From contig NZ_JALJWH010000001.1 in NCBI RefSeq assembly GCF_024168825.1, positions 372,001 through 436,000 on the forward strand: 64,000 nt of DNA. Reading direction: 5' to 3'. Each line of letters begins with the position of its first letter. Position 1 is the first letter of the stretch. The notes beneath the pieces were generated by a model. That model did not search any database and had not been told where the DNA came from. It saw nothing but the letters and a program-made list of their open reading frames with translations. The stretch comes from Paenarthrobacter sp. A20. GTDB taxonomy: Bacteria; Actinomycetota; Actinomycetes; Actinomycetales; Micrococcaceae. This document shows positions 1 through 64,000 of the stretch, one piece after another. The position numbers and the translations under genes were made by a program.

Positions 1-461
1 CCTATGGCGTGTGCCCCCACCCCTACCTGGTCGCAGGGCCCTCACCGCTGGACGAGTGGGTCCTCGAGTTTTCCGCGGAGTCGTTCCTTGAAGTCACGCC
101 CGACAGGTTGCTGCCCGTCGGCACCGTGCCAGTGGAAGGTCACGCTTTCGACTTCCGCCCAGCGCGGGCCATTGGCAGCACCGAAATCGACCACGCCTTC
201 ACGGACATAGCGTTCGACGGCGGGCTGGCGCGGCTTTCCGTGCGGGACCCGGCGGGCACCGGCGTCGGGATGTCATGGGACGAAAGCTGCCCGTGGCTTC
301 AGATCCATACGGCAGACAAACCGGCACCGGTTCCGGGACGGCTTGGCTTGGCCGTGGAACCCATGACCTGCCCGCCGGATGCGTTCAACAGCGGGACGGA
401 CCTGATCCGGTTGGAGCCCGGCGACCAACACACGGCGTCGTGGAGCATCTACGCCCTGTAG
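1..461 (+). CDS. Aldose 1-epimerase, C-terminal part (cut by window edge)
   Basis: The reading frame is open from the first bases (first full codon at position 3) to a TAG at 459-461, so the true start lies outside the window. The visible ~152 residues begin with GVCPHPYL, the conserved HPY region of galactose mutarotase-like proteins, and end with a beta-rich segment containing W-D-E and PMTCPPDAFNSG, typical of the end of aldose 1-epimerases. These enzymes interconvert the alpha and beta anomers of sugars. Its position next to a rhamnose regulator suggests a sugar-utilisation role, but the substrate cannot be read from the fragment. A 68-bp palindrome follows the stop by 2 bp and separates it from the convergent LacI gene. 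Confidence 0.8.
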   Translation, partial: YGVCPHPYLVAGPSPLDEWVLEFSAESFLEVTPDRLLPVGTVPVEGHAFDFRPARAIGSTEIDHAFTDIAFDGGLARLSVRDPAGTGVGMSWDESCPWLQIHTADKPAPVPGRLGLAVEPMTCPPDAFNSGTDLIRLEPGDQHTASWSIYAL

Positions 462-463
462 CT

Positions 464-531
464 ACCCAACTAAGTAACAGCACATGTCGCTATGGGCGTC
501 CATTGGGACATGTGCTGTTACTCAGTTGGGT
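464..531. repeat. 68-bp palindromic element, copy 1 (terminator-like)
   Basis: Outer arms read ACCCAACTAAGT and ACTCAGTTGGGT and continue into an inner AGCACATGTC / GACATGTGCT stem. The two 25-nt arms have one mismatch and leave a loop of about 18 nt. It lies exactly between the 3' ends of two convergent genes. Copies of the same 68-bp length lie at 15032 and 27468. Confidence 0.8.
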
Positions 532-541
532 GCGCGGGGAC

Positions 542-1558
542 TTAACTGCCAGCGCCCGCAGTGCTTTGGCGGACCACCAGCTCGGGAGTGAACACCACAG
601 ACCGGTGCTTGGTTCCGCCGCTGTCCTGCTCCTCCGCGAGCAACTCGATGGCCGTCCGGCCAAGAGCCTCGGTGGGCTGGCGAATGGAGGACAACGGCAC
701 CACGGCGGAGACAGCGAAGTCGATGTCGTCATAGCCAATCAGGGCGATGTCCTCGGGAATCCGGACGGTCCGCAGCATGGTCAGCGACTGCATGACTCCG
801 AGGGCCAGGAGGTCGTTGGAGCAGAAGACGGCTTCGGGCCGTTCGTCGGGAGTGCGCTCCACCAGGCCGTTACCGACTTGCCGGCCTGCAAGGACCGTCT
901 GCCCGGCGGAGTCCAGAACCTCGACACTCGCCCCCGGCACCTCGGCCACGGCACGCTGCGCGCCCTTGAGTCGGCTGGCCACCTGGCGGATGGACGGCGT
1001 TCCAACAAAAGCCAGACGACGGCGGCCCGTGTCCAGCAGGTGCTTGGCGGCCAAATAGCCGCCTTCCTGGTCATCCACGGAGACTGAGCTGCAACGCTCG
1101 GTGTCTGCAAGTTCGTCCACCAGGACCGTGGGCACGCCGCGTTCGCGGAGGGTGTCGATCCGTTCCCCCACATCACCCACCGGAGAGATCAGCAGGCCTT
1201 GGACCCGCTGCTCCTGGAACAGGTCCATGTAATGGGCTTCGCGGGAAGCGTCCTGGCCGCTGTCCCCCACCAGCACGACACTTCCCAGGGCGGTGGCAGC
1301 ATCCTCCGCGGCACGCGCTACTGAGGAGAAGAAGGGGTTTCCGACGTCCAACACGATCAGGCCGATCGTCCTGCTTTGGCCGGCGCGGAGCTGGCGGGCG
1401 GCGTCGTTGCGCACGAAGCCGAGTTCGGCGATGGATTTCAGGACGCGTTCCTTGGTCCTCTGCGAGACCCGATCCGGATAGTTCAGCACGTTGGAAACAG
1501 TTCCCACTGCTACTTGGGCGTGGGTGGCAACGTCTTTGATGCTGGCTGTCTGGGACAT
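542..1558 (-). CDS. LacI-family transcriptional regulator of the rhamnose operon
   Basis: A 338-residue LacI/GalR-family repressor. Residues ~5-27 (SIKDVATHAQVAVGTVSNVL) form the N-terminal helix-turn-helix and hinge; the rest is a periplasmic-binding-protein-like effector domain containing TIGLIV, the segment DVGNPFFS and IGYDDIDFA. I chose the ATG at 1558 because the family starts just before the helix-turn-helix and a GGAAAG ribosome site precedes it; an in-frame ATG at 1609 would add 17 atypical residues. It is divergent from rhaM, and the spacer holds a LacI-type operator, so it most likely represses the rhamnose genes and is released by a pathway sugar. The effector is inferred from context only. 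Confidence 0.85.
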   Translation of the reverse strand: MSQTASIKDVATHAQVAVGTVSNVLNYPDRVSQRTKERVLKSIAELGFVRNDAARQLRAGQSRTIGLIVLDVGNPFFSSVARAAEDAATALGSVVLVGDSGQDASREAHYMDLFQEQRVQGLLISPVGDVGERIDTLRERGVPTVLVDELADTERCSSVSVDDQEGGYLAAKHLLDTGRRRLAFVGTPSIRQVASRLKGAQRAVAEVPGASVEVLDSAGQTVLAGRQVGNGLVERTPDERPEAVFCSNDLLALGVMQSLTMLRTVRIPEDIALIGYDDIDFAVSAVVPLSSIRQPTEALGRTAIELLAEEQDSGGTKHRSVVFTPELVVRQSTAGAGS

Positions 1559-1602
1559 GCTTTCCGATCTCCGCTGGCTGACGTCAATGTGTTGGAAACG
1601 CC

Positions 1603-1630
1603 TTGACACCCTCCCGTTTACGAGGGTAAT
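1603..1630 (+). promoter_or_regulatory. Putative promoter of the rhamnose operon
   Basis: TTGACA (1603-1608), a 16-bp spacer and GGTAAT (1625-1630, 4 of 6 matches to TATAAT). The predicted start near 1637 falls inside the palindromic operator, as expected for repression by blocking. Confidence 0.5.
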
Positions 1631-1658
1631 TTGAATCGTAACAAATGAAACGATTCAA
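1631..1658. promoter_or_regulatory. LacI-type operator
   Basis: TTGAATCGT (1631-1639) and ACGATTCAA (1650-1658) are perfect inverted 9-mers. Within them TGAAACGATTCA (1646-1657) is a near-palindrome centred on CG, the hallmark of LacI/GalR operators. The site sits between the divergent regulator and rhaM. Confidence 0.7.
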
Positions 1659-1684
1659 AGACGAGTAACCCTGGAGATCCGCAC

Positions 1685-2092
1685 ATGAGGGTTTGTTTCC
1701 GCTCTTCAGTCCAGCCGGAACTGATGGCCGAGTACAAGCAGCGCCACGCCGCCGTATGGCCGGAGATGCTGTCCGCGCTGAAGAACGCCGGGTGGAACAA
1801 CTATTCCCTGTTCCTCGCTCCCGACGGCCAATTGATCGGTTACCTGGAGTGCGACGACTACGAGGCAGCCCAGGCCCGCATGGCAGTCACAGAGGTCAAC
1901 GCACGCTGGCAGGCCGACATGGCCGCCCTCTTCGCGAACAGCGACGTCCCCCCGGACCAAGGCTTTGAGATCGTCGAGGAAGTTTTCAACCTTGAGGACC
2001 AGCTCGCAGCTGCCGGCCTCGTCACAGACGCCACCGGCCCCACACACATAGACAAAGACTCCGCCCACGAATACCAGAAGGAACAAGCATGA
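1685..2092 (+). CDS. rhaM: L-rhamnose mutarotase
   Basis: A 135-residue protein of the RhaM family, which interconverts the alpha and beta anomers of L-rhamnose so that the isomerase receives its preferred form. The N-terminal ferredoxin-like fold carries Tyr17 and His21 in AEYKQRHAAVWPEM; these match the catalytic Tyr18/His22 pair of the E. coli enzyme. WNNYSLF and LIGYLECDD follow as in the family. The C-terminus is about 25 residues longer than the E. coli protein and acidic. It is the first gene of the rhamnose operon, and its stop overlaps the rhaI start by ATGA, indicating translational coupling. Confidence 0.92.
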   Translation: MRVCFRSSVQPELMAEYKQRHAAVWPEMLSALKNAGWNNYSLFLAPDGQLIGYLECDDYEAAQARMAVTEVNARWQADMAALFANSDVPPDQGFEIVEEVFNLEDQLAAAGLVTDATGPTHIDKDSAHEYQKEQA

Positions 2093-3255
2093 ACACCACA
2101 GAATCGGCCCTGGGCCGTCTAGGGGAACTGGCCATTGAAGTGCCGTCCTGGGCCTACGGGAATTCCGGGACCCGGTTCAAGGTCTTCGGCACTCCGGGTA
2201 CACCGCGCACCGTTCAGGAAAAGATCGCCGACGCCGCCAAGGTCCACGAACTCACGGGGCTGGCTCCCACCGTTGCCCTGCACATTCCGTGGGACAAGGT
2301 GGAGGACTATGCCGCGCTTCGCGAGTACGCCGCAGGACTGGGCGTTGGGCTGGGCACCATCAACTCCAACACCTTCCAGGACGACGAGTACAAGTTCGGT
2401 TCCCTGACATCGTCCAACGAGTCTGTGCGCCGCCGCGCGATCGATCACCACTTGGAATGCATCGGGATTATGCACGCCACCGGTTCCAAGGACCTGAAGA
2501 TCTGGCTGGCTGATGGCACCAACTACCCGGGCCAGGATGATATCCGCGGCCGCCAGGACCGCCTCGCGGAGTCCCTTCAGGAGATCTACGCGGGTCTCGG
2601 CGACGAGCAGCGCCTGGTGCTGGAGTACAAGTTCTTCGAGCCGGCTTTCTATCACACCGATGTTCCGGACTGGGGTACCTCCTACGCCCAGACCCTTGCC
2701 CTCGGTGAGAAGGCCTTCGTCTGCCTGGACACCGGCCACCACGCCCCGGGCACCAACATCGAGTTCATCGTCATGCAGCTCCTGCGGCTGGGCAAGCTGG
2801 GTTCCTTCGACTTCAACTCCCGCTTCTACGCCGATGACGACCTCATTGTTGGCGCAGCTGATCCGTTCCAGCTGTTCCGCATCATGCACGAAGTCATCCG
2901 CGGCGGCGGTTTCGGCAAGGATTCCGGCGTCGCGCTGATGCTGGACCAGTGCCACAACCTCGAAGAGAAGATCCCGGGCCAGATCCGCTCGGTCCTCAAC
3001 GTCCAGGAAATGACGGCCCGCGCCCTGCTCATCGACACCGCGGCGCTCTCCGAAGCCCAGCGTGCAGGGGATGTCCTGGCCGCCAACGGCATTTTCAACG
3101 ATGCCTTCTACACCGACGTCCGCCCGGTCCTGGCCGAGTGGCGCGAATCCCGCGGGCTGCCCGCCGACCCGATGGCCGCCTACAAGGCCAGCGGCTACCA
3201 GAAGAAGATCAACGAGGACCGCGCAGGCGGCCAGCAAGCCGGATGGGGCGCGTAA
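2089..3255 (+). CDS. rhaI: L-rhamnose isomerase, Pseudomonas stutzeri type
   Basis: A 388-residue TIM-barrel isomerase converting L-rhamnose to L-rhamnulose. It resembles the RhaI type rather than E. coli RhaA. Likely divalent-metal ligands are Glu179 in LVLEYK and Asp214 in CLDTGHH, the right distance apart for this family. In the segment FDFNSRFYADDDL, Asp241 occupies the place where I recall a metal-binding histidine in the P. stutzeri enzyme; this should be treated as a tentative alignment. The start overlaps the rhaM stop (ATGA), and the gene is followed 3 bp later by rhaEW, all within one operon under the LacI-type repressor. Confidence 0.9.
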   Translation: MNTTESALGRLGELAIEVPSWAYGNSGTRFKVFGTPGTPRTVQEKIADAAKVHELTGLAPTVALHIPWDKVEDYAALREYAAGLGVGLGTINSNTFQDDEYKFGSLTSSNESVRRRAIDHHLECIGIMHATGSKDLKIWLADGTNYPGQDDIRGRQDRLAESLQEIYAGLGDEQRLVLEYKFFEPAFYHTDVPDWGTSYAQTLALGEKAFVCLDTGHHAPGTNIEFIVMQLLRLGKLGSFDFNSRFYADDDLIVGAADPFQLFRIMHEVIRGGGFGKDSGVALMLDQCHNLEEKIPGQIRSVLNVQEMTARALLIDTAALSEAQRAGDVLAANGIFNDAFYTDVRPVLAEWRESRGLPADPMAAYKASGYQKKINEDRAGGQQAGWGA

Positions 3256-3258
3256 AAG

Positions 3259-5295
3259 ATGACCAGCAAGACTGTTGAAGAGCTCATTTCCCGTTCCAAC
3301 CGCCTCGGTGCGGACAAGCGGAACACCAACTTCGCCGGCGGCAACACCTCCGCCAAGGGCACCGAGAAGGACCCGGTTACCGGCCAGGACGTCGAGCTCC
3401 TCTGGGTCAAAGGCTCCGGCGGCGACCTCGGCACACTGAAAGCTGAGAACCTCGCAGTACTCCGGCTGGACCGGCTGCAGGCACTCAAGTCCGTTTACCC
3501 CGGCGTCGAGCGTGAAGACGAAATGGTGGCCGCGTTCGATTACTGCCTCCACGGCAAAGGCGGCGCCGCGCCGTCGATCGATACCGCCATGCACGGCTTG
3601 GTGGACGCTGCGCACGTTGACCACCTGCACCCGGACTCGGGCATCGCGATCGCGACGGCGGTTGACGGCGAAGCGCTGACCTCAAAGGTCTTCGGCGACA
3701 AGGTTGTCTGGGTTCCGTGGCGTCGGCCCGGTTTCCAGCTCGGCTTGGACATCGCGGCGATCAAGGAAGCCAACCCCCAGGCCATCGGCACCATCCTGGG
3801 CGGCCACGGCATCACCGCGTGGGGCGCCACCAGCGAAGAGGCCGAGGCCAACTCGCTCTGGATCATTGACCAGGCCGAGAACTACATCAAGGAAAACGGC
3901 AAGACCGAGCCCTTCGGCGCGCAGCTCCCCGGCTACGCCGCGCTTCCCGAGGCTGAGCGCAAAGCCAAGGCAGCCGCCCTCGCACCGGTGATCCGCGGCT
4001 TGGCTTCCACGGACAAGCCGCAGCTGGGGCACTTCAGTGATGACGCCGTCGTCCTTGAATTCCTTGAGTCGGCGGAACACCCGCGGCTCGGCGCACTGGG
4101 TACGTCCTGCCCGGACCACTTCCTGCGCACCAAGGTCAAGCCGCTGGTCCTGGACCTGCCGGCTGACGCTCCTCTGGAACAAGCAGTGGAACGGTTGAAG
4201 GAACTGCACGCCGCCTACCGCGAGGACTACCAGGCGTACTACGACCGCCATGCAGACGAGAACAGCCCGGCCCTGCGCGGCGCGGACCCTGCCATCGTGC
4301 TGATCCCGGGCGTGGGCATGTTCTCCTTCGGCAAGGACAAGCAGACCGCACGCGTGGCCGGCGAGTTCTACCTCAACGCCATCAACGTGATGCGCGGCGC
4401 CGAGGCCATCTCCACCTACGCCCCCATCGAGGAATCCGAGAAGTTCCGCATCGAGTACTGGGCATTGGAGGAGGCCAAGCTCGCCCGGATGCCCAAGCCC
4501 AAGTCCCACGCCACCCGTATCGCACTGGTGACCGGAGCGGCGTCGGGCATTGGCAAGGCGATCGCCACCCGTTTGGCGTCCGACGGCGCGTGCGTCGTCA
4601 TTGCCGACCTGAACCTTGAGAACGCCCAAAAGGTCGCCGAGGAACTGGGCGGATCCGACGTCGCCATCGGCGTCCAGGCGGACGTGACCGACGAAGCCCA
4701 GATCGCCTCCGCCATACAGGAAGCCGTGCTCGCGTTCGGCGGCCTGGACCTGGTGGTCAACAACGCCGGCCTGTCCATCTCCAAGCCGTTGCTGGAAACC
4801 ACCGAGAAGGACTGGGACCTCCAGCACAACGTCATGGCCAAGGGCTCGTTCCTGGTGTCCAAGGCCGCGGCCAAGGTCATGATCGATCAGGGCCTGGGCG
4901 GGGACATCATCTACATCTCCTCCAAGAACTCTGTGTTCGCCGGCCCGAACAACATCGCGTACTCCGCCACCAAGGCTGACCAGGCCCACCAGGTCCGCCT
5001 GCTCGCCGCTGAACTGGGCGAATACGGTGTCCGCGTCAACGGCATCAACCCCGACGGCGTGGTCCGCGGCTCCGGCATCTTTGCCGGCGGCTGGGGCGCC
5101 AAGCGTGCCGCGGTATACGGCGTGGACGAGCAGGAACTGGGCAAGTACTACGCCCAGCGCACGCTCCTCAAGCGCGAAGTCCTCCCGGAACACGTGGCCA
5201 ACGCCGCCGCCGTGCTCACCAGCAACGAGCTATCGCACACCACTGGCCTCCACATCCCCGTGGACGCCGGCGTGGCGGCAGCCTTCCTCCGCTAG
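3259..5295 (+). CDS. rhaEW: Bifunctional rhamnulose-1-phosphate aldolase / lactaldehyde dehydrogenase
   Basis: A 678-residue two-domain enzyme. Residues 1 to ~400 are a class II aldolase (GGNTS near residue 29, zinc-site HLHPD near 122, GGHG near 180). They would split L-rhamnulose-1-phosphate into dihydroxyacetone phosphate and L-lactaldehyde. Residues ~420-678 are a short-chain dehydrogenase with nucleotide loop TGAASGIG (~426), NNAG (~501) and catalytic YSATK (~568), expected to oxidise L-lactaldehyde to L-lactate. This fused arrangement is known from Bacillus and several actinobacteria and replaces separate RhaD and AldA. It lies between the isomerase and kinase genes, giving a complete pathway from rhamnose to central metabolism. 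Confidence 0.92.
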   Translation: MTSKTVEELISRSNRLGADKRNTNFAGGNTSAKGTEKDPVTGQDVELLWVKGSGGDLGTLKAENLAVLRLDRLQALKSVYPGVEREDEMVAAFDYCLHGKGGAAPSIDTAMHGLVDAAHVDHLHPDSGIAIATAVDGEALTSKVFGDKVVWVPWRRPGFQLGLDIAAIKEANPQAIGTILGGHGITAWGATSEEAEANSLWIIDQAENYIKENGKTEPFGAQLPGYAALPEAERKAKAAALAPVIRGLASTDKPQLGHFSDDAVVLEFLESAEHPRLGALGTSCPDHFLRTKVKPLVLDLPADAPLEQAVERLKELHAAYREDYQAYYDRHADENSPALRGADPAIVLIPGVGMFSFGKDKQTARVAGEFYLNAINVMRGAEAISTYAPIEESEKFRIEYWALEEAKLARMPKPKSHATRIALVTGAASGIGKAIATRLASDGACVVIADLNLENAQKVAEELGGSDVAIGVQADVTDEAQIASAIQEAVLAFGGLDLVVNNAGLSISKPLLETTEKDWDLQHNVMAKGSFLVSKAAAKVMIDQGLGGDIIYISSKNSVFAGPNNIAYSATKADQAHQVRLLAAELGEYGVRVNGINPDGVVRGSGIFAGGWGAKRAAVYGVDEQELGKYYAQRTLLKREVLPEHVANAAAVLTSNELSHTTGLHIPVDAGVAAAFLR

Positions 5296-5303
5296 GACCG
5301 ACA

Positions 5304-6824
5304 GTGACCAACGGAACCATCGCGAGCACCGTCCCGGCACACGCCGGGGCGGTGTCCGCTCCCGCGGGCCGCAACGCCGTGTTCGCCGCCATCGACATCG
5401 GGGCCTCCTCCGGCCGCGTCATGCTGGGCCGCGTCTCCTCGGTATCCGGTGTGTCGCTCGAGACCATCCACCGCTTCCCCAACGGGGTGGTGGAGCTCGA
5501 CGGCGGCCTCCACTGGGACTTCGACGCCCTCTTCGCCGAGGTACTCAAGGGTTTGGCTGCGGCAGCTTCCGTGGCGGCCACGAACGGCGAGCGCATCGTC
5601 AGCATCGGCATCGACACGTGGGCCGTGGACTACGGCCTGGTGAACGACGCCGGCGACCTCACCTCGGTACCGTTCAGCTACCGGGACGAGCGCAGCCGGG
5701 CGACGGTGCAGCGCGTGCATGCAGCAATTCCCCCGGAGAGGCTGTATGCCACCACCGGCCTGCAGTTTTTGCAGTTCAACACCCTCTACCAGCTCGCAGC
5801 GGAGCCCACCCTGGACGGGCTGCAGGCCCTCCTGATCCCGGACCTGATCGCGTTCCTGCTGACGGGTGAACGCCGGACCGAGGCCACGAACGCCTCCACT
5901 ACCGGGCTGTTCGACGCTGTTGCCGGTGAATGGGCCGTCGAGTTCCTTGATGCCCTCGGCTTGCCCCGGAACCTTTTCCCGCCGCTCATCCAGCCCGGCG
6001 AAACCGTCGGAACGCTGCTGCCGGCAATCCTTGAACTGACGGGCCTCCCGGCGGACACCACCGTGGTTGCCGTGGGTTCGCACGACACCGCATCAGCCGT
6101 TGCCGCAGTCCCAGCAGAGGACCAGGATTTCGCGTATATCTCCTCCGGCACCTGGTCCTTGGTAGGCGTGGAACTCCCCCGCCCCGTGCTCAGCGAAGCG
6201 AGCCGACAGGCCAACTTCACCAACGAACGCGGCGTGGACGGAACCGTCCGGTACCTCCGCAATGTCGGTGGCCTCTGGTTGCTCAGCGAATGCCAACGTG
6301 CGTGGGCCGCTGAAGGCTACACGCAAGCACTCACGGCACTGCTCGACTCGGCGGCAGCACTTCCTGCCGGCGGACCTCAGATCAACGCCGACGACCCCAG
6401 CTTCACGGCACCGGACAACATGCCGGACCGGATCCGCTCAGCCGTGCGCAACACTGGCGCGGTGCTCCCGGACCGGCCCGCCGCCGTCGTGCGTTGCATC
6501 ATGGACAGCCTCGCGGCCGGGTATGCACGGACCTTGGCCGATGCCGAGCGGCTCACCGGCCGCGCTACCGGCGTAGTGCACATTGTCGGTGGCGGTTCGC
6601 AGAACCGGCTCCTGTGCCAGCTCACCGCCGATGCCACTGGCAAACCCGTGATCGCCGGACCCGTTGAGGCGACAGCCCAGGGCAATGTCCTGGTCCAGGC
6701 ACGGGCCGCTGGAGTGGTGAGCGGAGGGCTGGCTGAGCTGCGTGAACTCGTGGCTGCAGGAACGGATCTGGTGCGGTACCAGAGCTCCAGGGAACTGGTG
6801 CCACAGGAGTCCGGCATGTCCTAG
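5304..6824 (+). CDS. rhaB: Rhamnulokinase
   Basis: A 506-residue FGGY-family carbohydrate kinase that phosphorylates L-rhamnulose at O1 using ATP. The N-terminal phosphate loop reads DIGASSGRVMLG, followed by GIDTWAVDYGL; the C-terminal half carries VGSHDTASA, YISSGTWSLVG and HIVGGGSQNRLLCQ, all characteristic of RhaB. The start is a GTG at 5304, eight bases after the rhaEW stop. The N-terminus has about 20 residues before the kinase fold, so a slightly later start is possible. It is the last gene of the rhamnose operon; no strong terminator was seen after it. Confidence 0.92.
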   Translation: MTNGTIASTVPAHAGAVSAPAGRNAVFAAIDIGASSGRVMLGRVSSVSGVSLETIHRFPNGVVELDGGLHWDFDALFAEVLKGLAAAASVAATNGERIVSIGIDTWAVDYGLVNDAGDLTSVPFSYRDERSRATVQRVHAAIPPERLYATTGLQFLQFNTLYQLAAEPTLDGLQALLIPDLIAFLLTGERRTEATNASTTGLFDAVAGEWAVEFLDALGLPRNLFPPLIQPGETVGTLLPAILELTGLPADTTVVAVGSHDTASAVAAVPAEDQDFAYISSGTWSLVGVELPRPVLSEASRQANFTNERGVDGTVRYLRNVGGLWLLSECQRAWAAEGYTQALTALLDSAAALPAGGPQINADDPSFTAPDNMPDRIRSAVRNTGAVLPDRPAAVVRCIMDSLAAGYARTLADAERLTGRATGVVHIVGGGSQNRLLCQLTADATGKPVIAGPVEATAQGNVLVQARAAGVVSGGLAELRELVAAGTDLVRYQSSRELVPQESGMS

Positions 6825-6997
6825 GGAACAGGAGGCCGATGGAAGTACGCTGAGGAATCATGGCCTGATGCCGACAGTCCGGGATGGCCAGACGAAGGGG
6901 GACAGATTCGTTGCAGGAGAAAACACTGCCTGAAGGTGGCCAGCACGGCACATTCCACCCAATCGCCTCTGGGTCGGCATAAGACTCCGGGCGCCTG

Positions 6998-8350
6998 ATG
7001 TTGTTCAGGAAAGTGCCGGTATGGGCGTGGTTGGCTGCCGCCGCCCTGGTCAACGTGCTCCTGGTACTAATGGTGCGCGTCCCGTCGTGGTTTAACAGGG
7101 AACCGAGCAGGCAGTCACTTCCGCAACTGTGGCTGCTTGACCCGCTGATAGTCATGTCGGCAGTAGTACTTCTGTTCTTGCTCGTTCGTGCGGTGACGAA
7201 GAAGCTGCCGAAGAAGAGGTCCAGCGAACCACCTCGAAACGCTTCCGAACCAGGCTCCCGGACCATGATGGTGACCAGCAAGGAGTGGCTCTGGGCGGTG
7301 GACGCAGCGGGCATCATCACCCACTCCAGTCCAATGTGCCAACAACTGACTGGATATACCCCGGAAGAACTCACGGGAAGCCCCATCAGCCTCGTCCTGG
7401 ATCCTCGGGACCTTGCCTCGGTGTGGCGTCCCGACGCCGATAACGGTGCCGAATCGTACTTCGACGGCGTGACGTTGGCTTGCAGGCACCGGGACGGCAC
7501 CCGGGTTGTCATGGACGTCAGCGGGCACACGGTCTATGACGCTTCGGGCTTGGCGATCGGATTCGAAGGCCTGGCCCGTCCGAGCACCGCAACCGGCGGC
7601 ACAGCTCTGGACGCTGAACGCTCCCTTGTCCTGGGCGTCATATCCTCGCAGGCCCTTGTCACCGCTTTTCAACCACTTCTGTGCATCAAGACCGGGCGGA
7701 CCTTGGGGGTCGAGGCACTATCCCGCTTTCCTGATGCGGCCACGACGTCCCCCGAAGCCTGGTTCACCAGAGCTGAAACCGTGGGGCTGGGAATAGACCT
7801 GGAACTGTTGGCCCTGAGAACAGCCCTTCACACCGCCACCAAATTGCCCGGCGAGTTCAGCTTGGCCGTTAATTTGTCTCCCAGCGCCTGCCTCGACCAG
7901 CGGATCCAGGACGCACTTGCTGGCGCAGCGATCAACCCGGACAGGCTCAGTTTGGAGCTCACTGAGCGGCAGGAAGTGCTCGACTACGAGCAACTGGCCG
8001 CAGCCGTGGCACCACTGCGCGCCAAGGGCGTCCACCTGGTGGTCGATGATGCCGGCGCCGGGTTCGCCTCCATGAGGCACATCATGAAGCTTGACCCGGA
8101 AGTGATCAAAGTGGACCGCAGCATCATCAAAGGGATTGATCGCCAAGCATCCAACCGTGCCCTCGCTGCTTCCATGGTCAGCTTTGCCACGGAGATCGGC
8201 GCATCGGTGACAGCCGAAGGCGTGGAGACAGCGGCGGAGCTTCAGGTCATTACGGAATTGGGCATGTCGGCGGCTCAAGGCTACTTCCTGGGCAAACCTT
8301 CCACGCAACCGACGGATTGGATCAAATGGGCGGGGCTGCCTGGAAGCTGA
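6998..8350 (+). CDS. Membrane PAS-EAL protein (cyclic-di-GMP phosphodiesterase-like)
   Basis: A 450-residue protein. Two hydrophobic segments (~8-27 and ~45-63) anchor it in the membrane. A PAS-like sensor domain (~85-195, with WLWAVDAAGIITH) and a C-terminal EAL domain (~215-445) follow. The EAL signature reads GVEALSRF near residue 238, followed by NLSP, ELTER, a DDAGAG loop near 350, IKVDRS and AEGVET, with the final QGYFLGKP. The metal and catalytic acids appear kept, so hydrolysis of cyclic di-GMP is plausible, but the usual DDFGTG loop is altered. There is no GGDEF domain. The gene stands alone between rhaB and panD. Confidence 0.85.
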   Translation: MLFRKVPVWAWLAAAALVNVLLVLMVRVPSWFNREPSRQSLPQLWLLDPLIVMSAVVLLFLLVRAVTKKLPKKRSSEPPRNASEPGSRTMMVTSKEWLWAVDAAGIITHSSPMCQQLTGYTPEELTGSPISLVLDPRDLASVWRPDADNGAESYFDGVTLACRHRDGTRVVMDVSGHTVYDASGLAIGFEGLARPSTATGGTALDAERSLVLGVISSQALVTAFQPLLCIKTGRTLGVEALSRFPDAATTSPEAWFTRAETVGLGIDLELLALRTALHTATKLPGEFSLAVNLSPSACLDQRIQDALAGAAINPDRLSLELTERQEVLDYEQLAAAVAPLRAKGVHLVVDDAGAGFASMRHIMKLDPEVIKVDRSIIKGIDRQASNRALAASMVSFATEIGASVTAEGVETAAELQVITELGMSAAQGYFLGKPSTQPTDWIKWAGLPGS

Positions 8351-8428
8351 CTCCGCCAAGGCGAGCGACGCCCCGCAGACGTCCCGCGAACGTCTTGTAC
8401 GTCACAGCGCTGGATGAGGCTGCCGCGC

Positions 8429-8434
8429 TAAACT
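8429..8434 (+). promoter_or_regulatory. -10 element placing the panD start at or near the transcript end
   Basis: TAAACT lies nine bases before the panD ATG and no Shine-Dalgarno sequence is visible, which suggests a leaderless or almost leaderless mRNA. Confidence 0.4.
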
Positions 8435-8443
8435 GATCGCATT

Positions 8444-8875
8444 ATGATCCGCACAATGTTCAAGTCCAAGATCCACCGCGCAACGGTGACCCACGCCGAC
8501 CTCCACTACGTCGGTTCGGTCACTGTCGACCTGGACCTCCTGGACGCGGCCGATATCCTTCCCGGCGAACTCGTCTCCATTGTGGACGTCACCAACGGCG
8601 CCCGGCTGGAGACCTACACCATCGCCGGCGAGCGCGGTTCCGGCGTGATAGGGATCAACGGAGCGGCTGCCCACATGGTCCATGTTGGCGACACCGTCAT
8701 CCTCATCACCTACGCGGAGATGACCACCGAGGAGGCCCGGAGCTACGAGCCCAGGGTGGTTCACGTGGGCAAGGACAACAAGATCCTGCAGCTCGGCAAC
8801 GACCCCGCCGAGGGCCATACCCCCGGGCTCATGCGCCCGCCGCACGCGCTGAGTAACGCAGCGCACCTCAGCTAA
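8444..8875 (+). CDS. panD: Aspartate 1-decarboxylase precursor
   Basis: A 143-residue proenzyme that decarboxylates L-aspartate to beta-alanine for pantothenate and coenzyme A synthesis. The N-terminal MIRTM start and [10 protein letters not shown] align without gaps with E. coli PanD, placing the self-cleavage site between Gly24 and Ser25; Ser25 becomes the pyruvoyl cofactor. NGAAAH in the core supports the call. The chain is about 17 residues longer at the C-terminus than the E. coli protein. It is a single-gene unit followed by a palindromic hairpin. Confidence 0.95.
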
Positions 8876-8895
8876 GTCTCCACAGCAACGAACGC

Positions 8896-8954
8896 GTTTT
8901 TGTACAGTTAATGCCGCTAAGACGGCCCTATAAGGTCATTAGCTGTACAAAAAC
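8896..8954. repeat. 59-bp palindrome after panD, related to the 68-bp family
   Basis: GTTTTTGTACAGTTAATG and CATTAGCTGTACAAAAAC form 18-nt arms with one mismatch around a 23-nt loop. The inner CAGTTAATGCCG resembles the inner arm of the 27468 copy (CAGTTGATGCCG), while the outer ends differ. It may act as the panD terminator. Confidence 0.6.
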
Positions 8955-9014
8955 TCCAGTGTCCGCATGCCGGAACTCTGGCGAGAAAACGCTTACTCGC
9001 GTGGCAGCGTTGGC

Positions 9015-9020
9015 TAGGCT
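9015..9020 (+). promoter_or_regulatory. -10 element (TAGGCT) of the AEC transporter transcript
   Basis: TAGGCT ends seven bases before a GTG at 9028. The same hexamer and spacing precede the leaderless starts at 16113 and 56386, so transcription probably begins at the GTG. Confidence 0.5.
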
Positions 9021-9027
9021 GGTGTTC

Positions 9028-9063
9028 GTGATCCTACGAGACCCCACCCGCACGCTGTCATGA
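9028..9063 (+). CDS. Putative leaderless 11-residue upstream ORF
   Basis: GTG at 9028 opens an ORF of 11 codons (MILRDPTRTLS) whose TGA at 9061-9063 overlaps the ATG of the AEC transporter (ATGA). The GTG sits exactly where transcription should start after the TAGGCT at 9015, and the transporter itself has no visible Shine-Dalgarno. This suggests translation coupled through termination and restart. The peptide has no recognisable function. Confidence 0.4.
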   Translation: MILRDPTRTLS

Positions 9064-9986
9064 TTGGCGTCCTGTCGGGGTTCTTCGTTGTCTGGGCCAT
9101 CATCCTGGTGGGCATGTTCGTGGGGCGTCGGGAGATCCTCGGCGAGAACGCCCGATCCGTCCTGAGCTCTCTAACCTTTTTCGTAGCAAGCCCGGCGCTC
9201 CTGTTCGAGACGTTGAGCAAGGCCAAGCTGCACGATGTCTTCGCAGCGCCTCTCCTGGTCACCGCGGTGGGCGCCATCATCACCGGCCTTTTGTTCTTCC
9301 TGATCGTGAAGTTTTGGCTGAAGCGCGCCATGCCGGAAGCCCTCATGTCGTCCATGAGCTCGTCCCTGGCCAACTCCGCGAACCTCGGTATCCCCATTGC
9401 CGTGTTTGTGCTGGGCGATGCGAGCTATGTGGCGCCGCTGCTGATCTTCCAACTGGCCTTCTTCACACCCATGTACCTGATGGCCCTCGATGCCAGCACC
9501 AGCACACACCGCACCACTCCACTGCGCTTCCTGCTGATGATCGTGAAGAATCCCATGATCGTGGGCTCGGCACTCGGCCTGCTGGTGGCCGGTACCGGAT
9601 TCCAGGTGCCAACGCTGATCCTGGAGCCCATCCACCTGATCGGCGGAGCGGCGATTCCGGCCATGCTGATGGCTTTCGGCATGAGCCTCAATGGATCCAA
9701 GCCGCTGCAGAAATCCGCTGGACGCAGGGTGGATACGTTGCTGGCGAGCGGCTTTAAACTGGTTGTGCACCCGTTGATCGCCTACCTGTTCGCCCGTTTT
9801 GCCTTGGGCATGGACGGGCATGCGCTGTTCGCCGTGGTGGTCACGTCCGCGCTGCCGACGGCCCAGAATGTGTTCGTTGCGGCCAACCGGTACCAGGCAG
9901 GAATCACCGTGGCCAAGGACACCGTGCTGATAACCACTATCGTGGCCGTGCCTGCAATGATCGCCGTGGCGCTGCTGCTCGCGTAG
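9060..9986 (+). CDS. AEC-family (auxin efflux carrier) membrane transporter
   Basis: A 308-residue integral membrane protein with about ten hydrophobic segments in two five-helix halves, the layout of the AEC/bile-acid-sodium-symporter superfamily. Family-like segments include SPALLFETL, NSANLGIPIAVF and, in the second half, ALPTAQNVFVAANRY. Bacterial members export or exchange organic acids such as malate; the substrate here is unknown. No in-frame start exists upstream because a TAG closes the frame at 9015-9017, so ATG 9060 is the only choice, and it lacks its own ribosome site. It converges on the GH15 gene, leaving only 23 bp between the stops. Confidence 0.85.
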   Translation: MIGVLSGFFVVWAIILVGMFVGRREILGENARSVLSSLTFFVASPALLFETLSKAKLHDVFAAPLLVTAVGAIITGLLFFLIVKFWLKRAMPEALMSSMSSSLANSANLGIPIAVFVLGDASYVAPLLIFQLAFFTPMYLMALDASTSTHRTTPLRFLLMIVKNPMIVGSALGLLVAGTGFQVPTLILEPIHLIGGAAIPAMLMAFGMSLNGSKPLQKSAGRRVDTLLASGFKLVVHPLIAYLFARFALGMDGHALFAVVVTSALPTAQNVFVAANRYQAGITVAKDTVLITTIVAVPAMIAVALLLA

Positions 9987-10009
9987 CGCTGCCTTACCCA
10001 AGGAGGGGT

Positions 10010-12646
10010 TTACTCCACGTCTGCGCTGGCCAGGTAATGGTCCAGGAGTTGCGCACAGCGTATGAAGCCCAGGTGCGAGTAAGCCTGCGGATGGTTGCCC
10101 AGGTGCGTTTCCGTTCCGGGATCGTACTCTTCCGGCAGGAGGCCTGTGGGGCCAAACAGTGCCACCAACTGGTTGAACAGCTCCAGGGCATCGTCCAGGC
10201 GGCCAACAGCGAGGTATGCCTCGATCAGCCAGGTGGTGCAGATGTGGAAGCCGCCCTCCAAACCCGGCAGGCCGTCGTCGTACCTGTAACGGAAAACCGT
10301 GGGCCCCACCCGCAACTCGCGCTCAACGGCAGTAACGGTGTCCAGGAACCGCTGGTCCTGGGCGTCCAACAGGCCGGACAAACCGATATGCAGGACCGCG
10401 GCGTCAAGGTCCGGGCTGTCGTAGGCAACGCTGTAGGAAGCGGCGGACTCGTCCCACCCCTCCCGGAGAACTTCCTCCCGGATGGTTTGGGCATTGGGCG
10501 CCCAGTCCGCATGCGCCACCCGCCCATGCAGGGCCGCAGTCCGGAGGGCACGATCCAGCGTCACCCAACACATGACCTTGGTGTACACGTGGTGCCGCGG
10601 CGGTCGGCGGGCTTCCCAGATCCCGTGGTCCGGCTCATGCCAGCGGGCAAGCACGGCGTGAGCCATCTGCTCCATGAGGTACCAGTGTTCGTCCGGCAAA
10701 AAGCCGCGCCGCTCCGCAAGATCGTGGATGAGCTCGGCGATTGGCCCAAACACGTCCAACTGCACTTGGTGGTCCGCGGCGTTGCCGATCCGCACCGGGC
10801 GCGATCCTGCATAACCTGGCAGGCTCTCCACGATGGCTTCAGTGGACAGCGGTGACCCTGTCACCGAATACAAGGGGTGCAGCCATTCGGGCCCGGGAGC
10901 GTTCTCCAGGATGCGCCCCAGCCAGCTGAGGAAACCGTCAGCTTCTTCCGTGGATCCCAAAGACACCAACGAGTTCACCGTCATGGACCCGTCCCGGAGC
11001 CAGCAATACCGGTAGTCCCAGTTCCTTGTTCCGCCGATGCCCTCGGGCAGGGACGTGGTGGGCGCGGCCAGTACCGCGCCCGTGGGCTCGTGGACGAGCG
11101 ACTTGAGCACCAGCGCCGAGCGCCGCACCAGCGACGTTTTGATGGTTGGCAGTTGCAAGGCCTTGACCCACTCCCGCGATACCTGCCCGACGGCGGCACG
11201 CCGCTGGGGTTCGCCGGTCGGGTCCGGGGGTGGCGGTTCAGTGTCACCGCAGCGCAGATTCAGGACCACGGGCCCGGACTGAAGGGCGACCTGAGCTGTC
11301 GCCGTCGCATACTTTCCGTCGCTGGTGATGGTGAAATCAACGCCCGGCGCCGAAAGAATGATCGGATCCGAGGTGCCGATGATGTGGACCTCATCGCCGC
11401 GGATCTCCATATTGAAAGGAGCATTGGCGTAGTCGGGCCGTGGTGCGAACACGACGCGCGCATCACCCGTCCCGGACAGGACGCGAACCAGGCTGGTGAT
11501 GCCCTCCGGTGCGGGCTCCAGATAATCGGTCACCGTGACATCGGCCCAGCGGGTTTCGACGATCATGGTGTTATCCACGTAGCGCTGCGCCAGCACCTGC
11601 GAGGGCTTCACCGGCTCAATACTGAAGTGGCCGGCGGGGTCGCCGCCCAGGATGTGCGCAAACAGGGATCCGGAATCGGGCAAAGGGTGGCTCATCCAGC
11701 AGACCTTGGCATCCGGAGTGAGCAGCGCCGTGGAACTTCCGTTGCCGATCATCGAATGCCGTTCCAGTCCTACTGCGTCCTCGCCGAACAGCCACGCCCG
11801 CCGTAGTTCGAACAACAAAGCCAGCACACGCGCAAAGGACTCCGGGTCCGGAATGGTGTGTGCCGCCGTCGTATCCCCCGCGCCGACATGCAACCCAAGG
11901 TCCGGGCCGCGCAGGGTGGCGAGCGCCTTTTCATCACTCTCGGCGTCTCCCGCGTACAGCGCAGCGCTGACCCCAAGCCTTGACCGGAGCTGTTCCAGGG
12001 CTTGTCCCTTGGCTGGTTCTTCGACGGTCAGGTCCAGGACCGTTCCGTCAATGATGAAGTACAGACCAAACTCGATGGCGATCTTCTGCGAAGCGAAAAT
12101 CACCCGGTCCACTACTTCAGGGGTCGCCGGCCGGGTATGCACCGCGACGCCCACTGGTTTGCGGACAATGCTGATGCCTTTTTCGAACCCGACGGCTTCC
12201 GTCAGGGCGGTGGCCGCCTGCTGGAGCAGTTGTTCCGTGGCAAGCGAGAGCGTGTAGGCGTAGCCCATGTCGAACTCAACCCCGTGGGACCCCACCAAGT
12301 GCACCTCGGCCGGCAGCCGCGACACTGCGGCCAGATCCCTGAGGGACCGCCCGGAAATGATGGCGGTGTGGGTGTTGGGTAGGGCGGCGAGCGCCCGGAG
12401 GGCAACGGCGGCACTGTCCAGGGGCAAGGTCTCTGTGGAAACGCCCTCCGCCGAACACAGGGTGCCCCCATAGTTGCAGGCCACCAACAAACCAGGGACC
12501 CGGGCGAGGACCCTGAGCTCCGCGAACAACTGCGGGGAGATGCCATTCTCCGCGTCGGACTGGAGCACTGTCCGGAGCAGGCCAAGCGGGAGCGACTTCA
12601 TCAGCAGCGCGGAATCGGCGACTGATTGGTTCAAATGCGTAGGCAT
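10010..12646 (-). CDS. Degenerate trehalose-phosphatase domain fused to a GH15 glycoside hydrolase
   Basis: An 878-residue fusion. Residues ~50-280 have the HAD fold of trehalose-6-phosphate phosphatases: SGR (98-100), GSHGVEF (119-125), an RK pair (162-163) and GDAESDE (233-239). However, the nucleophile motif, normally D-x-D-G-T, reads NYGGT at 58-62, so both aspartates are missing and phosphatase activity is unlikely. Residues ~290-878 form a GH15 trehalase/glucoamylase-like hydrolase with WDYRYCWLRD (543-552), a WLIEAY segment and LLPEEYDPGTE (836-846), which includes likely catalytic glutamates. The enzyme may hydrolyse trehalose or another alpha-glucoside, with the dead domain as a sugar-phosphate sensor (inference). 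It is cytoplasmic, as no signal peptide is visible. AAGGA precedes the ATG. Confidence 0.85.
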   Translation of the reverse strand: MPTHLNQSVADSALLMKSLPLGLLRTVLQSDAENGISPQLFAELRVLARVPGLLVACNYGGTLCSAEGVSTETLPLDSAAVALRALAALPNTHTAIISGRSLRDLAAVSRLPAEVHLVGSHGVEFDMGYAYTLSLATEQLLQQAATALTEAVGFEKGISIVRKPVGVAVHTRPATPEVVDRVIFASQKIAIEFGLYFIIDGTVLDLTVEEPAKGQALEQLRSRLGVSAALYAGDAESDEKALATLRGPDLGLHVGAGDTTAAHTIPDPESFARVLALLFELRRAWLFGEDAVGLERHSMIGNGSSTALLTPDAKVCWMSHPLPDSGSLFAHILGGDPAGHFSIEPVKPSQVLAQRYVDNTMIVETRWADVTVTDYLEPAPEGITSLVRVLSGTGDARVVFAPRPDYANAPFNMEIRGDEVHIIGTSDPIILSAPGVDFTITSDGKYATATAQVALQSGPVVLNLRCGDTEPPPPDPTGEPQRRAAVGQVSREWVKALQLPTIKTSLVRRSALVLKSLVHEPTGAVLAAPTTSLPEGIGGTRNWDYRYCWLRDGSMTVNSLVSLGSTEEADGFLSWLGRILENAPGPEWLHPLYSVTGSPLSTEAIVESLPGYAGSRPVRIGNAADHQVQLDVFGPIAELIHDLAERRGFLPDEHWYLMEQMAHAVLARWHEPDHGIWEARRPPRHHVYTKVMCWVTLDRALRTAALHGRVAHADWAPNAQTIREEVLREGWDESAASYSVAYDSPDLDAAVLHIGLSGLLDAQDQRFLDTVTAVERELRVGPTVFRYRYDDGLPGLEGGFHICTTWLIEAYLAVGRLDDALELFNQLVALFGPTGLLPEEYDPGTETHLGNHPQAYSHLGFIRCAQLLDHYLASADVE

Positions 12647-12752
12647 GGCGAATCCTTCCGAAGCGGATAGCTACAGTCTCCGCCCGGACGGTTTCGCTTG
12701 ACTACCTAGTAGATTGCAAATGCGTAAAGCTATTCCTTGGATTTATGCAGGG

Positions 12753-13742
12753 TTACGCAGGAACCAGTCCTGCGACCTCGGCCACGAGCTCCACGGACCG
12801 CAGGCGTTCTTCGGTTCCGATGCTCTGGTGCGCCACGATCAGCTCGTCGGCATCGGCGAACGCCGCGAACTCATCAAGGTAGTCACGCACCACGTCCTTG
12901 GTTCCTACAGCGGAGAACTTCATCATCTGGGCGATGTGCTGGCCTTGCGGCGAGTCGAGAACCATGTCGGCCTCGTCATCGGTGAACTCGCGTCCGCCGC
13001 CGAAGAACAGGGACACCCGGGCGCGCTTCACGGCGAGGTGGATGGCTTGTGCCTCGGCATTGGAGTCCGCCGCTGTGACGTTCACGCCCGCGATGACGTG
13101 CGGCTGGGACAACTGCTCGGACGGCTTGAATTCGCGTCGGTAGACCGCAACAGCGTCCTGCAGGGCAGCAGGAGCGAAGTGTGAAGCAAACGCGTAGGGA
13201 AGGCCCAACTGGGCGGCCAGCTGCGCACCGAACAGCGAGGAGCCCAGGATGTACAGCGGCACGTTGGTGCCCTTGCCCGGCGTCGCTTCAACGCCTTGGA
13301 TGCGCGTGGGACCAGTGAGGTATCCCTGAAGTTCCAGGACGTCCTGCGGGAACCTGTCCGAGGACGTGTGGTCGCGACGCAAGGCGCGCATGGTGTTCTG
13401 GTCACTGCCGGGCGCGCGTCCCAGCCCGAGGTCGATTCGTCCCGGGTGCAGGGTCTCGAGTGTGCCGAATTGCTCCGCGATGGTCAGAGGCGAGTGGTTG
13501 GGCAGCATGACGCCACCTGCCCCGAGGCGGATGGTGTTGGTGTGCGCGGCGACGTGCGCAATCAGCACGCTGGTAGCCGAGGAGGCAATGGCGGACATGT
13601 TGTGGTGCTCCGCATACCAAACGCGGCGGTAGCCCAGCTCTTCAGCCTTCTGCGCCATCGCGACGCTGCCCGCGAGGCTGTCCGCTACCGTCTGGCCCTT
13701 GCCGATTGTTGCCAGGTCGAGGATGGAAAGAGGAACAGTCAC
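12753..13742 (-). CDS. Luciferase-like FMN-dependent monooxygenase
   Basis: A 329-residue member of the bacterial luciferase-like (LLM) flavin monooxygenases, of the single-component type with [12 protein letters not shown] at the N-terminus and YAEHHN around residue 44. These enzymes bind reduced FMN in a TIM barrel. [28 protein letters not shown] and [17 protein letters not shown] follow in the order of the family. I chose GTG 13742, with AAAGG seven bases upstream; a longer frame from 13817 adds 25 residues with no conserved character. The substrate is unknown. It is divergent from the amino-acid binding lipoprotein gene at 14024. Confidence 0.85.
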
Positions 13743-14023
13743 GGGGAGGCCTTTCGGTACGTTTGCGGTGCCCGCACTGTTGGTTGCCGGGCACTCTAGC
13801 GACAACGACGGCGGCACCCGGCTTATTTCTGTGAGTTGCGTCGCGCTCGGTTTTCCGAAGGTCCCGGGGCAGTTTTGTGACCCCGTTGTACGCCCGATTA
13901 ACCGCCGTGAACCCCTGTATCCCAGCGTTTCAGGGGGCTTTGACCTGTATCAGCGGGCTGCCGGATAGTTGCAGCCACAAGTACGCATCAGACTTCCCGA
14001 TTCGGGCAATCCAAGGAGAACAA

Positions 14024-15022
14024 ATGGCACGTTTCGCAGCCAAATCCGGCGTGACCGCGGCGCTGGCCGCTACCGCCCTGTTGGGGCTCGCGGCCTGCTC
14101 CGATCCTGGGGCGACAGCGGCAAGCAACGCGTCCGCTCCACAAGGGTCGGCAAGCGCGAACGCCTCATCAAGCACCAAGGAATTCAACCTGACCCCGCAG
14201 CAGGACCGCATCAAGGTGAGCGTGGACTCCGCGGCGGCCGCACTGGTTCCGGACGCCATCAAGGCCGACGGCAAGCTCACAGTGGTCACCACCGGCGGCA
14301 CTCCCCCGCTGAGCACCTTCGCTACGGATAACAAGACCCTCATCGGCAGCGAAGTGGATATTGCCTATGCTGTGGGCGAGAGCCTGGGACTGCAGGTCGA
14401 GGTGCTGCCGGTGGCGTGGGCTGACTGGCCGTTGGGCGTCGAATCAGGCAAGTACGAGGCCGTCCTGTCCAACGTGACAGTCACCGAAGCACGCAAGGAG
14501 AAGTTCGACTTCGCCACGTACCGCAACGACCTCCTGGGTTTCTACGCCAAGACGGACTCGGACATTTCAAGCATCAAGGAAGCGAAGGACGTGGCCGGCA
14601 AACGCATCATCGTCGGCTCGGGCACCAACCAGGAAGCCATCCTGGTGCGCTGGGACGAGGAGAACAAGAAGAACGGCTTGAAGCCGGTTGAGTTCCAGTA
14701 TTACGACGACGACTCCGCCTCCCAGCTCGCCCTCCAGTCAGGCCGCGCGGACCTCACGTTCGGGCCAAACGCTTCGGCCGCTTACAAGGCGGCCAAGGAC
14801 GGCAAGACCAAGGAGGTGGGCACGCTGGAAGGTGGCTGGCCGCTGAAGGCCGAGATCGCGTTCACCACCCAGAAGGGCAACGGCTTGGCCGTGGCCGCCC
14901 AGGCTGCGCTCAATACCCTGATCAAGGACGGCAACTACGGAAAGATCCTGGACCGTTGGGGTCTCTCTTCCGAGGCCATCCCCGCGTCCGAACTGAACCC
15001 GGCAGGCCTGCCCAAAAAGTAG
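14024..15022 (+). CDS. Orphan amino-acid ABC transporter substrate-binding lipoprotein
   Basis: A 332-residue extracellular solute-binding protein of family 3. The N-terminus is a lipoprotein signal with lipobox LAAC followed by a Ser/Ala-rich linker. The mature domain shows GKLTVVTTGGTPPLS, IGSEVDIAYAVGESLGL and the C-terminal NYGKILDRWGL. It is clearly paralogous to the binding protein at 22371-23372 but has no permease or ATPase beside it, so it may share the transporter at 23381-25272. The start ATG 14024 follows AAGGAG; an in-frame ATG at 13877 lies before unconvincing sequence. A 68-bp palindrome follows the stop by 9 bp. Confidence 0.88.
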   Translation: MARFAAKSGVTAALAATALLGLAACSDPGATAASNASAPQGSASANASSSTKEFNLTPQQDRIKVSVDSAAAALVPDAIKADGKLTVVTTGGTPPLSTFATDNKTLIGSEVDIAYAVGESLGLQVEVLPVAWADWPLGVESGKYEAVLSNVTVTEARKEKFDFATYRNDLLGFYAKTDSDISSIKEAKDVAGKRIIVGSGTNQEAILVRWDEENKKNGLKPVEFQYYDDDSASQLALQSGRADLTFGPNASAAYKAAKDGKTKEVGTLEGGWPLKAEIAFTTQKGNGLAVAAQAALNTLIKDGNYGKILDRWGLSSEAIPASELNPAGLPKK

Positions 15023-15031
15023 GAACCGCTG

Positions 15032-15099
15032 ACCCGACTGAGTAGCAGCAGATGCCCTTTTGAAACCTCAGGAGGGCATCTGCTGCGACCTACTTGGGT
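15032..15099. repeat. 68-bp palindromic element, copy 2 (terminator-like)
   Basis: Outer arms ACCCGACTGAGT and ACCTACTTGGGT enclose an inner AGCAGATGCCC / GGGCATCTGCT stem and a TTTTGA centre. It lies between convergent genes (stops at 15022 and 15104). The inner arms differ from copies 1 and 3 but remain paired, i.e. the changes are compensatory. Confidence 0.8.
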
Positions 15100-15103
15100 G
15101 CGG

Positions 15104-16033
15104 TTAGAAGTGGGCGGGGTCCGTGTTGGCCCCGCAGAGGATCACTGCCACGGTTTCGCCCGCCCGTGGAGTGTAGGCGCCGGACAGCAACGCCGCGTAC
15201 GCTGCGGCAGCACCGTGTTCCACGACGATCCGGTGCTTCTCCCAGAGGGCACGGCGTGCCTGGACGATGTCCTCATCCGTGACCAGCACGCTCTGGACAC
15301 CCGTGCGGCTGGCGACTCCGAAGCCAATCTCGCCGATCCGGCGGGCGCCGAGGGAATCGGCCGCGATCCCGGAGACCGCCACATCCACTGGTTCGCCTTG
15401 GGCCAGCGCGGTGTGCAGGGTGGGAACCGTTTCCGGTTCGACGCCCACAACACGCGCCCTGCCCTCTGCCGCCGCCGCGATGCCGCCCATCAGGCCGCCG
15501 CCGCCAACAGCAACGAGGATGGTGTCGACGTCGGGCAGTTCATCCAGCAGCTCAAGCCCTACCCCGCCGGCGCCCGCCACGATCTCCGGCTGGTCGTAGG
15601 CGTGGCAGTAGACCGCGCCCTTCTCCTCGGCGAACCGTACTGCGGCCGCGTAGGCCTCGGCGTACTCGGCGCCACCCTGGACCACGGTGGCACCAATGGC
15701 GTAGAGCTTATGGACCTTGTTTGCCGGGGCAGACTCGGGAACAAAGACGGTGGCGGGGACTCCCAGCTTGGCTGCGGCATAGGCGTTGGCCAGGCCCGCG
15801 TTGCCACCGGAAGCCACCACGACGCCGACTGCCGGGTCCAGCTCGCCGTTTTCCTTCGCTGTGAGCAGGCGGTTGAACGCGCCACGGGCTTTGAAAGAGC
15901 CTGTGTGCTGCATGTATTCGCATTTGAACCACAGGTGGTAGGGCTCCTGGTCGCCGCTCTCGGCAAGGGGCGTATGGCGGACCCAACCCGCTGTCCGTGA
16001 GTACGCTGCTTCTACTTCTTCGCGTGTGACCAT
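15104..16033 (-). CDS. PLP-dependent threonine/serine dehydratase-like protein
   Basis: A 309-residue fold-type II PLP enzyme. SFKARGA around residues 46-52 contains the Schiff-base lysine, SGGNAG the substrate loop, and VAVGGGGLMGG the phosphate-binding glycine loop. Such enzymes deaminate threonine or serine to the 2-oxoacid and ammonia. There is no C-terminal ACT regulatory domain, so it is a catabolic-type or broad-substrate dehydratase rather than biosynthetic IlvA. The start ATG 16033 is preceded by an AAAGG-like site. It converges on the binding-protein gene, with a palindrome between them. Confidence 0.85.
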   Translation of the reverse strand: MVTREEVEAAYSRTAGWVRHTPLAESGDQEPYHLWFKCEYMQHTGSFKARGAFNRLLTAKENGELDPAVGVVVASGGNAGLANAYAAAKLGVPATVFVPESAPANKVHKLYAIGATVVQGGAEYAEAYAAAVRFAEEKGAVYCHAYDQPEIVAGAGGVGLELLDELPDVDTILVAVGGGGLMGGIAAAAEGRARVVGVEPETVPTLHTALAQGEPVDVAVSGIAADSLGARRIGEIGFGVASRTGVQSVLVTDEDIVQARRALWEKHRIVVEHGAAAAYAALLSGAYTPRAGETVAVILCGANTDPAHF

Positions 16034-16100
16034 CGTGGCTGCACCTTTCCGTCCGTTTCATCCTATGGTTTGCGAAGACGTCCTGACCGACTGTGCAGCA

Positions 16101-16106
16101 TAGGCT
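16101..16106 (+). promoter_or_regulatory. -10 element of a leaderless transcript (GNAT gene)
   Basis: TAGGCT followed by six bases and the ATG at 16113. No ribosome site is visible, consistent with transcription starting at the A of the ATG. Confidence 0.5.
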
Positions 16107-16112
16107 GGATCC

Positions 16113-16562
16113 ATGCCTGCCGATTTTGCCCTCCGCCCTGCCGTTGCCTCCGACGCTGCCTGGATCGCGGAACTCAGGGCCGTGGTGATGCGCCCTGACC
16201 TGGAACGGTTGCAGCGGTTCGATCCCGTCCGTGTCCGCGAGCGCTTCCTGAACGGTTTCCAGCCGGAGTACACGTACATCATCCATACCGACGGCGTGGA
16301 TGCCGGTGTCATTGCCGTTCGTCCCGAGCCGGACGCGCGGTGGATTGAGCACTTCTACGTTGCCCCGACCCATCAAGGCAGGGGCCTGGGCGGTGCCGTG
16401 CTCCGACACGTCTTGGCGGGTTCCGTTGACGAACGCCCGTTCCGTTTGAACGTGCTTCAAGGCAGCGCCGCCCGCCACTTGTATGAGCGGCATGGCTTTG
16501 TGCTGGAGTCCGAGGGCCCGATCGATGTGTTCATGGTGGCCCCAAACCCCAGCGCCTCCTGA
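16113..16562 (+). CDS. GNAT-family N-acetyltransferase
   Basis: A 149-residue acetyltransferase of the GNAT fold. The acetyl-CoA pyrophosphate loop is QGRGLGGAVL in FYVAPTHQGRGLG near residue 92, with the later RHLYERHGFVLESEG strand-helix typical of the family. The substrate is unknown. Transcription is probably leaderless (TAGGCT, then six bases, then ATG). It is a single gene on the plus strand between the divergent dehydratase and the FG-GAP protein. Confidence 0.85.
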   Translation: MPADFALRPAVASDAAWIAELRAVVMRPDLERLQRFDPVRVRERFLNGFQPEYTYIIHTDGVDAGVIAVRPEPDARWIEHFYVAPTHQGRGLGGAVLRHVLAGSVDERPFRLNVLQGSAARHLYERHGFVLESEGPIDVFMVAPNPSAS

Positions 16563-16626
16563 CTGCCAGCCGCCTGTGCGGTAACGTCAGCACAAACATC
16601 AATGCCGGCTTCCGGGGGGGAACATC

Positions 16627-17829
16627 ATGGGGAACGTTCGAGCGCGCACCAAGCGGTTTTCAACGCTTTCAGCAATGGCCCTGGCGGCCGGGCTCTTGGC
16701 TACCGGCGCACCGCCAGCCACTGCGGACAACCAACCAACGCCCATCATCGACGGCGCCGCGTACGTGGGTGCCGAACTGCGCCGACAGTACGACTACAGC
16801 TATTGGGGCTGCAGGGATGCGGACGGCTCGGGCGACGCCATTACTTTGGAGTGGTTGCGCGACGGCGAGGCGCTCCCCGAGGAACGGCAAGGGGAAACCT
16901 TGCGGATCCTCCCGGAGGACCAGGGCAGCCGCATTTCGATGCGGGTGCACCCTCTGACACCGGGGAGCCAGGGCTGCCCCACCGGCACGCAACTGAGCGC
17001 GGAGTCCCTGCCCATCAAGGCATCCAGCCGGGCGATGGGCTGGACCGGACGGGGCAACTTTGAACCGCTCGCCCGGACCAACGACGGCCGGCTCATCCTG
17101 TACCCGCGGACATATACCTATTACAAGGGCGCCTGCGAGGGACCCTGTCCTGCGTACTGGGGTTCGTGGGACGAGCCCCAGCAGGTAGGCCAAGGGTGGA
17201 ACGTCTTCAATATCGTCTTCTCCCCCGGAGACTTCGACGGGGACGGCTTCAATGATCTCCTCGGCAGGGACGCGGCGGGCAACCTGTTCCTCTACCCCGG
17301 CGACGGCGAGGGCGGCTGGCTCGAACGCGAGCAAGTTGGCCAGGGCTGGAACGTCTTCAACACCATTGTCGGTCCGGGCGACTTCAACGGCGACGGCACC
17401 AACGATGTGCTGGCACGCGACGCCGCGGGCGGACTTTTCCTTTACCCCGGCGACGGCGAGGGCGGCTGGCTCGACCCGGAGCAGGTGGGCTGGGGCTGGC
17501 AGGTCATGAACAAGATCATCACCGGTGGCGACATGAACGCCGACGGTGCCGTGGATATTTTCGGACGCGACCAGCATGGCGATCTGCACCAGTACCCCTC
17601 CGACGGCGAGGGTGGCTGGGAGGAGCCTGCACACGTCGGCGTCGGGTGGGCGGCGTTCACCGACGTGGCCGGGCTCGGCAGTTCCGGCCACTCGAAATAC
17701 AACGAGCTCTCTGCCGTTGACGCCAACGGCAACCTTCTCAGTTACATCACCGGCGCATCAAACACGGCGCTGTACGGCCCTTACGGGCCTATCGGCCGGG
17801 GTTGGAACGTCTTCAAGGAACTGCTCTAA
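16627..17829 (+). CDS. Secreted FG-GAP/VCBS repeat protein
   Basis: A 400-residue secreted protein. A signal peptide (basic MGNVRARTKR, hydrophobic core, cleavage probably near ATA-DN at residue 34) precedes an Ig-like segment (~35-130) and then three to four beta-propeller-like repeats from ~135. Each repeat has VGQGWNVFN, a calcium-loop signature such as DFDGDGFND, and LYPGDGEGGWL; the repeats at ~195-245 and ~245-295 are nearly identical. FG-GAP proteins often mediate adhesion or lie beside secreted enzymes, but no catalytic domain is seen here. A hairpin follows the stop. Confidence 0.82.
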   Translation: MGNVRARTKRFSTLSAMALAAGLLATGAPPATADNQPTPIIDGAAYVGAELRRQYDYSYWGCRDADGSGDAITLEWLRDGEALPEERQGETLRILPEDQGSRISMRVHPLTPGSQGCPTGTQLSAESLPIKASSRAMGWTGRGNFEPLARTNDGRLILYPRTYTYYKGACEGPCPAYWGSWDEPQQVGQGWNVFNIVFSPGDFDGDGFNDLLGRDAAGNLFLYPGDGEGGWLEREQVGQGWNVFNTIVGPGDFNGDGTNDVLARDAAGGLFLYPGDGEGGWLDPEQVGWGWQVMNKIITGGDMNADGAVDIFGRDQHGDLHQYPSDGEGGWEEPAHVGVGWAAFTDVAGLGSSGHSKYNELSAVDANGNLLSYITGASNTALYGPYGPIGRGWNVFKELL

Positions 17830-17844
17830 AGCGGTTGCCCCAAC

Positions 17845-17867
17845 ACCGTCAGCTGCAGGCTGACGGT
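17845..17867. terminator. Hairpin between convergent genes
   Basis: ACCGTCAGC and GCTGACGGT pair perfectly across a 5-nt loop (17845-17867). A second GC-rich hairpin, CGACGGCGG / CCGCCGTCG, lies at 17885-17913. Neither has a long T tract. Confidence 0.5.
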
Positions 17868-17983
17868 CCCACGCGAACCGTCGACGACGGCGGCACCCGG
17901 CCCGCCGCCGTCGGGCGCTCCGCCGTGCTGGTCCGGCATGAAGCCAAACCAGCGCCGGCAGAGCTGCACCAGGCGGCCCGTAC

Positions 17984-19330
17984 TCATGAGACCCGCACCG
18001 ACTCAGCGGAGCGCACCGGGGTCTCCAGCCCAAGGTTTTCGCGGAGGGTGGTGCCCCGGTATTCCGTGGGATAAACGCCGCGTTCCTGGAGCTCGGGCAC
18101 CAGGTGGTTCACGATGTCATCCAGGCCAGTGGGGATGAGCCATGGCGAGATGTTGAACCCGTCCACCGCACCAACGCGTGCGTATTCCGCGAGGTGGTCG
18201 GCCACGGCGGTGTAGGAGCCGGTGAACGTGGCGTCGACGCGTGCCGTCTTGGACGTGACGAACTGGCGGATGGACAGGCCCTTGTCCTTGGCCTCGGCCC
18301 TCCACTGATCGGCGAGCTGCCGGGCCTTGGCGCCGTGGAACCCGCTGCCCCGGGTCTCGGAGGTTTCTTCCACGACGGGATCGATCTCCGGAAGGGGACC
18401 ATCGGGATCATAGGAGGTGAGCTCGCGGCCCCAGAATTGCTCCAGGTAGGCAATAGCCTGCTGCGGGCCGATCTGCAGGCTGCGGACCCATGCTTTCTTG
18501 TCCTGTGCTTCCTGGTCTGTGGCTGCGAGGATGAATTCGCTGGCCGGCATGATCTGCACGGCGTTGGCACCGCGGCCGGCTGCGATGGAGCGGGCAACGA
18601 TGTCGCGGCGGAATTCCACGGCGTTGTCGAACTTGGGGTGCGCGGAGAAGATCACGTCTGCCTGGCGGGCTGCGAAGTCACGGCCGTCCGGGGAGTCGCC
18701 GGCCTGGAAAAGCACGGGGCGGTACTGGGCGCTGCGGGGCAACAACGGGGTGACGTCCACGGTGTAGTGCTGACCCTCGTGAAGAACGCGTCGTGCCGGG
18801 CCGGAAGGTGTTTCCCACGAATCCCAGATTCGCTTGGCAGTCTCAACGAAGGCTTCTGCATGCTTGTAACGGTCCGCATGGTCCAGGTAGCCGCCGCGGC
18901 GGAAGTTTGCCCCTGTCCAGGCGTTGTCCGTGGTGACGATGTTCCAAGCAGCCCTGCCGCCGGAGATCAGGTCCAGCGACGCCAAACGGTGCGCGAGGTC
19001 TGCGGGATCGTTGTACGTGGTGTTCTGGGTGGCCACCAAGCCGATGTTGGAGGTCACGGCAGCCAAGGCGGCCAGCATGGTTTGCGCGTCCGGACGGCCC
19101 ACCACGTCCAGGGCGTGGGGCCGGCCAAGGTGCTCGCGGAGCCGGAGTCCTTCGCCCAGGAAGAACGCGGCGAACTTGCCGCGCTCGGCGGTCTGGACGA
19201 TCCGGCGGAACGACTCAAAGTCGGTCTGCGAACCGGATTCGGCGGCTTTCCAAATAGTGCCGGAGTTGACGCCCTGGAAGAAGATGCCGAACTGGATCTG
19301 GCCGCTCGGCTGGAAAATGTCGCGTGTCAT
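17984..19330 (-). CDS. NtaA/SnaA/DszA-type FMN-dependent monooxygenase
   Basis: A 448-residue two-component flavin monooxygenase of the NtaA/SnaA/DszA group, which oxidises substrates with reduced FMN supplied by a separate reductase. IQFGIFFQG, TERGKFAAFFLGE, YNDPADLAHRLASLDLISGGRAAWNIVTT and FQAGDSPDGRDFAARQADVIF are group hallmarks. Relatives act on nitrilotriacetate, dibenzothiophene sulfone and thioether or S-alkyl cysteine derivatives. It is the last gene of the seven-gene minus-strand operon, 11 bp after the preceding monooxygenase. The context (amino-acid ABC importer, two further LLM proteins) suggests oxidative breakdown of an imported sulfur-containing amino-acid derivative (inference). 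Confidence 0.88.
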   Translation of the reverse strand: MTRDIFQPSGQIQFGIFFQGVNSGTIWKAAESGSQTDFESFRRIVQTAERGKFAAFFLGEGLRLREHLGRPHALDVVGRPDAQTMLAALAAVTSNIGLVATQNTTYNDPADLAHRLASLDLISGGRAAWNIVTTDNAWTGANFRRGGYLDHADRYKHAEAFVETAKRIWDSWETPSGPARRVLHEGQHYTVDVTPLLPRSAQYRPVLFQAGDSPDGRDFAARQADVIFSAHPKFDNAVEFRRDIVARSIAAGRGANAVQIMPASEFILAATDQEAQDKKAWVRSLQIGPQQAIAYLEQFWGRELTSYDPDGPLPEIDPVVEETSETRGSGFHGAKARQLADQWRAEAKDKGLSIRQFVTSKTARVDATFTGSYTAVADHLAEYARVGAVDGFNISPWLIPTGLDDIVNHLVPELQERGVYPTEYRGTTLRENLGLETPVRSAESVRVS

Positions 19331-19341
19331 GGTGTGTTCCT

Positions 19342-20400
19342 TTACTTTGCCGCGCCGGAAGCGGTGGTTGCATAGCGGTTTTCCGCCGGTCCGAGGCCCA
19401 GCAGGTCGCGGAACGTACTGTCCTGGATGGGCGGCCGAAGGGAACCGCGGCGACGAAGTTCCGGCAGGACAAGCCGTGACAGTTCGTCCAACCCGGCATC
19501 CAGAACATCAGGGTGGAGGCGAACGCCGTCGGCCTCCTGGAGCAGTGCATCGAGAAGGTCGGTGAGACGCTCGGCAGAGCCGACAAACCGCGCCCGTCCG
19601 GTTTCCGCATCGGACAAGGACCGCGAGGCCGCAGCTTCGCCACGCGAGTCCAGGACGACGTCGAGCTCCGCAACAACTGCCACGGAAGCACCCAGGCGGG
19701 CACGCACGTCACGAACCTCGGCAGCGAGCAGTTCGGGCGTGGGCGCGGACACCAGGACAGCATCCACGGCGTCGGCCGGAACCAAACCATCGCCTACCAA
19801 GGATGCAGCAGCGATCACCGGCAACTGTCCCTGCAGGGGCCTCGGAATAATGGAGGGGCCCTTCACGGAATACCCGGCACCTGCAAAATCAGAGGGCGTT
19901 TCGAAATCCGCGTAGTGCAGCTTGTCCACGTCGATGTACCGGCCGGTGGCGACGTCGCGGATCACGGCGTCGTCCTCCCAGGAGTCCCACAAACGGCGCC
20001 CGACCTCGATGGACGCGGCAGCCTCCTGGGCCAGCGCGGCACCTTCAACCGAAGAACGTCCGACGGCGGCAGCGGCCTCGGGCGACTCGGCCGCAGTCAC
20101 GATCCACCCGGCCCGGCCACCGGATACGTAGTCCAGGCTGGCGAGCTGCGTGGAGACGTGGAACGGTTCCGTGTAGACGGTGTCCACCTCGGGGACCACG
20201 GCGATGGTACGGGTGACGGGGCCGGCAAAGGCTGCGCGCTGCAGGGCGTTGGTCCGTCCGGCTTCCGGAGTGTCCGTGAAGGTTGCCGCGTGGAAACCGG
20301 CGGACTCGGCTGCGAGGACAGCACGGGCAAGGTTCTGGTACCCGGCACCATCGAGTTCAATGGCCAGGAACCCGGCCTTGTTGTCTTGAGGGGAACTCAC
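19342..20400 (-). CDS. Luciferase-like monooxygenase, divergent
   Basis: A 352-residue LLM-fold protein. FLAIELDGAGYQNLARAVLAAESAGFHAATFTD at the N-terminus and STQLASLDYVSGGRAGWIVT in the middle align with the NtaA-type neighbour, but the protein is shorter and the C-terminal half is Ala/Arg-rich with little motif conservation. The end contains STFRDLLGLGPAENRYA, resembling the LRENLGL tail of the downstream gene. Its start overlaps the DUF1684 stop by ATGA. It is likely a partner or second monooxygenase for the same pathway. Confidence 0.8.
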   Translation of the reverse strand: MSSPQDNKAGFLAIELDGAGYQNLARAVLAAESAGFHAATFTDTPEAGRTNALQRAAFAGPVTRTIAVVPEVDTVYTEPFHVSTQLASLDYVSGGRAGWIVTAAESPEAAAAVGRSSVEGAALAQEAAASIEVGRRLWDSWEDDAVIRDVATGRYIDVDKLHYADFETPSDFAGAGYSVKGPSIIPRPLQGQLPVIAAASLVGDGLVPADAVDAVLVSAPTPELLAAEVRDVRARLGASVAVVAELDVVLDSRGEAAASRSLSDAETGRARFVGSAERLTDLLDALLQEADGVRLHPDVLDAGLDELSRLVLPELRRRGSLRPPIQDSTFRDLLGLGPAENRYATTASGAAK

Positions 20401-21224
20401 TTCTGGTCCTGACGTTCGTAGGGGATCTTTTCGCCGGCTTCGATAGCCACGGTCAGCCGATTTTCGGCCGGCGGGAGTGGGCAGGTAGCGAGGTCGGTAT
20501 AGGCGCAGGGCAGGTTGACGGCCCGGTTGAAGTCGAGCTCAACCGAGCCATCAGCGGCAGGGACCACGGACAGGGAGCGGTTGGCGGCGTAAGTGGTCTT
20601 GCCGGAGGTCTGGTCCGTGAACAGCACCGACAGGGAACCAGGAGCGTGGCCGTTGAACGCGGTCAGCGCCAGTTCCTCGCCGGCCAGCTTGAAGCGGATC
20701 TCACCGGGAGCTTCGTACACGTGCTGGATACCCTCGACGGCGGCACCCACGGTGGTGGGGCGGGGCGCCTCGAAAGGTACGAAAGTCCCGGCCACGGCAA
20801 ACGCCGCGTTGGGTGTGTAGGCGGGCGTGCCCTGGTACTCCTGCAACAAGGCATTCGACGGGTTCCGTGGCCGAACGATGTACTCGCCGCCGCGCTTGGC
20901 AACCTCGATCACGGTGTCGCCCGAGACCAGGTTGATCCCGCCACGTTCCTCGATCGGCCCAAGCTCCACAGGAGTGCCGTTGTTCAGTTCCACCCCGTCC
21001 TGCTGCAGGCTTTCGCCCGGTTCCAGGACAACACGCACGACGTCGGCATCCGCACTCCAGGTGCCCGGCGCGCCTTCCAGCCGAGTTGCGTCGCTGCTGA
21101 GCCAGTGCAGGTGGGTCACGGCGAGGAAGCCATGCGGGTGGGCACGGTGCCGCTCGTGGGCGTCATGCCACTCCTGCCATTCCTCGTCGAAGGATTCGAG
21201 TGCTGTTTCAGTGTGCGTAGACAT
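20397..21224 (-). CDS. DUF1684-family protein
   Basis: A 275-residue member of DUF1684. The family has a beta-rich fold with conserved LHWL (here FLAVTHLHWLSSDA), RWL-type and PCAYTD segments; LDFNRAVNLPCAYTDLATCPLPPAENRL near the C-terminus is its strongest signature. The biochemical role is not established. I chose ATG 21224, with CAGGAG about ten bases upstream; a GTG at 21236 is an alternative. It overlaps both neighbours (17 bp upstream, ATGA downstream), so it is made together with the monooxygenases. Confidence 0.8.
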   Translation of the reverse strand: MSTHTETALESFDEEWQEWHDAHERHRAHPHGFLAVTHLHWLSSDATRLEGAPGTWSADADVVRVVLEPGESLQQDGVELNNGTPVELGPIEERGGINLVSGDTVIEVAKRGGEYIVRPRNPSNALLQEYQGTPAYTPNAAFAVAGTFVPFEAPRPTTVGAAVEGIQHVYEAPGEIRFKLAGEELALTAFNGHAPGSLSVLFTDQTSGKTTYAANRSLSVVPAADGSVELDFNRAVNLPCAYTDLATCPLPPAENRLTVAIEAGEKIPYERQDQK

Positions 21225-22374
21225 GTGCGGTATCACTCCTGTTCAATGCATGGTCTGCTGTGACGGTTGCTGCAGCGTCGGCTTCGGTTTTCCCGGCGAA
21301 TTCGGGTCGGCCCGCGAAGGGATCCCCGGCGGCCCACAGCGTGCTGGGTGCCGCCGCCCGGATGGCCGGGATAACTTCCAGCGCGAAGCGTTCCAGGATC
21401 TCGAGCTGCTGTTCGAACGGCAGCGTAGTAGGCAGGGAGATTGACTGAAGATCGTGGCCGTACAGCGAGTGGTAGCTGAGGATCTTGTCGATGACCTGCT
21501 CCGGGCTGCCTACCAAGGCCGGCCCCTCGGCCACTGCGTGCTGGATGTCCCTGAACGGCGAGTTGTTGCCGGGAACGTTGCGACCGGCAGTCAGGCCTTC
21601 GTAGACCGGACCGTACTGGCGGATGGCTTCCTGCGTGGTGTCCGCGATGAACACTCCACCGGCACCGCTGCCCGAGCCGAGGTACTGGTGCCGGGGATCA
21701 TGTCCGTGGCGCTCGTACTCTTCGCGGTAGTGGTCGATCAGGACCTTGTAGTTCTCCCGCGGCTGGATAGCGTTGGCCGTGAACAGCGGATCTCCCCACT
21801 TGGCGGCGAGCGCAGCGGAGGTCAGGGTTGTAGCCGAGCCGTGCCAAATCCGCGGCGAGCCTGCGAAGGGGCGCGGCGTCGTCGTGGTCGGCTCCGTGAG
21901 GGCGGGCCTGAAGCGGCCGGACCACGTGACGCTTTCCTTGCGCCACAGCGTGCGCAGCAGTGCGTACTTTTCGGCGAGCAGTTCCCATTGCTCGTCCAGG
22001 GACAGGCCAAACAAGGGGTACTGGAGCACCTCGTTGCCCTTGCCGATCACGAGTTCCAGTCGGCCACGGCTCAGTTGGTCGATGGTGGCGTAGTCCTCGG
22101 CCACGCGCACGGGATCCAGCACGGAGAGCACGGTGACACCGGTCTGCAGGCGGATGCGGCTGGTGACGGCGGCAATCGCGGCGAGGACCGTCGTCGGAGA
22201 GGACGACACGAACTCGCCCGCGTGGCGTTCCCCCACGGAGAAGCTGTCATAGCCAAGCTCCTCCGCCCGCCGGGCTGTCTCCACCACCTGGTTCAGGCGG
22301 TCAGCGGTGGAGACAATTTTCCCTGTGACCGGGTTCTTCACATGGGGAATGATGTCCAGGACCTGGAACTTCAT
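21208..22374 (-). CDS. Luciferase-like FMN-dependent monooxygenase
   Basis: A 388-residue LLM-class flavin monooxygenase. The TIM-barrel markers are FQVLDIIPH, EELGYDSFSVGERH, IRLQTGVTVLSVLDPVRVAEDYATIDQLSRGRLELVIGKG and HGSATTLTSAALAAKWGDPLF. Residues after ~345 form an Ala-rich tail. The start overlaps the stop of the binding-protein gene (ATGA) and the end overlaps the DUF1684 gene by 17 bp. In Bacillus, monooxygenases of this kind lie in the ytm/cmo operon with cystine-type importers and use S-alkyl cysteine derivatives as sulfur source; the same role is inferred here. Confidence 0.87.
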   Translation of the reverse strand: MKFQVLDIIPHVKNPVTGKIVSTADRLNQVVETARRAEELGYDSFSVGERHAGEFVSSSPTTVLAAIAAVTSRIRLQTGVTVLSVLDPVRVAEDYATIDQLSRGRLELVIGKGNEVLQYPLFGLSLDEQWELLAEKYALLRTLWRKESVTWSGRFRPALTEPTTTTPRPFAGSPRIWHGSATTLTSAALAAKWGDPLFTANAIQPRENYKVLIDHYREEYERHGHDPRHQYLGSGSGAGGVFIADTTQEAIRQYGPVYEGLTAGRNVPGNNSPFRDIQHAVAEGPALVGSPEQVIDKILSYHSLYGHDLQSISLPTTLPFEQQLEILERFALEVIPAIRAAAPSTLWAAGDPFAGRPEFAGKTEADAAATVTADHALNRSDTAHVYAH

Positions 22375-23372
22375 TTGCCGGCACCAAAGGTTGCTTCAGT
22401 GACAGTCTTCGATTCCGTCAAGGCTTCCTCGGAAAGGCCCCAGCGTTCCAGGACCTTGCCGTACGAGCCGTCCTTGATGGTGGAATTCAGCGCGTCGGTA
22501 ATGGCCGGAGCCAATCCGTTGCCCTTGAGAGTGGTGGCGGCGACCAGCGTTTCAGCCGGCCAGCCGGCATTGACCTTGCCCACTACTTTGAGGTCGTCAC
22601 GGGTGTTCTCGCGGTAGGTGACCGACGGGTACGGCGCCAGGTTCAGGTCGGTGCGGCCGGAGGACAAAGCCAGGATGGTGTCGGCGTCCGCGGAGTAGTA
22701 CTGCAGCGTCGCCGGCGCCTTGCCCTTTTCTTCGAGTTCCTTGTTCCACGCCAGCAGGATCTTCTCCTGGTTGGTGCCCGAGCCCACGGAAATCTTCAGG
22801 CCGGAAATATCGTCCGAGCCCTTGATGTCGTAGTTGGAGCTCTTCTTCGCTTCGAAACCCATGTACGCGGCACGGTAGGTGGAGAAGTCGAACAGCTTCA
22901 CGCGGGCCGCGTTGATGCCCACGTTGGAGAACACGGCCTCAAAGTCACCGGACTGGGTCTTCAGCGGCCAGTTCTCCCACGACGTCACTTGGAGGTCCAG
23001 TTCCAACCCCAGTTTGTCGGCCACGAGCTGGGCAATGTCCACCTCCACACCAATGGGAGTCTTATCGTCCGTGGCGTGGAAGGACAGCGGGATGGAACCG
23101 GCAGTGGTAGCAACCGTCAGTTTCCCGTCCTTGGCGATGGCTGCCGGAACGGCCCCCGCTGCGGCAGCGTCTTTCTCGCCACGGATCCGGTTCTGGTCGA
23201 CAGAGGTGTTGTAGACGATGCCATTCCTGGCAGCCTCCGACTCGGGCTTGGCGGCCGATGCCCCGGGATCGGAGCACCCGGCCAGCACGGGAAGCACGAC
23301 GGCGGGAAGTACAGCGAGTGCCAAAAGCTTGGTTTTGGAAGTGGCGGCGAAAGCGCGGGTAGTGCGAAGCAT
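22371..23372 (-). CDS. Amino-acid ABC transporter substrate-binding lipoprotein
   Basis: A 333-residue family 3 solute-binding protein. A lipoprotein signal with lipobox LAGC (Cys33) is followed by a short linker; the mature domain contains DGKLTVATTAGSIPLS, IGVEVDIAQLVADKLGL and SYGKVLERWGL. It would deliver a polar amino acid or derivative to the permease at 24307 and the ATPase at 23381. It is paralogous to the orphan lipoprotein at 14024. The gene lies 8 bp after the ATPase and overlaps the next monooxygenase by ATGA. Confidence 0.9.
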   Translation of the reverse strand: MLRTTRAFAATSKTKLLALAVLPAVVLPVLAGCSDPGASAAKPESEAARNGIVYNTSVDQNRIRGEKDAAAAGAVPAAIAKDGKLTVATTAGSIPLSFHATDDKTPIGVEVDIAQLVADKLGLELDLQVTSWENWPLKTQSGDFEAVFSNVGINAARVKLFDFSTYRAAYMGFEAKKSSNYDIKGSDDISGLKISVGSGTNQEKILLAWNKELEEKGKAPATLQYYSADADTILALSSGRTDLNLAPYPSVTYRENTRDDLKVVGKVNAGWPAETLVAATTLKGNGLAPAITDALNSTIKDGSYGKVLERWGLSEEALTESKTVTEATFGAGK

Positions 23373-23380
23373 GGGGTTTC

Positions 23381-24306
<926 letters not shown>

Positions 24307-24310
<4 letters not shown>

Positions 24311-25272
24311 CGGGTTTCCTTCGTGGGTGTGGCGGCAACGTGGGTGGTGAAGAACTTGCGAGCCTTCTGCAACGGGGTGAGCGGCAGTGTCCTGAGGGCG
24401 CCCTTGGAGAAGTGGCGTTCGATGTAGTACTGGAAGACGCTCAGCACGGAGGTGATCACCACGTACCAGAGCGTGGCGACGAGCAGGAGCGGCAGCACCT
24501 GCTGGGTCCGGTTGTAGATGACTTGGACCGTGTAGAACAGCTCGGAGTAGGCCAGGACGTAGACGATCGAGGTGCCCTTGACCAAGCCGATGATCTCGTT
24601 GAACGCATTGGGCAAAATGGCGCGCATCGCTTGGGGCAGCACGATCCTGGTGGAACGCTTCCACGCCGGGATGCCCAGGGCCGAGGCAGCTTCCAGCTGG
24701 CCCTGGTCCACGGAGAGGATGCCGCCGCGGATGATTTCTGCGGAGTAGGCTGCCTGGTTCAGGGTGAGGCCCAGGACGGCTGCAGCGAACTGGCTGATGA
24801 GCGTGGTGGTCTGGGCCTCGAAGAAGCGGACGTCCGTGAACGGGATGCCGAGGCTGATCTTTTCGTACAGGTAGCCCAGGTTGTACCAAAGCAGGAGCTG
24901 GACCAGCAGCGGCGTGGAGCGGAAGATCCAGGAGAACGTCCAGGAAACCGAGACCAGCAGTGGCGAAGCGGACAGCCGCATGAGGGCAAGGATAAATCCG
25001 AGGACGAACCCCAGGACACCGGAGATGGCCGTGAGCTTGAGGGTCTCGATGAGTCCGTTGACTACCGACTGGGCGGTGAACCACTCGGCCACCACGCCCC
25101 ACTCCCAGCGGGGGTTGGTGACCAGGGACCAGGCAATGGCGGCGACGCCGGCGGCAACCAGCACGGTGCCCACCCATCGCCAGGGATGCCGGGCCGGAAC
25201 CAGCTTGTACTCGGAGTAATCCGGGGTGGGCGGTGCAGTGTCCGCCGTGGCAGGCGGTGCGATTGCACTCAT
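24307..25272 (-). CDS. Amino-acid ABC transporter permease
   Basis: A 321-residue HisM/GlnP-type permease. About five membrane helices follow an N-terminal cytoplasmic tail and one extra helix (~35-50). FRSTPLLVQLLLWYN and the coupling EAASALGIPAWKRSTRIVLPQAMRAILP loop are diagnostic. The ATG at 25272 has GAGGTGG just upstream; an ATG four codons earlier (25284) is possible. As the only permease, it probably forms a homodimer. It is the first gene of a seven-gene operon that ends at 17984 and is divergent from the FAD/NAD(P)-binding gene at 25562. Confidence 0.9.
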
Positions 25273-25561
25273 GCGCCACCTCATTTCATATCGGTTGTTG
25301 CCTATCGGATGGCTGCCAATCTAGGGCCGCGCGAAACCCGGCAGCAAGGCAGGAATTTGCACTTCTTCACTGGACTTCGCGGGGCTTCGCAGGAGTTCGC
25401 ACAGCGTCACAATCACGTTCATGAGCCGCCATATGAGTCGGGATCTTGCGCGGCTTAACGCTCCATGACGCATGGTGAACGGCCGTTACCACCGCCTCGA
25501 CCGGCGGCCTGCTTCGTCCTTAGATTGGGCATCACCAACCACTGCCGTTTCAGGAGATCCC

Positions 25562-27499
25562 ATGCCGTCACGAGTTCCCGCCACCGCCTTCATTGGCGGC
25601 GGCCCGCGCACGGCCGGCGTCCTTGAACGGCTTGCTGCCAACCGTCCGGCATTGTTTCAGGGCCCCCTGCACATCCACGTCGTCGAGCCTCATGAGCCCG
25701 GCTCCGGGAGGATCTGGCGATATGACCAGGATCCCGGCCTGCTGCTCAACTCCACCGCCGCCGATGTCACCATGTTCACTGACGCCTCGGTGGCCTGCGA
25801 TGGGCCCTCTGTTGAAGGCCCAGGCCTCTCCACCTGGGCCGCCGGCGTGTTGGACGGCACCATCCGGGACGTCCCTGCGCTGGAGCCGCACCTTCTCGCG
25901 CAACTTCGCTCCCTGACGCCCGCGTCCTTTCCCACCCGGCAACTCCAGAGCAAGTACCTTGAGTGGTTCTTCGGCCGGGCCGTCAACACCCTCGGCCCTG
26001 AGGTCACGGTGACGGTGCATCGCGAAACGGCCACCGCGGTCTCAGCTGCGTCCGGCGGCGGGCACGACGACGGTCCGCACCGCGTGCGGCTGGCGTCCGG
26101 CGCCGAGGTGCTTGCCGACGTCGTGGTGTACGCGGTGGGCCACACCGATTCCCTGCCGGACCCCGAATCCGTCCGCCTCAGTGAGTTCGCTGCACGGCAC
26201 GGCGGGTTCCACGCGCCGCCGTCGTACACCACGGACGTTGACTACTCCGGCCTCCAGGCCGGCCAGGACGTGATCGTCTCCGGCATGGGCCTGGCATTTG
26301 TGGACCTGCTGGTGCTGCTGTTCGAGGGCCGCGGCGGCCGTTTCGAAGAAAGGCCCGACGGCGAACTGGACTATGTGCCCTCCGGCGCCGAACCCCGGGT
26401 CTGGGCCGGTTCACGGCGCGGCGTGCCGTTCCACTCCAAGATCTCCTCCGTTCTCCGCGGCGAGCCGATCACCCGTCCGCGATACTTCACCGCAGAGGCC
26501 GTTGATGCGCTCCTCACCGAGCACCAGGAACTCGACTTCCGCACGCACCTGTGGCCGCTGATCGCCAAGGATGCCGGCTACGCCTACTATCGGGAACTGT
26601 TCACCGGATACCCGTCGCGGGTTCTGGGAACATGGACCAGCTTCGAGTCGCGTTTTGACGCCGTCGATTGGTACAGCACTGCCCGGGAAGAACTGGCGGC
26701 CTTCTCCATACCGGATCCTGCCTTGCGCCTGGACCTCGAGAAACTGGACCACCCGCTCAGTGGTTGCGCGTTCGCCGACCATGACACGGTGCAGCGCTCC
26801 GTTGCCGCGTACATCCAGAACGACCTCAACCTCCGCACAAGCCCGGACCATTCCGAGACCCTCGCCCTCTTTACGGCTTTGTTGTTCGTCTACATGGACC
26901 TCGGCCGGCTGGTCCCGCAGGAGCGACTCAACGCACGCTCCCAGCAGGCGATCCACGGATGGTGGCACGGCTTCTTCAGCTTTGTGGACTCCGGACCGCC
27001 GTCGCACCGCCTCCGCGAGATGCTGGCGCTGCACAGGGCCGGGCTCCTGAAGTTCCTGGGTCCTGGCATGTGGGTCCGTGCCGATGATTCCCTCGGTCGG
27101 TTCGTAGCCGGCTCATTCCAGTCCCCCGTGGTGGTGGACGCCGCCGCGTACATTGAGGCGCGGCTGCCGTCCGCTTCCGTGGAGCGTTCCGCCAATCCCG
27201 CACTGGCCGACCTGCACGACGCCGGATGGGGCACCGAACAACGGCTCCTCACCTCCGAAGGCGCACACTCCACCGGGAAACTCCTGGTCTCCGGGAATCA
27301 CGAGGTACTCTCCCCTGTTGGTACTCCTCAGAAGGGTTTGTTCGCGGTGGGTCCGTGGACGTCCGGCTGGGGCGCAGGGGCGTTTGCCCGTCCCAACACC
27401 AACGCAGCACCCTTCCGGGAGAACGACGCCCTGGCGCGCCGGATCCTGTCCACCGTTGCTGCCGCCCGCCCAACTGAGTCGCAGTTGATGCCGTTTTGA
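25562..27499 (+). CDS. FAD/NAD(P)-binding protein (FAD-NAD(P)-binding domain family)
   Basis: A 645-residue flavoprotein-like enzyme. The N-terminal Rossmann motif is AFIGGGPRTAGVLERL; VVVYAVGHTDSLPD and DVIVSGMGLAFVDLLVLLFEGRGG form a second nucleotide-binding region, and FAVGPWTSGWGAGAFARP closes the FAD site. Proteins of this type are annotated as hydroxyacylglutathione-reductase-like or monooxygenase-like, but the reaction is unknown. ATG 25562 has AGGAG seven bases upstream. It is divergent from the importer and monooxygenase operon, so a role in the same pathway is possible. The last nine codons and the stop lie inside a 68-bp palindromic repeat. Confidence 0.82.
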   Translation: MPSRVPATAFIGGGPRTAGVLERLAANRPALFQGPLHIHVVEPHEPGSGRIWRYDQDPGLLLNSTAADVTMFTDASVACDGPSVEGPGLSTWAAGVLDGTIRDVPALEPHLLAQLRSLTPASFPTRQLQSKYLEWFFGRAVNTLGPEVTVTVHRETATAVSAASGGGHDDGPHRVRLASGAEVLADVVVYAVGHTDSLPDPESVRLSEFAARHGGFHAPPSYTTDVDYSGLQAGQDVIVSGMGLAFVDLLVLLFEGRGGRFEERPDGELDYVPSGAEPRVWAGSRRGVPFHSKISSVLRGEPITRPRYFTAEAVDALLTEHQELDFRTHLWPLIAKDAGYAYYRELFTGYPSRVLGTWTSFESRFDAVDWYSTAREELAAFSIPDPALRLDLEKLDHPLSGCAFADHDTVQRSVAAYIQNDLNLRTSPDHSETLALFTALLFVYMDLGRLVPQERLNARSQQAIHGWWHGFFSFVDSGPPSHRLREMLALHRAGLLKFLGPGMWVRADDSLGRFVAGSFQSPVVVDAAAYIEARLPSASVERSANPALADLHDAGWGTEQRLLTSEGAHSTGKLLVSGNHEVLSPVGTPQKGLFAVGPWTSGWGAGAFARPNTNAAPFRENDALARRILSTVAAARPTESQLMPF

Positions 27500-27535
27500 G
27501 CCCTCACAACGGCATTAACTGCTACCTACTTGGGT
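27468..27535. repeat. 68-bp palindromic element, copy 3, overlapping a gene end
   Basis: Outer arms GCCCAACTGAGT and ACCTACTTGGGT enclose inner CAGTTGATGCCGTT / AACGGCATTAACTG arms with a TTTTGA centre. The TGA of that centre (27497-27499) is the stop codon of the preceding gene. Same length (68 bp) as the copies at 464 and 15032. Confidence 0.8.
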
Positions 27536-27556
27536 TCCACCTACGAAAGGCCTGAC

Positions 27557-28075
27557 ATGACCACCACCCCAACCCTGCCGACGTCGGGCCTTACCGTCCT
27601 CAGCCTGCCCATGCGCGATCCCCGCGTCCGTCCGCTCCTGGACGAGCTCGCCGTCGAATACGAAACCCGCTACGGGAACCTGTTCGGCACCGGGGGCGCA
27701 GCCGAGGAACTGAACAGGTACCCGGCAGAGGAATTCGAAGCCCCGCACGGCGCGCTGGTCATCATCCAGGAGAACGGCGAGTCCGTGGCCGGCGGCGCGT
27801 TCCGCCGCTATGACGACCACACAGCCGAGCTCAAAAGGATCTGGACCCACTCGGCCCACCGACGCCGTGGGCTGGCCCGCTTGGTCCTGACGGAACTGGA
27901 GAATGAGGCCCGACGGCGGGGCTACCGGAAGCTCTACCTCACCACTGGCCCGCGCCAGCCGGAGGCCAGGAACCTGTATCTGGCCACAGGCTACAAAGCG
28001 CTGTTCGACCTCGCCGCAGACCCCGAGGAAATCAAGCATTTGGCGTTCAGCAAGGATCTTGCCGTGCACAGCTAA
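27557..28075 (+). CDS. GNAT-family N-acetyltransferase
   Basis: A 172-residue GNAT acetyltransferase. AELKRIWTHSAHRRRGLARLVLTELENEARRRGY holds the acetyl-CoA loop (RRRGLA), followed by LYLTTGPRQPEARNLYLATGYKAL. The ATG at 27557 has GAAAGG upstream; a longer frame from 27530 would start inside the palindromic repeat. It may be co-transcribed with the FAD/NAD(P)-binding gene. In Bacillus a GNAT is part of the S-alkyl-cysteine sulfur pathway, which fits the neighbourhood, but the substrate here is not known. Confidence 0.82.
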   Translation: MTTTPTLPTSGLTVLSLPMRDPRVRPLLDELAVEYETRYGNLFGTGGAAEELNRYPAEEFEAPHGALVIIQENGESVAGGAFRRYDDHTAELKRIWTHSAHRRRGLARLVLTELENEARRRGYRKLYLTTGPRQPEARNLYLATGYKALFDLAADPEEIKHLAFSKDLAVHS

Positions 28076-28078
28076 GCT

Positions 28079-29782
28079 ATGCGCATGGCCAACAAATCCA
28101 CTGCCGAAAAAATCGCCACCATCCAGCAGGGGTACGCCCTGGAAGGTGCCACCATCGAACTCGGCGCCGCGATCGTTGACGGCGAGATCCACAAGGAAGC
28201 GCAGGTCAGGCTTCCACTGGCCATGATGAACCGGCACGGACTGGTGGCCGGGGCCACGGGTACCGGCAAGACGGTCACGCTGCATATGATCGCCGAACAG
28301 CTTTCGACGGCGGGTGTTCCGGTTTTCCTTGCGGACATCAAGGGTGATCTGTCCGGACTGGCGACGCCGGCCACTGGCAGTGAGAAGTTGACTGCCCGCA
28401 CGTCGGCGCTGGGGCAGGACTGGCAGGCCAAAAACTTCCCCGTCGAGTTCCTGAGCCTCGGCGGCGACGGCCACGGAATCCCGGTCCGCGCCACCATTAC
28501 CTCCTTTGGACCCATCCTGCTCTCACGCATCATGGACCTCAACGACACCCAGGAGTCCAGCCTCCAGCTGATCTTCCACTTCGCGGACAAGAACAACCTG
28601 GAGCTCATCGACCTCAAGGACCTTCGAGCTGTCATCCAGTTCCTCACCTCGGACGAAGGCAAGGCCGAACTCGCCGACCTCGGTGGGCTGTCCAAAGCCA
28701 CCGCAGGGGTGATCCTGCGTGAGCTGGTCACCCTTGAAGCCCAGGGCATGGAGAAGTTCTTCGGTGAGCCCGAGTTCGATACCGCAGAGCTCCTCCGCAC
28801 AGCCCCGGATGGCCGCGGTGTGATCAGCTGCCTGGAGCTCCCCACCCTGCAGACCAAGCCGCTGCTGTTCTCCACGTTCCTCATGTGGCTCCTCGCGGAT
28901 CTCTTCGAGGAACTCCCCGAAGCCGGCGACCTGGACAAACCCAAACTCGTGTTTTTCCTGGACGAGGCACACCTGCTGTTCAACGGCGCGTCCAAGGCCT
29001 TCCTCGAAGCAATCACCACCACGGTGCGGCTCATCCGTTCCAAGGGTGTGGGCATATTCTTCGTCACCCAGACCCCCAAGGATGTTCCCGCCGATGTCCT
29101 CGGCCAACTCGCCAACCGAGTGCAGCACGCCTTGCGCGCTTTCACCCCCGAGGATGCCAAGGCGCTGAAGGCCACCGTCTCCACGTTCCCGGTCAGCGAC
29201 TACGACCTCGAGGAGACGCTCACCTCGGCCGGCATCGGCGAGGCCGTCATCACCGTCATGAACGAGAAAGGCGCGCCCACGCCCGTTGCTCTGACCCGGC
29301 TCCGCGCACCCGAGTCCGTGATGGGTCCCAGCACCGACGAGCTGGTTCTCAGCACCGTAGCCGCGTCCTCTTTGTTGGTGAAATACGGAACCGCAGTGGA
29401 CAACCTTTCCGCCTACGAGAAGTTGAACGGCCAGGCAGCCGTCCCTACGGGCGATGCTGCACCGGGGCAGCCACCAGTGCCCGCTTCGGGCGGCTCCTCC
29501 CAGGCCGACATCGACGCCGAAGCCCGCCGCATCGAGGAGGAAATCCTCGGCCGCCCCAGTTCGCGGCCAGCCTCCACACCTGAGTCCTACCCGGCGCCGC
29601 CGGCGCCAACTCCCGCTCCGCAATCGTCCCAGCAACAGGACGGCATGTTCGGTGACATCGCCGGCGCCCTTGGTGGGGCGCTGGGCGGAGGGCTCAAGAG
29701 CATGGTCCGGTCCATGGGCACGCAGCTGGGCCGCGACCTGCTGCGCGGCGTCTTCGGCACCTCCTCACGGCGGCGCCGCTAG
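28079..29782 (+). CDS. HerA-like helicase/ATPase (DUF853, YjgR type)
   Basis: A 567-residue P-loop ATPase of the HerA/FtsK-like superfamily, DUF853 branch. Walker A is GATGTGKT around residue 60 and Walker B is KLVFFLDEAHLLF around 295, followed by the sensor-like FVTQTPKDVPADVLGQLANRVQHALRAFTP. Residues ~460-530 are a low-complexity Pro/Ser/Ala linker; the end is Gly-rich and finishes with SSRRRR. The family is widespread but its cellular task is not settled. ATG 28079 lies three bases after the GNAT stop; an ATG two codons later (28085) is an alternative start. A hairpin follows the gene. Confidence 0.87.
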   Translation: MRMANKSTAEKIATIQQGYALEGATIELGAAIVDGEIHKEAQVRLPLAMMNRHGLVAGATGTGKTVTLHMIAEQLSTAGVPVFLADIKGDLSGLATPATGSEKLTARTSALGQDWQAKNFPVEFLSLGGDGHGIPVRATITSFGPILLSRIMDLNDTQESSLQLIFHFADKNNLELIDLKDLRAVIQFLTSDEGKAELADLGGLSKATAGVILRELVTLEAQGMEKFFGEPEFDTAELLRTAPDGRGVISCLELPTLQTKPLLFSTFLMWLLADLFEELPEAGDLDKPKLVFFLDEAHLLFNGASKAFLEAITTTVRLIRSKGVGIFFVTQTPKDVPADVLGQLANRVQHALRAFTPEDAKALKATVSTFPVSDYDLEETLTSAGIGEAVITVMNEKGAPTPVALTRLRAPESVMGPSTDELVLSTVAASSLLVKYGTAVDNLSAYEKLNGQAAVPTGDAAPGQPPVPASGGSSQADIDAEARRIEEEILGRPSSRPASTPESYPAPPAPTPAPQSSQQQDGMFGDIAGALGGALGGGLKSMVRSMGTQLGRDLLRGVFGTSSRRRR

Positions 29783-29810
29783 TCCTGGTTGGCTGTCCAA
29801 AGCACGACGC

Positions 29811-29839
29811 CGGGTGGCGGCAAGGCCTGCTGCCACCCG
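29811..29839 (+). terminator. Hairpin terminator after the HerA-like gene
   Basis: CGGGTGGCGGCA and TGCTGCCACCCG pair over 12 bp (one G-U) around a 5-nt AGGCC loop, 28 bp after the stop at 29782. There is no T run. Confidence 0.55.
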
Positions 29840-29914
29840 CCGTCGAGCCTTCTCCAATCGGTGGACATACGTCATAACGCGGCCTTCATGCACGGTGATC
29901 GCTGCCGCGACAGG

Positions 29915-29920
29915 TAACGT
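29915..29920 (+). promoter_or_regulatory. -10 element of a probable leaderless transcript
   Basis: TAACGT followed by seven bases and a GTG at 29928. Confidence 0.4.
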
Positions 29921-29927
29921 AAAGGGC

Positions 29928-30926
29928 GTGCAGTTGAGTCAAGCGTTCGTCAAGACCGCAGCCGGGTGGCTGCTCGGTCTGATGCTTGCTGCCGCCGGGG
30001 CGATCGTCTGCATCAACCTGGTGAGCTCTTCCGTGGCCAGTCCCCAACGGCCCGTCAAGGAGTATTTGGCGGCGCTGCAGAAGGGTGAGGGCGAAGAGGC
30101 GCTGGGCCTGCTCCGCGCCAAAGTGCCCAGCTCAAACGCATCCATGCTCGATGGCACAGCCCTGCAGACCGCCGCTTCCAAGATGACCGACGTCAAGGTG
30201 GGAAACCCTGAATCACGCGGCAGCAACCGCGTCGCAGTGCCCGTTGACTACACCTTGGACGGCAGTAAGCTCCACACCGAGTTCCTGATGGAACGGACCG
30301 GGACGCAGTGGTTGTTCTTCGCGAAGTGGGCGTTCGTGCCCACCACCCTGCCCACCATTGAAGTCACCGTGGTCAACGCCAGCGAAGCCACCCTCAATGG
30401 CGTCCCAGTGAACATGCCCAACGGCCGCAACACCTTCGCCGTGTTCTTCCCCGGCAAGTACGAAGCAAGCCTCAACGGGACATTCTTCGAAGCCCCTGCC
30501 GCCTCAGCCCTTGTGTCAACGCGCGACGGCGGCCAAGCACCCTTGAACCTGCAGACCCGCTCCACGAAGTCCATGAACGAGGCGGTCGCAGGGAAGGTCC
30601 GGGAGTTCCTGGACAACTGCGCCGCCCAGGCCACCGAGCAGCAGCGGCTCCAGCCGGATTGCCCGTTCTACCACGCCAGCAATGCCCGTGTCGTTGACGG
30701 GACCATCAAATGGGCCATCACCGAGTACCCCAAAATCACCATCGAACCCTTTGGCGGCAAGTGGGTGGTAGCTCCCCTCAACGGCAAGGCCACGCTGACC
30801 GCCAGGGAGATCAACCTGTTCAGCGGGTTCGTCAACGACCTCAACGTGGAGCACGACTTCAGCTTCACCACCCAGTTGGACGTGGGCAGCGACACCGTGA
30901 CGGTTACTCCCCTGCTGACCTTCTGA
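29928..30926 (+). CDS. Membrane-anchored protein of unknown function
   Basis: A ~332-residue protein that I do not recognise by function. An N-terminal hydrophobic helix (~12-32, WLLGLMLAAAGAIVCINLV) anchors it with the rest outside. VKEYLAALQKGEGEEALGLL (~42-61) resembles the DUF4878/lumazine-like regions of actinobacterial lipoproteins; then come two beta-rich segments, one containing LNGVPVNMPNGRNTFAVFFPGKYE, like the repeated domain of TcaA-type envelope proteins. GTG 29928 is chosen because a TAACGT -10 lies seven bases upstream, fitting a leaderless mRNA; TTG 29934 with AAAGGG upstream is an alternative. It converges on the NHL gene across a strong hairpin. Confidence 0.7.
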   Translation: MQLSQAFVKTAAGWLLGLMLAAAGAIVCINLVSSSVASPQRPVKEYLAALQKGEGEEALGLLRAKVPSSNASMLDGTALQTAASKMTDVKVGNPESRGSNRVAVPVDYTLDGSKLHTEFLMERTGTQWLFFAKWAFVPTTLPTIEVTVVNASEATLNGVPVNMPNGRNTFAVFFPGKYEASLNGTFFEAPAASALVSTRDGGQAPLNLQTRSTKSMNEAVAGKVREFLDNCAAQATEQQRLQPDCPFYHASNARVVDGTIKWAITEYPKITIEPFGGKWVVAPLNGKATLTAREINLFSGFVNDLNVEHDFSFTTQLDVGSDTVTVTPLLTF

Positions 30927-30987
30927 GCTTTCCGCCGACACGGCTGGGCCACACGGGCGGGCTGGGCCGCACGGGGTCGACACGGAA

Positions 30988-31026
30988 ATGGCCCGGGCCG
31001 TCCCCCGAAGGAGCAACCCGGGCCAT
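30988..31026. terminator. Bidirectional hairpin terminator
   Basis: ATGGCCCGGG (30988-30997) and CCCGGGCCAT (31017-31026) are perfectly inverted across 19 nt, between convergent genes ending at 30926 and 31042. Confidence 0.65.
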
Positions 31027-31041
31027 CCCTGTCAATCTGAT

Positions 31042-33015
31042 TTAGTCCATGCCACGCAGGTCCAGCACCAGCTCGGACTCACCGTCCGCTTGCAGGACCA
31101 CCGGAATGCCCCAATCCTGCTGGTAGAGGTGGCAGGCTGCATGGTCCGGGATTTCGCCGTCTTCAGTCTCAGGTCCATCGCATGCGGCCGCGCGGGCGGT
31201 GATGTGCAGGATTCCCTCGGGCACATCAGCGGACAGCTCCAGGGTGCGCAGCAGCCCCACAGACGTTCCGCCTCCGGAGACCAGCAGTTCCGGCGGGGTG
31301 GAGGAGATCTTCAACTGCGTGGGGTCGCCCCAGCGGTCATCCAGCTTCTGGCCGGTCGGCGCCTTGAAACGGACGGCGAGTTCCAACGCGCCGGGGGTCA
31401 CCGGACTCTTGGGGCGGTGCGTCTGCGACGCACCTTCATCCACTTGCTGGGCTTCTTTGGGAATCGGTACCAGGACCAGCTGGTGCTTGTTCGACTCCAC
31501 CACTACAAGCAGCGGCTCGCTGCCTTCAACCTGGACCACGACGACGTCACTCGGCTCCGCGAGGCCCCTCGCCAACGTGGACACGGACTTGGTGGCGGGG
31601 TCGTACCGGCGAACGGCACCGTTGTAGGTGTCGGCGATGGCTACGGAACCATCCGGCAGGACAGTAACGCCGAGTGGGTGCTGCAGGCGGGCTTCAGCGG
31701 CGTCGCCGTCACGGAACCCGAAATCGAACAGGCCCTTGCCCACGGCGGTTTCGACGGTCACGCCGGAATCGGTGACCACCAGGCGACGCAGCGACGATGT
31801 CTCCGAGTCAGCGACCCAGATGTTGCCGTCGGCGTCGATTGCCAACCCTGAGGACTGGGCGAACCAGGCTTCCTCGGCTTTGCCGTCCAACAAGCCTTCA
31901 AGCCCGGAACCGGCCAGGATGGAGACCTCATTGCTGAGGGGGTCAAAGGCGAAGATCTGGTGGGTACCAGCCATGGCGATGACAACACGCTGCAGCTTCC
32001 CGCTCCACACAACATCCCACGGCGAGGACAAGGACACCCCGGTGCCGAGGCCAAGCGCCCCAACATCGATCGCGTCGGCGGCGAAGTCAGCCGGACCGGC
32101 GTCGTGGTGTTCAGACCACGTACCGGCGCCGGTGTCCGTCACGCGGGCTGGACCGGCGTCGAGCAGTCGCTGCACGCCATTGCCCGCAACCGTCTGCACA
32201 TAACCCGAGCTCAGCGTCACACCGCGGAGTCGGTGGTTGACGGTGTCGGCTACAACAGCGTCGTAGCCAAGCTTCCACGCCAGCTCCGAGGGGAGCAGCG
32301 CGACGCCCTGCGGTTCGTTGAACTGTGCGATCTCGGCTTGCCCGTCCAAGTACCCCTTGGTGCCGGAGCCGATGACGCGCTCTACGGTTTCAAGGTCGGG
32401 GCGGAGTTCCACGAGCCTGTGGTGGCCGGAGTCCACTACAAGGTAATTGCCGTTGGCCAGCTGCGTGGCTTTACCCGGGAACCGCAAAGTGCCCGACGTC
32501 GGCACGGGAGCCACGTACGGGCCGTTACCGCGGTGGAGGGTTCCCTTGGCCTCATGCTCGGCAACGAGTTCTTCCAGCAGGACAGCTAGGCCGTCGGCAT
32601 GGCCCTCGCCCGAAAGGTGGGCCACGATGTAGCCCTCGGGGTCGACGACCACCAGGGTGGGCCAGGCACGGGCCGTGTACGCCTTCCAGGTGGCCAGCTC
32701 CGGGTCGTCCAGGACCGGGTGATGGATTTCGTAGCGCTCAACGGCGGATGCCAGGGCGACGGGATCTGCCTCGTGCTCAAACTTGGGCGAGTGCACGCCG
32801 ACCGTCACCAGGACGTCCGAGTACTTTTCCTCGAGCGGGCGCAACTCGTCCAGGACGTGCAGGCAGTTGATGCAGCAGAAGGTCCAGAAGTCGAGCAGCA
32901 CGATCTTGCCCCGCAAGGACTCGAGGTCCAAGGATTTGCCGCCCGTGTTGAGCCAGCCGCGGCCCTCCAGTTCGGAGGCCCGGACCCGGAGTTGGGTGCG
33001 TACGGTTTCGCTCAT
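31042..33015 (-). CDS. Thioredoxin-like / NHL-repeat fusion protein
   Basis: A 657-residue cytoplasmic protein. Residues ~10-160 are a thioredoxin/TlpA-like domain with WTFCCINC; Cys48 and Cys51 form the CxxC. Residues ~175-520 are NHL beta-propeller repeats (for example VVDSGHHRLVEL, FNEPQGVALLP, VADTVNHRLRGV, AIDADGNIWVADSETSSLRRL), and a C-terminal domain follows. The arrangement matches the NHLRC2 type. No signal peptide is seen. Its ATG shares one base with the stop of the CopD-CtaG gene (TGATG), so the two are translationally coupled; a redox role connected with copper or oxidase assembly is a reasonable guess. Confidence 0.87.
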   Translation of the reverse strand: MSETVRTQLRVRASELEGRGWLNTGGKSLDLESLRGKIVLLDFWTFCCINCLHVLDELRPLEEKYSDVLVTVGVHSPKFEHEADPVALASAVERYEIHHPVLDDPELATWKAYTARAWPTLVVVDPEGYIVAHLSGEGHADGLAVLLEELVAEHEAKGTLHRGNGPYVAPVPTSGTLRFPGKATQLANGNYLVVDSGHHRLVELRPDLETVERVIGSGTKGYLDGQAEIAQFNEPQGVALLPSELAWKLGYDAVVADTVNHRLRGVTLSSGYVQTVAGNGVQRLLDAGPARVTDTGAGTWSEHHDAGPADFAADAIDVGALGLGTGVSLSSPWDVVWSGKLQRVVIAMAGTHQIFAFDPLSNEVSILAGSGLEGLLDGKAEEAWFAQSSGLAIDADGNIWVADSETSSLRRLVVTDSGVTVETAVGKGLFDFGFRDGDAAEARLQHPLGVTVLPDGSVAIADTYNGAVRRYDPATKSVSTLARGLAEPSDVVVVQVEGSEPLLVVVESNKHQLVLVPIPKEAQQVDEGASQTHRPKSPVTPGALELAVRFKAPTGQKLDDRWGDPTQLKISSTPPELLVSGGGTSVGLLRTLELSADVPEGILHITARAAACDGPETEDGEIPDHAACHLYQQDWGIPVVLQADGESELVLDLRGMD

Positions 33016-35252
33016 CAGCGTCCTTCCAGCTTGGTATTTGTTTCAGTCTGCCCGGCAGGGTCTGTGGTGGGGCGTTCGGCGTTGGTGCGTTCGGCCTGGG
33101 CCGTCCTGGATGGCTGGGCAGTGCGGTTCGCCATCTTGGCGTCGCGGTCGGCGAGCCGGGCAAACATATCGTTGTAAGCGCTGAGGTCGGCGTCGTTATT
33201 CCTGTCAGCGGCACGATCAACGCGGCGGGTTTCCCGCTCGTCCGACCTGGACCACATCACGGCCACCCCGATCGCCACCAGCAGCGTGGGAACCTCGCCG
33301 ATCCCCCATGCCACGGCGCCGCCCAATTGCTGGTCTCCAATCGCCGACGGCCCCCAGGCCCGGCCCAGGTTCCCGAAGTAGTCAGCAGCGAGCAGCCCGG
33401 TTCCACCCATGATGGCGACGCCGAAGAAGGCATGGAAGCCCATGGTGGCCAGCAGCAGGAGCAGGCGCATCGGGTACGGAGCACGGCGCGGCAGAGGATC
33501 GCTTCCGATCATGCTCAGCACGAAGATGTAGCCCGTCAGGAGGAAGTGGACGTTCATGAGCTCGTGGCCCACGTGCTCGCGCATTGCCAGGCCGAAGAGG
33601 TCAGAGTAGTAGAAGAGAACGATCGATCCCGCGAAATTCGCTGCGGCGAACAGCGGGTGCGTCACGATCTGCGAGAACCTCGAGTGCACGAACAGCAGCA
33701 ACCATTCGCGGAGGCCCCGTGAGCCGTGGGCGCCTTCGCCCCTGGACGGCAGAGCCCGCAGCGCCAGCGTCACGGGTGCGCCCAGGACCAGGAAGATCGG
33801 TGCCACCATGGTCAGTGCCATGTGGTCCACCATGTGCGCAGAGAACAGCACACGGCCGTACACAGCGGGCGGGCCCGAGGTGATGTACGTCAGCACCACC
33901 AGGCCGATCAGCCAGTTTACGGCCCGGAACCATGACCATTTGTCTCCACGCTTGCGGACCTTGATGATGCCCATGATGTAGGTAACCGCGCCGAACAACG
34001 CCACTCCCACCCACAGCCAGTCAAAGCGCCATTCGGTCAGCCAGCGTTCCGGAGTGAGCTCCGGTGGGAGCTCGTAGCCGGAGAGGATGAACGACGGCGA
34101 TGCATCAGGTGCGTAAGTGGTGGGCTGCGGCGGAGCCGAGCGTCCGAGCGCCACGGCAAGTCCCGACGTCGCGCCCATGACCAGCAGCTCAACCAGAACC
34201 AGCTGCCACAGCACGCGGCGGGCAGACATGGAACCGTTTTTGCCAAGCTGCGGGATGACCCACTGCCGATGCATGAAGCCGATGCCACCCAGCACCAGCG
34301 TGGCCAGCGACTTCGCGACGATGAGCTGACCATACGGGGAGCCGAACAGGTCGGCAGGGTTGGTCACCCGGATGGCGGCGTTGATAACACCCGAGGCAAA
34401 CACCAGGACAAAGGCGAAGCCGGCAAGGGACGAGAAACGCCGGAGGGTTTGCTCAGTGATGTCAGGGGTTCCTTTACTCCGGGACCCCGTAAGGATGCCG
34501 GAGAGGACCGCGAGCATGATGATTCCACCCACCCATGTGGAGACCCCCACCAAGTGGAGTCCCAAGGAGTTGATTGCACCTTCGTGGTCGCTTGAGCTTG
34601 AAGAGTGCCCGATCAACGCTGTGGGAACAAGGCCAATCAATGCCAGCAGGAGAGTGAAGGCAAGACCGGTCAGGGATCGGACGCCGAACAGGGCCGTAGT
34701 CACCACCGCGGCGATGATGGTAACGGCGAGCCAGGCCTTGCCGGTCTCGATGTCCGTCATGAAGTACACCAGCGAACGGGTGAACTCGGCGTCGCCGGAG
34801 AGCCCCTGTCCCGCGACGTCTGCGTAGGTGAGGACGAGGACGGCCACAGCGGATAGGGTCCACGCCGCACCCGCTGCGGCGGCAACGGCGAGGGCCCGGG
34901 CGAAGGCGGGATGTTCGGGTGCGTCGAGGTCCTTCTCGCGGGAACGCGACCCACCGAGGTTCTTGGGCAGGATGCCGACGGCGAAGATCAAGCCGCCCAC
35001 CACCGTGGCCACCGAGACGTTGTGGATGGCCTTGGCGAACGGAAGGCCCCACCGGACCAAGGCGCCTGGGTCCGAAACCTGTCGGGCTGCGGAAGCACCG
35101 GAGAAAATGAGTGCCGCTGCCAGCGCGAGGAACAGCGCCGCCAGGCCAGCTAGTTGCCAAGGCAGGGAAATCCCCGCGACTGTAGTGCCTCCCCGCGCTC
35201 CCGGCTTGGGAACAGGCGAAGGGGCAGTTGCGGAACTTCTTGCTGATGGCAC
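33015..35252 (-). CDS. CopD-CtaG fusion: copper resistance / cytochrome c oxidase assembly membrane protein
   Basis: A 745-residue polytopic membrane protein. The N-terminal half (to ~380) is CopD-like (HNVSVATVVGGLIFAVGIL, LGLHLVGVSTWVGGIIML, SGVINAAIRV), associated with copper transport. The C-terminal half (~400-680) is a CtaG_Cox11-type caa3-oxidase assembly domain (LTYITSGPPAVYGRVLFSAHMVDHMALTMVAPIFLVLGAPVTLALR, VGHELMNVHFLLTGYIF, GFHAFFGVAIM), rich in membrane His. The last ~65 residues are charged and cytoplasmic. GTG 35252 is preceded by GACAAT and six bases, suggesting a leaderless mRNA. It is coupled to the thioredoxin-NHL gene. Confidence 0.88.
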   Translation of the reverse strand: MPSARSSATAPSPVPKPGARGGTTVAGISLPWQLAGLAALFLALAAALIFSGASAARQVSDPGALVRWGLPFAKAIHNVSVATVVGGLIFAVGILPKNLGGSRSREKDLDAPEHPAFARALAVAAAAGAAWTLSAVAVLVLTYADVAGQGLSGDAEFTRSLVYFMTDIETGKAWLAVTIIAAVVTTALFGVRSLTGLAFTLLLALIGLVPTALIGHSSSSSDHEGAINSLGLHLVGVSTWVGGIIMLAVLSGILTGSRSKGTPDITEQTLRRFSSLAGFAFVLVFASGVINAAIRVTNPADLFGSPYGQLIVAKSLATLVLGGIGFMHRQWVIPQLGKNGSMSARRVLWQLVLVELLVMGATSGLAVALGRSAPPQPTTYAPDASPSFILSGYELPPELTPERWLTEWRFDWLWVGVALFGAVTYIMGIIKVRKRGDKWSWFRAVNWLIGLVVLTYITSGPPAVYGRVLFSAHMVDHMALTMVAPIFLVLGAPVTLALRALPSRGEGAHGSRGLREWLLLFVHSRFSQIVTHPLFAAANFAGSIVLFYYSDLFGLAMREHVGHELMNVHFLLTGYIFVLSMIGSDPLPRRAPYPMRLLLLLATMGFHAFFGVAIMGGTGLLAADYFGNLGRAWGPSAIGDQQLGGAVAWGIGEVPTLLVAIGVAVMWSRSDERETRRVDRAADRNNDADLSAYNDMFARLADRDAKMANRTAQPSRTAQAERTNAERPTTDPAGQTETNTKLEGR

Positions 35253-35322
35253 TTATCCATTGTCCGCTACCTGTCGCCGGGCTGCGAATCGGGACGGCGC
35301 TATGTGGATTAACCCAAAGCAA

Positions 35323-35354
35323 AAGGGACGGCAACCATCAGGTTGCCGTCCCTT
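35323..35354 (-). terminator. Intrinsic terminator of the HU gene
   Basis: AAGGGACGGCAACC and GGTTGCCGTCCCTT pair perfectly (14 bp) around a 4-nt loop; on the minus strand TTTTGCTTT follows. Confidence 0.85.
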
Positions 35355-35376
35355 CAAGGCATTCGCCGAAGAGTTA

Positions 35377-35664
35377 TTACTTCTTCTTGGCGACAGCAGC
35401 CTTCAGCTTGGAGCCAGCGGTCAGCTTGACGCTGTGGCCGGCTGCGATCTGGATGGTTTCGCCGGTCTGCGGGTTACGGCCGGTGCGGGCTGCACGGTCG
35501 GTGCGCTCAACTGCGAGCCAGCCCGGGATGGTGATCTTTTCGCCGGCGGCGACAGAAGTCTCGAAAACTTCGAACAGTGCATCGAGCACGGAGTTGACTG
35601 CTGCCTGGCTGGTGCCAGCCTTGCCTGCTACCTCTGCAACGAGTTCACTACGGTTCTTAGCCAT
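35377..35664 (-). CDS. hup: HU-family DNA-binding protein
   Basis: A 95-residue nucleoid protein of the HU/IHF family. [17 protein letters not shown] begins the dimerisation helices; GWLAVERTDRAARTGRNPQTGETIQI is the DNA-bending arm containing the signature R-N-P, and the tail ends in AAVAKKK. The length is that of bacterial HU and lacks the long lysine-rich tail of mycobacterial HupB. AGGAGG lies five bases before the ATG, a strong ribosome site for an abundant protein. It is monocistronic, with its own intrinsic terminator. Confidence 0.95.
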   Translation of the reverse strand: MAKNRSELVAEVAGKAGTSQAAVNSVLDALFEVFETSVAAGEKITIPGWLAVERTDRAARTGRNPQTGETIQIAAGHSVKLTAGSKLKAAVAKKK

Positions 35665-36054
35665 TTACGTCCTCCTGGACTCATACGTTTTTGAGCTTTC
35701 AAGCGGAATGCGAGCAAGCCACTGTTCGAAAACTTACCAGCTTGGACTGGCATGGCCAGCAAATTCCGCGTGTTTCCGCGCCTTTTTGACCAAAATCACC
35801 GGATTTTCGGGGTTTTTTGGGGTGCTTTACGCCCTTGGCGTACCCTTCGGCGGTGATCCCGACCTGCGGCCGGGCCCGGGTGGGAACAGAATCCGCAGGA
35901 CAGTATGTGTGCCTGCCACTCTTTCGGGGACCATTCTTACGGAGCCGCAGTTCATTCCGCCGACCCAACCGGCACACGTTGCGACAATTGCGTAGAGGGT
36001 CAGCGGGGTGATACTTTTCCGGTGATCGTGAACTTTTGGCAGGAGGTGAGACCC
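35665..36054. other. Intergenic region between HU and the patatin leader
   Basis: About 390 bp that carries the divergent control regions of HU (minus) and the leader ORF (plus). No convincing gene is seen; short frames here lack conserved character. Confidence 0.5.
35988..36015 (+). promoter_or_regulatory. Putative promoter of the patatin leader transcript
   Basis: TTGCGT (35988-35993), a 16-bp spacer, GATACT (36010-36015). It would start transcription near 36022, upstream of the leader ORF. Confidence 0.45.
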
Positions 36055-36114
36055 ATGAACGCAGTATCCACAGTGGGCGCTCCCCTGCAGTCCACGATCT
36101 CGCGACTGACCTAG
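36055..36114 (+). CDS. Putative 19-residue leader peptide
   Basis: ATG at 36055 is preceded at ideal spacing by AGGAGGT, one of the best ribosome sites in the window, and encodes MNAVSTVGAPLQSTISRLT before a TAG at 36112. It sits in the 5' leader of the patatin gene (ATG 36161). The ORF and the bases after it contain inverted repeats that can pair in alternative ways, one of which covers the patatin ribosome site. This is the layout of leader-peptide attenuators. The peptide matches no leader I know; what might stall its translation is unknown. Confidence 0.55.
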   Translation: MNAVSTVGAPLQSTISRLT

Positions 36115-36157
36115 TCGCCATTGGGAGCGCCCGTCACGCACTTCGCGAAAGGCGACT
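36075..36157 (+). promoter_or_regulatory. Alternative hairpins in the patatin leader (attenuator-like)
   Basis: Stem A: GGGCGCTCCC (36075-36084) with GGGAGCGCCC (36123-36132), 10 bp. Stem B: GCGACT (36102-36107) with AGTCGC (36113-36118). Competing stem C: AGTCGCC (36113-36119) with GGCGACT (36151-36157), which would hide the AAAGG ribosome site of the patatin gene. B and C are mutually exclusive. Confidence 0.55.
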
Positions 36158-36160
36158 CCC

Positions 36161-37150
36161 ATGAACTCATCATCTTCTTCACCTCTGCACAGCACACCGA
36201 CGACGGTCACTGAGGGGCCGGGCTCAGACGAGCCTTCGCCTGGAGTCGACGCTTCCACCCGGCTCCACCCCACGGGGCAGCGGGCATTGGTCCTCGGCGG
36301 CGGCGGTTCCACAGGCAACGCATGGCTGATCGGCGTGATCGCAGGACTGTTCGACGCCGGGCTGGATGCAACCACGGCCGACCTCACCATAGGAACATCA
36401 GCTGGCGCGACGGCCGCCGCCCAGCTGGCCGGTGCGACGCCGGCGGAACTATTTGCTGCCGCCCTTGCACCTGTCCCGCAGCGGGCCGGAGCTCCAGCTG
36501 TCACCAACCCACGGAATCCGGCCAAGCCCGTGGTGGACCACTTGGACAGAACGGCCAGGATCATCGATGCTTCCGAGGATATGCCTGATATGCGCCGCAG
36601 AATGGGAGCGGCGGCTATCGACATGGCTGAGGCGATGGACGGTGCCAGTGCCCGGTGGCGGGCCACCGTCGCAACCCGGCTGCCCCAACAGTCGTGGCCG
36701 GAACGAGCAGTGCTTCTCACCGCAGTTGACGCCCAAACAGGTGAACCGGTGGTATTCGACCGTCACAGCGGCGTGGAGTTGGTGGACGCCGTGGCCGCCA
36801 GCTGTGCCAGTGGCTTCGCTTACAGCATTGGCAATGGCCGCTACATCGATGGTGGATACCGAACCAACGCTGAGAATGCCGACCTGGCCGCCGGGCACGC
36901 ACGGGTGCTGGTGCTGTCACCCTTTGGTGGCCAAACACGGACACCTACAAAATGGCATATGCACCTCGCAGCCCAGATAGACACTCTAAGGGGCAACGGC
37001 AGCCGCGTGGAAACGGTGTTCCCGGAAGGGGAGTCGGAGCACATGTTCGGCATCAATGCCATGGATCTGTCCCTGCGACCGGCCGCAGCCCGAGCCGGGT
37101 TCGACCAAGGCAGAGCCCTCGCCGGTCAGCTGCGCGAGTTCTGGCAATAA
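36161..37150 (+). CDS. Patatin-like phospholipase
   Basis: A 329-residue patatin-fold acyl hydrolase. The oxyanion-hole loop is LGGGGSTGNAW (45-55), the nucleophile elbow is GTSAG (78-82, Ser80) and the second member of the catalytic dyad is Asp230 in YIDGG. The first ~38 residues are a Ser/Thr/Pro-rich tail without a signal peptide, so the enzyme is probably cytoplasmic and acts on phospholipids or other acyl esters. AAAGG eight bases before the ATG can be sequestered by an upstream hairpin, and a short leader ORF precedes it. It converges on the rRNA operon terminator. Confidence 0.87.
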   Translation: MNSSSSSPLHSTPTTVTEGPGSDEPSPGVDASTRLHPTGQRALVLGGGGSTGNAWLIGVIAGLFDAGLDATTADLTIGTSAGATAAAQLAGATPAELFAAALAPVPQRAGAPAVTNPRNPAKPVVDHLDRTARIIDASEDMPDMRRRMGAAAIDMAEAMDGASARWRATVATRLPQQSWPERAVLLTAVDAQTGEPVVFDRHSGVELVDAVAASCASGFAYSIGNGRYIDGGYRTNAENADLAAGHARVLVLSPFGGQTRTPTKWHMHLAAQIDTLRGNGSRVETVFPEGESEHMFGINAMDLSLRPAAARAGFDQGRALAGQLREFWQ

Positions 37151-37186
37151 CGGCACCAAGGCGGCCGTGGTGGGTGGTTAAATGTG

Positions 37187-37217
37187 AAGAGCCCCGACCG
37201 TCGTGGTCGGGGCTCTT
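37187..37217 (-). terminator. Terminator of rRNA operon 1
   Basis: AAGAGCCCCGACC and GGTCGGGGCTCTT, 13-bp perfect stem, 5-nt loop, just after the 5S gene on the minus strand. Confidence 0.8.
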
Positions 37218-37226
37218 CTTAATGGT

Positions 37227-37346
37227 TGTCCGGCGGTGTCCTACTCTCCCACACCCTCCCGGGTGCAGTACCATCGGCGCTGTGGGTCTTAGCTTCCGGG
37301 TTCGGAATGGGACCGGGCGTTTCCCCCACGCTATGACCGCCGTAAC
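37227..37346 (-). rRNA. rrf: 5S ribosomal RNA, operon 1
   Basis: About 120 nt. On the minus strand it begins GTTACGGCGGTCATAGCG and contains CCCATTCCGAACCCGGAAG and GAGAGTAGG, the conserved helices of actinobacterial 5S. Ends are set by pairing of GGCGG with CCGCC, accurate to a few bases. Confidence 0.93.
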
Positions 37347-37495
37347 TTTGTTACCCGTCCGCGCCCCGGTGGTGGGGTGGGTGGGAAGCGTGGTTACAAC
37401 TGTGGTGTTGTTATTTTGTTGTGTTTTTGTTCCTGGAACAAGCGGGTTGTTGTTCGGGAACCACATAGTGGACGCGTGCAGTGTGTTGTGTGGTG

Positions 37496-42704
<5,209 letters not shown>

Positions 42705-42871
42705 AGTAAAACAAATCAAACAGACACAACCACACCCACCGGAAATAACGGTAGAACGCGGCTGCACAAAATTCGAAACCAGCTGAAAACCAGCCCACCA
42801 CACACGGGGGTGCATGACAGAACTGGCATAAATTTCAACCAATCAATAAAACAATCGGTATCAACAAACTT

Positions 42872-42898
42872 GGCACACTATTGAGTTCTCAAACAACA
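42872..42898 (-). promoter_or_regulatory. Leader boxA antitermination site, operon 1
   Basis: Minus strand TGTTTGAGAACTCAATAG followed by TGTGCC, the well-known actinobacterial rRNA leader sequence. Confidence 0.75.
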
Positions 42899-43039
42899 GA
42901 CCCCCCAAAACATCACCCCGCAGCACACCACAAAAGCAGCACACCAACAAAGGCCATTGGAAAAGAAGAGTTATTTTTGGCCGCCTACCGAACCGTACAC
43001 ACCTTCCGGCTTTCCGTTTCGCACCCGGCGACTCAGAAA

Positions 43040-43068
43040 ACAATACACGCCCCCAACCCCCAACGCAA
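43040..43068 (-). promoter_or_regulatory. rRNA promoter, operon 1
   Basis: Minus strand TTGCGT (43068-43063), 17-bp spacer, TATTGT (43045-43040). The same architecture and flanks are found at 50631-50659. Confidence 0.65.
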
Positions 43069-43179
43069 ATCCACCCCAAACCCCCACCCCACACCACCCA
43101 AACCCCACCCCAAAACCAAGCGACAGCACGCCGTCGAGCGCCACGAACAGCGGCGCCCCAATCCAGGCAGGACCGAACG

Positions 43180-44130
43180 TCACCTGCGGGAGTCCGGCAT
43201 CCCGAAATGCCGATGCAACCCGTCGTCGAGGAACCGCAGGATCGACGAGATCCTGTGCCCTTCCGGGGTCGGTTCAATGACCAGCAGCCCCCGGGGCCGG
43301 CCTTCGAGGTAGCAGACGAACCCCGGCCTCCCACCAGCGGTGACAGCCTTCAGCACATAGTGGCCTCCCGGCCGGCCGGCCGCACTAGCGCGCAGGAAAC
43401 TGCCTACGGCATTCCGACCTGCGTAGCGTTCGCTGGCCGGAGGCATGGCCAACCAGCATTGGTCGGTAAGGAGTTCCAGGACTGCATCGACGTCATCCCG
43501 GGAGAAGGCGTCAGCGAACTTACGGGCAAGATCGGAGTGGTCCGCGCCCGGCACCGGCGGCACTGTCGCGGGTCTGGCAGAGCGGGCGCGCTGGAGGAGT
43601 CCCTTGGCCGCCGTCGGACCTATCGAGAGCATCTGCGCAGCTTCACTGACGGTGAAGTCCAATACGTCACAAAGCATCAGCACCGCGGCTTGGCGCGGCG
43701 GCATCCGCTGGAGGGCAACCACAAGGGCGAGCTCGATGCTTTCGCGGGCAATAGCTTGTAAAGCAGGGTCCAGCTCGTTGACCAGCTGGTCCGGGTAGGG
43801 CTGTAAATGCGGTTGGTCGAATCGGTCAGTCGGAACCGGTGGCGTGAACGGGGGAACGGGACGAGGACGGCGGCTTTGGTCACGTCGTGCATTGAGCGAA
43901 CGAGTCGTGGCGATCCGATAGAGCCACGTCCGCAAAGATGACCGCCCGGAAAATCCAGGCAAGCCTTTCCATGCGGCAAGTAAGACCTCCTGCATCACAT
44001 CGTCTGCGTCGTCAACTGATCCTGTGATCCTGTAGCAGTGCAGATGAAGCTCCCGGCGAAAGGGCGCGACGAGCGACGCAAATGCCTCTTCATCACCGGC
44101 CCTGGCGGCCTTCAACCCCGTGGACGTCAC
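43180..44130 (-). CDS. ECF sigma factor with C-terminal SnoaL-like domain
   Basis: A 316-residue extracytoplasmic-function sigma factor. Region 2 (~10-80) includes HLHCYRITGSVDDADDVMQEVLLAAWKGLPGF, and region 4 (~130-185) includes LPPRQ-like MPPRQAAVLMLCDVLDFTVSEAAQMLSIGPTAAKGLLQRAR. A SnoaL/NTF2-like domain (~200-310) follows, as in the SigG/SigJ/ECF41-type groups where this tail modulates activity in place of an anti-sigma factor. GTG 44130 has CAAGAT six bases upstream, suggesting a leaderless mRNA. It is divergent from a stand-alone SnoaL-like gene, and both lie between the two rRNA operons. Confidence 0.88.
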   Translation of the reverse strand: MTSTGLKAARAGDEEAFASLVAPFRRELHLHCYRITGSVDDADDVMQEVLLAAWKGLPGFSGRSSLRTWLYRIATTRSLNARRDQSRRPRPVPPFTPPVPTDRFDQPHLQPYPDQLVNELDPALQAIARESIELALVVALQRMPPRQAAVLMLCDVLDFTVSEAAQMLSIGPTAAKGLLQRARSARPATVPPVPGADHSDLARKFADAFSRDDVDAVLELLTDQCWLAMPPASERYAGRNAVGSFLRASAAGRPGGHYVLKAVTAGGRPGFVCYLEGRPRGLLVIEPTPEGHRISSILRFLDDGLHRHFGMPDSRR

Positions 44131-44182
44131 GGTTCAATCTTGGCACGCGCCCATCCGGGCGTTCCGATTCTCTTCGTTGTGG

Positions 44183-44196
44183 TGTCTACATAGACA
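44183..44196. promoter_or_regulatory. Palindrome in the sigma/SnoaL divergent region
   Basis: TGTCTA and TAGACA are inverted around a 2-bp centre, 25 bp before the SnoaL-like ATG. It could be an operator; no matching regulator is known in the window. Confidence 0.4.
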
Positions 44197-44221
44197 TAAC
44201 CATCTACGAGAGGAACAGACC

Positions 44222-44593
44222 ATGACTGGGAAAGAGGCCGGCGCAGTGGAGATCGGCGTGGCATACCACCGTGCGTGGACCAACGGCGACCTGGATTCAG
44301 CGGCAGAGCACCTGGCCGAAAGCGTTACCTGCCATGCGCCTTCGGGCACCTTCAATGGCAGGGCAGCTGTCCGGGCGTTCATGGAACCATTCGCTGCGTC
44401 GCTTACAAGTTCAAGGCTCCTGGCCGTCCACGGCCAGGACAACGAAGCAATCCTTATGTACGACACCGCCAGTAGGGCAGTGCAGAGCGCCCCCGGTGCG
44501 GAGCTGTACCGCGTTCAGGATGGTCAGATCGTGGAAATCCACATTATCTTCGATCGCCTGCCGTTCGCCTTGGCACGTGGCGACGTCCGTTAG
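44222..44593 (+). CDS. SnoaL-like (NTF2-fold) protein
   Basis: A 123-residue small cone-shaped NTF2-fold protein of the SnoaL/polyketide-cyclase-like type. VAYHRAWTNGDLDSAAEHLAESVTCHAPSGTFNGRAAVRAFMEPF has the family pattern of the first helices and strand, and LYRVQDGQIVEIHIIFDR the final sheet. The ATG at 44222 follows AGAGGAAC; a longer frame from 44120 crosses the divergent promoter and is not credible. It is divergent from the ECF sigma factor, whose tail belongs to the same fold, so a functional link is possible. Ligand or reaction unknown. Confidence 0.83.
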   Translation: MTGKEAGAVEIGVAYHRAWTNGDLDSAAEHLAESVTCHAPSGTFNGRAAVRAFMEPFAASLTSSRLLAVHGQDNEAILMYDTASRAVQSAPGAELYRVQDGQIVEIHIIFDRLPFALARGDVR

Positions 44594-44682
44594 GGCGTGA
44601 CGGCGATGACCATCCGGCAAAGGCTCCACAGCCAGGTCTCGAGTGGACTCGGTCGGCCGTGGTGTGTGGGTGGTTAAATGTG

Positions 44683-44713
44683 AAGAGCCCCGACCGTCGT
44701 GGTCGGGGCTCTT
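44683..44713 (-). terminator. Terminator of rRNA operon 2
   Basis: Same 13-bp stem and 5-nt loop as at 37187. Confidence 0.8.
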
Positions 44714-44722
44714 CTTAATGGT

Positions 44723-44842
44723 TGTCCGGCGGTGTCCTACTCTCCCACACCCTCCCGGGTGCAGTACCATCGGCGCTGTGGGTCTTAGCTTCCGGGTTCG
44801 GAATGGGACCGGGCGTTTCCCCCACGCTATGACCGCCGTAAC
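44723..44842 (-). rRNA. rrf: 5S ribosomal RNA, operon 2
   Basis: Identical to the 5S gene at 37227-37346 as far as I could compare. Confidence 0.93.
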
Positions 44843-44991
44843 TTTGTTACCCGTCCGCGCCCCGGTGGTGGGGTGGGTGGGAAGCGTGGTTACAACTGTG
44901 GTGTTGTTATTTTGTTGTGTTTTTGTTCCTGGAACAAGCGGGTTGTTGTTCGGGAACCACATAGTGGACGCGTGCAGTGTGTTGTGTGGTG

Positions 44992-50200
<5,209 letters not shown>

Positions 50201-50367
50201 AGTAAAACAAATCAAACAGACACAACCACACCCACCGGAAATAACGGTAGAACGCGGCTGCACAAAATTCGAAACCAGCTGAAAACCAGCCCACCACACA
50301 CGGGGGTGCATGACAGAACTGGCATAAATTTCAACCAATCAATAAAACAATCGGTATCAACAAACTT

Positions 50368-50394
50368 GGCACACTATTGAGTTCTCAAACAACA
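50368..50394 (-). promoter_or_regulatory. Leader boxA antitermination site, operon 2
   Basis: Same sequence as at 42872-42898. Confidence 0.75.
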
Positions 50395-50630
50395 GACACA
50401 ACCGGCACCACCCACACCCCACAGGGTCCAGGATCGCTCCGGAGCAACTTTCCAAACTTACCCGATCAACTGGATCTTGGCAAATCATCGTTTCCGCGAT
50501 TTTCGATCCAATCTTCGGCCCCACCCTGCACAGGCACGCTCAAAAGCGGGCCGTTTTTCAGGCTGTTATCAAGGGGGTCGGCCTCCGCGGTTCTCAGCTC
50601 CAGGCTGTCTCACTCGCGGCGACTCAGAAG

Positions 50631-50659
50631 ACATTACACGTCCCCAAGCCTCGGCACAA
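50631..50659 (-). promoter_or_regulatory. rRNA promoter, operon 2
   Basis: Minus strand TTGTGC (50659-50654), 17-bp spacer, TAATGT (50636-50631), followed by TCTGAGTCGCCG as in operon 1. It lies outside the repeated unit, so the conservation is informative. Confidence 0.65.
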
Positions 50660-51025
50660 ATCCACCCCAACACCACCCAAAAACCCCACAAACACAGGCC
50701 AAACGGTGTCACAACGCGGTCGAATCACTCTCAATCGAACGAAATTGGGCGAAGTGAAGCCCATCACAGAGTGACTGCGGGCGGGGGCCGACGGGATCTT
50801 CCAGGGCGACCGCCCCCCACACACATGCGGGTAAGTGCCGTCGTCGAGGGTGCGCCAAGGAGCGTTGCCGCAAGGGGTGAGAGAGCGTCGACCCCAAGCG
50901 TGGAATACGTGAGAGAAGGTTGCTTGAAAACGGCGAAAAGATGAGAGAGCGTCAGAAGCGGGCTGCGGTTTTCCGGCGGCGCGTCCACAGTAGGAACGAC
51001 CGAGCGCGCAGAGGATGACCGCGGC

Positions 51026-51090
51026 AACCACACGCGCCAACCACACGCGCCAACCACACGAACCAACCACACGAACCAACCACACGCGCC
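51026..51090. repeat. 13-bp tandem repeat, five units
   Basis: Five exact-length units of AACCACACGCGCC or AACCACACGAACC in the order G, G, A, A, G type. It lies 30 bp beyond the terminator of the ribosomal protein unit. Confidence 0.85.
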
Positions 51091-51120
51091 CCGGCTGACG
51101 GTAAGCACGCTTTAACGCAG

Positions 51121-51155
51121 AAAGGGCCGGCAACCATAACGGTTGCCGGCCCTTT
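51121..51155 (-). terminator. Terminator of the rpmB-rpmG-rpsN unit
   Basis: AAAGGGCCGGCAACC and GGTTGCCGGCCCTTT, perfect 15-bp stem, 5-nt loop, 13 bp after the rpsN stop on the minus strand. Confidence 0.85.
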
Positions 51156-51168
51156 CAGAGCTTCGTGA

Positions 51169-51474
51169 TTACCAGGAAGACTTGGTGATGCCCGGGAGCT
51201 CACCGCGGTGAGCCATGTCGCGGAAGCGAACACGGGAGATACCGAACTTCTGGAGCGTGCCGCGGGGACGGCCGTCGATCTGGTCGCGGTTACGCAGACG
51301 GATCGGGGAGGCGTTGCGGGGCAGCTTCTGCAGGCCGAGGCGTGCAGCTTCGCGTGCTTCGTCAGTCGCGTTGGGGTCAACCAGGGTCTTCTTCAGTTCG
51401 AGACGCTTGGCAGCGTAACGCTCAACAATGACCTTGCGCTGCTCGTTGCGAGCAATCTTGGACTTCTTTGCCAT
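51169..51474 (-). CDS. rpsN: 30S ribosomal protein S14, zinc-independent type
   Basis: A 101-residue S14. The C-terminal [41 protein letters not shown] is unmistakable. The protein is the long form without the CxxC zinc-ribbon cysteines of the 61-residue type. It assembles into the head of the small subunit. It is the last gene of a three-gene unit, 4 bp after rpmG, with a strong terminator behind it. Actinobacteria often carry such cysteine-free ribosomal proteins as zinc-sparing paralogues; whether another S14 gene exists in this genome cannot be seen here. Confidence 0.95.
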
Positions 51475-51478
51475 GTGT

Positions 51479-51646
51479 TTAGCGCTCCTCTCGGAATTCG
51501 ACGTGCTGGCGGATCTTGGGGTCGTACTTCTTCAGGACCAGGCGGTCCGGGTCGTTACGACGGTTCTTGCGGGTTACGTAGGTGTAACCCGTGCCCGCGG
51601 TGGACTTCAGCTTGATGATCGGACGTACGTCCTTGTCCTTTGCCAT
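51479..51646 (-). CDS. rpmG: 50S ribosomal protein L33, zinc-independent type
   Basis: A 55-residue L33: [20 protein letters not shown] start, then [23 protein letters not shown] and the REER end. It has no cysteine at all, so the zinc-binding pairs of the other L33 type are missing. Its ATG shares a base with the rpmB stop (TAATG), and it ends 4 bp before rpsN. It binds near the E site of the large subunit. Confidence 0.95.
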
Positions 51647-51882
51647 TAGAGCTTTACTCCTCGTGCCAGGATGTCGGCGACGACTGAGTCGATGCCGCGT
51701 ACGTCGATGGTCTTGATGCCACGGGCTGACAGGGTCAGCGTGACATTACGGCGCAGGGACGGAACCCAGTAGCGCTTCTTCTGAATGTTCGGGTCGAACC
51801 GACGCTTGTTGCGACGGTGCGAGTGCGAAATGCTGTGTCCAAAGCCCGGCTCGGCTCCGGTCACTTGGCAGTGTGCTGCCAT
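51646..51882 (-). CDS. rpmB: 50S ribosomal protein L28
   Basis: A 78-residue L28. [29 protein letters not shown] at the N-terminus and the central [20 protein letters not shown] are the family signature. Only one of the four zinc-ligand cysteines remains (Cys5), so this is the zinc-free form. It is the first gene of the unit, with a TCTTTGGAGGAGAG region giving GGAGGAG upstream of the ATG. A -10/-35 pair about 300 bp upstream would give a long leader. Confidence 0.95.
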
Positions 51883-52277
51883 GACTCTCCTCCAAAGATT
51901 GAATGTAACGGCGTGCAGATGTTCCTGCGTTACCGTGCGACAGGCAGCGTCCGCATCCGGGTCCAGACCATTTCGGTAGTTTCCGCAGCAAGTGCGGCGA
52001 AGAAGGTTGGCCTCAGGACCGGGCAGTGATCAACACTGGAACAAGTCCTGGGATACCGGGCGAATACAGGAATGCACGCAACTTGAGCCCCTAACTACCG
52101 GCCAACGGGATGTCGGAAAACCGACAGTCACCACCAACCGGAGCAATTGCACACGAACCGCACTACCTAGCGCCTAACTATTCTACGGGCCAGGCCAAAT
52201 TAAGACCAATCCGGCATCATACGCCCCTTAAAGCTCTTTCACAGCAGAACGAAAGGATGCTCGGTGAGTCTTAGGTC
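51883..52277. other. Divergent intergenic region, rpmB and flavin-reductase operons
   Basis: 395 bp with a minus-strand promoter candidate at 52180-52209. I looked for a tRNA and a Zur-type palindrome and found neither. Confidence 0.5.
52180..52209 (-). promoter_or_regulatory. Putative promoter of the ribosomal protein unit
   Basis: Minus strand TTGGTC (52209-52204), 18-bp spacer, TAGAAT (52185-52180). The start near 52173 would leave a leader of about 290 nt before rpmB. Confidence 0.45.
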
Positions 52278-53738
52278 ATGACCTCGTTATTGACCCCGGA
52301 TTCGCCGGTGGAAACCGCCCCGGCAACGGCCTCGCGAAAGCGGCCACCCGCCGTCGAACGCTTCCGTCCCCAGGCACGACGGCGACTTGCCCGGGCAGAT
52401 TTGCTCGGGGCCGTGGGGTGGTTGTCGGGTGTGGCGGCGGTGGCACTGTGGCTGGCCGACGGCGGTGCCAGCGGCTTCTCAAGCTTCGCGGGGACCATGA
52501 CTGCCCTTGGCATCGTCGCCGGACTGATCGGCATGGATCTGGTTCTGCTGATGCTGCTGCTGGCGGCAAGAATTCCGGTGGTCGACAACGCGATCGGACA
52601 CGATCGTGCCTTGGAGATCCACAAATCCCTCGGGAAGCCGGCACTGTATCTGCTCCTGGCGCACGGGCTGTTCTTAGCTATTGGATACGGCGCCGCGGAG
52701 GGACTGGACCCGTTGAGCGAGTCCATCTCACTCTGGGTCAACGTGCCTGACATGTGGTTGGCATTTGTGTCCATGGCACTGTTTATTGCCGTGGTGGTGA
52801 CGTCCCTGGTTGCAGTCCGCCGCAAGTTCCCTTACGAGTTCTGGTATGTGGTGCATTTGCTGACGTACGCGGCCGTTGGGACGGCTATCCCGCACCAGTT
52901 CAGCGTAGGCGGGCTATTCGCCGAAGGAACGTGGCAGCGCTGGTATTGGCTGGCCCTGTGCATCGGCACGGGCGTGGCGCTGGCCTGGTTCCGCATATAC
53001 CAGCCCCTCGCGGCAAGCTTCAGGCATCAACTCACCGTCAGCCGGGTGGTCCGTGTGGCACCGGGTGTCTTCAGTATCGAAATGACGGGACGGAACCTTG
53101 AACGGTTGGCCGGCTCTGGCGGGAGGTTCTTCTTGTGGCGATTCCTGGCACCTGGCCAATGGTGGCGGCCGCACCCGTTCAGCCTTTCCGCGGAACCAGT
53201 TCCCGGAGGCCGGAACCGACCCGGCAAGCTGCGCATCACTGTCCGCAACCTGGGGGAGGGTTCTGCCAGCCTGGCCCACATCAGGCCAGGCACCAAGGTG
53301 GCGATCGAAGGTCCCTACGGCTTGTTCAGCACAGCCGCCCGATCCCGCGAAGACGTGGTCATGATTGGTGCCGGCATCGGGATCACGCCCTTGCGGTCGC
53401 TGTTGGAAACCACGCCGTTTGACCCTGGTCACGCGATCGTCCTGCTCCGCGGCCATGACGAATCCGAACTCTTCCTTGGCCAGGAAATCATGGCCCTCTG
53501 CCAGGCGCGCGGTGTCACGCTCTACCACCTGACCGGGCCAAGGTCCTCCGGAGACCATTCCTGGCTACCCCGCAACGCGGTCAACGACGGCTTCACGCTC
53601 AGCTCCTACGCACCCGCAATTGCCAATGCCGACGTCTACGTTTGCGGCCCTGCCCTCTGGGCCTCCTCCGTGATCCGGGACGTACAGGCGGCCGGCGTCC
53701 CGGCGGAACAACTCCACAACGAAAGGTTTGACTGGTGA
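52278..53738 (+). CDS. Ferric-reductase-like transmembrane flavoprotein
   Basis: A 486-residue membrane oxidoreductase. Residues ~40-230 hold six hydrophobic segments of a ferric-reductase-like haem domain, with His residues in IHKSLGKPALYLLLAHG and VVHLLTYAAVGTAIPHQF as likely haem ligands. Residues ~255-486 are a ferredoxin-NADP-reductase-like module: HPFSLSAEP (FAD), VMIGAGIGITPLRSLL (NAD(P)H) and VYVCGP near the end. It would carry electrons from cytoplasmic NAD(P)H across the membrane. The downstream FMN-binding and ApbE genes overlap head to tail and supply the probable outer acceptor. Confidence 0.88.
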   Translation: MTSLLTPDSPVETAPATASRKRPPAVERFRPQARRRLARADLLGAVGWLSGVAAVALWLADGGASGFSSFAGTMTALGIVAGLIGMDLVLLMLLLAARIPVVDNAIGHDRALEIHKSLGKPALYLLLAHGLFLAIGYGAAEGLDPLSESISLWVNVPDMWLAFVSMALFIAVVVTSLVAVRRKFPYEFWYVVHLLTYAAVGTAIPHQFSVGGLFAEGTWQRWYWLALCIGTGVALAWFRIYQPLAASFRHQLTVSRVVRVAPGVFSIEMTGRNLERLAGSGGRFFLWRFLAPGQWWRPHPFSLSAEPVPGGRNRPGKLRITVRNLGEGSASLAHIRPGTKVAIEGPYGLFSTAARSREDVVMIGAGIGITPLRSLLETTPFDPGHAIVLLRGHDESELFLGQEIMALCQARGVTLYHLTGPRSSGDHSWLPRNAVNDGFTLSSYAPAIANADVYVCGPALWASSVIRDVQAAGVPAEQLHNERFDW

Positions 53739-54247
53739 GAATTCGACCAGCACTGGCAACCGCCGTCGCGTCGGCCGGTATCCTTCTGGCCGGCTGGCAG
53801 TCAGGCGCGCATATCGCCGAGACCGGCACGGCGACCACCACCAGCCTGGGCAGCAGCGCAACGAGCGGCGGCACCGCCTCCGGCGGTACAAGTTCCGGCG
53901 GAGGCACCACTACCGGGTCTTCTTCCGCAGGGTCCGGAAGCAGTTCCGGCAGCAGCACGGGAAGCACGACGGCGGCAACGTACGACGGCGCGTCCGTCCA
54001 GACCCGCTTCGGTACAGTCCAAGTGCAAGTGACGATCCAGGGCGGCAAAATCACGGAAGTCACGGCGTTGCAGCTCACCGATGCTGAACGGAAGTCGGCT
54101 CAGATCAGCAGCCGCGCGGCACCGGTTTTGCGGTCCGAAGTACTCCAAGCCCAGTCCGCCAACGTCCAGACCATCGGCGGCGCGACCGTCACCAGCGACG
54201 CCTACCTCACCTCGCTTCAGGCAGCCCTCGATGCAGCCAACTTCTAA
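53735..54247 (+). CDS. Extracytoplasmic FMN-binding domain protein
   Basis: A 170-residue secreted or anchored protein. An N-terminal hydrophobic segment (~5-20) is followed by a Ser/Gly/Thr-rich linker (~31-80) and an FMN_bind domain (~83-170). GGATVTSDAY contains Thr151 in the position that ApbE enzymes link covalently to FMN; the usual first Ser/Thr of the S-G-A-T motif is Gly here. The start overlaps the reductase stop by ATGA. It probably accepts electrons from the reductase outside the membrane and is flavinylated by the next gene product. Confidence 0.85.
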   Translation: MRIRPALATAVASAGILLAGWQSGAHIAETGTATTTSLGSSATSGGTASGGTSSGGGTTTGSSSAGSGSSSGSSTGSTTAATYDGASVQTRFGTVQVQVTIQGGKITEVTALQLTDAERKSAQISSRAAPVLRSEVLQAQSANVQTIGGATVTSDAYLTSLQAALDAANF

Positions 54248-55022
54248 CGGACAACAGCTCCGTGCCCGCACCTTCCGCAGCATGGGCACGGTGGTGAGCC
54301 TGACAGTGGCGAGCAACACCTACGCCGATACCGCCGTGGACGAGCTCGAGTCCGCCGTCGAGGTTGTTGAGGGCGTCTTCGTGAAACTGGACCACGCGTT
54401 CAGCCTGTACCGTCTCGGCTCCGAAGCGAGTCGACTGGCCCGCGGCGAGCTGACGTTGGCCTATGCCTCGGAGACCATGCGGGACCTTTACGCTGAGGCA
54501 TCCGAGTGGCGGCTCGCGACAGAAGGTGCCTTCACTGCGGAGCGCCCGGACGGCCGACTGGACCTGTCCGGGATCGTTAAAGCCCATGCCGTGCGGGAAG
54601 CGGCGCTGTCCCTGCGGGCACTCGGGCTTCAGGACTGGTGCGTGAATGCGGGCGGTGACGTGCTGGTAAGCGGGTCACCCGGGCCCGCCACGAATGACCC
54701 CTGGCTCGCCGGCATCCTGGACCCCCTGGATCGCCAGGCGTTGCTGGGCGCGTTCCCGCTGCAATCCATGAAGGCACTGGCAACGTCCGGGTCTGCCGAA
54801 CGCGGCGACCATATTTGGGCCGTAGGAGGGGCCAGGCCGGAGTTTGTCCAAGTCTCCGTCGCGGCAGCGGACATCGTCACGGCTGACGTCCTGGCAACGG
54901 CCATTGTCGCCGGCGGAACCCGGACGTTGGATCAGGCCGTTGCCGGATGGGGCGTTGAGGTGCTCGCTGTGCGGCCCGACGGTGAACTGCTGGCCACACC
55001 GGAATTCCGGTCCGCCGCCTAG
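54231..55022 (+). CDS. apbE: FAD:protein FMN transferase (ApbE)
   Basis: A 263-residue ApbE-family flavin transferase, which moves FMN from FAD to a Thr or Ser of a target protein. RSMGTVVSLTV, the DLSGIVKAHAV segment, NAGGDVLVSG, LATSGSAERGDHIW and TADVLATA follow family order. The start at ATG 54231 overlaps the FMN-binding gene by 17 bp; its reading frame is open further upstream without a better start. The target is almost certainly the preceding protein. The 3' end overlaps the convergent SGNH hydrolase by 4 bp. Confidence 0.88.
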   Translation: MQPTSNGQQLRARTFRSMGTVVSLTVASNTYADTAVDELESAVEVVEGVFVKLDHAFSLYRLGSEASRLARGELTLAYASETMRDLYAEASEWRLATEGAFTAERPDGRLDLSGIVKAHAVREAALSLRALGLQDWCVNAGGDVLVSGSPGPATNDPWLAGILDPLDRQALLGAFPLQSMKALATSGSAERGDHIWAVGGARPEFVQVSVAAADIVTADVLATAIVAGGTRTLDQAVAGWGVEVLAVRPDGELLATPEFRSAA

Positions 55023-55783
55023 AGCGGCCTGATCAGTTCGGGGTATTTAGGACTCAAGCCGTCGCCGGAGGACACGCCGCGTACACGGCGGGCAACCCAC
55101 GGCGCCGCTGATTCCCGGAACCAGCGGGCGTTGGACTTCAGGACCTCCACGCGGTTCATCAAACGGACGGGCGCGAGTTCGGGAATCTCGATCACGTGCT
55201 CATGCTCGAGGACGTCGAGCACGCGCTTTGCCATGTTGACGTGGCCGGCGGTGGACATGTGCATCCGGTCCTCACCCCAGAGGCGCCAATCGTCGTACTC
55301 GTCGAACCGCCAGTAATCCACCAGCAAAGCGCCATGGTTCTCGGCAATTTCCCGCACCAGTTCGTTGTAGATCGCAGTCCGGCCGCGCATGGCGCTGAAG
55401 ACCTTGGAGCTCTTGGCATCAAAGCCTGTGAAGAGGACCACGGTGGCGCCCGTCGCGCTCAACTTGGCGATGCCGGCGTCGTAATCCCCAAGAAGGGAGT
55501 CAATATCGATCTTGGGCCGCAGGATGTCGTTCGCCCCTGCATACAGCGTCACCAAGGTTGGCTTCATCGCGACGGCGGCATCCACCTGTTCGGCCATGAT
55601 CTGGCGTAGCTTCCGGCCACGGATTGCGAGGTTGGCGTAGCCGAAGTCGGCATTGCTGCGAGCCAGTTGCCCGGCCACCACATCAGCCCAGCCTCGAACG
55701 CCATTGGGACGGTGGGGATCGTCGTCGCCGACGCCCTCAGTGAACGAGTCCCCCAGGGCAACGTAACGGGCAGAAAAATCCAT
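55019..55783 (-). CDS. SGNH/GDSL hydrolase, paralogue A
   Basis: A 254-residue cytoplasmic SGNH-fold esterase-like protein. Block I is GDSFTEG (Ser13), block III GANDI (~83-87) and block V DRMHMS with the catalytic Asp and His. No signal peptide is visible. The substrate is unknown. A CAGACT hexamer lies six bases before the ATG and there is no ribosome site, so the mRNA may be leaderless. It shares the overall order, GFD.K segment and C-terminal RR.RGVSSGD with the two genes at 56649 and 57470. Confidence 0.87.
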   Translation of the reverse strand: MDFSARYVALGDSFTEGVGDDDPHRPNGVRGWADVVAGQLARSNADFGYANLAIRGRKLRQIMAEQVDAAVAMKPTLVTLYAGANDILRPKIDIDSLLGDYDAGIAKLSATGATVVLFTGFDAKSSKVFSAMRGRTAIYNELVREIAENHGALLVDYWRFDEYDDWRLWGEDRMHMSTAGHVNMAKRVLDVLEHEHVIEIPELAPVRLMNRVEVLKSNARWFRESAAPWVARRVRGVSSGDGLSPKYPELIRPL

Positions 55784-55836
55784 GCCGCCAGTCTGCCACT
55801 TGAACGCTCAGGGCCACAAAGCCCGCGGCGGGAGCG

Positions 55837-56316
55837 CTACGAGTCGCGAAGGATCCAGTGGTTGTTGTCCAGGCGGGCAACGATCTTCTCTCCGATGCGT
55901 GCGAGGTCGGACACGTCTTCCGGGCTCAACGAATCCAGCATCAGGGTTCGCACGGATTCCACGTGTCCCGGAGCGAGGGAAACGATGGTGGACATACCGG
56001 CGTCGGTCAGGTGGGCCACCGTGACACGGGCATCACCGGGGTGTGCCTGCCGTTCAACCCAGCCACGTTTCTGCAGCTTGGTGACCACGTGCGAAAGGCG
56101 CGACAAGGAGGCACTCGTGCGCGCAGCAAGCTCACTCATGGGAAGGTAACGGCCCTCGGTTTCGGAGAGCATCGCCAGTACGTTGTAGTCGAACAGGGAC
56201 AATTTTCCGGCCGACTGAAGCTGGGTATCCAGAGCCGAGGGAAGCAGGGTGTTGATGCTCAGCAGGGCCAGCCAAGCACGTCGTTCGTCGGCGTTCAGCC
56301 AGCGGGGTTGAGTCAT
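55837..56316 (-). CDS. MarR-family transcriptional regulator
   Basis: A 159-residue MarR repressor. The winged helix (~55-110) includes LPMSELAARTSASLSRLSHVVTKLQKRGWVERQAHPGDARVTVAHLTDAG, with the wing residues DxR. The N- and C-terminal helices form the dimer interface. It lies 53 bp upstream of SGNH gene A on the same strand and is divergent from the YciI-like gene. Ligand and targets are unknown; the divergent gap of ~70 bp is a likely binding region. Confidence 0.9.
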   Translation of the reverse strand: MTQPRWLNADERRAWLALLSINTLLPSALDTQLQSAGKLSLFDYNVLAMLSETEGRYLPMSELAARTSASLSRLSHVVTKLQKRGWVERQAHPGDARVTVAHLTDAGMSTIVSLAPGHVESVRTLMLDSLSPEDVSDLARIGEKIVARLDNNHWILRDS

Positions 56317-56373
56317 GCATCCATCTTATGAGAATCCGCTGCTTCATTTGGGTGCCGGCCACGGCACAGGCGA

Positions 56374-56379
56374 TAGGCT
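56374..56379 (+). promoter_or_regulatory. -10 element of a leaderless transcript (YciI gene)
   Basis: TAGGCT, six bases, ATG at 56386; same arrangement as at 16101. Confidence 0.5.
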
Positions 56380-56385
56380 GGCGGC

Positions 56386-56673
56386 ATGTTTGTCGTCTCA
56401 TTGACCTACAAGGTTCCCGACGAAATTGTCGACTTCCACCGCCCGGGCCACATGGCTTGGCTTAAGGACGCGTTCGACGCCGGGATCTTCCTTGCGTCGG
56501 GACGTCGCGTTCCAGCCACCGGAGGCGTGCTGCTCTCCAAAGTGGACAGGGCCGCGCTGGATGCCTCGCTGGCCGAGGACCCGTTCTACAGCAACGGAGT
56601 GGCCGAGTTCGAGATCATCGAGTTCACGGCCACGAGTGTCGCCGAGGGCTACGAAAACCTGCTGGACAGCTGA
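56386..56673 (+). CDS. YciI-like protein
   Basis: A 95-residue protein of the YciI/dimeric alpha-beta barrel family. It has the N-terminal MFVVSLTYKV strand, the RPGHMAWLKDAFDAGIFLASGRRVP core containing the conserved His and Gly, and DPFYSNGVAEFEIIEF. The biochemical role is unclear in general. It is probably read from a leaderless mRNA. Its 3' end overlaps the convergent SGNH gene B by 25 bp. Confidence 0.85.
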   Translation: MFVVSLTYKVPDEIVDFHRPGHMAWLKDAFDAGIFLASGRRVPATGGVLLSKVDRAALDASLAEDPFYSNGVAEFEIIEFTATSVAEGYENLLDS

Positions 56674-57473
56674 GGCTTCTGCGCTTTAGCAGTTCCCAGC
56701 CTCTCAGGCAGCACCACCGGCATGAGCCCGGGCCAGCGCGCCCCCAGGTGGTCTCCGCTCGAAACGCCGCGGAGCCGGCGCGAAAGCCAAGGTCCGACGT
56801 CGCGCCTGAGCCAGGCGACGTCGTCGGCGATGTTTTCGGTGCGGGTCCGTGGACGGGGAGCTGCAAGCGTGGGCGACTGGAGTGAATGCGGCTCCCTCAG
56901 CACCTCCATGACCTTCTTGGCCATATAGCCATGCCCCGGAGTGGACATGTGCAGGCGATCCGGAGCCCACATCCGCGGGTCCTGGAACTTCTCGAAGCAC
57001 CAATAGTCCACCAAGAGCGTTTGGTACTTCGCCGCAATCCGCCGGATGGTGCGGTTGTAGATTGCCGTGCGAACTTTGAGCGGCTCAAGCAGGGGCGACA
57101 AGGGAACGTTGTAGCCCGTGAACAGCAGGATCGTGGCACCGCTCGCTTTGAGGCGCCTGACCGCATCCTCGTAGTCCCTCATGAGCTTGGCCATGTCCAG
57201 CCGTGCCATGAGGAGATCGTTGCCGCCTGCGTAGAAGCTGACCAAGGTGGGGTCCATGGCCAAGGCCTGCTCGATTTGTTCGTCCATGATCCGTTGAAGG
57301 CGCCGGCCGCGGACGGCGAGGTTGGCGTAGCGCGTTGCGGCATCATTCCGCGCCATTTCTTCTGCAACACGATCAGCCCAGCCCCGGCAGTTGTTGGGGA
57401 GCCTGAGATCGTTGTCGCCCACACCTTCGGTGAAGGAATCGCCGAGGGCAACGAACCGGACCGGCTTCATCAT
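56649..57473 (-). CDS. SGNH/GDSL hydrolase, paralogue B
   Basis: A 274-residue SGNH-fold hydrolase. FVALGDSFTEGVGD carries the nucleophile, YAGGNDLL block III and DRLHMSTPGH block V. A linker (~195-215) and RRLRGVSSGDHLGARWPGLMP end it. ATG 57473 is chosen because the GDS motif sits at ~residue 10 as in paralogue C, and it overlaps the stop of C by ATGA; an open frame extends further upstream without support. It is probably co-translated with C. Confidence 0.87.
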   Translation of the reverse strand: MMKPVRFVALGDSFTEGVGDNDLRLPNNCRGWADRVAEEMARNDAATRYANLAVRGRRLQRIMDEQIEQALAMDPTLVSFYAGGNDLLMARLDMAKLMRDYEDAVRRLKASGATILLFTGYNVPLSPLLEPLKVRTAIYNRTIRRIAAKYQTLLVDYWCFEKFQDPRMWAPDRLHMSTPGHGYMAKKVMEVLREPHSLQSPTLAAPRPRTRTENIADDVAWLRRDVGPWLSRRLRGVSSGDHLGARWPGLMPVVLPERLGTAKAQKPQLSSRFS

Positions 57474-58300
57474 TGCGTCGCCTCTTCCATGAGTTTCTTC
57501 AAACCACCCTTGCGGGGCACCTTCACGGGCTCCGGCCAGCGGGGGGTGAGCGTATCGCCGAGTGTGACCCCGCGCAGCTTGCGCCCAAACAGAGGAACCA
57601 CCCAGTCGTTCACCCAGCGGCGCTGCCGGCGTTCCCATTCGCGCATGGACATTCGGGAGGGCGGGTCCCATTCCTTGGGCGAGATCTTGTGCGGGACGTC
57701 GAGGTGATCCAACACTTGGGCGGCCAAGTACTTGTGGCCTGCCTTGGACATATGCAGCCGGTCCGGGGCCCACATCCGCGAGTCTTTGTAGGCATCGAAA
57801 CACCAATAGTCCACCAAGACGGCGCCGTATTTGGCTGCGATGTCGCGGACCCTTTGGTTGTACAAGGTGTTGCGCTTCTTGAAGGGTTCCAGCACGGCTG
57901 AAACCTTAACGTCGAACCCGGTGAACAGGACCAGGGTGGCGCCGGTTTCGCTCAGGCGTGCGACGAGCAGCTCGTAATCGTTGAGGAGCGCATCCATGTC
58001 AGTACCAAAGTCCAGGATGTCGTTGCCGCCCGCGTAGAGCGTGATCAGCGTTGGTTCCATGGCCAACGCAGGCCCAAGCTGTTCGTCGATGATGTGCCGG
58101 AGCCTTTTGCTGCGTACTGCCAGATTGGCGTACTCCCAGCCCGACTGTGCCTTGGCCAACTTCTCGGCAACCCGGTCGGCCCATCCGCGGACCCCGTTGG
58201 GCAGCACCTTACTGGGGTCCCCCACGCCCTCGGTGAACGAATCCCCGATGGCGACAAACCGCCGTCGAACGTTGTTCCCATCCCCGAAGTCGTCCCGCAC
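57470..58300 (-). CDS. SGNH/GDSL hydrolase, paralogue C
   Basis: A 276-residue SGNH-fold hydrolase. Block I is IGDSFTEG, block III YAGGNDIL and block V DRLHMSKAGH; the end reads RKLRGVTLGDTLTPRWPEPV like the tails of A and B. GTG 58300 follows a weak GGTGGG. No signal peptide. It is the first gene of a two-gene unit with B. The three paralogues lie within 3.3 kb, which points to local duplication. Confidence 0.87.
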   Translation of the reverse strand: MRDDFGDGNNVRRRFVAIGDSFTEGVGDPSKVLPNGVRGWADRVAEKLAKAQSGWEYANLAVRSKRLRHIIDEQLGPALAMEPTLITLYAGGNDILDFGTDMDALLNDYELLVARLSETGATLVLFTGFDVKVSAVLEPFKKRNTLYNQRVRDIAAKYGAVLVDYWCFDAYKDSRMWAPDRLHMSKAGHKYLAAQVLDHLDVPHKISPKEWDPPSRMSMREWERRQRRWVNDWVVPLFGRKLRGVTLGDTLTPRWPEPVKVPRKGGLKKLMEEATQ

Positions 58301-58502
58301 CCCACCGAAGCTACCCGCCCCCGGTTAAGCCCGGACCAACCCAAAGTGAACACAGAAACCACCCCAAACCTGACGGAGAAGGAGAGGCAACGAAAGGTGC
58401 GGCACGGCCGGTTGGCGGGCATCCGGCAGCGTGCGTCAAAGCGACGAAGGAGCAGCACGCCGAGGATGGCCGACAATCGGCCACCCAACGGTAGAGCTGG
58501 AC

Positions 58503-59558
58503 TTAGCCCTCTGCCTTGCCTCGTCGCCAGTAGCCCATGAAAGCAACTTGCTTACGGTCAATACCAACGTCCCGGACCAGGTAGCGCCGCATTTCCTTGA
58601 TCACGAACGCTTCGCCGGCGATCCAGGCGTAGAACGGCAGGGCACCGGCGGGAAGGGTGGGGTTCTTGCTTGCTTCGATGGCGGCGGTGTCCATGCGCTG
58701 CGGGGTTTCCCAGAGGATGTCCTGGTCCACGTTGACGTCTTCGGGCTCGGGTCCGGCTGCGGTCCCATCGCCCTTGATGCCAACCCAGCCCGGCACGGGA
58801 ACGGCCTTGGCCACGGCTTCCTTGAGGAGTTCACCGTGGGGGCGCGAGCGTCCGATGGCGGCACCTCGTGCGAGCCACGTGATTTCGATGTCAGCTGCGG
58901 TGTTGATGTCCTGGAAGTCGGCGGCTTCGGGGACTTCGAGGAAGGCATGGCCGGTCATGTCGGCGGGCAAGCTTTCGAGGATGGCGCTGATCGCGGGGAC
59001 GGCGGTTTCGTCGCCGGCCAGCAGGATGCGCTGGGCCAGGCCCGGACGCCATTCAATACCGCCGTATGCGCCGGCCGTGGTGCACTGGGCTGCGCGGTTG
59101 TTGGGGCCGATGATGGTGAGCGCGTCGCCTGGTTTCGCTCCAAGTGCCCAGTTGGCTGCGGGTCCACCATGGCCGGCGTCGTCGAAGTGCATGACGAAGT
59201 CGATGTCGATTTCCGGGTACACAGCGTCAAGACGCTCGGACCGGACGGTGTACGTACGCATGTCACCACGGACGGACGGGTCCATGGCCAGCCATTCCTG
59301 GTACCAACCGGCCTCTTCCATCCTGAAGGCAGGCAGCGGGATCTGCTGTCCGGCGGCGTCGAAGGACGGAATCATCAGCTTCACGCGCAGGTCCAGGGTG
59401 TCGCCTGCTACGCCGAAGTCGCGCAGCGAGTAGCCGCCGAACGTGATCCGGCGGAAGTTGGGGCTGAGCTCCTGCACCGCAGTGACCGTGACGTCGAAGG
59501 CAAGGGTCATGGGTTCCACTGCGGCACTTGCTTTGGCCTGGGTCGGTTGTGCACTCAT
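58503..59558 (-). CDS. Siderophore-interacting protein (ferric-siderophore reductase)
   Basis: A 351-residue member of the SIP/ViuB family, FAD-containing reductases that release iron from imported ferric siderophores. The RRITFGG segment, DMRTYTVRS (FAD-binding R-x-Y-T), DFVMHFDDAGHGGPAANWA and LLAGDETAVPAI form the FAD-binding part; FYAWIAGEAFVIKEMRRYL and QVAFMGYWRRG the C-terminus. ATG 59558 overlaps the ATPase stop by ATGA. It is the last gene of the iron-uptake operon and acts in the cytoplasm after import. Confidence 0.92.
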   Translation of the reverse strand: MSAQPTQAKASAAVEPMTLAFDVTVTAVQELSPNFRRITFGGYSLRDFGVAGDTLDLRVKLMIPSFDAAGQQIPLPAFRMEEAGWYQEWLAMDPSVRGDMRTYTVRSERLDAVYPEIDIDFVMHFDDAGHGGPAANWALGAKPGDALTIIGPNNRAAQCTTAGAYGGIEWRPGLAQRILLAGDETAVPAISAILESLPADMTGHAFLEVPEAADFQDINTAADIEITWLARGAAIGRSRPHGELLKEAVAKAVPVPGWVGIKGDGTAAGPEPEDVNVDQDILWETPQRMDTAAIEASKNPTLPAGALPFYAWIAGEAFVIKEMRRYLVRDVGIDRKQVAFMGYWRRGKAEG

Positions 59559-60379
59559 GAGGCGATCTCCAGTTCGTTGGTTGAAGCGGGGCGTGCGTGG
59601 TGGCGTCCGATGGGGACGATCAGCGGTGTACCTGAGATGGGGTCCGGAACCACACGGGATTCCAGGCCGAAGACGTTGAAGACCAGCTCTTCGGTCACTA
59701 CGACGGGAGCGGGACCTTCGGCCACGATGCACCCGCCCTTCATGGCGATGACGTGGTCTGCATACCGGGCTGCCAGGTTGAGGTCGTGGAGCACGATCGC
59801 CACCGTGGTGCCGCGGCTGCGGTTGAGGTCGGTGACCAGGTCCAGGACTTCCACTTGGTGTGCGAGGTCGAGGTAGGTGGTCGGCTCGTCCAGCAGCAGG
59901 ACCTCGGTTTCCTGGGCCAGGGCCATGGCAATCCACACGCGCTGGCGCTGGCCGCCGGACAGTTCGTCGATGCTCCGCTCAGCGAGTTCCAACGTGGCGG
60001 TGGCGTCGAGCGCGCGCTGCACCGCGGCGTCGTCGGCTGCGCTCCAGCTGCGGAAGAAGCCTTGGTGCGGGTAGCGGCCGCGCCCCACAAGATCCCGGAC
60101 GGTGATGCCGTCGGGAGCAGTCGGGTGCTGCGGGAGCAGGCCGAGCGTCCGTGCTAGTTCGCGGGCGGGACGGGTGTGGATGTCCTTGCCGTCGAGTGTC
60201 ACCGAGCCGCCAGCCGGCTTGAGCAGGCGGGAGAGGCCTCGCAGGAGCGTGGATTTTCCGCAGGCGTTGGCGCCCACGATCATGGTCACTTTGCCCTCGG
60301 GGATTTCGGTGGAGAGCCCCTCCACCACCTTGCGCTGCTCGTATTGGAGCGTCAGGTCCTGGGCATTAAGGATGGCCAT
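59555..60379 (-). CDS. Ferric-siderophore ABC transporter ATP-binding protein
   Basis: A 274-residue FecE/FepC-type ATPase. Walker A GANACGKST (36-44), LSGGQRQRVWIAMALAQ, Walker B VLLLDEPTTYLDLAHQ and the H-loop VLHDLNLAARYADH are complete. I chose ATG 60379 because it gives the family length; the longer frame from 60433 adds a Cys/Arg-rich stretch read from the preceding gene. One base separates it from the permease stop. It powers the two upstream permeases. Confidence 0.93.
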   Translation of the reverse strand: MAILNAQDLTLQYEQRKVVEGLSTEIPEGKVTMIVGANACGKSTLLRGLSRLLKPAGGSVTLDGKDIHTRPARELARTLGLLPQHPTAPDGITVRDLVGRGRYPHQGFFRSWSAADDAAVQRALDATATLELAERSIDELSGGQRQRVWIAMALAQETEVLLLDEPTTYLDLAHQVEVLDLVTDLNRSRGTTVAIVLHDLNLAARYADHVIAMKGGCIVAEGPAPVVVTEELVFNVFGLESRVVPDPISGTPLIVPIGRHHARPASTNELEIAS

Positions 60380-60380
60380 G

Positions 60381-61490
60381 TCAGGCCTCCTTTCGGTTCG
60401 ACGTGACCAGCAGCCACAGCAGGAAGGGTGCACCGAGGGCGCCGGTGATGACGCCGACCGGGAGGACGGTTCCGTCGAGGATGACGGGGGCGATGTTGGA
60501 GGCGAAGAAGTCAGCGAGGAGCACGATCAGCGCACCGGTAAGGGCCGACGCCGGGAGGCTGGGTTTGCGGACGATACGACGCGCGATGGGTCCGGCGAGG
60601 AAAGCGACGAACGCCACCGGACCGGCAGCAGCAGTTGCGACGGCGGCGAGTCCGACGGCGGTCAGAACCAGTCCCAGCCGGGCGGCGTTGACCTTAATGC
60701 CGAGGCCTGCGGCGGCGTCGTCCCCGAGTTCGAGGATGCGCAGCGGGCCGGCCAAGGCAATGACGGCAGGAATCAGGACCAGCAGGGAGGCCGCAAGGAC
60801 GCCTGCCCGGTCCCAGGTGGAGGAGTTCAAGGATCCGTTGAGCCAGATGAGGGCGTCGGCGGCGGTGCGGATATCGGCGCGGGTCATGAGGAAGTTGACC
60901 ACCGCATGGAGGGCTGCGGCGATGCCCACGCCCGCCAGGATGAGACGGTTGCCGGCGGCATTGCCGCGGCTGCCTCCGCCCGCGCCCGAACCGGTACCGC
61001 GGGAGATCGCGTAGATGATGGCTGCGACGCCGAGCGCACCGCCAAGTGCGGCTCCGGAAACCACTGCTCCGGAAGCTCCGAAAATCACGATGGCCGTCAC
61101 GGCAGCAGCGCTGGCGCCGTAGCTGATGCCGATGATGTCCGGGCTTGCGAGGGGGTTGCGCAACATGGTTTGGAAGAGCGCCCCTGCCAAACCGAAGGCG
61201 ACGCCGATCATCGTGCCAACCACTGCACGGGGCAGCTTGTGCTCCATGACGATGAAGCTGGCCCCCGGGATCTTCTCGCCGCCGGTCAGGTGGTTGATGA
61301 CGATCGTGAAGAAGTCCGGGATGGTGACGGTGTAGCTGCCCAGGAGCACGTACACCGCGAACATGACGACTACAGCGAGCCCGAGGAAGAAGGTGGGGCC
61401 CAGCACGCGCCGAAGTGACAATTGATGGCCATGTTTGCCGGGATTATTGGTGCTATGTGCCATCTCGGGAGCGGCTTTGAGGGCGGTCAT
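60381..61490 (-). CDS. Ferric-siderophore ABC transporter permease (FepG type)
   Basis: A 369-residue FecCD-family permease with about nine to ten membrane helices. The family markers LPRAVVGTMIGVAFGLAGALFQTMLRNPLASPDIIGISYGA and GPVAFVAFLAGPIARRIV are present. A hydrophilic N-terminal tail of ~30 residues precedes the first helix. ATG 61490 overlaps the stop of the first permease by ATGA. It pairs with that permease as a heterodimer. Confidence 0.92.
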   Translation of the reverse strand: MTALKAAPEMAHSTNNPGKHGHQLSLRRVLGPTFFLGLAVVVMFAVYVLLGSYTVTIPDFFTIVINHLTGGEKIPGASFIVMEHKLPRAVVGTMIGVAFGLAGALFQTMLRNPLASPDIIGISYGASAAAVTAIVIFGASGAVVSGAALGGALGVAAIIYAISRGTGSGAGGGSRGNAAGNRLILAGVGIAAALHAVVNFLMTRADIRTAADALIWLNGSLNSSTWDRAGVLAASLLVLIPAVIALAGPLRILELGDDAAAGLGIKVNAARLGLVLTAVGLAAVATAAAGPVAFVAFLAGPIARRIVRKPSLPASALTGALIVLLADFFASNIAPVILDGTVLPVGVITGALGAPFLLWLLVTSNRKEA

Positions 61491-62602
61491 AGTCCGGCCC
61501 CCTTTCCACGACGGATGAGCCAAATGAAGACCGGGGCCCCGATGAGCGCGGTCATGATGCCGGCGGGCACTTCGCCCGGGAGCAGGATGACACGGCCAAC
61601 GATGTCGGCGCTGATCAGGAGGATGGGGGCCGCAACCGCGGAGAACGGCAGGATCCAGCGGTAGTCCGGCCCGGTCAGCGAGCGGACTGCGTGGGGGATG
61701 ACAAGCCCCAGGAAGGCAATCGGTCCGGCCACAGCCGTGGCAGATCCGCAAAGCAACACGATGCCCAGCCCGGTGATGGCACGGGAGAGTGCGACGTTCT
61801 GGCCGAGGCCACGGGCAATGTCGTCGCCGAGTGCCAGGCTGTTCAGAATGCGGCCGCCGGCCAGGACAATCACGGCCCCGATGGCAAGGAACGGCAGCGC
61901 AGGAAGGAGGACGGACCAATCACGTCCACCAATGGTGCCCACCTGCCAAAAGCGGAAACGGTCGAAAGTGTCCTGGCTCGAAACCAGGATGACGTTCATC
62001 AGGGAGAACAGTCCGGCGCTCAGGGCCGCACCCGCGAGGGCGAGCTTGACCGGCGTCGCACCGTCCCGTCCACGGGACGCAATGGCGTAAACGACGACGG
62101 CGGCCGCTGCGGCGCCGATGAAGGCGAACCAGATGTACCCGGACAGGGACGTGATGCCGAAAACGTAGATGCCCACTACCACTGCGAGGGCGGCACCGGC
62201 ATTAAGTCCCAGGATGCCGGGATCGGCCAGCGGGTTGCGGGCCACACCCTGCATGGCTGCGCCGGCCAGGCCAAGGGCAGCACCGGCCAGCAGGCCCAGG
62301 ACAGTTCGGGGAATCCGGGCGATGACCACAGCATGGTTACCGTCGGCCGGATTGAAGTTGGTGAGTGCTTCCCACACGGTGTTGAGGGGAAGTCCGCGCG
62401 CGCCGATCGCCAAGGAGGCGGCGCTCACTGCGGCGAGTACGACGACGGCCACCAACAGCCAAGCAGTGCGCTTGCCTGCGGTGCCCCGGGAACCGGTTCC
62501 CCCTCCGGTTCCCACGGCGCCAGGGGTGATGCCTCCCGGGCCAGCCGGCACCGAAGTGCCGTTGCCCCGCCCCTGGACCGCCGTCGTCGTACTCAGTTTC
62601 AT
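61487..62602 (-). CDS. Ferric-siderophore ABC transporter permease (FepD type)
   Basis: A 371-residue FecCD-family permease. IPRTVLGLLAGAALGLAGAAMQGVARNPLADPGILGLNAGA and GPIAFLGLVIPHAVRSLTGPDYRW are diagnostic. The first ~45 residues are an unusual Gly/Thr-rich cytoplasmic tail. It starts 5 bp after the binding-protein stop and overlaps the next permease by ATGA. Confidence 0.92.
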   Translation of the reverse strand: MKLSTTTAVQGRGNGTSVPAGPGGITPGAVGTGGGTGSRGTAGKRTAWLLVAVVVLAAVSAASLAIGARGLPLNTVWEALTNFNPADGNHAVVIARIPRTVLGLLAGAALGLAGAAMQGVARNPLADPGILGLNAGAALAVVVGIYVFGITSLSGYIWFAFIGAAAAAVVVYAIASRGRDGATPVKLALAGAALSAGLFSLMNVILVSSQDTFDRFRFWQVGTIGGRDWSVLLPALPFLAIGAVIVLAGGRILNSLALGDDIARGLGQNVALSRAITGLGIVLLCGSATAVAGPIAFLGLVIPHAVRSLTGPDYRWILPFSAVAAPILLISADIVGRVILLPGEVPAGIMTALIGAPVFIWLIRRGKGAGL

Positions 62603-62607
62603 TGCAG

Positions 62608-63678
62608 TTACTTGCCCGCTGCGTCAGCGGCCTTACCCAGCTGCGGCAGGAACGTGTCCAGTGCCCACGGCAGGCTCAGCGGCGAGGAAGCAGAGATGGA
62701 GAGAGTCAGTGTCTGGTCGGAATCAGCAACCAGGGCGCCCTTCTTGATGGCCGGGATCTGGCCAAGCAGCGGGTCGGCCTTGATGGCGTCAGCAGTGGTG
62801 GCATCCGGAACCCAAGTGACGAAAACGTCGGATTCGAGCTCATTGGCCTTTTCAGCAGACCACGGGATGAAGAATTCCGTAGCGCTCTTGGTGTTCTGCT
62901 CCACCACGGGAGCCAGCTTCATGCCGATTTCGGAGAGGAAGCGGGGGCGGTTGTCGATCGCGGTGTAGACATTGACGCCGTCGCCCTTGGCAGGTTCAAG
63001 GTTGCCGTAAATGAAGGTCTTGTCCTTTAGCTGCGGGAACTTGGAAACCTTGTCCTTGACAGTGGTTTCGGTGTCCTCGATCAGCTTCTTGGCTTCGGCT
63101 TCCTTGCCCAGTGCCTTGCCGATGAGGGTGGTGCTTTCCTGCCACGGCGTACCGTAGGCGAGCTCCGGCTGCGCCACAACGGGGGCGATTTCGCTGAGCT
63201 TCTTGTAGTCAGCCTCTTCCAGGCCGGAGTACGCGGCCAGGATAACGTCCGGGCTGAGCTTGGCGATCTCGGTGAAGTTGATGCCGTCCGCCTCGGAGAA
63301 CTGGACCGGAGCCTTGTCGGTGCCAAAGCCGGCGCCAAGCTTCTCCAGTGCTGCGTCCTTCCAAGGGGTAGAGCCCTTGTCGTTATTGCCCCACTCGTTC
63401 TTCGGAACACCCACGGGAACAACGCCCAGTGCGATCGCGACGTCGTCATTGACCCACGAGACGGTGACTACGCGCTTGGGCTGTTCCTTGATGGTGGTCT
63501 CACCAAAGACGTTCTTGATGGTCACGGGGAAAGCTGAGGATGCGGCCTGCTCAGATGCCGGAGCGGAAGTTGCCGGACCAGTGGAGCAGCCGGTGAGGGT
63601 AAGAGCGACGGCGGCAAGGGCGGCCGTCGCGGTTCCTGCTGTTTTCAGCAGGGCGCGGCGTGGGAGAAGGGAAGCCAC
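62608..63678 (-). CDS. Ferric-siderophore ABC transporter substrate-binding lipoprotein
   Basis: A 356-residue FepB/FhuD-type binding protein. The signal contains an RR pair followed by ALLKTAG (possibly a Tat signal) and a lipobox LTGC with Cys31. The mature domain includes VTIKNVFGETTIKEQPKRVVTVSWVNDDVAIALG, SPDVILAAYSG and SPLSLPWALDTFLPQLG. GTG 63678 follows AAGGAG at five bases. It is the first gene of the operon and captures the siderophore outside the membrane. An IdeR/DtxR-like box lies 28 bp upstream. Confidence 0.92.
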   Translation of the reverse strand: MASLLPRRALLKTAGTATAALAAVALTLTGCSTGPATSAPASEQAASSAFPVTIKNVFGETTIKEQPKRVVTVSWVNDDVAIALGVVPVGVPKNEWGNNDKGSTPWKDAALEKLGAGFGTDKAPVQFSEADGINFTEIAKLSPDVILAAYSGLEEADYKKLSEIAPVVAQPELAYGTPWQESTTLIGKALGKEAEAKKLIEDTETTVKDKVSKFPQLKDKTFIYGNLEPAKGDGVNVYTAIDNRPRFLSEIGMKLAPVVEQNTKSATEFFIPWSAEKANELESDVFVTWVPDATTADAIKADPLLGQIPAIKKGALVADSDQTLTLSISASSPLSLPWALDTFLPQLGKAADAAGK

Positions 63679-63705
63679 GGGACTCCTTAAGTAAGTGATG
63701 CGAAC

Positions 63706-63724
63706 CTAAGTAAGGCTAGCCTAG
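63706..63724 (-). promoter_or_regulatory. IdeR/DtxR-like iron box
   Basis: The 19-mer CTAAGTAAGGCTAGCCTAG matches the consensus of DtxR-type iron repressors at about 14 of 19 positions, with the core AGGCTAGCCTA almost perfect. Its place before an iron-uptake operon fits repression by iron. Confidence 0.65.
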
Positions 63725-63900
63725 CCTGCCGATAATTAAGAAACGTTTGCGTCACGTAATCCTCCCATCGTGGCCCCTTTTGCGCCCAGTGAGAGGCAGA
63801 TCACACCCTCGATCACCTCCCGGTGGACAGCATCACCGCAATTTTGGGAGGATAGCGGCAGCGGACTACCGCTTCCAAGGAATACGACGAGGGGTTGAGC

Positions 63901-63990
63901 ATGCGCGCTGTTTCAGTTGCCGCTGCCACGGTTGGCGAGGTGGCCACTTTGGCCTGCTTGGCACTCCCCCTTACGTCGGCATCTTCCTGA
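63901..63990 (+). CDS. Possible small ORF at window end
   Basis: ATG 63901 follows GAGGGG at six bases and encodes 29 residues (MRAVSVAAATVGEVATLACL and nine more) before a TGA. It is Ala-rich and hydrophobic, possibly a signal-like or membrane peptide. I do not recognise it; it may be spurious or the remnant of a frameshifted gene that continues beyond the window. Confidence 0.2.
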   Translation: MRAVSVAAATVGEVATLACLALPLTSASS

Positions 63991-64000
63991 GCTCACCAGG

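Follow-up and report, generated by a model that had tools for sequence, protein, structure and literature searches.

An apparently undescribed leader with a small upstream reading frame and predicted alternative structures precedes unrelated genes in Actinomycetes

The gene for a patatin-like phospholipase in Paenarthrobacter sp. A20 carries a leader that belongs to an RNA switch widely conserved in actinobacteria and apparently undescribed. Comparison among leaders establishes a common layout ahead of at least five unrelated gene families: a characteristic spacing from the start codon of a short upstream open reading frame (uORF) to an arm termed P1a, two helices (P0 and P1), and a uORF that stays open and ends before P1b, the second arm of P1. 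That the leader acts as a translation-coupled switch is well supported by these comparisons, and it is predicted to form mutually exclusive structures, one of which would hide the ribosome site of the downstream gene. We give an even chance to the more specific reading that this is a conserved, modular, translation-level switch of Actinomycetes that senses whether ribosomes leave the uORF start codon.

The leader in Paenarthrobacter sp. A20

The window analyzed here is a stretch of 64,000 nucleotides in which neighbors on the opposite strand flank the patatin gene (Table 1): an HU-type gene on one side and a 5S-23S-16S cluster on the other. Two complete rRNA operons lie on the minus strand of the window (37228-42704 and 44724-50200, ~7.5 kb apart) with identical Rfam scores, apparently as a tandem pair. 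The patatin protein matched no PDB chain by sequence at E <= 0.001 and no NCBIfam model.

An earlier note on this DNA had described a 19-codon reading frame with a very strong ribosome site in the patatin leader, and recomputed coordinates bear this out, with the frame running from the ATG at 36055 to a TAG at 36112-36114. Within its Shine-Dalgarno (SD) sequence, GGAGGTG is near-invariant across leaders (alignments A1 and A6). The pairings that the note had read from the sequence are also present: all 10 positions of the 10-bp stem P1 are paired, the hairpin P2 joins GCGACT to AGTCGC (36113-36118), and P3 joins AGTCGCC to GGCGACT (36151-36157). The further claim that P3 covers the AAAGG of the patatin gene holds for the two G and for part of the spacer, but the AAA stays uncovered. 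That description did not include P0, the option of 36123-36132 to pair with 36151-36160, or the occurrence of the leader at genes other than patatin. A perfect arm pair of at least 10 bp arose in 1 of 400 shuffles of the window leader, and the fold of 36040-36180 (z = -3.06) was equaled or exceeded in stability in 1 of 200 shuffles.

Table 1. Positions of leader elements and genes (window coordinates, except for the monooxygenase gene of locus L058).
Feature	Sequence	Position	Strand	Basis or remark
-35 element	TTGCGT	35988..35993	+	predicted; 18 nt from -10; fits TKGMNN / TANNNT, spacing 16-19
-10 element	TACTTT	36012..36017	+	predicted; transcript start ~36024
P0a	GATCGTG	36024..36030	+	predicted mRNA 5' end; pairs with P0b
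uORF Shine-Dalgarno	AGGAGGTGA	36041..36049	+	sequence
uORF	MNAVSTVGAPLQSTISRLT and stop	36055..36114	+	in-frame stop just before P1b across leaders
P1a	GGGCGCTCCC	36075..36084	+	within uORF; 10 bp with P1b
P0b	CACGATC	36093..36099	+	partner of P0a
P2a	GCGACT	36102..36107	+	partner 36113-36118
P2b / P3a	AGTCGCC	36113..36119	+	shared arm: P2 hairpin, or P3 with patatin ribosome site
P1b / P4a	GGGAGCGCCC	36123..36132	+	switch arm: partner P1a or 36151-36160
Patatin gene Shine-Dalgarno	AAAGG	36148..36152	+	sequence
P4b / P3b	GGCGACTCCC	36151..36160	+	SD end to start codon; alternative partner of P1b, P3a
Patatin-like phospholipase gene, 329 aa		36161..37150	+	PF01734, E 1.5e-10
rox gene of L058		4124-5665		

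Distribution across Actinomycetes

The note had made its proposal depend on conservation upstream of orthologous patatin genes, and such conservation was found: the leader lies directly upstream at 52 of 57 retrieved patatin loci, these being the best matches from a family and a genus sample that overlap. The family sample had patatin matches in 53 of its 149 genomes and the genus sample in 121 of 198. The elements kept at patatin loci are the uORF SD sequence and start, P1, and the surroundings of the ribosome site of the gene.

Searches of plasmid records by blastn recovered the same leader in Streptomyces, Embleya, and Nonomuraea, ahead of other genes, and a search from an Embleya copy (L058) returned 35 records, including one Rhodococcus and one Nocardioides. 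A covariance model built from alignment A1 matched 122 of 394 sampled Actinomycetes genomes at E <= 0.001, with one to five matches per genome. When a phylum-wide sample was scanned at E <= 1e-5, 17 of 396 genomes matched, and all 17 belong to this same class. The genome of the window (G000) gave a single model match and has only one such leader at E < 0.05. A blast search of a leader against phage records found no match.

Leaders from the Actinomycetes scan were taken from 30 loci and 120 fetched regions, among the matches listed. Three records in a contig scan bear labels from outside this group; they stand among the matches listed, which represent a biased part of the genomes. The leader is followed by a patatin gene in records labeled Sporosarcina (L276) and Acidobacteria MAG (L239) and lies near the end of the fetched stretch in one labeled Proteobacteria MAG (L299), which may reflect transfer or mis-binning.

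Gene classes behind the leader

The total set held 214 distinct leaders, of which 207 were assigned to gene classes by clustering the first downstream proteins and separating hydrolases from monooxygenases by a sequence motif; the remaining seven were unclassable by gene and are left out of class counts. The 207 leaders comprised 63 ahead of patatin genes, 81 ahead of alpha/beta-hydrolase genes (abh), 24 ahead of rifampin-monooxygenase genes (rox), 18 ahead of GNAT genes (gnat), and 21 ahead of genes for a PrmC-related methyltransferase (hemK). With at least four other gene families found behind the leader, control specific to patatin genes was rejected.

Proteins of the abh class matched no Pfam family, and their nearest solved relative is the esterase 4ao6. 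The rox representative at L058 scored 835.6 bits against the NCBIfam rifampin monooxygenase model (cut-off 800) and matched 5vqb at E 1e-213. The products of 16 of 24 rox genes begin with residues similar to the abh-class N-terminus (E <= 1e-3), and the monooxygenase proper starts later, with residue 1 of 5vqb aligning at residue 41 of the L058 protein. This likeness would fit an exchange of genes directly after the leader.

GNAT proteins gave weak matches to RimI. The gene infA, which encodes translation initiation factor IF-1, follows the GNAT gene within 1.8 kb at 18 of 18 GNAT loci (L071 and L062 included). The hemK representative L207 passed TIGR03704, a model for putative protein N(5)-glutamine methyltransferase. 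A search for the methyltransferase in the order to which genome G410 belongs matched 119 of 119 genomes at E <= 1e-30; we count it as present in 117, because the best match in G571 and G1134 falls only in the range of a paralogue of ~40% identity. For the Streptomyces fungicidicus methyltransferase, the leader indicates a start codon ~75 nt upstream of the annotated one (position 1393 of L402).

The upstream reading frame

Of 207 leaders, 205 have an in-frame uORF stop no more than 25 nt before P1b, and none has its uORF stop before the end of P1a. A late stop is found in the other two frames in 43 and 24 of the 207 leaders. The frame that reads P1a differs between lineages, giving WVLP, GAP, or GCSL. 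Because the late stop persists despite these changes of frame, the stop site and the openness of the frame are what is selected, rather than the later peptide. The hemK class shows the same pattern, with a late stop in the uORF frame in 21 of 21 leaders and in the other frames in 5 and 0; its lengths from start to P1b take all three values modulo 3. The peptide conservation that the earlier note had named as a test of its proposal is confined to the beginning of the uORF: codons 2-5 are similar, mostly N/T-A-V-S with some synonymous variation (GCA/GCT/GCC, GTA/GTG), and some leaders begin VNVS, VNES, or VNAT, but beyond about codon 5 the peptide is not conserved and is read in three frames.

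The distance from the uORF start to P1a is nearly fixed. It is 20 nt in 59 of 63 patatin leaders, 19 or 16 nt in all 81 abh leaders, 19 nt in 23 of 24 rox leaders, and 18 or 19 nt in all gnat (18) and hemK (21) leaders. Only L186, at +14, has a P1a that begins outside +17 to +21; in the other 206 of 207 leaders it begins within that range. The distance from the stop to P1b is variable, mostly 7-21 nt.

Start codons of the uORF differ by gene class. ATG predominates in patatin (60/63) and rox (22/24) leaders, whereas abh leaders use mainly GTG (69/81; ATG 10, ATT 1, GTT 1) and the 18 gnat leaders use GTG (12) or ATG (6). In the first hemK set, 19 of 21 uORFs began with ATT or ATC. An SD motif was recognized at 27 of the 30 best methyltransferase loci, all with ATT (19) or ATC (8); the other three lacked the motif by the pattern used and were left out. 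Among 44 distinct methyltransferase leaders, starts were ATT (29), ATC (13), GTC (1), and ATG (1). All four leaders in named records agree, with ATT in S. fungicidicus and in both Embleya records and ATC in Nonomuraea gerenzanensis; for one of these, whose SD spacing falls outside the pattern, the start was read by eye. Start codons of the type that IF3 discriminates against (ATT, ATC, or GTC) were typical only of the hemK class (43 of 44), and the uORF in the window has ATG. The selection for an in-frame stop (205/207), together with class-specific start codons, indicates that the uORF is under selection and is read by ribosomes.

Helices of the leader

P1 gives little covariation because it is nearly invariant; at pair 9, U-A replaces C-G in 8 of 207 leaders. 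P0 crosses P1: its 5' arm lies at the predicted transcript start, and its 3' arm in the uORF, behind P1a. Its arms are GATCGTG/CACGATC in many patatin leaders and CCGTGAC/GTCACGG or GGCCGTG/CACGGTC elsewhere. In a random draw of 48 aligned leaders from four classes, changes on both sides occurred in four of the seven P0 pairs and in 12 cells, compared with 5.9 cells in shuffles (reached in 2 of 500); P0 and P1 were counted jointly here, all double changes lie in P0, and shuffling does not correct for relatedness. The number of pairs with double changes (four) did not exceed that in shuffles for these 48 leaders (126 of 500). Duplex energies over 30 nt gave no clear signal for P0, with native pairs of the abh class worse than cross-class pairs. 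When contiguous helices were scored in this class, the native value (17.6) was above the shuffled value (13.6) but below the cross-class value (19.4). Neither P0 nor P3 was seen in the hemK class.

The predicted off-state consists of P3, which pairs the post-stop segment with the ribosome site of the gene, around P4, which pairs P1b with a nearby segment. The leaders' own P3 partners beat permuted ones in the patatin, abh, and rox classes (6, 0, and 58 of 2000 permutations, respectively, reached the native mean) but not in the gnat class (717 of 2000), and they beat partners from other classes in four of five classes, hemK being the exception. P4 duplexes were stronger than those with shuffled partners in all five classes. 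Double changes in P3 and P4 combined were weak in the alignment and not beyond shuffles (164 of 500). In hemK leaders, P1b pairs directly with the ribosome site (native -12.15 versus swapped -11.44; 21 of 2000 permutations). Most of P3 is lost in one leader, L073, as judged by eye.

Folding with a ribosome in place

We computed the cost of opening the main ribosome site under the rule that no stem may close tightly around a ribosome, with pseudoknots excluded. Formation of P1 made the site cheaper to open, compared with masking of P1a, in 167 of 207 leaders, a difference seen in 61 of 63 patatin, 24 of 24 rox, 16 of 18 gnat, and 20 of 21 hemK leaders and weakest in the abh class (46 of 81). 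Placing the ribosome at the start codon instead of codon 6 lowered the opening cost in 51 of 63 patatin, 42 of 81 abh, 18 of 24 rox, 8 of 18 gnat, and 20 of 21 hemK leaders, with no consistent effect in the abh and gnat classes. Relative to free RNA, a ribosome at the stop codon eased opening in 42 of 63 patatin, 68 of 81 abh, 22 of 24 rox, 10 of 18 gnat, and 9 of 21 hemK leaders. In the abh and rox classes, the stop-codon ribosome opened the site more, and in the patatin and hemK classes the mean opening cost was higher with a ribosome at codons 4-14 than at the start codon. Given these opening costs, reading at the start codon is best supported in the patatin and hemK classes and reading at the stop codon in the abh and rox classes. 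The state with P1 lies on average 4-18 kcal/mol above the whole ensemble in free RNA (5.8 in the window), and therefore kinetic trapping or a P0-P1 pseudoknot would be needed.

The window leader was also scanned codon by codon in a calculation in which stems could close around the ribosome. The opening cost was 12.0 kcal/mol in free RNA and changed little with a ribosome at codon 1 (11.2), rising to 13.9-16.7 at codons 3-13 and falling to 6.3-9.3 at codons 15-19. It was 6.2 kcal/mol with P1 forced and 14.8 with P1a masked. The low cost at codons 15-19 probably comes, at least in part, from P1 closing around the ribosome.

Promoters of the leader

Promoters activated by WblC are described in PMC7157823 as TKGMNN / TANNNT with a spacing of 16-19 and a transcript start 7-8 nt 3' of the -10 element; the same source links WblC to resistance to translation-targeting antibiotics. 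A TANNNT ending 24 nt before the uORF SD sequence was the commonest distance in patatin (34/63), abh (60/81), rox (22/24), and gnat (7/18) leaders, and was not the commonest in hemK leaders. A generic sigma-70 scan found no site in 35900-36300 of the window.

The fuller WblC-type pattern (GAAAW - TKGM - TANNNT), which we applied in a form looser than the published one and which matched at most 0.8% of random 90-mers, was found at 28 of 81 abh, 14 of 24 rox, and 9 of 18 gnat leaders (51 of 123). It was absent from all 63 patatin leaders, including that of the window, which has no GAAAW before its -35 element, and from all 21 hemK leaders. Promoters of this kind, known from the WblC/WhiB7 regulon, precede part of the abh, rox, and gnat leaders, and the patatin leaders (that of the window among them) and hemK leaders lack them. 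The WblC-type promoters would link the leader to translation stress indirectly.

A proposed mechanism and its alternatives

The earlier note had suggested a translational switch that senses ribosome stalling. The supported part is a uORF read by ribosomes and coupled to exclusive structures over the ribosome site; it draws on the conservation of the leader, covariation in P0, exchange of P3 partners, and folding, and it is not specific to patatin genes. The evidence speaks against a conserved stalling peptide. In the mechanism we propose, ribosomes would read the uORF by way of its near-perfect SD sequence and, while elongating, would cover P1a, leaving P1b, together with the post-stop segment P3a, to pair with the downstream ribosome site and turn the gene off. 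If no ribosome initiated, or if one were held at the uORF start, P1a would lie free at or just past the leading edge and could pair with P1b, releasing the downstream site and turning the gene on. The gene product would then appear under impairment of initiation or of the first step of elongation, such as a ribosome-targeting antibiotic may cause. On the model of infC and sigR, an IF3-sensitive uORF would be expected in the methyltransferase class, where the uORF begins with AUU or AUC.

We favor initiation as the trigger because P1a begins at +17 to +21, start codons are class specific, the leader is associated with an IF-1 operon, and the toiL uORF offers a precedent. The leading edge of a start-stalled ribosome in Escherichia coli lies at +16 to +18, as reported in PMC12121999. 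The folding results differ by gene class, and ribosomes could provide the input by being held at the start codon, by being held at the stop codon, or through the rate at which they translate the uORF. Somewhat short of an even chance, and offered tentatively, is the broader proposal of a portable 'initiation meter' of Actinomycetes, largely independent of the peptide, with its sensitivity set by the uORF start codon (AUG, GUG, or the IF3-discriminated AUU/AUC) and recruited by drug-modifying enzymes, an IF-1 operon, and a PrmC-related methyltransferase.

Control could instead be coupled to termination, which we regard as unlikely but deserving of weight: a ribosome paused at the stop would cover P3a and P2, the site would stay open, and slow termination or heavy uORF translation would turn the gene on. 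The stop just before P1b fits this reading, as does the easing of the site by a stop-codon mask relative to free RNA in most abh, rox, and patatin leaders and in 10 of 18 gnat leaders, and one target is the methyltransferase of TIGR03704, a relative of PrmC, which modifies release factors. Yet fewer than half of the hemK leaders gain over free RNA, the distance from stop to P1b varies while that from start to P1a is nearly fixed, and the AUU/AUC starts and the IF-1 operon are left unexplained. Attenuation of the erm/cat type, in which a drug-bound ribosome stalls on a specific nascent uORF peptide and the fold changes, would share the short uORF, strong SD sequence, and alternative hairpins, and could draw on the similar codons 2-5 with their synonymous variation. 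We consider it improbable: three reading frames are in use beyond about codon 5, which disfavors a conserved stalling peptide, the first codons themselves have variants such as VNVS, and in the patatin and hemK classes a ribosome at codons 4-14 makes the site harder to open than one at the start.

Two readings that give translation of the uORF another role or none are less probable again. The crossing of P0 and P1, both conserved, and a long near-invariant segment would suit a ligand-binding riboswitch with a pseudoknot, in which the uORF is incidental; we think this very improbable, as the stop selection and the class-specific start codons point to a uORF that is read, the targets share no obvious metabolite pathway, and no Rfam model matches the leader in the window or at six other loci. 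Least probable of all is a model in which uORF translation sets transcription attenuation or Rho-dependent control, for which several ABC-F resistance genes are examples. Transcription attenuation is described for Streptomyces uORF leaders (PMC12421871), but a scan of 35900-36300, made in the window only, found no intrinsic terminator, and the alternative pairings end on the SD sequence and start codon of the gene.

The rifampin-monooxygenase targets suggested rifamycin as a signal, and a rifamycin-associated DNA element is known, for which a literature search returned nothing. We did not adopt this idea, because the uORF reads ribosomes and the other targets are unrelated.

If translation initiation is indeed what the leader senses, about a third of the sampled Actinomycetes genomes would carry an unnamed RNA regulator, some in up to five copies, and an antibiotic-modifying enzyme, an extra IF-1 gene, and a widespread PrmC-related methyltransferase would share one signal, the state of translation initiation. 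The leader would then offer a handle on the function of many uncharacterized hydrolases, patatins, and acetyltransferases, a possible marker for the discovery of resistance genes, and a conserved uORF with an AUU/AUC start.

Comparison with known systems

No model of Rfam 15 matched the leader in the window or at six other loci, and in the literature searched we recognized no publication describing it. The translational attenuators of erm and cat genes combine a uORF with mutually exclusive hairpins over a downstream ribosome site and depend on a defined stalling peptide. The present leader shares the first two properties, whereas its peptide is frame-labile. A related system is toiL, the uORF of topAI-yjhQ in E. 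coli, where tetracycline holds ribosomes at the uORF start and retapamulin also induces; as described in PMC12121999, occupancy of that uORF by ribosomes alters a structure that hides the downstream ribosome site, as we propose here, but the stalled ribosome does so by disrupting a repressive hairpin. Particular to the present leader, relative to toiL, are its modular use across a class, an anti-sequestering arm within the uORF, unrelated targets, a helix with the 5' end, and the AUU/AUC class. The are5sc and tiaA leaders of Streptomyces coelicolor are likewise actinobacterial uORF leaders, with drug-induced stalling at the start codon; as described in PMC12421871, their uORFs (MLV and MVGDDDISG) come with a predicted terminator/antiterminator, while the window region has no terminator. 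Non-canonical starts also have a parallel, in that Streptomyces infC begins with ATC and sigR with GTC, the start of sigR being repressed by IF3 (PMC5472188); there they lie on the regulated protein, and here they lie on the uORF. Overall, the leader would work like known translation attenuation by uORFs, and it differs in its modular reuse, the frame-labile peptide, the 5'-end helix, and the class with AUU/AUC starts.
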